Of a stretch of 34,135 nt of DNA, positions 1 through 34,135 are shown piece after piece (the stretch's first letter is position 1; every line of letters begins with the position of its first letter). The stretch lies in NCBI GenBank assembly GCA_015711825.1, contig JACVJD010000026.1, positions 1 through 34,135 on the forward strand, in the 5' to 3' direction. Below the pieces are notes generated by a model. The model was not told the DNA's origin. It ran no database searches and was given only the letters and a program-made list of their open reading frames with translations. Made by a program: the position numbers and the translations under genes. The DNA comes from Candidatus Solincola daggyaiensis (GTDB taxonomy: Bacteria > Actinomycetota > Geothermincolia > Geothermincolales > RBG-13-55-18).

Positions 1-102
1 CGTGAGGTCGTTGCCGCGGTCGAGGGACCGCCCGCTTTCCGTTCTAACTCTGCCATAGCCCATGCGGCCGCTTTTTTCAAGCAAGCCATGCGCCGTTTTT
101 AC

Positions 103-1095
103 TCAGGCTCGCCCGCGCGCCCCGGAAGCTCCCCCTTTCCTACGCGCCCTGGACACCCTGACCAGTCCCGATACGGGAACGATATGCACCCCTTTCTCCT
201 CCAGGCGGTCGAGGATGAGGTTCATGCCCAGGGAGTCCGACACGATGTGGCCGGCGATGATGACGTTGATGCGCTGCTTCTCCGCCTCTTCCTTGTGTTT
301 CTCGGAATAGTGCATGGCCACGATGGTCCCCACGCCCGCTGTGGATAGTTTTTCCAATACCTCGCGGGGACCCTCCGTTCCGCCGGTCATGTCCACCATG
401 ACCTTGCCGGCGCGGTTCTCCTTGCTTCCCACGATGATGGTCGGGCCGGCCTGCATGCGCGCCGAGGCGCGGTACTCGGGCAGTTCAAGCAGACAGTCCA
501 CCACCTCGCCGACGGTATGCGGCTTCCTGCGCGCGAAGTGGTCGTTGAGGAAGGAGTGCACCTGGTTATCGGCCACGGTGTGCATGCTCATGAAGGGTAT
601 GCCCAGGATGCGCGCCGCGTCCAGGGCGCGTTCGTGGTTGCGGGGCAAGAAGGCGCGGTAGATCTCCTTCATGCGCGGGCCGATGAGGGCCTCTCCCACG
701 TTGATGGGCACTCCGTGGCGGTACCACTCGTCCGCCTGCAGGGCCATGACCTTGTCCAGGTTCACCAGGGCCTGCCCCTCTGGATGGTGGCTGATGATGA
801 GGTCCAGCGGCTCCCCCCTTTCCCGCAGGCGGTCGGCGAGGAGCACCTCCGGTACCTCCATGTCTATCCCCACCATCGCCGCGCGCACCTCGGTTTCGGG
901 GTCGCCCACCAGGATGCGGGAATCCGGAAAGGGGTTCTCCATGCTCTCGAGGTCGAAGAATTCCCTCTCTTTCTCCGGCAGTTTCTCGTATTTCTCCCGG
1001 TTGCGTTCCAGAAGACGCTTTATCTCCTCCTTGCCGCGGGGGTCCTTCTCGATCCCCATCTTCACCGCCAGCTTGTGTATCTCGGCGAGTTTCAA
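103..1095 (-). CDS. NIF3-family (DUF34) dinuclear-metal-centre protein
   Basis: The product is about 330 residues and looks like the NIF3/YbgI/DUF34 family: hexameric, metal-binding proteins whose cellular role is still unsettled. An early LIISHHPEG segment supplies the paired histidines expected of the metal site. Near the C terminus, VGTIVAMHYSEKH and AGHIVSDSLGMN resemble the second metal-binding half. A long helical N terminus with MGIEKDPRG precedes the core. An ATG at 1101 directly abuts the ribosome binding site AAGGAGG with no spacer, whereas the TTG at 1095 sits six bases downstream of it, so I chose TTG. It is the last gene seen in the leftward series after polX and the RemA-like gene, 61 bases beyond the latter. 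The extreme C terminus is basic and low in complexity. Family is fairly sure; function is not known. Confidence 0.82.
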   Translation of the reverse strand: MKLAEIHKLAVKMGIEKDPRGKEEIKRLLERNREKYEKLPEKEREFFDLESMENPFPDSRILVGDPETEVRAAMVGIDMEVPEVLLADRLRERGEPLDLIISHHPEGQALVNLDKVMALQADEWYRHGVPINVGEALIGPRMKEIYRAFLPRNHERALDAARILGIPFMSMHTVADNQVHSFLNDHFARRKPHTVGEVVDCLLELPEYRASARMQAGPTIIVGSKENRAGKVMVDMTGGTEGPREVLEKLSTAGVGTIVAMHYSEKHKEEAEKQRINVIIAGHIVSDSLGMNLILDRLEEKGVHIVPVSGLVRVSRARRKGGASGARGRA

Positions 1096-1156
1096 TGCCA
1101 TCCTCCTTATCGCCCTCCCGACATCAAGGCGCCGTTTCCCGCCCCTCTCCGGGCCA

Positions 1157-1555
1157 TCAGGTGGAGAACAGCGAGCCCTGGTCGTATTCCTCGTCCTCCT
1201 CCTCGCGCGCCAGCACGCGCCTTATGCGCACCACGAGATCGTCTATATCCAGCCCCGTCTCCTCGCGGATGGAGCGCCTGAGTATGGGGCCCACGCGCTC
1301 GAGCTCGTGCAGCACCCGGTCCAGGAGGTCGAAAGCCACCGAGACCTCCACCTCCTGGCGCGAAAGCACCAGGTCTCTAAGTATGGTGCCCTCGGCGCGC
1401 GATGCGACCACCGGCTCGGGGCGACCCTCGACGTAAACGTAAGTCCTCCTGGCGGGGCCTCGCTCGTCCCCTATGGGCTCCAGGCCCACGATCTTATCCG
1501 AGCGGAAATATTTCCCATAACCAAGGGGGATGATCTCGTTCCGCCTTATCTCCAT
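1157..1555 (-). CDS. RemA/DUF370-like protein with C-terminal extension
   Basis: The product is 132 residues. Residues 8-60 (IIPLGYGKYFRSDKIVGLEP, then RRTYVYVEGR and a strand with VVASRAEGT) follow the pattern of RemA/DUF370: an IGFGN-like start, RIV-IV, then a GRRTRAVI-like strand ending in ILSA. RemA proteins are small DNA-binding rings that activate matrix genes in Bacillus. The remaining 70 residues are helical and acidic, ending in a glutamate-rich stretch, and are absent from the usual RemA of about 85-90 residues. The start is an ATG with GGGAGG six to seven bases upstream. The gene lies between polX and the NIF3 gene on the same strand. Assignment rests on motif resemblance only; it could instead be an unrelated lineage-specific protein. 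Confidence 0.7.
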   Translation of the reverse strand: MEIRRNEIIPLGYGKYFRSDKIVGLEPIGDERGPARRTYVYVEGRPEPVVASRAEGTILRDLVLSRQEVEVSVAFDLLDRVLHELERVGPILRRSIREETGLDIDDLVVRIRRVLAREEEDEEYDQGSLFST

Positions 1556-1648
1556 TCTGCCCCTCCCACGCGCTTACCTCTCCCAGCCGGCGCTTCTCCG
1601 CTCAGCCTTATTATATGAGCTCGGCGCCGGAGGCGGTAGCGCGTGGGG

Positions 1649-3385
1649 TCAGGTTCTGCCGCGTCCCCGCCACAGCCATTCCAACAGCTCGTCAGGTTCG
1701 AGGGCGTTGAGGAGATGGGAGCGGGAAAGCCAGCCCCGCCGCGCCGTGGCTACCCCGAAGAGCATGAAGTCGAGGTGCTCGGTCCGATGAGCGTCGGTGC
1801 CGAGGGCGATCTTCACCCCCATGGCGCTTGCGCGCATGAGGTTTTCGTCGCCCAGATCCAGGCGGTCGGGAAAGGCGTTGAGCTCCAGCGCGGTGCCCGT
1901 CCTGCGCGCCTCCTCCATCACCGCATCCAGATCGACATCATAGGGGGGCCTCTGCCCGATGAGCCTGCCGGTGGGATGGGCGATTATCTTCACGTGGGGA
2001 TTGCGCATGGCGGTGATCAACCGCCGCGTCACCGTCTCGCGGTCCTGTTTAAACCCCCCGTGCACCGAGGCCACCACCACGTCAAGGCGGGACAACACCT
2101 CGTCGTCATAGTCGAGTCCGCCCTGGTTATCTATGTTCAGCTCGCTGCCCGCCAGGAGGACGACCGAAGAGTCTCCCCTGGCGTTGAGCCTCCTGATCTC
2201 CTCCACTTGCCGCAGCAGGCGTTCCCGCTCGAGCCCCCCCGCCACCTTTAGGTTTGCCGCATGGTCGGTCACCGCCAGGTAGCGGTATCCCAACCTCTCC
2301 GCCGCTTTTCTCATCTCCACCAGGTCCGCCACGCCGTCGCTGGCGTCGCTATGGCAATGCAGGTCCCCTCGTATGTCCTCCCTTCCCACCAGCTCCGGCA
2401 GCTCCCCGCGCAGGGCCGCTTCCACCTCGCCGCGGTCCTCCCTTATCTCCGGCGGCGGACAGGCCATGCCCAGCGAGGAATAGACCTCCTCCTCCGTCTC
2501 CCCCGCCAGCCGGCGACCGTCCTTGACGCGGAAGACGCCGTACTCGTTGATCTTTTTGCCGTCCCGCTTGGCGATCTCGCGCACGCGCACGTTATGCGCC
2601 TGCGAGCCGGTGAAATACTGCAGGGCGGCCCCGTACTCCTCCGGCTTCACCACCCTGAGATCCACCTGCAGCCCCTCCGCGGTCAGCACGGAGCTTTTCG
2701 TTTCGCCGCGCAGCAGCACCTTATCCGCCATGTCCAGGGAGCAGAAAACCTCCATGACCTCGGCAGGCGCGAGGGATGCCGCCAGGATGTCGATGTCGCC
2801 GATGGTCTCCTTCATGCGCCGCAGGCTTCCCGCCGGGCTTGTCGCGAGTCCGGGGAGCTTCTCGGCCATGGCACGCGTTATCTCCTCCTGGATGCGGTAA
2901 GCGGTGTGGAGCAGGAGACGCCCCGAGGTGGTCTGCATATGCCTTATGCCCTCGAGTATGTTCTGCTCCGCCTTTGGCCCCAGGCCATGGAGAGCGGCCA
3001 GCCGGTGCGCCTCGGCGGCGGCCTGAAGCTCCTCCACCGTGCGTACCCCCAGCTCATCATAGATCAGCTTGGCCCGCTTCGGACCGAGGTTGGGCACCTG
3101 GAGGAGGGCTATAAGCTCCACCGGCACCTCCTCCTTGAGCTCTTCCAGCTTGGAGATGGAGCCGGTGCGCTTGAATTCCAGGATCTTCTTGGCTATACCC
3201 TCCCCGATACCCGGATATTTACGCAGCTCTTTCAGGTCATCCAGGGCCAGCAGCTCTTCGCCATGGGTGCGGGCGATCTCCGCCGCCTTGTGGTAGGCGT
3301 TGACCTTGAAACGCACCTCGCCTTTTATCTCCGAGAGCTCGGCCAGCTCCTCGAAGGCCTTGCTGAGTTCCTCGCTCCTGTCCAT
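1649..3385 (-). CDS. polX: DNA polymerase/3'-5' exonuclease PolX
   Basis: This is a bacterial family X polymerase with a C-terminal PHP nuclease domain, acting in base-excision repair gap filling. In order: an N-terminal 8-kDa-like region; helix-hairpin-helix motifs near residues 56-68 (KYPGIGEGIAKKI) and 97-108 (VPNLGPKRAKLI); the nucleotidyltransferase palm with GDIDIL giving the two metal aspartates near residues 197 and 199, and a third Asp in VDLRV near 242; NEYGVFR near 280; then the PHP domain opening with DLHCHSD near residue 341 and containing TDHAAN, ASVHGG, AHPTG and GTDAH, the usual metal ligands. Length 578 residues is normal. A TTG at 3391 would sit only two bases from AGGAG, while the ATG at 3385 has eight bases, so the ATG was chosen. 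It starts 36 bases after the argH stop and may be cotranscribed with the arg operon. Confidence 0.95.
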   Translation of the reverse strand: MDRSEELSKAFEELAELSEIKGEVRFKVNAYHKAAEIARTHGEELLALDDLKELRKYPGIGEGIAKKILEFKRTGSISKLEELKEEVPVELIALLQVPNLGPKRAKLIYDELGVRTVEELQAAAEAHRLAALHGLGPKAEQNILEGIRHMQTTSGRLLLHTAYRIQEEITRAMAEKLPGLATSPAGSLRRMKETIGDIDILAASLAPAEVMEVFCSLDMADKVLLRGETKSSVLTAEGLQVDLRVVKPEEYGAALQYFTGSQAHNVRVREIAKRDGKKINEYGVFRVKDGRRLAGETEEEVYSSLGMACPPPEIREDRGEVEAALRGELPELVGREDIRGDLHCHSDASDGVADLVEMRKAAERLGYRYLAVTDHAANLKVAGGLERERLLRQVEEIRRLNARGDSSVVLLAGSELNIDNQGGLDYDDEVLSRLDVVVASVHGGFKQDRETVTRRLITAMRNPHVKIIAHPTGRLIGQRPPYDVDLDAVMEEARRTGTALELNAFPDRLDLGDENLMRASAMGVKIALGTDAHRTEHLDFMLFGVATARRGWLSRSHLLNALEPDELLEWLWRGRGRT

Positions 3386-3421
3386 GGGCAAAGCTCCTTC
3401 GCCGCGCCGGCTGCGCTCAAC

Positions 3422-4807
3422 TTAAAGGCGCGTGCGGCGCGCCTCCAGCCACTCCTGCGCCCGGTCTATGGCCTCCTCCACCCGCATGGTGGCCGTGCCG
3501 CCAGGCAGATCCCTGGCCTCAACGCAGGCGTTTAAGGCGATGTGGTCGTACACGTCATCCTCCACCCTCGGCTCCACGGCCCGAAACTCCTCCAGTCCCA
3601 ACTCCTCCAGCTTTTTGCCTCCTTCGATGCAGGATCTCACCAGCCTCCCCGCGCTGGCATGCGCCTCCAGGAAGGGAAGCCCTTTGCGCACCAGGTAATC
3701 CGCCAGGTCGGTAGCGTTGGTGAACCCTTCCCCCACCGCCTCCGCCATCCTCGCCACCTCGAACCTCGCGGTGGCGAGGGCTCCCGCCATCACCCGCAGC
3801 ATCGCCGCCGCCTGGTCAACGGCGTCGAAAAGGCCTTCCTTGTCCTCCTGCAGGTCGCGGTTGTAGGCAAGGGGCAGTCCCTTGAGCACGGCCAGCATGG
3901 AGACCAGGTGCCCCAGCATGCGGCCCGCCTTTCCCCTCACCAGCTCCGCCAGGTCGGGGTTGGCTTTCTGGGGCATGATGGAGGATCCGGTGGCGTAGGC
4001 CTCGTCCAGCTCCATGAAACCGAAACGCGGCGTACACCACAACACCATCTCCTCCGCCATGCGGCTGAGATGCGTTGTGAGCACGCACAAGGCGTAAAGG
4101 AAATCGGCCACGAAATCGCGGTCGGCCACCGCGTCCATGGAATTGGCGGTGATGCCGCCGAACCCCAGTTCATCCGCCATCATCTCGCGATTGAGGGGAA
4201 AGGTCACGCCCGCCAGCGCCCCGCTTCCCAGCGGACAGAGATCGGCGCGGGCTTCCGCCTCACCCAGCCTTTGCATATCGCGCTTGAACATCTCGAAATA
4301 GGCCATGAGGTGGTGGGATAGGAGCACGGGCTGCGCCGGCTGTAGGTGGGTGAAACCCGGCATCAACGCCCCCAGGTGCTCGCGAGCGCGCTCAAGCACC
4401 ACTGCCATGAGATCCAGGAGCAGGAAGGCGATACGGCGTGACTCGTCCTTGACGAAAAGGCGCATGTCCGCCGCCACCTGATCGTTGCGGCTGCGCCCGG
4501 CCCTCAACCTCGCCCCGGTTTCCCCCAAGCGCTCCACCAAGGCCCTCTCCACCGCGGTGTGGATGTCCTCATCGTCGCCAAAGGCGAACTCTCCTCTCTC
4601 CATCTCCACCCGCAGCTGCCCTAGGACGGAGAGGACGGCCTCTCTCTCGCCGGCATCGATAAGCCCGCATTCCTCCAGGGCCAGGGCGTGCGCCTCGGTT
4701 ACCTTGAGGTCATAAAAAGCCAGGCGCCGGTCGTATGACAGGGACGAGCTGAAGGAATGCACCATCGCCTCCGTCTCCTTCTCAAACCTGCCTCCCCATA
4801 ACTTCAT
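3422..4807 (-). CDS. argH: argininosuccinate lyase
   Basis: The enzyme splits argininosuccinate into arginine and fumarate, the last step of arginine synthesis; it is a cytosolic homotetramer of the fumarase/aspartase superfamily. The 461-residue protein begins with the typical MKLWGGRF, has SRNDQV near 106-111, FTHLQPAQP near 152-160 and the superfamily signature GSSIMPQKANPD near 274-285, holding the catalytic serine loop. The signature usually reads MPQKKNPD; the second K is A here, at a position the signature allows to vary. The start is supported by GGAGG nine bases upstream. It follows argG by 30 bases and is the last enzyme gene of argCJBDFRGH. Confidence 0.97.
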   Translation of the reverse strand: MKLWGGRFEKETEAMVHSFSSSLSYDRRLAFYDLKVTEAHALALEECGLIDAGEREAVLSVLGQLRVEMERGEFAFGDDEDIHTAVERALVERLGETGARLRAGRSRNDQVAADMRLFVKDESRRIAFLLLDLMAVVLERAREHLGALMPGFTHLQPAQPVLLSHHLMAYFEMFKRDMQRLGEAEARADLCPLGSGALAGVTFPLNREMMADELGFGGITANSMDAVADRDFVADFLYALCVLTTHLSRMAEEMVLWCTPRFGFMELDEAYATGSSIMPQKANPDLAELVRGKAGRMLGHLVSMLAVLKGLPLAYNRDLQEDKEGLFDAVDQAAAMLRVMAGALATARFEVARMAEAVGEGFTNATDLADYLVRKGLPFLEAHASAGRLVRSCIEGGKKLEELGLEEFRAVEPRVEDDVYDHIALNACVEARDLPGGTATMRVEEAIDRAQEWLEARRTRL

Positions 4808-4837
4808 ATCCCCGCGCCTCCCTAGACATCGCGCCGG

Positions 4838-6037
4838 CTATGCGCGTCCACGGCCCTTGCTTCCCCAGACCTTCAGGGGAAGGCCCCAAAGCTCGATGAA
4901 TCCCTCGCTGGAGCGGTGGCTGAACTCGTCCGCCCGGTCGTAGGTCGCCAGGGAATAGTCGTAGAGGGAATAGGGGGATTCCCTGCCCACCACCGTGCAG
5001 CCGCCCTTGAAAAGCTTCAGCCTCACCCGCCCGCTCACCCTTTCCTGGGTGGCCTCTATTGCCGCCTGCAACGCTCCCCGCAACGGATCATGCCACAGCC
5101 CGTAATAAACCAGCTCCGCGAATTTGACCTCCAGCACCGGCTTGAAATGCAAGGTCTCCCTGGTGAGGGCGAGGGCCTCCAGGGCGCGGTGGGCCTCGAT
5201 GAGGATGGTGGCCGCGGGAGCCTCGTAGATCTCGCGCGATTTAATGCCCACCAGGCGGTTCTCCACCATGTCGATGCGCCCCACGCCGTGCTCTCCGCCC
5301 AGGGCGTTCAGGCGCTTGATCAGCTCCACAAGGCCCAGTTTCTCGCCGTCCAGGGCACAGGGGCACCCGCCATCGAACTCCAACTCCATATAGCGCGGCT
5401 GGTCCGGGGCGGCCTGGGGAGACGCCGTCCACGCATAGGCATCCTCGGGAGGCTCCGCCATGGGATCCTCCAGCACGCCCGCCTCGCAGCTCCTTCCCCA
5501 TAGATTCTCGTCCACGGAGTAGGGGCTATGCAGGGTCACGGGCACGGATATGCCGTGCTCCCTCGCATATGCTATTTCCTCCTCGCGCGACATGTTCCAC
5601 TCGCGAAGGGGGGCAATGATCCTCAGCTCCGGGCCCAGGGCCATGGTGGTGAGGTCGAAGCGCACCTGGTCGTTGCCTTTTCCGGTGCAACCGTGCGCCA
5701 CCGCGGCCGCCCCTCTCCTCTTCGCCTCCTCGACCATGGCCGCGGCGATCAGGGGCCTGGCAAGAGAGGTGGCCAAGGGGTATTTGCCCTCGTAAAGAGC
5801 ATTGGCCTTGAGGGCGGGAAGCACGTAATCGCGGGCGAATTCCTCCTTGAGGTCCAGGGTCACCGCATCCAGGGCCCCGATGGACAGGGCCTTCTTTCTC
5901 ACCGACTCCAGGTCGCCCGGTTGTCCCAGGTCCGCGGCCAGGGCGACCACCTGCATTCCGTACCTCTCCTCCAGCCACTTGATGGCCACCGAGGTGTCAA
6001 GGCCACCCGAATAGGCGAGGATCACCGTTTCCTTCAT
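4838..6037 (-). CDS. argG: argininosuccinate synthase
   Basis: The enzyme joins citrulline and aspartate using ATP, giving argininosuccinate. The 399-residue length is standard. The N-terminal PP-loop is AYSGGLDTSVAIKWL (near residues 8-22); GCTGKGNDQVRF, the citrulline and aspartate binding region, and SPYSVDENLWGRS, characteristic of this family, follow. The C-terminal half carries KFAELVYYGLW and VTGRVRLKL-like segments of the multimerisation domain. It lies 143 bases after argR, the largest gap inside the arg cluster, so a weak internal promoter is possible, but I see no convincing ARG box there. The downstream gene argH is 30 bases away. Confidence 0.97.
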   Translation of the reverse strand: MKETVILAYSGGLDTSVAIKWLEERYGMQVVALAADLGQPGDLESVRKKALSIGALDAVTLDLKEEFARDYVLPALKANALYEGKYPLATSLARPLIAAAMVEEAKRRGAAAVAHGCTGKGNDQVRFDLTTMALGPELRIIAPLREWNMSREEEIAYAREHGISVPVTLHSPYSVDENLWGRSCEAGVLEDPMAEPPEDAYAWTASPQAAPDQPRYMELEFDGGCPCALDGEKLGLVELIKRLNALGGEHGVGRIDMVENRLVGIKSREIYEAPAATILIEAHRALEALALTRETLHFKPVLEVKFAELVYYGLWHDPLRGALQAAIEATQERVSGRVRLKLFKGGCTVVGRESPYSLYDYSLATYDRADEFSHRSSEGFIELWGLPLKVWGSKGRGRA

Positions 6038-6180
6038 GCTCTATCCCCCGTTTCTCGTGCCGATACCGACGGAAGCTCCCGGCCCGCACGCACATGGCGC
6101 CGCTTTTATGGTATCACGCCGGTATTCCCATACCCGCAAGCGCCGGCGGCGCAAGGAGCTCCGCTCCAGCCCAGGCGTTC

Positions 6181-6645
6181 TCAGAGACCGGCCATCTCCC
6201 GCAGCGCCCTCGCGAGGGCACGGGCTTCATGGCCTTCCCGCACCACCACCAGGATGGTATCGTCTCCGGCCACCGTTCCCGCCACCTCCTCCCTGCCGTT
6301 GCGGTCCAGTAAGGCGGCCAGGGCGTGGGCGTTGCCCGGCGCCGTGCGCAGCACCAGCAGGTTGCCGCTCACCTCCATGCTCACGAGGAACTCCCTCAAT
6401 CCCCGCTTCAGCCCCTCCTCGTCCACCGCCGCCGCGCCTGTTCCCGCCGTCGCCAGAACGTAAATGCGACGCCCTCCCGGGCCCGGCGACCTCACCACTC
6501 CGAGGTCCCGAAGATCCCTGGAGACGGTGGATTGATCGACCATCACTCCCCTGGCGGCCAGCTCCTCGACCAGCTCCGCCTGGCTGGCCGGAGCGTGCCT
6601 GGCGATGATCTCTCTGATCAGCTCCATTCTGCGTCGCCTGTCCAC
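6181..6645 (-). CDS. argR: arginine repressor ArgR
   Basis: ArgR is the arginine-sensing hexameric repressor of arginine synthesis. The 154-residue protein has an N-terminal winged helix with the recognition segment [12 protein letters not shown] near residues 38-49. Its C-terminal oligomerisation and arginine-binding domain holds [14 protein letters not shown] and the hallmark AGDDTILVV near 127-135, whose two aspartates contact arginine in known ArgR structures. The GTG start at 6645 has GGAGG five bases upstream; an internal ATG seven codons later has no comparable site. It lies 13 bases after argF, inside the operon it probably controls, as in mycobacteria. Candidate binding sites are described at 12206-12219 and 12403-12416. 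Confidence 0.96.
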
Positions 6646-6658
6646 CGCCGCCTCCGCG

Positions 6659-7585
6659 TCAGCCCCCCACCAGCAGGTCCAGAAGAGCGGCCTGGGCGTG
6701 CATGCGGTTCTCCGCCTGGTCCCATACCGCAGAGCGCGGGCCGTCCAGCACCTCGTCGCTTATCTCCTCACCGCGATGGGCGGGCAGGCAGTGCATGACC
6801 ACCGCCTCGGGATCGGCCGCCGAGAGCAACTCCCCGTCGAGACGGAAGGGCTCGAGATCGCGCTTCCTCCTCTGGTCCTCCCTTTGGCCCATGGAGGTCC
6901 AGACGTCGGTGTAGACCACATGCGCTCCGGCCACCGCCTCCCTTGGGTCGTGCACCACCCTCACCGCCTCGGGCCCGGCAAGGGAACGGGCGAGGGCGAT
7001 GATGCGCTCATCGGGCTCGTAGCCCCGCGGGCATCCGGCGGTGAAGGCCATCCCGGTCAGGGCGCAGCCGAGGGCGAGGGAGTTGGCGACGTTGTTGCCG
7101 TCTCCCACATAGGCGAGGCGCAGTCCCGCAAGCGCTCCCAGGCGCTCCCTTATGGTCATGAGGTCCGCCAGCACCTGGCATGGATGCTCGAGGTCGGTAA
7201 GGGCGTTGACCACCGGCACCTCGGCCGTGCGCGCCAGCTCCTCCACCTCGTGGTGACCGTAGGTGCGAATGGCGACGGCATGCACATAGCGGGAAAGCAC
7301 CTTCCCGGTATCCCCGATGGTCTCTCCCCTCCCGAGCTGGAGCTCGGCGGCGTTCAGGGCCAGGGGATGCCCTCCGAGGTGATATACCGCCGCCTCGAAA
7401 GAGACCCTGGTGCGGGTGGACGGCTTCTGGAATATAAGCGCCACCATCTTCCCCTCCAGGCTTCGCTTGACCTTCCCCGCCCCTAACGATCTCTTGAAGG
7501 CGTCGGCGGCGTCGAGCACGGACGCCAGCTCGTCGGCGTTCAGATCCGCCATGCTCAGGAAATCCCTGCCGTAAAGGTCCCTCAT
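6659..7585 (-). CDS. argF: ornithine carbamoyltransferase, anabolic
   Basis: The enzyme transfers the carbamoyl group from carbamoyl phosphate to ornithine, giving citrulline. The 308-residue protein shows the carbamoyl-phosphate motif STRTR near residues 56-60, HPCQVLADL in the middle, a [10 protein letters not shown] segment and MHCLPAHRG near the C terminus, the ornithine-binding cysteine motif. Gene order and the neighbouring biosynthetic genes argue for the biosynthetic rather than the catabolic type. The ATG at 7585 has GGAGG eight bases upstream, and that site overlaps the argD stop codon, so the two genes (4 bases apart) are probably translationally coupled. Confidence 0.97.
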
Positions 7586-7589
7586 ATCC

Positions 7590-8816
7590 CTACCCTCCGT
7601 GGCTCTCGCATCCCGACACAACCTCGACCAGGATAGCGCCCAACCTTTCCACCAGCCCGTCCACCTCGCGGGTGGAGATAGAAAGAGGAGGAAGGAAACG
7701 CAATACGGCGTCGCCGATGTTGTTCACCACGTAGCCCGACTCCAGGCAACGCAACACCACCTCGCGCGCAACGGGCTCCTCCAGCTCCGCGGCCAGCATG
7801 AGCCCCATGCCGCGCACTTCCTTGAGGGCGCCCGTCTCCACGGCCAGTTTCTCCAACTCCCGCTTAAAGTAGCCGCCCACCCGGGCCGCGTTGTCCACCA
7901 ATTGCTCCTCCCTCAACACCGTGAGCACCGCCAGGGCGGCCGCGCAGACCACCGGGTTTCCGCCGAAGGTGCTGCCGTGATCCCCGGGCTTGAACCCCTC
8001 CGCCACCTCGGAGGTGGCAAGAAGGGCTCCGATGGGCAGGCCTCCCGCCAGCCCCTTGGCCAGGGTCATCATATCGGGCACGATGCCGTAATGCTCGTAG
8101 GCGAAAAGGGCCCCCGTGCGCCCCATGCCCGTCTGCACCTCGTCCAGCACCAGCAGGGCTCCCTTACGCCGGCTTATCTCCCGCGCGCCCCGCAGGTAGG
8201 GGACGTCGGCCACGTAAACCCCTCCCTCACCCTGGATGGGCTCTAGAATCACCGCGCAGGTGGCCTCGTCCACCGCCTCCTCGAGGGCCTGCAGGTCATT
8301 GAAGGGAACGTGCACGAATCCGGGAGTGACCGGCTCGAAGGGCCCCGTCTTTGCCGGCTGGCCCGTTGCCGACAACGAGCCGAAGGTGCGGCCGTGAAAG
8401 GAGCGCAGGGCGGAGACCACTTTATAGCGCTCCTCGCCCCTCACCTCGCGCATATACTTTCGCGCCAGCTTGATGGCCGCCTCGTTGGCCTCGGTGCCGC
8501 TGTTGCAGAAGAAGGCCTTGTCCGCGAAGGAGTAGCGCGCCAACATCTCCGCCAGCTCCCCCTGGGGTCGGGTATAGAACAGGTTGGTGACGTGGATGAG
8601 CTGCGATGTCTGCCTCGCCACCGCCGCGATGATCTCCGCGTGGCAGTGCCCGGCAACGCAGGCGCCCAGCCCGGAGACGAAATCCACGTATTCCCTGCCG
8701 GTGTCGTCCCAGAGCCGCGTGCCGTGACCGCGCACGAAAAGCACCGGGAGGCGCCCATAATTGCCTATCAGGTAAAGCTCCTCCTGTCTCCTGGCCGTTT
8801 GCAGATCGTATTCCAT
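7590..8816 (-). CDS. argD: acetylornithine aminotransferase
   Basis: This PLP enzyme converts N-acetylglutamate semialdehyde to N-acetylornithine. The 408-residue class-III aminotransferase has SGTEANEAAIKLAR near 106-119, SFHGRTFGSL near 139-148, EPIQGEGG near 192-199, LDEVQTGMGRTG near 224-235 with the PLP-binding Asp, and the Schiff-base lysine in TLAKGLAGG near residue 254. The ATG at 8816 follows GGGAGGA closely and gives the usual length; a GTG at 8861 would add 15 residues with poorer start signals. It starts 49 bases after argB. Such enzymes often also serve lysine synthesis as succinyldiaminopimelate aminotransferase; nothing here tests this. Confidence 0.96.
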   Translation of the reverse strand: MEYDLQTARRQEELYLIGNYGRLPVLFVRGHGTRLWDDTGREYVDFVSGLGACVAGHCHAEIIAAVARQTSQLIHVTNLFYTRPQGELAEMLARYSFADKAFFCNSGTEANEAAIKLARKYMREVRGEERYKVVSALRSFHGRTFGSLSATGQPAKTGPFEPVTPGFVHVPFNDLQALEEAVDEATCAVILEPIQGEGGVYVADVPYLRGAREISRRKGALLVLDEVQTGMGRTGALFAYEHYGIVPDMMTLAKGLAGGLPIGALLATSEVAEGFKPGDHGSTFGGNPVVCAAALAVLTVLREEQLVDNAARVGGYFKRELEKLAVETGALKEVRGMGLMLAAELEEPVAREVVLRCLESGYVVNNIGDAVLRFLPPLSISTREVDGLVERLGAILVEVVSGCESHGG

Positions 8817-8865
8817 GCTTCCTCCCGTGATGTCGTTTACAGCCCCTTCTTCCCCGGGCACCGCC

Positions 8866-9741
8866 TTAATCCGCTTTCACCATGGTTCCTATCCCCGCGT
8901 CGGTGTAAAGCTCCAGGAGAAGGGCGTGATCAATGGTGCCGTTGATGATATGCGCCCTCCTGACCCCTAACCGTATCGCTTCCACGCAGCTTTTCAGCTT
9001 GGGGAGCATGCCGCTGGACAGGGACCCTCCCTCCAGCAGCTTCTCGGCCTCCCGCAGGCCCAGTTCGGGGATGAGGCTGTCCGGGTCGGAGAGGTCACGA
9101 TATATGCCGTCCACGTCGGTGAGGTAAATGAGCTTGTCCGCTTGCAGGGCCTGCGCCAGCGCCCCCGCCACCAGGTCGGCGTTGATGTTGTAGCTCTGTC
9201 CTTTACCGTCCACGCCGATGCTCGCCACCACGGGTATGAACTCGTCGCGGATGAGGTTGTTGAGGATCCCCGGGTTCACCCTTTCCACCTCGCCCACAAA
9301 ACCCAGGTCCACCTCTCCCTCCTCTCCGCGATGAAAGCGCTTTCTGCACATGAGGAGGTTGCCGTCCTCTCCCGAAAGGCCCACCGCCAGGGTGCCGTGG
9401 CCGTTGATGAGGGAGACGATCTCCTTGTTCACCTTGCCCACCAGCACCATTTTCGCTACCTCCATGGCCGCGGCGTCGGTGACGCGGTGGCCGTCCACGA
9501 AGCGCACCTCCAGGGAGAGTCGGCGCATGTACTCGGTTATCTGCGGGCCCCCACCATGCACGATTACCGGGTTCATGCCCACGTAGCGCATGAGCACGAT
9601 ATCCGAGGCGAAGCGCTCTTTGAGCTCGTCGTTCTCCATGGCGTTGCCGCCGAATTTCACCACCACCGTCTTACCGTAATAGTCCTTTATATAGGGAAGG
9701 GCCTCCATGAGCACCCTCGCCTTCTCCCTTGCCTTTTCCAT
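8866..9741 (-). CDS. argB: acetylglutamate kinase
   Basis: The enzyme phosphorylates N-acetylglutamate, the controlling step of the acetylated route to arginine. The 291-residue amino acid kinase has VVVKFGGNAM near 26-35, IVHGGGPQI near 60-68, and INADLVAGALA and LTDVDGIY in the ATP and metal regions. The first 24 residues form the extra N-terminal helix (ALPYIKDYYGK) seen in arginine-inhibited hexameric kinases, so I infer feedback inhibition by arginine. The ATG at 9741 has GGGAGGAG seven bases upstream. The open frame continues 93 codons further back, but that stretch is the translated 77-bp repeat and was left out. Its distance from argJ (309 bases) is large for this operon. Confidence 0.96.
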   Translation of the reverse strand: MEKAREKARVLMEALPYIKDYYGKTVVVKFGGNAMENDELKERFASDIVLMRYVGMNPVIVHGGGPQITEYMRRLSLEVRFVDGHRVTDAAAMEVAKMVLVGKVNKEIVSLINGHGTLAVGLSGEDGNLLMCRKRFHRGEEGEVDLGFVGEVERVNPGILNNLIRDEFIPVVASIGVDGKGQSYNINADLVAGALAQALQADKLIYLTDVDGIYRDLSDPDSLIPELGLREAEKLLEGGSLSSGMLPKLKSCVEAIRLGVRRAHIINGTIDHALLLELYTDAGIGTMVKAD

Positions 9742-9789
9742 CAGGTCACTCCTCCCGTACGACGCCTTCCATCCCTCGCCCCACTGGCC

Positions 9790-9866
9790 CGTATGCGTGC
9801 CAGGCCCTGTCCTCGCTTTCGCTCGCCTTCGGCTCGCTTCCGTCTCGGCCACGGCGACTGGCACCG
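9790..9866. repeat. 77-bp direct repeat, copy 1
   Basis: This copy is identical over all 77 bases to 9910-9986; the bases on both sides then differ. The period is exactly 120 bases. Near its ends lie GTGCCAG (9797-9803) and CTGGCAC (9858-9864), a 7-bp inverted pair enclosing a 68-base unit, which recalls REP or small MITE-like elements. No other copy is seen in this window. Confidence 0.9.
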
Positions 9867-9909
9867 TGCCGCCGCCCTGCGTCCCTTGTCGCCCTGCATC
9901 CCGTGCGAG

Positions 9910-9986
9910 CGTATGCGTGCCAGGCCCTGTCCTCGCTTTCGCTCGCCTTCGGCTCGCTTCCGTCTCGGCCACGGCGACTGGCACCG
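9910..9986. repeat. 77-bp direct repeat, copy 2
   Basis: Second perfect copy of the repeat at 9790-9866, separated from it by 43 bases of unrelated sequence. It has the same GTGCCAG/CTGGCAC ends (9917-9923 and 9978-9984). Two copies with no divergence imply recent duplication or gene conversion. Confidence 0.9.
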
Positions 9987-10050
9987 CTGCGCCTGCGGCG
10001 CAGTCGCTTTCGCGATGCATTCTCGCGAGCGTTATCTATTAATCCTGGAG

Positions 10051-11238
10051 TCAGGTGTGGTATTCGGCGTTTATGCGCACGTAGTCGTAGGAGAGGTCGC
10101 AGGTCCACACCTCCGCTTCCGACCCGCCGCGTCCCAGGCCCACCTCAAAAACCACTTCCCTGCCGGCCACCGCCGCCTCGATGTCCCCAAAGGGCTCCGC
10201 GGGCGCCCCTTTCTCCATCGCCCTTATGCCGCAGATATCCACGCAGACCTCGTGGGGATCGATCCCCTTCAGCGCCGCCCCCACCGCCTGCGCCACCCGG
10301 CCCCAGTTGGGGTCACCTCCGAAAACGGCCGTCTTCACCAGGGGGGAATCGGCAACCGCCATGGCCGCGGTTTTCGCCTCCCCCCCATCCGCCGCACCAT
10401 ATACGCGCACGGTAACGAAACGCGTGGCCCCCTCGCCGTCGAGCACGATAGCGCGAGCCAGCCGCGAACAGGCCTCGAGCAGGCAGGTCTTCAGCTCCTC
10501 CTCGCTCGGCCTGTATCCTGACGCGCCTCCGGCCATGCACAGCACCATGTCGTTGGTGCTCGTGCAACCGTCAACGGTGATGCGGTTGAACGTCTTTTCC
10601 ACCACCTCGCGCAGGGCGCGCGAGAGCAGCGCCGTTTCGACCTGGGCATCGGTGGTAAGGAAGGCGAGCATAGTGGCCATGTCCGGCTTGATCATGCCCG
10701 CCCCCTTGGCCATCCCCCCCAGCGTAAACCCGCCGCAATCCAGGGCCACCTCCTTGGGACGGGTGTCCGTGGTCATGATGGCGCGTGCCGCCTCGCCGCC
10801 TCCCCCGGCGTCCAGCCGCCGCGCGGCCTCGACGATACCCTCCTCTATTTTTTCCATCTCCAGGTAGCGCCCGATAACCCCGGTGGAAGCTACCGCCACC
10901 TCCTGCGCCTCGATCCCCAGCTCACGCGCGGCGATGCCGGCCATGGACTCGGCGTCACGTAGCCCACGCTCGCCGGTGCAGGCATTGGCGTTTCCGGCAT
11001 TGACCACCGCTGCCCTGAGGTGCCCGCCCTCGAGATGCCGCGTGGTCACCAGGACCGGGGCCGCCTTGAAGGCGTTGGTGGTGAAGGTGCCCGCGGCGGC
11101 GCACCTGTTATCCGCCGCCATCAGGCAGAGGTCGAGCTCTCCGCTCCTCTTGAGACCGCAGGCTACCGCCGCGGCCTTGAATCCCACGGGGGCACATATA
11201 CCGCCTTCTATGCTCTTCAACTCCAACCCTTTCGTCAT
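10051..11238 (-). CDS. argJ: glutamate N-acetyltransferase / amino-acid acetyltransferase ArgJ
   Basis: ArgJ moves the acetyl group from N-acetylornithine to glutamate, closing the acetyl cycle; bifunctional forms also use acetyl-CoA. The 395-residue protein is made as one chain and cuts itself before the catalytic threonine in the MATMLAFLTTDA segment, preceded by GAGMIKPD. FNRITVDGCTSTNDMVL, KTAVFGGDPNWGR and the C-terminal YVRINAEYHT are typical of the family. The ATG at 11238 has AGGAG six bases upstream; an ATG 24 bases earlier has no site. No argA or argE is seen in the window, which fits a bifunctional enzyme, but the two types cannot be told apart by eye. Confidence 0.96.
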   Translation of the reverse strand: MTKGLELKSIEGGICAPVGFKAAAVACGLKRSGELDLCLMAADNRCAAAGTFTTNAFKAAPVLVTTRHLEGGHLRAAVVNAGNANACTGERGLRDAESMAGIAARELGIEAQEVAVASTGVIGRYLEMEKIEEGIVEAARRLDAGGGGEAARAIMTTDTRPKEVALDCGGFTLGGMAKGAGMIKPDMATMLAFLTTDAQVETALLSRALREVVEKTFNRITVDGCTSTNDMVLCMAGGASGYRPSEEELKTCLLEACSRLARAIVLDGEGATRFVTVRVYGAADGGEAKTAAMAVADSPLVKTAVFGGDPNWGRVAQAVGAALKGIDPHEVCVDICGIRAMEKGAPAEPFGDIEAAVAGREVVFEVGLGRGGSEAEVWTCDLSYDYVRINAEYHT

Positions 11239-11323
11239 TTCCCGCTCCTGCCCTTGCATCATCAGCGCGTCCGGGCGACCTGCTATGCTCCCTTCCGGCC
11301 CCTTGCTTATCCCTTCAGCGAGC

Positions 11324-12361
11324 TCAAGGAAAGACGCCGAGGGCCTCCAGGCCCGTCTTCTCGTCCCATCCGCATGCCGCGTTCATGCACTGCACCGCCT
11401 GCCCCGATGCCCCCTTCACCAGATTATCTATGGCCGCCGCCACCGTTAGCATTCCCCGCTCTAAGTCCAGATGCCATCCGAGGTGGCAATAGTTACTGCC
11501 GCAGACCGCCTTGGTTTCCGGAAAGCGTCCCCTTCCCAGGCAGACCACGAACGGACAATGGGCATAGTAACCCTGGTAAAGCCGGTCCACCTCCTCGGGC
11601 TTTAAAGCGCTGCCGGTGCGCACGTAGCAGGTGGCCAGGATGCCCCTGCTCATGGGCACCAGGTGAGGCGTGAACACCAAGCGGCACGCCTTCTCCGCCA
11701 GCCCCCCTATCGCCTGCTCCATCTCCGGGGTATGGCGGTGCGATCCGACCCCGTAGGGTTTCACGCTCCCCTCCGCCTGCGCGAAGTGTGCCGCCAGGGA
11801 CAGGGACCTGCCGGCTCCCGACACCCCCGACTTGGCGTCTATCACCGCAGACTCGACCCCGGGTATGCCGGCCCGCGCCAGGGGAGCCAAAGCGAGGACG
11901 GCCGCGGTGGGATAGCAACCCGGCACCGCCACCAGTGCCGCCCCCTCAAGCTTCCCTCCCGCGATCTCGGGCAACCCGTAAACCGCCTTCCGGAGCAGCT
12001 CGGGAGAGGTGTGGTCGGCTCCGTACCAACGTTTGTATTCCTCCGGGTCTTTGAGGCGGTAATCAGCCGAGAGGTCGATCACCCTGGCACCCTTTGCGAT
12101 AAGCTCCGGCACCACGCGCATGGATTCGCCATGGGGCAGGGCGACGAAATGAAGCTCCGCCGCCTCCGCCGCCCTTCCCGGATCGAATTCCTCATAACAC
12201 ATATTTGCATAAATATGTAAATGAGGATAGAGATCCGACACCCGCTCACCTGCGTAGGTGCGAGCGGTCACATACGACACTTCGACCTGGGGATGATGGT
12301 GTAATAACCTAAGTAATTCCGCGCCCGTGTATCCGGACGCCCCAACAACGCCGACTCGCAT
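11324..12361 (-). CDS. argC: N-acetyl-gamma-glutamyl-phosphate reductase
   Basis: This NADPH-dependent reductase makes N-acetylglutamate semialdehyde. The 345-residue protein opens with the Rossmann motif VGVVGASGYTGAELLRLL (near residues 3-20) and carries the catalytic cysteine in VPGCYPTAA (Cys149); HLVPMSRGI and MNAACGWDEK near the C terminus also fit. It is the first gene of the arg operon, 127 bases after holA. Its own coding sequence contains an AT-rich stretch around codons 48-52 that matches an ARG box, unlike the GC-rich codons around it. AAGGAG lies 11 bases before the ATG. Confidence 0.96.
   Translation of the reverse strand: MRVGVVGASGYTGAELLRLLHHHPQVEVSYVTARTYAGERVSDLYPHLHIYANMCYEEFDPGRAAEAAELHFVALPHGESMRVVPELIAKGARVIDLSADYRLKDPEEYKRWYGADHTSPELLRKAVYGLPEIAGGKLEGAALVAVPGCYPTAAVLALAPLARAGIPGVESAVIDAKSGVSGAGRSLSLAAHFAQAEGSVKPYGVGSHRHTPEMEQAIGGLAEKACRLVFTPHLVPMSRGILATCYVRTGSALKPEEVDRLYQGYYAHCPFVVCLGRGRFPETKAVCGSNYCHLGWHLDLERGMLTVAAAIDNLVKGASGQAVQCMNAACGWDEKTGLEALGVFP
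12206..12219 (-). promoter_or_regulatory. putative ARG box 2, inside argC
   Basis: The 14-mer TGCATAAATATGTA differs at one base from the palindrome TGCAT-N4-ATGCA expected of an ArgR half-site pair. It lies about 143-156 bases into argC in an AT-rich patch of otherwise GC-rich coding DNA. Its centre is 197 bp from ARG box 1. In Bacillus subtilis the homologous regulator also uses a second operator inside argC. Confidence 0.6.
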
Positions 12362-12488
12362 GTCTTTTCGCGCTCCTTCCTCATATCATATATGGGCTAT
12401 TATGCATATTTTTGCAAATAACGCAAGTGTCATTTTCGTCCTCTATGACAAGTGTTCCCGGGGAATGGCCCAATAATAAGCGCCTCGC
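12362..12488 (-). promoter_or_regulatory. arg operon promoter region
   Basis: This 127-base gap between the holA stop and argC is AT-rich compared with its surroundings. Reading toward argC, candidate elements are TTGCGT then CATAAT with a 16-base spacer, or TTGCAA then CATATA with 17. Either would be covered or flanked by ARG box 1, as expected for a repressed promoter. Confidence 0.5.
12403..12416 (-). promoter_or_regulatory. putative ARG box 1, argC operator
   Basis: The 14-mer TGCATATTTTTGCA matches TGCAT-N4-ATGCA with one mismatch. It lies 42-55 bases upstream of the argC start and overlaps the candidate promoter elements. ArgR is encoded in the same operon, so autoregulation of argCJBDFRGH is likely. 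Confidence 0.62.
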
Positions 12489-13505
12489 TCAGAAGGCGCG
12501 GCGTGCGCGCCCTCGACCTCTCTTTCCCGCCACCCTACCCGCCACGCCGACGGTGGCCCTCTCGAGGGCATAATCCCTCTCCCACCGGCCGGCCTTCAGG
12601 TTCCACTCCGCTTCCACCAGCAAGGAGAGGATGGCGAGGAAATCGCCTTCCTCCAGGCCGGAGGCCTGAGGCTTGAGCTTCTTGGTTATCATCCAGGCGC
12701 GTTTTGGGGGAATGGACATGCAGGCAACGATCTCCCCCTCCGTCCTTCCCTCGTCTCGCAGCGCATGGTAGAGCAGCAGTTCGCGAAAGCGGCGGGAAAG
12801 GGCGTTGAGGAGATGTTCCGGGCGCTCCCCCTGTTCAAGCAGACGCCGCATGAGCTTCAGCGCCGTCTCCGCGTCCCCCAGCGCCACCCTATCGACGTAT
12901 TCGAATACCGACCTCTCCGCCGAGGGGGAGACCAGGGCAAGGGCTTCGTCGAGGTCCACTTCCTCCCCTCCCTGGTGGTAGATGGCGATTTTTTCCACCG
13001 CTTTCTCCAGGGACATGAGGTCGTCTCCCAAGGCTTCCTGCAGGTACGCGAGGGCCTTCCCGGAGACCCTCAGCCCCTCTTTCTTGAACCGCTCTCTCAC
13101 CCATCCCGGGACCTGGCTTCTGGTCTTGGCCAGCTCCTTGACCCTGCCCGCTTTCTCCACCAAGCGCACCAGGGATGACGTAGGCTTTGGGTCCACCGCC
13201 GCGAGGACCAGCAGGGTTCCCTCCGCCGGGTTGTCGAGATAGCGCGAAAGGAGCTTGAGCTCGGACGAGGTAAGCTTTTGCGCTTCCTTGACGATCACGT
13301 AACGGCGGTCCGACGCCATGGGGACGGTCTCGGCCGATTGCAGGATGCGCTCCAGCGCATCCTCGCCGGCCTCGAAGACGGCGAGGTTGAACTCCAGATC
13401 GGTCTTTTGCGCCATTTTGACGCGGAGCATCGCGAGTTCCTCCTCCACCAGCAGCCTCTGGTTTCCGTATATGAGGTACACGGGGATCTCGCCCACCGGG
13501 CTCAT
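12489..13505 (-). CDS. holA: DNA polymerase III subunit delta
   Basis: HolA is the delta subunit of the clamp loader, which opens the sliding clamp at primed sites. The 338-residue protein begins PVYLIYGNQRLLVEEEL, the usual degenerate P-loop region of HolA. VIVKEAQKLTSSELKLLSRYL and a TLLVLAAVDPKPTSS strand follow, then the AAA+ lid (LGDDLMSLEKAVEKIAIY) and the C-terminal collar domain (RSVFEYVDRVALGD, LLNALSRRFRELL, RAWMITKKL). The ATG at 13505 has GGGAGGG seven bases upstream; the frame stays open 47 codons further back without family resemblance. Position directly after comEC, 28 bases away, is a common arrangement. Confidence 0.93.
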   Translation of the reverse strand: MSPVGEIPVYLIYGNQRLLVEEELAMLRVKMAQKTDLEFNLAVFEAGEDALERILQSAETVPMASDRRYVIVKEAQKLTSSELKLLSRYLDNPAEGTLLVLAAVDPKPTSSLVRLVEKAGRVKELAKTRSQVPGWVRERFKKEGLRVSGKALAYLQEALGDDLMSLEKAVEKIAIYHQGGEEVDLDEALALVSPSAERSVFEYVDRVALGDAETALKLMRRLLEQGERPEHLLNALSRRFRELLLYHALRDEGRTEGEIVACMSIPPKRAWMITKKLKPQASGLEEGDFLAILSLLVEAEWNLKAGRWERDYALERATVGVAGRVAGKRGRGRARRAF

Positions 13506-13533
13506 GGCGTTCCCTCCCGGGATGCTCTTGCGG

Positions 13534-15822
13534 TTACGGGCCGGCGTCCTGTGTTTCGCACTCCACCCTGTACCCTCCGCCGCCCACAGTGACAAATATA
13601 TCACCGCGCCGATCGGTACGGTAGACGGCGCATCCGGTGCGCTCAAGGTCGCGCAACGTTGCCGGCGCCGGGTGCCCGTAGGGGTTGCCCTCTCCCACGC
13701 TTACCACCGCTACCTCCGGGTCGACCAGGGCGAAGAAATCCGCTCCGGTAGCGGCAAATCCCCCGTGGTGGGGTACCTTAAGGACATCGCTTTTCAGAAG
13801 ACGCGGGTTGCGCATGAGCATCTCCTGGCCCAGTTCCTCCACGTCGCCCGCGAAAAGGACCTCGAGTCCCGGCATGCTCGCCTTCAACACCAGGGAACGT
13901 TCGTTCGCCGGAACCTCCTCCGCAGGCGTTTCCGCCGGCGGCCCCAGGGCGCGCAGGTTCATCCCTCCCAGCGTAAACACGTCCCCCTCGCGCATGGCGC
14001 GCATGGGGACCCCCATCTCCTCCGCCAGGGCCAGCAACCTCTGCCCCGCCCTCCCCGTCTCCTCCACCCGCGGGTACAGAAGCATCCCCACCCCGCATAC
14101 CTCCAAGGCCCCCTCCAGGCCCCCGATGTGGTCGATTTCCAGGTGGCTTACCACCACCGCCTCCAGGTACCTGATCCCCCGGGAGCGCAGACCCTCCGCC
14201 AGTACGCCGTCGTCCTTCCCCCCGTCCAGCAGAACGTAGGCGCCGGAAGTATCGCGCAGCAGTGCCGCATCGCCCTGACCGACGTCCAGGAAGGTAACCC
14301 CAGCGCCTGCCGTCCTCCCCACCGCCCCCGTAGGCCGCGGCAATCCAAAAAGCAGCGCGGCGGCCAGGAGGAACGCCAGCGCCGCCCTGCCCGCGCGCCT
14401 CTTTCTTCCCGTAGAAAGAAAAGCCGCGAACAGAACGAGGTAATAAACCGCCATCCATGCGGCGGAAAGCGGGAAGATGCGAAGGGAAGCCCAGCCTGGC
14501 GCCGACACCACGCGAGCCACGCCGGTTATGGCGCGTGCGCACCATGCGGCTCCCCGCATCAACGGACCGGCACCCGGTATACCCGCCATCTCCAGGAGGG
14601 TGGAGAGCATAGCCATTCCCATGAGCGGGGCCACCATCGGGATCGCCATCAGGTTGCCCACGGGGGACAGCAGCGACACCTCCCCGAAACGGTAAAGAAG
14701 CAAAGGGGCGACGGACAATTGCGCCGCCAAGGTAGCGCAGAGCAAAGAGGGCCCGCTTCGGCGCTTCCTCCTCAGCAGGGAACCCAAGGGAAGATGCAGA
14801 AGCGATATCCCGAAAGCGGCGGCGAAGGAGAGCTGAAAGCTCACTCCGGCCGCGGCGCCCGGATCCGCGGCCACGATGCAGATCATCGCCACCCCAAGGG
14901 CGGGCAGGAAATCGAAATCCCTGCCACGGATAAAAGCGAACGCCGCCACCCCGCCCACCGCCGCCGCCCTGACCACGGGGGTGGTCAGCCCGGCGGCGAG
15001 GGCGTAGGTGACGAGCAGCGGCAACTGCATAAACATGATCAGGCGGCGGGGAAGACGCGCCCACCGCCCCATGCGGTCCAGGAAAGCCGCCAATATGGCC
15101 ACGTGTAAACCGGAAGCGGCGCAGAGGTGGACGAGGCCCGAGAGGCGAAAGGCCCTTAAGTCGCCTGCTTCCAGGAAACGGTAATCTCCCAGCACCATTC
15201 CCTGGATCAGCCCCGCCTGTTCCGCGGCCTCGCGTCCCGTCACCTCTCGCAGGGTCTCACGGTAAGCATTGGCGGCCCACAGCATGGGGTTGGAGGAAAA
15301 TCCCAAACTACTTATCTCCTCCGCCGCCAAGCTCCCGCCTGCGCCCCCATGCGCTTTTCCGTAGAGATAAAGGGAGCCCCTCACTTCCACGCGCTCCCCC
15401 CAGCGCAATCCCTCGCCTTCCGCTCCCGCGCTTCTGAGGAGATAAAGGTCCCCCTTCCTCGCCCCCTCTCCCTTCTCGACCTCCACTACCCGCAAAAGGT
15501 TCGCGAGCTCGCTCCTTTCTCCGCGGCATCCCGGCTCGATGACCCCCGTCACCGAAACCTCCCCCATCGCCCCCTGCCTGCCTCGCCAGCGGGAGTTGCG
15601 TATATGCCCCAGGCAGAACCCCGCCAGCAGGAAAACGGCGCAGGCGCAGGCCAGCGCCCTCTTCCATCCCCTGGGCGCCGCCAGAGCGCCGATGACGCAT
15701 GCCGCCAGGGATGAGAGCACCACCCACGCCGAGAACGGTGAACCCCCGCACCCGGCCCATCCCCCCAAAGCCAGGGCGCAAGCGCACCACAACAGGCGAC
15801 CACGGTAGGCGATACGCTCCAC
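13534..15822 (-). CDS. comEC: ComEC/Rec2-type DNA uptake channel
   Basis: ComEC is the inner-membrane channel that carries single-stranded DNA into the cell during natural transformation. The 762-residue protein has N-terminal membrane segments and a soluble region (about residues 80-175), then the Competence domain with HLCAASGLHVAILAAF near 232-247 and many transmembrane helices to about 495. The C-terminal metallo-beta-lactamase domain starts with FLDVGQGDA (511-519) and has SHLEIDHIGG (559-568), keeping the metal ligands; the more usual form of that motif is SHPDADHIGG. The GTG start at 15822 lies 8 bases after the comEA stop, suggesting coupling. Full length, no damage seen. Confidence 0.94.
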   Translation of the reverse strand: MERIAYRGRLLWCACALALGGWAGCGGSPFSAWVVLSSLAACVIGALAAPRGWKRALACACAVFLLAGFCLGHIRNSRWRGRQGAMGEVSVTGVIEPGCRGERSELANLLRVVEVEKGEGARKGDLYLLRSAGAEGEGLRWGERVEVRGSLYLYGKAHGGAGGSLAAEEISSLGFSSNPMLWAANAYRETLREVTGREAAEQAGLIQGMVLGDYRFLEAGDLRAFRLSGLVHLCAASGLHVAILAAFLDRMGRWARLPRRLIMFMQLPLLVTYALAAGLTTPVVRAAAVGGVAAFAFIRGRDFDFLPALGVAMICIVAADPGAAAGVSFQLSFAAAFGISLLHLPLGSLLRRKRRSGPSLLCATLAAQLSVAPLLLYRFGEVSLLSPVGNLMAIPMVAPLMGMAMLSTLLEMAGIPGAGPLMRGAAWCARAITGVARVVSAPGWASLRIFPLSAAWMAVYYLVLFAAFLSTGRKRRAGRAALAFLLAAALLFGLPRPTGAVGRTAGAGVTFLDVGQGDAALLRDTSGAYVLLDGGKDDGVLAEGLRSRGIRYLEAVVVSHLEIDHIGGLEGALEVCGVGMLLYPRVEETGRAGQRLLALAEEMGVPMRAMREGDVFTLGGMNLRALGPPAETPAEEVPANERSLVLKASMPGLEVLFAGDVEELGQEMLMRNPRLLKSDVLKVPHHGGFAATGADFFALVDPEVAVVSVGEGNPYGHPAPATLRDLERTGCAVYRTDRRGDIFVTVGGGGYRVECETQDAGP

Positions 15823-15830
15823 GGGCGAGT

Positions 15831-16439
15831 TCAGACCTCCACCAGGTCGCGGATCTCCATGAACTTTTTCTCTCCTATGCCCGACACCTTCTTGAGTTCC
15901 TCCACGCTCTTGAAGCCGCCTTTGCTCTCGCGATAGGCCACTATGCGCTCGGCGAGGGTGGGTCCTATCCCCGGCAGTTTCTCCAGTTCCTCGCGGGCGG
16001 CAAGGTTGATGTTCACCTTTCCGCTACCTCCTTTTTGCGCCTGCTGCTCGGCGACACCCCCACCCATGCGCGGTACCAGGATCTTCTGCCCGTCCTGCAA
16101 GGGCTGCGCCAGGTTCAGGGCCTCAAGGTCGGCATCGGGCGTCGGGCCTCCCGCCTGCTCAAGCGCGTCGATGACTCGGCTTCCCTCCCGCATGCGCACC
16201 ACTCCCGGGCTCACGACCTCGCCCGCCACGTAAACCATCACCTCGCGCGGCTGCCGGCCTGAGGCATCCGCGCCCTCTTCCGCGGGCACGAATTCCGCCG
16301 CCGGGCGTGACGGCGGCTTCAGAAGCAGGTATCCTCCGACCAGGGCCGCCGCGGCGCAAAGCGCCAGCGCCGCTATCTGCCAGCGGGGAAGCCCCGCGAT
16401 GCGGTCGAGAAACGACGCGATCCTGTCCACGAGCGACAT
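15831..16439 (-). CDS. comEA: ComEA-type DNA receptor
   Basis: ComEA binds incoming double-stranded DNA outside the membrane and hands it to ComEC. The 202-residue protein has one N-terminal membrane anchor (about residues 21-40), a proline-rich linker, an SLBB domain (VMVYVAGEVVSPGVVRM, about 67-124) ending LQDGQKILVP, and a helix-hairpin-helix domain (143-202) with NINLAAREELEKLPGIGP and VSGIGEKKF. This is the usual ComEA layout. The ATG at 16439 has GGAGG seven bases upstream; the open frame before it (109 codons) shows no homology. It is followed by comEC. Confidence 0.94.
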   Translation of the reverse strand: MSLVDRIASFLDRIAGLPRWQIAALALCAAAALVGGYLLLKPPSRPAAEFVPAEEGADASGRQPREVMVYVAGEVVSPGVVRMREGSRVIDALEQAGGPTPDADLEALNLAQPLQDGQKILVPRMGGGVAEQQAQKGGSGKVNINLAAREELEKLPGIGPTLAERIVAYRESKGGFKSVEELKKVSGIGEKKFMEIRDLVEV

Positions 16440-16968
16440 GGGTTTACCTCCGTCTTTTCTTCCCCTGCCCTGACGGGCGCATATTCGGCGCCACATCCGA
16501 AGGCCTTGCTCCAGGCGACCCGTTCGGCTCTTCTCGACCTCTCGCGGCCACGCCTTGCGCGCTTCCTCGCCTGCGCTCCTCGAACAAAGGCGCGGCGAGG
16601 CAGGGAGGGACGGCGCTCTTCCGCTCCCTACCCATACCTCCTGCATAGGCGACCGGCGCGCTGCCGTCGGATGACGGCCCGGAAGCAAAGCCTTTTTTGG
16701 ATGAAACGACGCCCGTTGATGAGGCGAAATCTTTACCGCCAGGACGACGATGGCGTGTAAGGTCACGGCCGGGGCAAAACGCTTATCGCCCTACGCTGGG
16801 CGTGCCGTGCACATCTCCACCTAGCCCAAATCGCCTCTGGAGGATCCTTTATCAACCCCCGTGCCTCGCGCCGTGCGAGCGCGTGACCATCCCCCGGTTC
16901 AGCTCGATTTGCCGCTTAAACACGCAGGCGGCGCCGAAAAGGTCCTGTCGTCGACGCATAAAATTACC

Positions 16969-16996
16969 ATTATATGGTATATAAGACTTGCGACAA
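16969..16996 (-). promoter_or_regulatory. candidate comEA-comEC-holA promoter
   Basis: On the minus strand, TTGTCG (16996 to 16991) and a perfect TATAAT (16974 to 16969) are separated by 16 bases. The -10 box sits within a palindrome TACCAT-tat-ATGGTA. The predicted start near 16962 leaves about 520 untranslated bases before comEA. Confidence 0.45.
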
Positions 16997-17013
16997 AACC
17001 GACCTCTCGCGCC

Positions 17014-17034
17014 CCGCCGCAGCGGTTGCGGCGG
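17014..17034 (-). terminator. hairpin downstream of leuS
   Basis: An 8-bp perfect stem (CCGCCGCA/TGCGGCGG) with a 5-base loop lies about 110 bases beyond the leuS stop and just upstream of the candidate comEA promoter. A TTTT run follows only 14-17 bases later, so it is not a standard intrinsic terminator. Confidence 0.3.
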
Positions 17035-17141
17035 CCTATCGGCGCGTAGCGCGCGTTGAGGGCGCCTTTGCCGCCATGCGGCTTCGTGGCGGAGAAACGG
17101 GTCTGGCACGTGGACGGCGGATACGGTCAAGGAAACCGGCT

Positions 17142-19619
17142 TCAGCGCACCACCACGTTCACCAGCTTGCCCGGGACCACCACCACCTTGGCGATCTCCT
17201 TTCCGGCGGTGTGTTCCCTGACGCGACGCGAGGCCAGGGCTATCTCCTCCATGGCCTCGGGGGAAACGTCCGCGTCAACCTCCATGCGCTCCCTTACCTT
17301 GCCGTTCACCTGCAGCACCAGGGTGATGCGTTCCGCCCTCGCGAGCTGGGGATCGTATTCCGGCCAGGGTTGAGCGTGCACGCTGTACTCCCCTCCGAGC
17401 TCCTCCCAGAGTTCCTCGGCTATGAAGGGCGCAAAGGGAGCGAGGAGCAGCACGAGGGCACGCAACGCCTCATGGCCCTCATAGGTATTGAAGGCATCGG
17501 GCGCCGCCTCCATCTCGCGATACAGTCCGTTGGTGAACTCCATGATGGCGGCGATGGCGGTATTGAAGGCAAAGCGTTCGATATCCTCGGTCACCTTCCT
17601 GATGGTGCGGTGGGTGAGGTGCGAAAGGCGCTTCAGGGCCTCGGAATCCCTGGGCACCGGCTGGGTCTTAAGGGTCAGGACATCCAGGTAGCGGTACACC
17701 AGTCGCCAGGCGCGGTTGAGAAAACGGTGGGCTCCCTCGATGCCCGAATCGCTCCATTCCTTGTCCGCCTCGGGCGGTCCCAGGAAGAGGATGAAAAGCC
17801 GCAGGGTGTCCGCCCCGTAGGTGTCTATGAACTGCTCGGGGGTGATGATATTGCCCTTGGACTTGCTCATTTTGGCCCCGCCCATCACCACCATACCCTG
17901 GCACAACAGGTTGGTGAAGGGCTCCGAGAAATCCACCAGCCCCAGATCCTTGAGCACCTTGGTGAAAAAGCGGGAGTAGAGCAGATGCATGATGGCGTGC
18001 TCGATGCCGCCGATGTACTGGTCCACGGGCAGCCAGTAGCGGACCGCCTCGTGGTCGAAGGCCGCCTCCTCGCAGTGGGGACTGGCGTAGCGGATGTAAT
18101 ACCACGAGGAGTCCACGAAGGTGTCCATGGTGTCCGTCTCCCGTTCCGCCTCCCCCTCGCAGCGGGGGCACACGGTGCGCCGGAACTCCTGTGAGCGCTC
18201 CAAGGGGGAGGGCCCTTCGAACTCGAACTCCACGTCCTCCGGCAACAGCACCGGCAGGTCCTCGTCCGGGACCGGGACCAGGCCGCATTCCGGACAGTAC
18301 ACCACGGGTATGGGGACTCCCCAGTAGCGCTGCCGGGAGATGAGCCAGTCTCGCAGGCGGTAATTGACCGTGCGTTTCCCCCAACCGCGCTCCTCCAGGA
18401 GATCGGGGACGGCATGCAGCTTCCCCTCTTCGCTGTCCATGCCGTCGAAATCCCCGCACCCCACCATGACGCCCGGATCCACATAGGCCTCGGTCATCTC
18501 CTGCGCGCGAAGCGTCCCCTCCGGCGGCTGGATGACCACGCGTATGGGAAGGCCGAACTTGCGCGCGAACTCGAAATCCCTCTGGTCATGGGCGGGCACG
18601 GCCATCACAGCTCCCGTGCCGTATTCCATGAGCACGAAGTTCGCCGTCCACACGGGCACCTCCTCGCCGTTGACCGGGTTTACGGCATAGGCGCCCGTGA
18701 ACACCCCGTCCTTCTCCGTGTCCATGGCGGTGCGCTCGATGTTCGACACCCCCCGCAGCCTCTCGCGGAAACGCGCCACCTCCTCGGCATAAGGGGTCCC
18801 GCGCGTCAGCTCGTCCACCAGGGGATGCTCCGGCGCCAGGAGGAAAAAGGTCACCCCCCAGAGGGTATCGGGACGGGTGGTGAAGATGGGGATCTCTATA
18901 TCCCTGTCCTTGATCCGGAAGACCACCTCGCAGCCCTCGGAGCGGCCTATCCAGTTGCGCTGCATGGTGAGCACGCTTTCCGGCCAGCCCTTGAGCTCCT
19001 CCATGTCCTCCAGCAGGCGCTCCGCATAGGCGGTTATGCGCAGGAACCACTGCGAGAGGGCTTTCTGTTCCACCAGGGTGTCGCAACGCTCGCAATGGCC
19101 CGCGATGACCTGCTCGTTGGCCAGGACGGTGCGGCACGACGGGCACCAGTTGGCCCATCCCTCCGCCTTATAAGCGAGGCCCTTTTCCAGAAAACGCAGG
19201 AAAAGCCACTGCGTCCAGCGGTAGTAGTCCGGTGAACAGGTGGCGAGCTCGCGTCCCCAGTCGTAGGAATAGCCGAGGCGCTGCAACCCTTCCTTGAGCA
19301 GCGCGATGTTGTCCCAGGTGTACTTGGCGGGATGCACACCGGAACGGATGGCCGCGTTCTCCGCCGGCAGCCCGAAGGCGTCCCAGCCCATGGGATGCAG
19401 CACGTTGAAGCCCTTCCGTCGCAGGTAACGCGCCAGCACGTCACCCAGGTTATAATTGGCGACGTGGCCTATGTGAGCGGGCCCCGAGGGATAAGGGAAC
19501 ATGACCAGGACATATCTTTTGGGCAGGTCGGGAAGCTCGCGGGTGCTGTAGAGGTCCGATTCCTCCCAACGGCGCCGCCACTTCTCCTCTATCGCCTTGA
19601 AGTCATACCTCTCGTTCAT
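17142..19619 (-). CDS. leuS: leucyl-tRNA synthetase
   Basis: This class I synthetase charges tRNA-Leu. The 825-residue bacterial-type protein has the HIGH motif as [16 protein letters not shown] near residues 43-58, the editing (CP1) domain with [12 protein letters not shown] and [13 protein letters not shown], a zinc-type insertion with CPECG and CPRCEG, the KMSKS loop as [11 protein letters not shown], and the C-terminal domain ending [13 protein letters not shown] and [12 protein letters not shown]. The ATG at 19619 has GGAG seven bases upstream. The gene is preceded by an AT-rich promoter about 535 bases away, and comEA follows after 702 bases. No T-box could be identified in the leader. 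Confidence 0.97.
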
Positions 19620-20286
19620 ACCTCTGCTCCGGTTCAATTCCGGCTCCCGATCCCATCCCGGCCGGCGCCGGTTTCCCGCCATAACGCCAAGCGACCGCCG
19701 TCAAAGCCTGAATGCGCCGCCTCTCACGTATCCACCCGCCTCTTCCGTCCGGCTCCAGTTGCGCTCTTTCGCGCCCGGCCACCGCTGGGAGCATCCTTCC
19801 AGGTTAACTTAATTTATGCGCCTGGTTTGCGCAAGCTCGCCTCGTTTTCGTGGTCCATCCCCTTTTTCGTTCCTTAGCGGTCTGCCGAAGAATTGCGGCA
19901 ACCGGTTTTCGCAACCGGCTACCCCCACTTCCCCGTCGCCGCGCGCCAACGCTGCGGGGATGCCGGGGAGCTGTTTCATGCATACCGCCCAGAGGACACC
20001 CAAACCAATCGCCCCGACCTCCGGAACCGCAGTGAAGCCGGGGAACCGCCTCCTGCATGCCACCGAAAAGGCCGGCGCCTTGCGCCTCCGTCATGGCAGT
20101 GCCGTCAAACGATCACGGCGCTTGTTTTCTTTTTCCGCCCTGCATGGACGCTCATGTCATATTATATATTAATTATATAACATAATCAAGTTATATTATA
20201 GATGTATGCTGCGCGGCACACGTGATCACCGCGCATGCAGCCGCTTTCGTAAAACAGATAAGGTCACCCTCAAGCACTTATATACC
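19620..20286. other. leuS upstream region, long leader, no gene seen
   Basis: The gap of 667 bases between leuS and the PP-loop ATPase gene carries no supportable gene. Short minus-strand frames of 84 and 96 codons overlap each other without family resemblance. Directly repeated CCGGTTGC units occur near 19897-19921. The stretch 20155-20205 is almost entirely A and T, in sharp contrast with the rest of the window. Confidence 0.6.
20161..20189 (-). promoter_or_regulatory. leuS: leuS promoter candidate
   Basis: On the minus strand, TTGATT (20189 to 20184) is followed after exactly 17 bases by a perfect TATAAT (20166 to 20161). The spacer and flanks are AT-rich in an otherwise GC-rich region. 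The start would be near 20154, leaving about 535 bases before leuS. Confidence 0.6.
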
Positions 20287-21273
20287 TCACCGTCCCTCCT
20301 TCTCCCTCTCCGCACCTCGCGACACCTCCACCAGCTCGCTCGGCTTCAGGGGGCGCTTTCCCTTCCCGTACAACCCCAACAACCTCGCGGCCTCCTTAAG
20401 GTCCCTGCGGTTGGGGGAGGCGCCACGCGGATAGGCGCGCAGGAGAGCGGTGGGCCCGGGCAGATCCCTCTCCCTGAGCAACACATCCGCGTGATGCGCC
20501 AGTCCCACGAGGCGGAGGTTCTCCTCGTGGCGGCGTCCCAGAACTATGAGGGTGCTCCCGGCCCAAAAATGCCTTCCCACCTTGAGCAGCTCCGCATCCG
20601 CCGCGTCGAAGGCGGGAACCCGCGACATAAGCTCCCTCAAGCGGGCGCTAAAGCCCGTGTCGGTGAGCAGACAACCCCCCGCAGGACTTTCATAATCCCC
20701 TATGCCCCACTCCTCCGCCAGCTTTATCTGGCGGCGGCGCGAGCGCCCCGATAGGTCCAGGAGCCGCTCCCTTTCCACCCACCCCTCCCGCTCCGGAAGG
20801 GTTTCGGGCAGGAGCCGCGCGGAGAGGGGGCGCAGCAGCAGGTCTCCGGCCCCCGAAACCCTGGCCACCAGCTCCAAGGCCTGCCGGTTCTGGCTCTTGG
20901 GCCGCTCCCCCAGGACCTCGCCCGTGGCCACGAAATCCCCTCCCAGTTCCTCGAGGCGCTCCACCGCCACCCGCACCATGAGGGCGTGGCAGTCGATGCA
21001 GGGGTTCATGTTCTTCCCGTATCCGTAACGGGGGTTTTTGACCACCTCGAGATGACGTTCGGTGATGTCCATTATTTCCAGCTCCAGCCCCAGCTCTGCG
21101 GCGGCCCTTTCCGCGCTGGAGCTGCCGAAGAAGGGGGTGGTGAAAACGATCCCCCTAACCTCGACCCCGCAACGCCTGAGCAGCTCCGCCGCCAGCATGG
21201 AGTCGAGGCCGCCGGAGAAGAGCACCAGGGCCCGGCGGACCTTTCCGCCGCGCTCCTCACCCGCCGACATCAT
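20287..21273 (-). CDS. PP-loop ATPase of the MnmA/ThiI-like group, probable tRNA-modification enzyme
   Basis: The protein has about 328 residues. The PP-loop LVLFSGGLDSMLAAELL near residues 17-33 binds ATP and activates a substrate by adenylation, as in MnmA and ThiI, which thiolate tRNA uridines. NPCIDCHALM near 90-99 supplies two cysteines and resembles the NPC motif of MnmA. FVATGEVLGERPKSQ near 115-129 and LLLRPLSARLLPET are typical of a separate family that databases variously label tRNA methyltransferase or ThiI-like; its real substrate is unclear to me. A CLLTD cysteine near residue 202 could be a further catalytic or cluster residue. The start at 21273 has AAGGA nine bases upstream; an ATG at 21315 lies almost on a TATACT box and is less likely. 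Stand-alone gene 180 bases from the MFS gene. Confidence 0.82.
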   Translation of the reverse strand: MMSAGEERGGKVRRALVLFSGGLDSMLAAELLRRCGVEVRGIVFTTPFFGSSSAERAAAELGLELEIMDITERHLEVVKNPRYGYGKNMNPCIDCHALMVRVAVERLEELGGDFVATGEVLGERPKSQNRQALELVARVSGAGDLLLRPLSARLLPETLPEREGWVERERLLDLSGRSRRRQIKLAEEWGIGDYESPAGGCLLTDTGFSARLRELMSRVPAFDAADAELLKVGRHFWAGSTLIVLGRRHEENLRLVGLAHHADVLLRERDLPGPTALLRAYPRGASPNRRDLKEAARLLGLYGKGKRPLKPSELVEVSRGAEREKEGR

Positions 21274-21453
21274 GACGCTTTTTCCTTCCGCCTCGGACTT
21301 CGCTTCGTCCACCATGCCAGTATAACCAAAGAAAAGGATAACGGGCCCTCCGACGCGTTGGCGCCCCACCTGTTCGACGCAGGGGATGAAACCCATGCAT
21401 ACCGCCTTGCACTGCGGGCCCTACGGTGCGGTGGTTCGCCATTTGTTCGACGA

Positions 21454-22605
21454 TCAGAGCTTTTCCCATGCCTTCCACGCCAGCAGGGCCAGCGGTACGG
21501 AGAGCACGATCATCGCCGTGGGCAGCCCGTGCCTCTGGGCCAGGAACCCCCCCGCCGCCGGGCCCAGCAGGTAACCTACGGCCCAGGCCACGTTGAAGAG
21601 CCCGAAGGCGGTGCCGTAAACGTCGCCTTCCGCCCTCCCCGCGAGCAGGTCGGCGATGAGGGGCAGGGTGGGGGTCTCGAAAAGGGCGATAGCGATACCG
21701 CAGACGGCGAAAAGCGCCGCGGCCGTCGCCAGGCTGCCGGAGAAGGTGAGCGCGGGCGCGGCCAGCGCCGTCGCCGCCAGTCCCGCGGCCATCAGCCCAC
21801 GCTTGCCCCTGCGGTCGGCGATGCTCCCCACCAGCGGACTGGCCAGGGTATAGAAGAGCACGGTGAGGGCGAAAAGAAGGCCGATGGCGGTGCTGGAAAG
21901 CCCCAGGCTCTCCTGGAGGTGCACGGGGAAGAGGGGCTCCAGCACCCCCAGGCTCACCGTGCCCATCATCACGATGACCAGGATGAAAGCGATGCCGGGG
22001 TAAGACAGCACCTCGCGCATCATCTGCCCATAGCCTGCCTCTCCTCCGCGCGGCCGCACGCGCTTGAGATCCCGGTTGAATAGGGCCATGGCGCCGCCCA
22101 GGGCGCAGATCCCCGCCACCAGGAGGAAGGGGGCTCGGTATCCCAGCCAGTCCGCCAGCGCGCCGCCCAGGGCGGGCCCGGCGATGGCTCCCGCCCCCAT
22201 GGCCGCCATCACCGTGCCCATACCCCGGCCCCTTTCCCCCGCAGGATAGACGTCCGCGATGATGGCCAGGCCCACCGACCAGTTCGCCGCCGCGGTCACC
22301 CCGTCCAGGAAGCGCGAGAGGAACAGCGCCGCGTAGGTACTCGAGAAGGCGTAAAGGACGAAGGCGCCGCCCATGGCCAGCATGCCGAAGACGAGGAAGG
22401 GCCGGCGCCCGAAACGGTCGGAGACGAGTCCGAAGGGGACGGCGGCGACGATGTTCCCCAGGGCGTAGGAGGCGAAGAGCATGCCCAGGCTCAGCTCCCC
22501 TATCCCCAGGTCCCGGGAATAGACGGGCATCACCGGGACCACCACGCCGTATCCCAAGCTGTCCACGAATATGACCAGGCAGACCAGGAAAAGAAGCCTC
22601 TTCAC
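21454..22605 (-). CDS. MFS transporter, drug-efflux-like
   Basis: The protein is a polytopic membrane protein of about 383 residues with the 12-helix layout of the major facilitator superfamily, acting as a proton-coupled exporter in the inner membrane. The motif after helix 2, GLVSDRFGRRP, is the classic loop 2-3 signature, and a second-half equivalent SIADRRGKRG follows. GAGAIAGPALGG in helix 5 is the antiporter motif C, so drug or metabolite efflux is likely; the substrate cannot be read. I chose GTG at 22605, which has AAGG six bases upstream; an ATG at 22638 would add 11 residues but has no ribosome binding site. Transcribed toward the PP-loop gene and divergent from the secreted repeat protein. 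Confidence 0.88.
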   Translation of the reverse strand: MKRLLFLVCLVIFVDSLGYGVVVPVMPVYSRDLGIGELSLGMLFASYALGNIVAAVPFGLVSDRFGRRPFLVFGMLAMGGAFVLYAFSSTYAALFLSRFLDGVTAAANWSVGLAIIADVYPAGERGRGMGTVMAAMGAGAIAGPALGGALADWLGYRAPFLLVAGICALGGAMALFNRDLKRVRPRGGEAGYGQMMREVLSYPGIAFILVIVMMGTVSLGVLEPLFPVHLQESLGLSSTAIGLLFALTVLFYTLASPLVGSIADRRGKRGLMAAGLAATALAAPALTFSGSLATAAALFAVCGIAIALFETPTLPLIADLLAGRAEGDVYGTAFGLFNVAWAVGYLLGPAAGGFLAQRHGLPTAMIVLSVPLALLAWKAWEKL

Positions 22606-23010
22606 ACCATCCCTTTCCTTCGCGTCGGCATCCCGCATGAGGAGAGATGCGCCGCGCGGATGTCGGATATGCTCTCGCCGCGTTCATCCTCGCCAAGTAA
22701 CGGCGGGACACCGCTGCCGCTATTATGCCATCTTGCACTGCTGCTTGCGCGGTGGCCCGGGCTTGGGCCCGCGGCTTCGCCTCCGATTCGGGTGATAAGA
22801 GTCGCGCCGGGCAGCCTGGCCGCAAGCAGCTCCAAGGCTCGGTCCCGAGTCCGGGCCTGACCCCTCGGACAGGGGAGGATTGACGGCGGATCGGGGTGGG
22901 TATAAGGGACATGTCTCGAACATGAAGAAGCTTGACTAAGCAGGTAAGCCGTTACCGGTCGCTCGCGCTTTCTACACCGCCGCTTCCGGAGTTCTTCCAA
23001 GGAGGTCGTC
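22606..23010. other. divergent intergenic region, MFS / secreted protein
   Basis: This 405-base gap has no supportable gene. It holds GC-rich inverted repeats around 22752-22775 and a weak plus-strand promoter candidate, TTGACG (22880-22885) and TATAAG (22901-22906) with a short 15-base spacer. A strong AAGGAGG ends five bases before the ATG at 23011. Confidence 0.5.
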
Positions 23011-25346
23011 ATGCGCAAGGTCTTCGCTGTTCTCCTGAGCTTCTTTCTCTCCCTCGCCTTCTTTCTCGCTTTTCCCGCCCCGGCGGCTCGGGCCTCGGGG
23101 TGGGAGTGGAGGCAGGAGGACTGGTCGGGGGGCCCGGGCAGCCGCTGTGGATGGACGACGCGCGCTACTCCAGCTCGTACCGCACGGACACCCGCAGCGT
23201 CCCGGGCACCATCCGGCTTTCCTATCTCTCCAACCCGTTCGCAAAAGACTCCTCCAACCCCGTGCTGGCGCCGGGAGGAGCGGGAGCCTGGGACCAGGGC
23301 CTCGCTTTCGGCTATCCTCGCACTAGGGAAGGCGGCGGCTACGAGGTGCTCTACCGCGGCGCGGACGCGGGCGGGACGGACGCGGTGGGGTACGCCTTCT
23401 CCCCGGACGGGATCGCCTGGGCCAAGCACCCCGCCAACCCGATCATCTTGACGGGAGGAGTCGATTCCTGGAACGAGAGGGCCGTGGGCGTCAACACCCT
23501 TTCCTTCGACGGCGGCATCTATAAGATGGTCGTCCTCGGAGAAGACGCCCTAGGCCATACAAGCGCGGGCGAATACTGGAGCGACAACGGGCTGGCGTGG
23601 TTCATAAACACCACGAATCCCGTTCTCACCCGCACCATGCCGCCCGCCTGGGACGATGTCGGCGTGTCCATGAACACACCCCAACTCGAGGGCGACACGC
23701 TGCGGGCTTTCTACATCGGCATCGGCCACGACGCCCCCGCCATCGGCACCGCCACCGCGGCTCCCTTCTATAACGCCATCGGAAACCTCGTCTCCTCCGT
23801 CTTCGACGCCGGCTCCCCGGCGCAGTGGTCCACGGTCACCTGGGACGAGGCGGTACCCCCGGGCTGCGCCGTTGAAGTGCGCGTGCGCACCGGCGACGTG
23901 CCGGTGCCGGACGGGAGCTGGTCGGCCTGGACGCCGGTGGCCGACGGCGCCGCCGTGCCCGGCGGCCCCACGCGCTACCTCCAGTACGAGGTGAGGCTTA
24001 CCGGCGCGGGGGCCTCTACCCCGGAGGTATCCAACCTGGCCATCGACTTCGAGGCCATCCCCACCACCTGGTACTTCGCCGAGGGCTACACCGGCGCCGG
24101 CTTCGACAAGTGGATATCCATCCAGAACCCCAACCCCGCCGACGCCAACCTCACCGTGACCTACTTCACCCCCAGCGGGGTGCCGGAGCCGCGGGCGCAT
24201 ACCGCCCCCGCCAACTCGCGCTATACCATCTACGTCAACCATGACCTGGGCCCGGACCTGGACAATTCCTTCATGGTGCAGTCGGATCAGAGGGTGATCG
24301 TGGAGCGGCCCATGTACTTCAGGTACTCGGGTTGGGGCGGGCACGACTGGCGGGGCGGCCACGACGCCATGGGATCCACCCAGCTCTCGCGGCGGTGGTA
24401 CTTCGCCGAGGGCTACACCGCCGAGGACTTCGAGGAATGGCTGACCGTCCAGAACCCCAACCCGGAGTGGGCCGTCATCGACGTGACCTACTTCGTCAAG
24501 GGCGGGGACCCCATCCGCAAGCAGCACCGCGTGCGGCCGCTCTCCCGCTACACCATCTTCGTCAACCAGGACGCCGGCCCCGGCCTGGAGGTATCGGTGG
24601 CCGTCGAGGCGGACCAGCCCGTCCTGGCCGAGAGGCCCATGTACTTCAACTACCAGGGGCACATCGACGGCGGGCACATCGTCATGGGCTCGCCTTATCT
24701 CTCCCAGGACTGGTACCTGGCGGAGGGGGCCACCTTCGACCCCTTCACCGAGTACATCACCGTCCAGAACCCCAACCCGACACCGGCCGCCGTGGCGTTG
24801 TCCTACTACCGGCCGGACGGGGCGCCGATAACCAGGAACCACAACATCCCCGCCAACAGCCGCTATACCATCAACGCCGGGTCGGATTCGGGGGTGGCCT
24901 CGGACCTCTCCGCCTACCTCCATTCCAACCTGCCCATCCTGGTGGAGAGGCCCATGTACTTCGACATGCTCTACGGGGGGCTGCCGGGGGGCCACTGCGC
25001 CAAGGGGGTCAACTCTCCCTCCAGCGACTGGTATTTCGGCGAGGGCTACACCGGCCCCGGCTTCGACGAGTGGCTCACGGTGCAAAACCCGGGAGCGACG
25101 GCCGCCGACCTCACCGTGACCTATTACGTGAAGGACGGGACGCCCATTGTGCGCAACCGCACCGTCAATCCGCAGTCACGCGACACCATCAACGTGAAGA
25201 CAGACGCAAGGGAGAACCTCGAGGTCTCCGTGCACGTGCACTCCGACCAGCCGGTGATCTGCGAGCGGCCCATGTACTTCTTCTACCAGGGGTATCACGT
25301 CTACAACTGGCCGGGAGGCCACGACTCCCAGGGCTTCGCGCCTTGA
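23011..25346 (+). CDS. secreted beta-propeller protein with four WYFAEG repeats; -1 frameshift needed
   Basis: The ATG at 23011 has a strong AAGGAGG five bases upstream and encodes a clear signal peptide (MRKVFAVLLSFFLSLAFFLA... then a cut after ARA). That frame leaves homologous sequence at 23127-23132, a GGGGGG run; a one-base backward shift there enters the long frame that ends at 25346. The joined product would be about 778 residues. After the signal comes a region with SNPVLAPGG..., YAFSPDGIAW, HPANPIIL and TTNPVLTR, which looks like a five-bladed propeller of the glycosidase 43-like kind (about residues 45-255), then a beta-rich domain (about 259-350), then four repeats of 105-109 residues beginning WYFAEG and ending VERPMYF. 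No sorting signal or membrane anchor is seen at the C terminus. Function unknown; extracellular matrix or polysaccharide binding is a guess. Confidence 0.8.
23127..23135 (+). other. frame-change site: G6 run followed by CCC
   Basis: Signal-peptide frame reads tcg-ggg-ggc here, so the heptamer G-GGG-GGC has the X-XXY-YYZ form that allows a -1 slip to GGG-GGG. The downstream frame is the one that is open for 2.2 kb. A missing base in the assembly, or slipped-strand phase variation of the six-G run, would look the same. Confidence 0.65.
24069..25343 (+). repeat. four tandem WYFAEG...ERPMYF protein repeats
   Basis: Repeat units start at 24069, 24396, 24711 and 25029, that is, 327, 315 and 318 bases apart and the last about 315 long. 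Each reads W-Y-F/L-A/G-E-G, then E-W-L-T-V-Q-N-P, a variable V-T-Y-F/Y stretch, N/S-R-Y-T-I, and closes with ERPMYF and GGH. The third unit is the most diverged (WYLAEGATFDPF). Resembles the family I know as DUF5719-type actinobacterial repeats. Confidence 0.8.
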
Positions 25347-25370
25347 GCCGCTCCCTTTAGGGACCGCATC

Positions 25371-25407
25371 CGCCGCCCGTCGGTCCGCATGCCGCCGTCG
25401 GGCGGCG
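25371..25407 (+). terminator. GC-rich hairpin after the secreted protein gene
   Basis: A 9-bp perfect stem (CGCCGCCCG / CGGGCGGCG) with a 19-base loop lies 25 bases after the stop codon. No T run follows, so it may act as a U-tract-less terminator or protect the transcript end. A small TCCCT/AGGGA palindrome precedes it. Confidence 0.45.
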
Positions 25408-25513
25408 ATACGCTCTCCCTCACCTCTGCGTATCCCGCCACCCTGTTCTCCATTCCTCAAGGCTCCAAACCCAGCGCCCGGCCCGGGTTTCCCTCCCGGC
25501 TGCGCCGCGATGG

Positions 25514-25519
25514 TAGAAT
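25514..25519 (+). promoter_or_regulatory. -10 box for a leaderless transcript
   Basis: TAGAAT ends six bases before the ATG at 25526, which places the transcription start on the A of the start codon. No Shine-Dalgarno sequence precedes that ATG, and the -35 region is weak. The same geometry is seen at 29973-29978. Confidence 0.5.
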
Positions 25520-25525
25520 ATAGTT

Positions 25526-26086
25526 ATGGAGGAGGAGCTTAGAACCACGGACTTCGTGGATTACCAGGCCGTCTTCTCCGATGCCCTTTTGCTGGTGGGG
25601 AGAGGTTCCAGCGTGACCGATGCCCTCGAGGCCTGTATCCGGGAGCGCTATCCACTCACCTGCAGGGATATCATCGCGGAGGCGAGCCTTATCCTGCGCC
25701 GCCTGAAGGAGGAACGCGACTGGGGCTCCCTCAGGGCGCTGCGCGAACTCGCGAGCAGGCAAGGGTTGGCGGAAGAGCTGCGCTCCAGGTGGACGCCGCA
25801 AGGAGGGGCGCATGCCGGAGCACCCGCCGAACCGACGGTGGCCGATTTCCCACGCCTCTTCGCCCTGGCGCAGCGTAAGCGGCAGGCCGGTTTTTCCCTC
25901 GAGGACTCCCTGGACATGGCGGTGCGGGAGCTCTACCCCCACACCTACCGCAAGGTGCGGGAAAGGGCGCTGGAATACATCCGCTTGGCGGCGCGCATGC
26001 GCAACGAACACGAGCTGCGGGCGCTGCGGGATCTGGCGGAGAACGCCGCCCTCTTCCACAGCCTCGAAACCCCCACCCCAGACTGA
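25526..26086 (+). CDS. small protein with internal duplication, function unknown
   Basis: The 186-residue protein is made of two similar halves. Residues about 10-80 (DYQAVFSDALLLVGRGSSVTD..., RERYPLTCRDI..., LRALRELASRQGL) align by eye with about 107-177 (DFPRLFALAQRKRQAGFSLED..., RELYPHTYRKV..., LRALRDLAENAAL). Each half is predicted helical, with a conserved R-E-x-YP turn. The halves are linked by a proline/alanine-rich stretch. I do not recognise the family. It is soluble, with no signal peptide. The start is leaderless: no ribosome binding site, and a TAGAAT box six bases upstream. It is convergent with the zinc-ribbon membrane protein gene 62 bases away. Confidence 0.75.
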   Translation: MEEELRTTDFVDYQAVFSDALLLVGRGSSVTDALEACIRERYPLTCRDIIAEASLILRRLKEERDWGSLRALRELASRQGLAEELRSRWTPQGGAHAGAPAEPTVADFPRLFALAQRKRQAGFSLEDSLDMAVRELYPHTYRKVRERALEYIRLAARMRNEHELRALRDLAENAALFHSLETPTPD

Positions 26087-26148
26087 GCGGACTCCTGCCG
26101 TGGGAGGGGAAGGAGCCCGCCGTCCGCCCCACGCCCATGCTCTACGAC

Positions 26149-26844
26149 CTAGGCGCGAGCGGCCAGCGCCAGGAGGAGCATGAGCACTCCCAGGCAGAGC
26201 GCCACGTTGAATATCCCCACCACTATTCCCGCCAGCGCCAGCCCCTCTCCCCCCAGTCTCCCAGCCGCCTCGCGGATACGCTGGCGGGAGACAAAACCGA
26301 GGGCAATGGCGGCCACGGCGGGGAAAAAGGGAATGGCGATGAAGCTGACCAGGGCGCAGACGAGGGAGATGACGGCCATGTCGTCCACCTTGCGAGCCAC
26401 GTACGGGGCTTGTAAGGGATAATAGCGCCCATAGGGCGATGGCGCTTGAGGATAGGCTTGCGGATAATAGAAAGCGCTATTATACGCCGGCCCGCCAGGG
26501 ATGCCGCCGGGCGGCGGAGACCCATAGTGGTAAGCCGCATCCTGGGATGAATAGGGCGGTTGGGTTGAGGATATCGCCCCCGCAGAGGACGCGGCGGGCG
26601 CAGGCGGCACAGGCTTCTTCGCCGTGCCGCTTTGCGGCGCTTCGCCAACCCCAGGCGAGCCCGATGACCCACCGGCCATAGCCGCTCCTCCTCCTCCCTC
26701 CAAGGAGGAAGCCGTCATTAGGCTGGAGCCGCAAACGTGACAGAAAGACGCCGAGGCCGGCATGAGCTTTCCGCAGCCCTTGCAAACCACATAGGCTCCT
26801 CCCCCCTCTGCTGGCGCCCCTTGCTCCGACCTTTCCTCGTCCAC
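26149..26844 (-). CDS. zinc-ribbon membrane protein, DUF4190-like
   Basis: The 231-residue protein starts with a zinc ribbon, CKGCG near residues 21-25 and CHVCG near 35-39. A long proline, glycine, tyrosine and glutamine-rich disordered linker (about 45-150) follows. Two C-terminal membrane helices (about 155-180 and 197-225) are joined by a loop with ALGFVSRQRIREA and GGEGLALAGIVVGIF, the pattern of DUF4190 proteins, a widespread actinobacterial group of unknown role. The GTG start at 26844 has GGAGG four bases upstream; an upstream extension would not add recognisable sequence. Cytosolic ribbon and membrane tail suggest a scaffold or assembly role, which is speculation. Confidence 0.85.
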   Translation of the reverse strand: MDEERSEQGAPAEGGGAYVVCKGCGKLMPASASFCHVCGSSLMTASSLEGGGGAAMAGGSSGSPGVGEAPQSGTAKKPVPPAPAASSAGAISSTQPPYSSQDAAYHYGSPPPGGIPGGPAYNSAFYYPQAYPQAPSPYGRYYPLQAPYVARKVDDMAVISLVCALVSFIAIPFFPAVAAIALGFVSRQRIREAAGRLGGEGLALAGIVVGIFNVALCLGVLMLLLALAARA

Positions 26845-27272
26845 AGAGCCTCCCCTCCAGCGCAAACATATACGCTTTCCCCACGCATCGGCCCCCGGCA
26901 CGCTTGCCGCAATTCGGTTTCGCTCTTGCTCAGCGGAATCGACCGGCGCGCCTCTCCCTGTCCATGCCGGCCTTCTACCCTCGAAAAACCGGCTGGCTAT
27001 ACCATTGTAAACGCGGCCGGCGCAGGTGAAAACCGGGCTGTCGGCATTATCGGCTCAAGCATAAAGCTCATCTCCCGGCGCGCCCTCTAGTCAAAGCGAA
27101 AAGAGAGCGCGAGGGTCCGGTCACGCAAGGCGGCCATCCCGGAGTGGCTCTGGGGTTTAATATTGGTACGGGAGATCCAAGCTATAGTTATAACGTCGCT
27201 TACGGGCACCGGCCCGGGAGACGCCGAGCCCAACGGACACACGCGATATCCGGAAGAGCGGAGGAAAAAGGT
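26845..27272. other. divergent intergenic region, zinc-ribbon protein / nucleosidase
   Basis: I see no gene in these 428 bases. AT-rich patches at 26999-27008 and 27158-27194 (including TATAGT and TATAAC) may hold promoters for the two flanking genes, but spacing to any -35 box is poor. Confidence 0.45.
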
Positions 27273-28085
27273 ATGATAGCGATTATCTGCGCCACGCCGT
27301 GGGAATTCAAAAGCATGCAGGGCATGCTCGCATCGAGACGTGAAACGGACGCCCCCGGGGGAATGCGCGCTTGGCGCGGGGAGTGCGGCGATCGCGAGGC
27401 GGTGATGCTTTGCGTGGGGGTCGGCAAAGTCGCCGCGGCGGCGGGGACCATGTTCCTGGTGGAACGCCACCGGCCGGAGGAATTACTGGTCTTCGGCACC
27501 GCGGGCGCCTTGAGCGACGAGGTCAGGTTGGGGGACCTGGTGATAGCTTCGGAGGTGGTCCCCGCCGACACCGGGATCGCACACTCGGGGGGCTTCAACA
27601 CCACGGGACCGGGAATCGGTGGGGAGGGAACGCTCCTCTTTCACCCCTCCTTCGACGCCGCTCCCGAGCTCTTACAGAGGGCGGTGGACGCCGCCTCGTC
27701 CGCCTCTCTACCCCACAGGGTGGGGAAGGTGCTCACCTGCGACCAGGTGGTGCTTGATCCCGAGTTGCGACTCCACCTTGGGGAGAGCTTCCAGGCCTTG
27801 GCAGTGGAGATGGAGGGGGCGGCGGCGGCCCAGGTGGCGGCGGGAGCCGGAATACCCTTCTTGGCCGTGCGGGGAATAAGCGACGAGCTGTCCCATGATT
27901 TCCAGGGCCTGGAAAGGGCCTTGCAGTACAGGGGGCAGAGCAGGCGCAATCTCTGGAAAGAGCGCATGAAGCTCTCGGTCGAGGATCCCTCGGTCATGGA
28001 CAGGGCCAGGGAGTTGGCGCGGGGCAGGGACCTGGCCCTGGACAGGCTGGGAAGCTTTCTCTGTGCCTTTCTGGGAACGGTTTAG
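27273..28085 (+). CDS. MTA/SAH nucleosidase-like phosphorylase-family protein
   Basis: The 270-residue protein belongs to the purine nucleoside phosphorylase/nucleosidase superfamily. Key residues line up with 5'-methylthioadenosine/S-adenosylhomocysteine nucleosidase: Glu11 in ATPWEF, LVFGTAGAL near 72-80, Met180-Glu181 in VEMEGAAAA, and Asp204 in GISDEL, exactly 23 residues after Glu181 as in the E. coli enzyme (174 and 197). It would cleave the glycosidic bond of MTA or SAH; futalosine hydrolase and related phosphorylases share the fold and cannot be excluded. The C-terminal 50 residues, basic and helical, are longer than usual. The ATG at 27273 has GGAGG eight bases upstream. Single-gene unit by appearance. 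Confidence 0.85.
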   Translation: MIAIICATPWEFKSMQGMLASRRETDAPGGMRAWRGECGDREAVMLCVGVGKVAAAAGTMFLVERHRPEELLVFGTAGALSDEVRLGDLVIASEVVPADTGIAHSGGFNTTGPGIGGEGTLLFHPSFDAAPELLQRAVDAASSASLPHRVGKVLTCDQVVLDPELRLHLGESFQALAVEMEGAAAAQVAAGAGIPFLAVRGISDELSHDFQGLERALQYRGQSRRNLWKERMKLSVEDPSVMDRARELARGRDLALDRLGSFLCAFLGTV

Positions 28086-28634
28086 CGCTAGGCATGCCTC
28101 ACCCGCCTTCTTACCTCCCACGTCTCCGCTGTGTTCGGCGGAAGAGTCGCCCCCATAAGGACGGCGCCAAAGATGCCCATCGCTCGATCACGCATCCGCT
28201 GGCGCCCGGCGCAGGAAATGCCCCCGCGAGATAGGCGCCGAGCAAGGCGCTCCGGCTCGGGCCCTCTCCGCGCTCTTACGCCACAGCGCCATCGAATGAT
28301 ACGCGGAAGCCGCCTTTCAAGGCCTTTCGGTGGTCAGCCCGCGAGCCCAGGCGGAGAGTTGCCGAATGCGGAATCTCCAAGGAGAAGAAGTAAGCCCGCA
28401 TAAGCTTTTGGGCATGAGGATGCATGGTAAATAATGGTTTTACCTATCTGCAATCGCCATGACGTGGACGGGGATCGTGCGATGAACGTTCGCCGACCCG
28501 AAACCTTTTCGTCCTTTTGGAAGTCGATCCTTGGCGCGCCCGGATGGAGGGGCCAATCTCGAGCCTTCGGGAATGCCGCTGACGCCGGTCCTGCACTCGC
28601 CGACATGGATAGCATGAGCATTCAGGCGCCCGCC
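28086..28634. other. 549-base convergent intergenic region, no gene seen
   Basis: It lies between the nucleosidase gene (plus strand) and the histidine kinase gene (minus strand), whose 3' ends both face it. Open frames here are short, overlap each other and lack good starts. No tRNA-like, repeat or CRISPR structure was found. A pair AGGCG-cc-CGCCT sits at the kinase stop. Confidence 0.5.
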
Positions 28635-29738
28635 TCATCGCGCGGCGGCCTCCGCTCCTCTGGCACTTTGCGCCAGGGGCGCGGTGAAGAAAAAGGTCGT
28701 CCCTTTGCCCGGGGAGGACTCCGCCCATACGCGCCCTCCCCAACCCTCCACCGCCCTTTTCACCGTGGCGAGGCCGATTCCCAAACCCGGCTCATCACCG
28801 CTGTAGTAACGGGTGAACGGGTCGAACACCCCGGGGAGATCCTCGGCCTCTATACCTATGCCGTTATCGCGCACGAAAATGACGGCTTCCCCTTCCCCGC
28901 TCCTTCCACCGACCTCGATCACCGGCGCGCGTTCCTTGCTCGCATATTTCAAGGCGTTGTCCAAAAGATTGGAGAACACCTGGTTCAGTTTCAAGGGGTC
29001 AACGAGGATAAGGGGCAGGTCTTCCTGGACACGCACGGTCGCCCCCGCCTCCCTCACCTTCACCTCCCTTTCCGCCAGCAACTCCTGCACCGTCTCGGCC
29101 GGGCTCAACGCCTCCGCCTCCCCCTCAGCCTTTCCGGCACGGGCGTATTCCAACAGAGACGATATGAGATGGCGCATGCGCTCCACGGCCTTGAGTATGC
29201 GCTCGGCGTATTCCCTTCCCTCCTCTCCCAGCTCGTCGCTTTTGCGCTCCAGCATAAGCTCGGCGAAACCCTCGATCACCACCAGGGGCGCTATGAGGTC
29301 GTGGGAGATGGTATAGGAGTAGGCCTCCAGGTCACGGTTTTTCTCGCTCAACTCCCGCGTGCGCTCCTCAACCCTCTGCTCCAGCTCGCGGCCCTGGCGC
29401 ATGAGGTCGGTCTCCAGCCGGCTCCTCCTTTCGCTCAGCTCCGCCAGCACCCCTCCCACCAGTAGGAAGGACGCGCTCCTCACCAGGTCAACCCATAGGG
29501 AAACCTCCAGCGTGCTGAGAAGTCGCGAGAGCAAGAGGGCCGCGCAAAGCCCGACCGCCACCCATATCCCGCGATAACCCCACCACAGGGTCGCCAGCAC
29601 CACGGGAAGGTAGAAGAAATGGGTGAAGACGATGTCGCTCTTCTCCACGTGGTGGAACCAGGCCATGAGAAAAACGCCCACGGCCAAGAGAAGGCCCATC
29701 AACGCCGCTTTGGCTCTCGTGTAAGGGTCCGGGCTCAA
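28635..29738 (-). CDS. orphan membrane sensor histidine kinase
   Basis: The 367-residue protein has three or four N-terminal membrane helices (about residues 12-30, 37-54, 58-75 and 83-98) with a HFFYLPVVLATLWWG segment like small membrane sensor domains. A coiled coil (about 99-138) follows. The dimerisation domain holds the phospho-acceptor His146 in SYTISHDLIAPL, and the ATPase domain has the N box NQVFSNLLDNALKY (252-265), G1 DNGIGI (291-296), F box VFDPF and G2 GLGIGLA (318-324). All catalytic motifs are intact. No response regulator gene is adjacent. The TTG at 29738 follows GGGGGAG by four bases; the 55 codons upstream in frame look non-coding. The stimulus is unknown. Confidence 0.9.
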   Translation of the reverse strand: MSPDPYTRAKAALMGLLLAVGVFLMAWFHHVEKSDIVFTHFFYLPVVLATLWWGYRGIWVAVGLCAALLLSRLLSTLEVSLWVDLVRSASFLLVGGVLAELSERRSRLETDLMRQGRELEQRVEERTRELSEKNRDLEAYSYTISHDLIAPLVVIEGFAELMLERKSDELGEEGREYAERILKAVERMRHLISSLLEYARAGKAEGEAEALSPAETVQELLAEREVKVREAGATVRVQEDLPLILVDPLKLNQVFSNLLDNALKYASKERAPVIEVGGRSGEGEAVIFVRDNGIGIEAEDLPGVFDPFTRYYSGDEPGLGIGLATVKRAVEGWGGRVWAESSPGKGTTFFFTAPLAQSARGAEAAAR

Positions 29739-29972
29739 TGCGCTCCCCCTTGCTGAATAGACGAGACCACTAATAGCACGCAACACCTCCGCAGGCAAGC
29801 GCCGGCGCAGGCCGGCAGCCCCCTTTTTTTCCGCCGGAGAAGGATGCAAGGGATATAACCCATGTCTCTCCAGGCATAGATCTCCGTATCCAGCGCAGAT
29901 CATCGTCGCTCCCTACGCCGTAGAGCGCCGCCGAGGAGCCGCAAGCGCAGGGCACGGGCGCCTAAAGGCTGT

Positions 29973-29978
29973 TATAAT
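29973..29978 (+). promoter_or_regulatory. -10 box for a leaderless transcript
   Basis: A perfect TATAAT ends six bases before the ATG at 29985, so transcription should begin on the start codon. There is no Shine-Dalgarno sequence. The -35 region is not recognisable. Confidence 0.6.
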
Positions 29979-29984
29979 AGCGCT

Positions 29985-30425
29985 ATGGACGGTGAAGTCG
30001 GGGGCAAAGCGAGGTGGAAACGCCGTTTACTGGCGGCTCTTTTGGGTGCCACCGGCCTGGGAACGGCGGTCTTCTGGGCGCTCTTCTTCTCCGGCAGGAT
30101 CAAGGCTGCGGAAACGGAACAGGACGAGGCCTTCGAGCGCGCCTTTCCCCTCGCGGATGCCTGGATGAGCACCCTGGCCATTCTCGCCGCCTGGCATCTC
30201 TGGCGGCAAGAGCGGGAGGGAGAGTTCTTCGGCACCGCCGCGGGAAGCGCCATGGTCTTTCTGGCCTGTATGGACATCCTCTATTCGCTGCAGAACCGCA
30301 AGTACTGGCCCCTTGACGCGGACCGCGCCACCATGCTGGCGATACACCTATGGACCCTGGGGCTGGGGTCGTCCACCCTTGCATTCCTCTGGAAATCCGC
30401 CAGGAACGCGAAGGCGGACGGGTAA
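29985..30425 (+). CDS. four-helix membrane protein, function unknown
   Basis: The 146-residue protein has four likely membrane helices, near residues 15-35, 57-75, 83-99 and 115-137. Acidic residues (ETEQDEAFERAFPLADAW) lie between helices 1 and 2, and a conserved-looking CMDILYSLQNRKYW follows helix 3. A lysine/arginine-rich start suggests the N terminus is inside the cell. I do not recognise the family. Leaderless start, see the box at 29973-29978. It is divergent from the histidine kinase gene (246 bases apart), which may or may not be meaningful. Confidence 0.75.
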   Translation: MDGEVGGKARWKRRLLAALLGATGLGTAVFWALFFSGRIKAAETEQDEAFERAFPLADAWMSTLAILAAWHLWRQEREGEFFGTAAGSAMVFLACMDILYSLQNRKYWPLDADRATMLAIHLWTLGLGSSTLAFLWKSARNAKADG

Positions 30426-30711
30426 TAGGCCTTGTATTGCTCTATGTCGAGGGCCTAACCACGAACGACACCTATCCCTGAGCCAATGTCCCTGCCTGGA
30501 GATAACTTGTTTGTTCCGATGAACGGCGGGTTTACGCCGGATAAGAACGCAGCGGTTCATCTCCACCGTTACGGGGATGGCCTCATGGTTCCAGGGCAGC
30601 CCGCGGTCGGTCAGGCCGGGTCAAGGGTGAATGGCTCCGCCTGTCGCGGTGTTTTTATCCCTTGCGGGGAGCTCTACTATGATGGACCTCGGTTTAGATC
30701 GCAGGTTCAGA

Positions 30712-31143
30712 TCATGTGGAGATCCAGAAGTCACCTTCTCTGCGCAGCTCTCCGGATTTCACCCTTTCGAGGTGTTTGCGACGCTTCCTCTCGAAGGTAC
30801 CGTCGTCCAAAACGATCAGGCCCTCATCGATTATGTCCCATACCAACGCCCCCTCCGCAGCAGCAAACTCCTCAGGTGTCATGGCCACCGGCTCAAAGGG
30901 CAATATTCCAGGCCACGCATCCAGCAGGAGTTCGATGCGCTCGAAGCGGTTATAATCGGCGAAATCGGGGGACAGCACCAGGGCATCGTAGTCGCTTCCC
31001 TCCAGGTTGTCGCCCCTGGCACGGGAACCGAAGACAACCACGGAGGAAAGGCTCACCCTTTTACCAAGAGACTCGATGAAGGAAGCCAGCAGGGCAAGAT
31101 CTATATCGTGCTGCGCACGAATTCCTCTATCCTCTTCAGGCAT
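30712..31143 (-). CDS. MNT-type nucleotidyltransferase, antitoxin-like
   Basis: The 143-residue protein is a minimal nucleotidyltransferase: VVVFGSRARG near residues 35-44 followed by EGSDYDALV, giving the GSx10DxD metal site (Gly39-Ser40, Asp51, Asp53). ILPFEPVAMTPEEF near 80-93 is the third strand, where many relatives also have Glu instead of Asp. Its first 43 bases overlap the end of the HEPN gene, the standard layout of HEPN-MNT modules, in which MNT partners inactivate the HEPN toxin by nucleotide transfer. The C-terminal tail is basic (ERKRRKHLERVK). Cytosolic. A role as antitoxin is inferred from pairing. Confidence 0.87.
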   Translation of the reverse strand: MPEEDRGIRAQHDIDLALLASFIESLGKRVSLSSVVVFGSRARGDNLEGSDYDALVLSPDFADYNRFERIELLLDAWPGILPFEPVAMTPEEFAAAEGALVWDIIDEGLIVLDDGTFERKRRKHLERVKSGELRREGDFWIST

Positions 31144-31484
31144 TCTCGAAGCTCCTCCACTATCTCCGCATTGTAAAAATCCCTGGGGGGGCCTCCCACT
31201 CCGTTCGGGTAGCGGGATAAGATGTAGTGCCCGTCGAGCTTTTTGCAATCTTTTAAGATCCCGGAAGTGTTCAAGCCCTTTGCGTTCAATATCTTTTCCA
31301 TGTGCACGCAAGAGTGAGTGCGCGACTCCAGGCCTAAGCGTATAAGGAGGGCTTTCAGGGCTTTTTCCGCCGACTGCTGGAGATGAAAGGCTGCACCCTC
31401 GTATAATCCCTCCCTGAAGAGGCTTTCGGCCATCTCACGGTCTCTCTCCGCCGCATCCAGCCACCAGCCGACTTCCGGACGCAA
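31101..31484 (-). CDS. HEPN-domain protein, toxin-like partner of MNT
   Basis: The 127-residue helical protein has the HEPN pattern: WWLDAAERDREMAESLF (8-24), AAFHLQQSAEKALKALLI (31-48), RTHSCVH (55-61), and LDGHYILSRYPNG (83-95). HEPN proteins are often RNases with an R-x4-6-H motif; R55-x5-H61 fits the spacing, but it lies before the usual catalytic place, so activity is uncertain. The TTG start at 31484 is preceded by GGGGTGA; no ATG or GTG in frame fits. Overlap with the MNT gene is 43 bases. A TATAAT box lies about 50 bases upstream. The pair is a likely toxin-antitoxin or stress module next to the PHA genes. Confidence 0.87.
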   Translation of the reverse strand: MRPEVGWWLDAAERDREMAESLFREGLYEGAAFHLQQSAEKALKALLIRLGLESRTHSCVHMEKILNAKGLNTSGILKDCKKLDGHYILSRYPNGVGGPPRDFYNAEIVEELRECLKRIEEFVRSTI

Positions 31485-31532
31485 TGTCTCACCCCATATC
31501 CTCTTTTCGCATCATCCCGCCCGCCGTGCTTC

Positions 31533-31538
31533 ATTATA
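31533..31538 (-). promoter_or_regulatory. -10 box upstream of the HEPN gene
   Basis: A perfect TATAAT on the minus strand would start transcription near 31526, about 42 bases before the TTG start. It lies between the phaC end and the HEPN gene, so the pair has its own promoter. No clear -35 box is visible. Confidence 0.45.
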
Positions 31539-31591
31539 TCAAGCCGAAGGACCGTGCTGCCGCTTACGGGGATATCGCCACCCACCAGGCT

Positions 31592-31607
31592 GCCGGCAAA
31601 AGCCGGC
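31592..31607 (-). terminator. hairpin after phaC
   Basis: GCCGGC-aaaa-GCCGGC, a perfect 6-bp GC stem with a tetraloop, starts 12 bases beyond the phaC stop. No T run follows, so its action as terminator is only likely from position. Confidence 0.4.
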
Positions 31608-31618
31608 CGCCTATGTCC

Positions 31619-32803
31619 TCAACTCGAGGGGTCTTTCGCCGGCTTCTTGGCGGTCTTGCGTGCTTCCTTGGCGGAGGGCTTTCCCGCTCCTTTCCCTCCC
31701 GCCTCGGGGGAGCACACCTGCTTTCCGTCCCTGCCCTTGGGGCAGCGCTCTATCAGCCACTCCGACACCTTCGGAGCCAACTCCTTCTGGGAGCGCGAGC
31801 TCACGTAGATGCCGATGTGGCCGCCGGGAAAGCTGTACAGGGTTTTATCCTCGCTTCCCACCAGGTCGTTCAGGGGAATGGAGGAAGCGGGAGGCACCAG
31901 GTGATCCTCGGTGGCGTAGATGTTCAGCAGGGGCATGTCTATCCTCTTCAGGTCCACCCGCCTGCCGCCTATCTCCAGCTCCCCCTTCACCAGCTTGTTC
32001 TCCTGGTAGAGATCCTTGAGGAACTTGCGGTAAGCCTCACCCGCCTGGGCGGGGCTGTCGAAGATCCACTTCTCCATGCGCACGAAGTTGGCCACCGTGG
32101 CGGGATCGTCCAGGTTGTCCATGAGCCCCACGTACTTGTCCACCATGAGCTGGAAGGGCTTGAGCATGAGAAAGCCCACGTTCATGAACTCCCCGGGGAT
32201 GATGCCCATGGTGTCCACCATGTTGTCGATGTTCATGTGCTGGCTCCAGACGTTGAGCAGGCCGTCGGTGGTGTGGAAGTCGATGGGGGTGACCATGGTC
32301 ACCAGGTTGCGGATCTTCTGCGGGTAAAGAGCGGTGTAGATGACCGTAAAGGTCCCGCCCTGGCAGACCCCGAGGAGGTTGATCTTCTCGCAACCGGTGC
32401 GCTCGCGCACGAATTCCACGCAGTCATCGAGATAGACGTCTATATAGTCCTCCAGGGTGACGTAACGATCGCCGTGGTCGGGGTAACCCCAGTCGATGAT
32501 GTAGATGTCCAGCCCCTGCCCCAGGAGGTTGCGGATAAGGCTGCGGTCCGACTGCAGGTCCATCATGTACTGGCGGTTGACGAGGGCGTAGCAGATGAGG
32601 ATGGGCGTGGGACAGGAAAGCCGCTCCCCGGGGAGGTAATGGTAGAGCTTCATCTTGTCCTCCTCGAAGACCAGCTCTTTGGGGGTGGGCTCCACCTCCA
32701 CGTCGGGGATGCCGGTGAGGATCTCCGCCCCCTTCACCAGCTTGCGATTGACCTCCTCGAGCTCCTCCACGAAGAACTTCGGATCCATGAACTCCCTCAA
32801 CAT
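31619..32803 (-). CDS. phaC: class III polyhydroxyalkanoate synthase PhaC
   Basis: PhaC polymerises hydroxyacyl-CoA into polyester granules. The 394-residue protein is class III: lipase-like box GVCQGG with Cys147, catalytic Asp300 in ATEDHLVPP and His329 in PGGHIGIYV. These lie just two residues off the known Cys149, Asp302 and His331 of the Allochromatium vinosum enzyme. The class needs PhaE, which is encoded immediately upstream with no overlap (2 bases apart). The last 40 residues (KGAGKPSAKEARKTAKK...) are rich in lysine and alanine and have no counterpart in the usual 355-residue enzyme. The ATG at 32803 has AGGGGGAG five bases upstream; longer frames are shadows of phaE. Cytosolic, granule-bound. 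Confidence 0.95.
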   Translation of the reverse strand: MLREFMDPKFFVEELEEVNRKLVKGAEILTGIPDVEVEPTPKELVFEEDKMKLYHYLPGERLSCPTPILICYALVNRQYMMDLQSDRSLIRNLLGQGLDIYIIDWGYPDHGDRYVTLEDYIDVYLDDCVEFVRERTGCEKINLLGVCQGGTFTVIYTALYPQKIRNLVTMVTPIDFHTTDGLLNVWSQHMNIDNMVDTMGIIPGEFMNVGFLMLKPFQLMVDKYVGLMDNLDDPATVANFVRMEKWIFDSPAQAGEAYRKFLKDLYQENKLVKGELEIGGRRVDLKRIDMPLLNIYATEDHLVPPASSIPLNDLVGSEDKTLYSFPGGHIGIYVSSRSQKELAPKVSEWLIERCPKGRDGKQVCSPEAGGKGAGKPSAKEARKTAKKPAKDPSS

Positions 32804-32805
32804 CG

Positions 32806-33924
32806 CTACTCCCCCTTCTGGGACGCCTTGAATTCCGCCAACTCTTTTTTCAGCGCCCTGACTTCGCGCTTCAGCCTGTCCACGGTCTTGTAGAGATGGT
32901 CCATCTCCGAGCGATTGGGGAAAGGCAGCTCCTTGGTGACCTCCTCCACGTAGGCCTGGAAGGCCTGCCGGAACTGCATGCCGCGGTCCACCAGCGATCC
33001 CAGGAGCCGGGAGAACTCCTCGGTGCGAAAGAGCTCGATGTAGATGTCCTCGTTGGTCTGCCACCACAGGCGGTAGAGATCCCGGAAGGACATGGGCTCG
33101 CCTTTTTCCTCCGCCTGCATGGCCGCCAGCCGCTCGCCCAGCCTCTCCAGCCCCTTGCTTCCCGCTCCCTGCAAGGAGGCGTAAAACTCCGACAGCACCA
33201 GGTTGAACTCGTTGAGGGAATCCACCGCTTTCACCAGCTTCTCCGCCGCCTCGCGGTAATACCCCATCACCGGCGCCCGCAACAGGCGCCCGAAGCTCTC
33301 CTCGTAGGCCTTGCGCCACCCCTCATACATCTCCACGGCGGCCTCCGGAGACGGCTTGGCGAGGCTCATCCCCCTCGCCGCCGCCTCGCGGGCGTACTCG
33401 AACCAGGGAGCCCAGATCTTGGCCATGAGGCCCGAGGCCATGAGGGGGATCTCCCCCGAGTAGAGCTCGGCGACCCATTGCAGCTGCTCCGGCAAGGCGG
33501 GGGCGAATATCTTGCGCACCAGCTCGCGGTATTCGTCCGCCCACTCCTCCAGCAGACCTCCCAAGGCCTTGAGGTCCAGCTCCCCGTCCTCGCCCAAAGC
33601 CTTGCGGTAGCGGCCGTACATCCCCGTCCACATGGAGTAGAGATGGGTATAGACGTCGGCGCTCTGGAACATCTTGGTAAATGTCTCCGGACCCACCCCC
33701 TGGGCGGGAGCGGCGAACCTCTCCATCATCTCGCGCGTAAACTCCAGCCACCGGCGGTAGAGGTCCCCCGGGAGATCGGCCGCTCCCTTCTCGCCGCCCT
33801 CATCCGCCTTTCCCTGCCGTCCCCAGGCGCGCAGCCACATGTCCATCCAGCCGCGGTAGGCGTCGGCCTGCATCCTCTGCCAGGTTCTCCACATGTCCGA
33901 CCACGCGGCGCCGCTTTCCTGCAT
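32806..33924 (-). CDS. phaE: class III PHA synthase subunit PhaE
   Basis: PhaE is the non-catalytic partner that activates class III PhaC. The 372-residue protein is helical and tryptophan-rich at the start (WSDMWRTWQRMQADAYRGWM), has the central LYRLWWQTNEDIYIELFRTEEF region characteristic of PhaE, and ends in a heptad-like coiled coil (LYKTVDRLKREVRALKKEL, near residues 345-363). Length is close to that of known PhaE. The start has GGAGAGG about five bases upstream. The stop sits 2 bases before phaC, so translation is probably coupled. The gene follows a small phasin-like gene by 16 bases. Confidence 0.9.
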   Translation of the reverse strand: MQESGAAWSDMWRTWQRMQADAYRGWMDMWLRAWGRQGKADEGGEKGAADLPGDLYRRWLEFTREMMERFAAPAQGVGPETFTKMFQSADVYTHLYSMWTGMYGRYRKALGEDGELDLKALGGLLEEWADEYRELVRKIFAPALPEQLQWVAELYSGEIPLMASGLMAKIWAPWFEYAREAAARGMSLAKPSPEAAVEMYEGWRKAYEESFGRLLRAPVMGYYREAAEKLVKAVDSLNEFNLVLSEFYASLQGAGSKGLERLGERLAAMQAEEKGEPMSFRDLYRLWWQTNEDIYIELFRTEEFSRLLGSLVDRGMQFRQAFQAYVEEVTKELPFPNRSEMDHLYKTVDRLKREVRALKKELAEFKASQKGE

Positions 33925-33940
33925 GGTTGCCTCTCCCCCT

Positions 33941-34135
33941 CTATTCCTGCCCTATGAGCTCCTCCATCTTGCGCAACCCGTCCTCGAGGTTGCGCCGGAA
34001 ATCCTCGCGGCTCTTGCGCATGTTCTCCATCCACTCCCCGAGGACCTTCTCTCCCTCTTTGCGCACGTCCTCTCCCTGCTCGATGATCATCTTCCACACC
34101 TTTTCCATCTGCTCCTGCACCGAGTTCACGGCGTC
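33941..34135 (-). CDS. phasin-like small coiled-coil protein, partial
   Basis: The visible part encodes about 64 residues, nearly all charged amphipathic helix (QEQMEKVWKMIIEQGEDVRK, then GEKVLGEWMENMRK and NLEDGLRKMEELIGQE). Such sequences are typical of granule-coating phasins. A GTG at 34129 could start it, but the frame stays open to the window edge and no ribosome binding site is visible, so I treat it as cut off at its 5' end. It lies directly before phaE in the same orientation. The phasin assignment rests on context and helical composition. Confidence 0.65.
   Translation of the reverse strand, partial: DAVNSVQEQMEKVWKMIIEQGEDVRKEGEKVLGEWMENMRKSREDFRRNLEDGLRKMEELIGQE

Follow-up and report, generated by a model that had tools for sequence, protein, structure and literature searches.

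The gene considered here lies in the window, the whole stretch of 34,135 nucleotides that was analysed, downstream of LeuS and of a divergently transcribed MFS transporter gene (Table 1). It starts with an ATG at position 23011, with a GGAGG (23001-23005) placed five bases 5' of this codon. The open reading frame (ORF) so initiated extends from 23011 to 23451 and specifies 146 amino acids with the N terminus MRKVFAVLLSFFLSLAFFLAFPAPAARASGWEWRQEDWSGGPG; within it, the signal peptide MRKVFAVLLSFFLSLAFFLAFPAPAARA is followed by SGWEWRQEDWSGGPG, and the out-of-frame tail ends at the stop at 23451. The body of the protein, comprising a propeller and repeats, is held by the -1 frame, which is open from 22932 to 25346. 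At the junction lies the heptamer G_GGG_GGC (23127-23133), which is in frame with the signal peptide. The original prediction had placed the ribosome-binding site and signal peptide in one frame and the body in another, with the two overlapping at a run of six G residues, and both the ORFs and tblastn searches confirm this: residues 1 to about 42-63 of the orthologous proteins match in the frame of 23011 and the remainder in the frame of 23127. Because the matches of these proteins change frame at the G run, the split is more than a chance overlap of ORFs. A start within the body frame itself was rejected as an alternative; the ORF in that frame opens at a TTG (22932) and would yield a product with no signal peptide, and no body-frame start finds support in the orthologues.

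Table 1. Features of the locus, in coordinates of the window
Feature	Coordinates	Strand	Basis or remark
LeuS	17142-19682		Upstream of the gene
MFS transporter, divergent neighbour	21454..22638	-	Pfam
Shine-Dalgarno sequence AAGGAGGT	22999..23006	+	Sequence read
Signal peptide coding segment MRKVFAVLLSFFLSLAFFLAFPAPAARA	23011..23094	+	Matches orthologue N termini in alignment
Conserved segment GWEWRQxDWSGGPGQ, divided here over two frames and in a single frame in orthologues	23098..23142	+	Orthologue comparison
AGGAGG, internal Shine-Dalgarno-like hexamer, 7 bases 5' of the heptamer	23114..23119	+	Sequence read
G6 run, site of the frame break, one base shorter than in every orthologue	23127..23132	+	DNA comparison
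Remnant N-terminal GH130/GH43-like beta-propeller, three blade-like units left	23130..23800	+	Orthologue model, fold match
Body frame (-1 relative to the signal peptide), 737 codons plus TGA (25344-25346)	23133..25346	+	ORF; orthologue tblastn
Junction of the in-frame loss of about 180 aa	23391..23410	+	Protein alignments; DNA comparison
WYFAEGYTGxGFDEWLTVQNPNP repeats, DUF5719 match in the last part	24060..25343	+	Pfam PF18986
Downstream gene MEEELRTTDFVDYQ...	25526..26086	+	Also directly 3' of the G002 orthologue

The gene is uninterrupted at this site in related genomes

Six orthologues were compared, from two congeners (G001 and G002), three members of the same family (G007, G012 and G014) and one of the same order (G015). 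The window gene is the orthologue of these genes, an assignment backed by their common neighbourhood: LeuS- and MFS-like genes also adjoin the orthologue on the G001 and G012 contigs, and the downstream gene recurs in G002. In all six, the signal peptide runs without interruption into the motif DWSGGPGQ, with one extra base at the site where the window gene is broken. The DNA at this point reads GACTGGTCGGGAGGGCCCGGGCAA in G001, GACTGGTCGGGGGGACCCGGCCAG in G002 and GACTGGTCGGGTGGGCCTGGGCAG in G007, the window being one base shorter, and the run itself is interrupted in the relatives (GGGAGGG, GGGGGGA and GGGTGGG). Hence, the original claim that the secreted protein needs a -1 shift holds for this one sequence and fails for the six orthologues, which encode the same segment in a single frame.

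A search of this genome for a second copy or paralogue found no intact DWSGGPGQ motif, the sole other match being a distant member at G000:C17. Likewise, when a copy from the same species was sought among the genome contigs, matches came only from the contigs of G001, G007 and G012. Two contigs of the relatives, G001:C58 and G012:C57, end within the C-terminal repeats of this very gene (at TFDPFTE and GSGFDE, respectively), which suggests that these repeats break assemblies.

Domain architecture and a second lesion in the propeller

The family to which the gene belongs is a conserved secreted protein with a signal peptide, a GH130/GH43-like beta-propeller and DUF5719-like C-terminal repeats. 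The PF18986 match falls on residues 657-746 of the body-frame translation (E = 8e-14, above the gathering score). The WYFAEGYTG...WLTVQNPNP repeats also show, via an orthologue, a weak match to PDB 1nc7 (TM1070, of unknown function; E = 0.004). Alignments reveal a second lesion that the original prediction had missed: relative to every orthologue with an intact propeller, the window copy lacks about 180 amino acids, in frame, corresponding to about three of the six blade units, so that a complete propeller is present in the orthologues and absent here. At the junction, a blade-1-like “...TDAVGY” runs directly into a blade-4-like “AFSPDGIAWAKHPANPI”, which carries the AFSPDG motif. For the N-terminal domain of an intact orthologue, the model is a beta-propeller of six blade-like sheets (mean pLDDT, 75), and the propeller segment left in the window models poorly (mean pLDDT, 49), a contrast that is supportive only, the alignments behind both models being shallow. 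The two joined blade motifs have just 8-14 consecutive identical bases in common, as measured in the orthologues. With so little identity between them, a simple collapse of the blades during assembly becomes less likely.

Constraint on the body and the state of the gene in the genus

The body frame contains no stop codons. Over 536 shared codons, its pN/pS is 0.39 against G001, 0.54 against G007 and 0.44 against G014, as compared with 0.42-0.53 for pairs of intact copies, and residue changes unique to one lineage number 19 in the window and 25, 44 and 35 in intact copies. The body was thus normally constrained until very recently. Relaxed selection on the body frame was not seen, and such decay is not required of a recent pseudogene. 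Since the body is undecayed, the break must have occurred very recently, be carried by few members of the population or be an error.

The G002 orthologue (L023; G002:C3, about 168.4-169.8 kb, minus strand) is also broken. Its signal-peptide frame is intact and three breaks lie further on; compared with the relatives, G runs have each lost one base at GGCACGGGGGGTGGGAC and at GACTCGGGGTGAGC, and the propeller is fused to the late repeats by a large internal deletion that does not keep the frame. The gene is therefore broken in two of the three species of the genus, at different places, and from these sequences it appears to have been broken independently in each.

The wider assembly gives a background against which to set the break. 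A frame-aware codon-usage scan covering 123,494 codons of this genome flagged 6 candidate shifts, compared with 7 in 108,589 codons sampled from G002 and 7 in 107,419 from G001; these figures undercount breaks near gene starts, the scan being blind to the break in the window because the signal-peptide segment is short. Among 115 orthologue queries (61 from G001 and 54 from G002), none gave a frameshift-like join against the sample from this genome. Pervasive indel noise was thus tested for and not found; the assembly is not riddled with indels. A loose scan of 434 kb for signal peptides cut off from their bodies yielded 13 candidates, among which only the window case was convincing by eye; a stricter version missed even that case.

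Sequence context of the G run

In form, the heptamer is a -1 slippery site, an in-frame X_XXY_YYZ, as originally noted. As evidence for slippage by the ribosome it is uninformative, since such heptamers are common: the 363 called genes sampled contain 44 in-frame copies of G_GGG_GGC and, counting every type, 605 in-frame XXXYYYZ heptamers. The CCCGGG stretch that follows, to which the original prediction had drawn attention, yields RNA not clearly more stable than shuffled sequences: four stretches 3' of the run fold about like shuffles (z = +2.0 to -1.2) under a model that excludes pseudoknots, revealing no stimulatory downstream structure. The internal AGGAGG is the single feature that speaks for a programmed shift, since it could mimic the stimulatory Shine-Dalgarno element of dnaX. 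Only 1.3% of codon positions have an AGGAGG 5-18 bases upstream, and the 41 other in-frame G_GGG_GGC heptamers all lack one. A single GAG codon, at a residue that varies, creates the hexamer here, and G001, G002 and G012 do not have it; it lends a programmed shift weak support because the shift itself is not conserved. No Rfam family matches the locus, and a search of one library of papers for GGGGGGC as a frameshift site found no report. A slip from GGC to GGG would leave the usual tRNA-Gly(GCC) mispaired at the third base.

No MutL, MutS1 or NucS scored above the family cutoffs in the three genomes of the genus (G000, G001 and G002). The same double absence, of MutS1/MutL and of NucS, is reported for the Coriobacteriia (PMC5290159). 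In mycobacteria, which are without MutS/MutL, frameshift rates are high in runs of 7-9 (PMC10159617), and glpK of Mycobacterium tuberculosis phase-varies via a 7-base poly-G tract (PMC11898584). Given these parallels and the lack of detectable MutS1, MutL and NucS, slippage at G runs would be unsurprising in this lineage. Two adjacent MutS-like ATPase ORFs are present at G000:C15:19133-21063, and NucS passes its cutoff, weakly, in only 2 of 20 genomes of the class.

Origin of the frame break

Four readings were offered by the original prediction, and we rank recent damage above assembly error, followed by phase variation and then programmed frameshifting. The last of these, a -1 ribosomal shift at G_GGG_GGC that would set the dose of the secreted protein, is very unlikely. 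A -1 slip at the heptamer gives exactly the conserved residues SGGPGQ, but the same residues would be regained on slipping back from any one-base deletion in the run. No orthologue needs the shift, and the frame change is thus not conserved; the commonplace heptamer, the unremarkable RNA downstream, the derivation of AGGAGG from a variable codon and the mispairing expected of tRNA-Gly(GCC) all count against it as well. Slipped-strand phase variation, in which the run would flip in length, switching export on and off, and the assembly would have caught the off state, has a feasible mechanism where, as in this genus, MutS1/MutL are not detected, and has the precedent of glpK. The run sits just 3' of the signal peptide, so placed that a change of frame turns the entire protein on or off, and the body is well conserved. 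We nevertheless hold it to be improbable: at six bases, interrupted in relatives and not conserved between species, the run is neither a long simple repeat nor a kept contingency tract, G6-G8 runs are frequent (245 in the 363 genes sampled from this genome), and the loss of blades could not be reversed by slippage. More doubtful still is a broader version, in which an Actinomycetota lineage lacking MutS1, MutL and NucS would combine one-base slippage in short G runs with the loss of blades between propeller repeats, so as to turn a surface-exposed sugar-binding protein on and off or to vary it. On that view, the two congeners' broken copies would not be dead genes; each would record one moment in a variation still under way.

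An assembly or consensus error, the organism's gene being uninterrupted and the draft having lost one base and perhaps collapsed the propeller too, is a more credible alternative, even if on balance unlikely. It would account for a body as conserved as in intact genes, and it fits a fragmented draft of 190 contigs and a gene that the contig ends in G001 and G012 mark as hard to assemble. Against this, frameshifts are rare elsewhere in the assembly despite common G6/G7 runs in genes, the G run lies outside the repeats, and the 8-14 identical bases at the joined blades of the orthologues fall short of what a typical k-mer join needs. Of the four readings, a recent disabling mutation is the best fit because the same gene carries a second, larger lesion and the congener's copy is also broken. 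Thus, we propose that this is probably a recently damaged gene, a slippage frameshift having struck a gene that was already losing its propeller. Relative to intact orthologues it carries two disabling lesions, the one-base frame break and the in-frame loss of about 180 amino acids; we infer that these exist in living cells and that the gene is nonfunctional. Replication slippage is likely to have removed one base from the G run just 3' of the signal peptide, breaking the frame recently, and a deletion between blade motifs would have taken out about three of the six blade units while keeping the frame. The strong start would then direct synthesis of a 146-amino-acid exported fragment with an out-of-frame tail, and the body would not be made, or would be made only in traces through accidental slippage. 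Two points speak against the damaged-gene reading: a propeller reduced in blades might still have a role, and the body shows no decay, with no stops, a pN/pS relative to G001 close to that of intact pairs, and fewer lineage-unique residue changes than the intact copies.

The observation underlying the original prediction is real, then, and its cause is probably ordinary. As it stands, a damaged gene in a draft genome matters little in itself. It does correct a tempting inference, namely, that programmed frameshifting can be read from a heptamer that looks slippery and lies where signal peptide and body meet. If both run lengths were to occur within the species, the gene would carry more weight, as the source of a phase-variable surface protein in a lineage seemingly without known mismatch repair.

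Comparison with known systems

Among the best fold matches of the N-terminal beta-propeller of an intact orthologue are GH130 structures (9fj8 and 7fip) and glycoside hydrolase BT_0996 (5mui), the closest solved structures being the 1,2-beta-oligomannan phosphorylase 9fj8 and its relatives. Identity to these matches is just 16-18% and the TM-score about 0.42 by query length. The orthologue also matches 9fj8 (E = 1.4e-5) and 7fip in sequence. Unlike the GH130 beta-1,2-mannobiose and 1,2-beta-oligomannan phosphorylases, the window copy retains only about half of the blade units. Its C-terminal repeats exceed the gathering score of DUF5719 (PF18986) and cover the profile only in part (40-128 of 319).

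With the -1 sites of the dnaX type and those of phage tail chaperones, the window shares a zero-frame X_XXY_YYZ heptamer and a Shine-Dalgarno-like hexamer 7 bases 5' of it; it differs from them in having neither conservation nor a downstream structure nor any need for the shift in orthologues. The glpK gene of M. tuberculosis differs in that many strains and reversion are documented there, as against one draft genome here; moreover, relatives of the window do not keep the run, and its gene carries a second lesion. The two cases are alike in that a one-base change in a short poly-G run breaks the frame; M. tuberculosis is of the same phylum and is without MutS/MutL.
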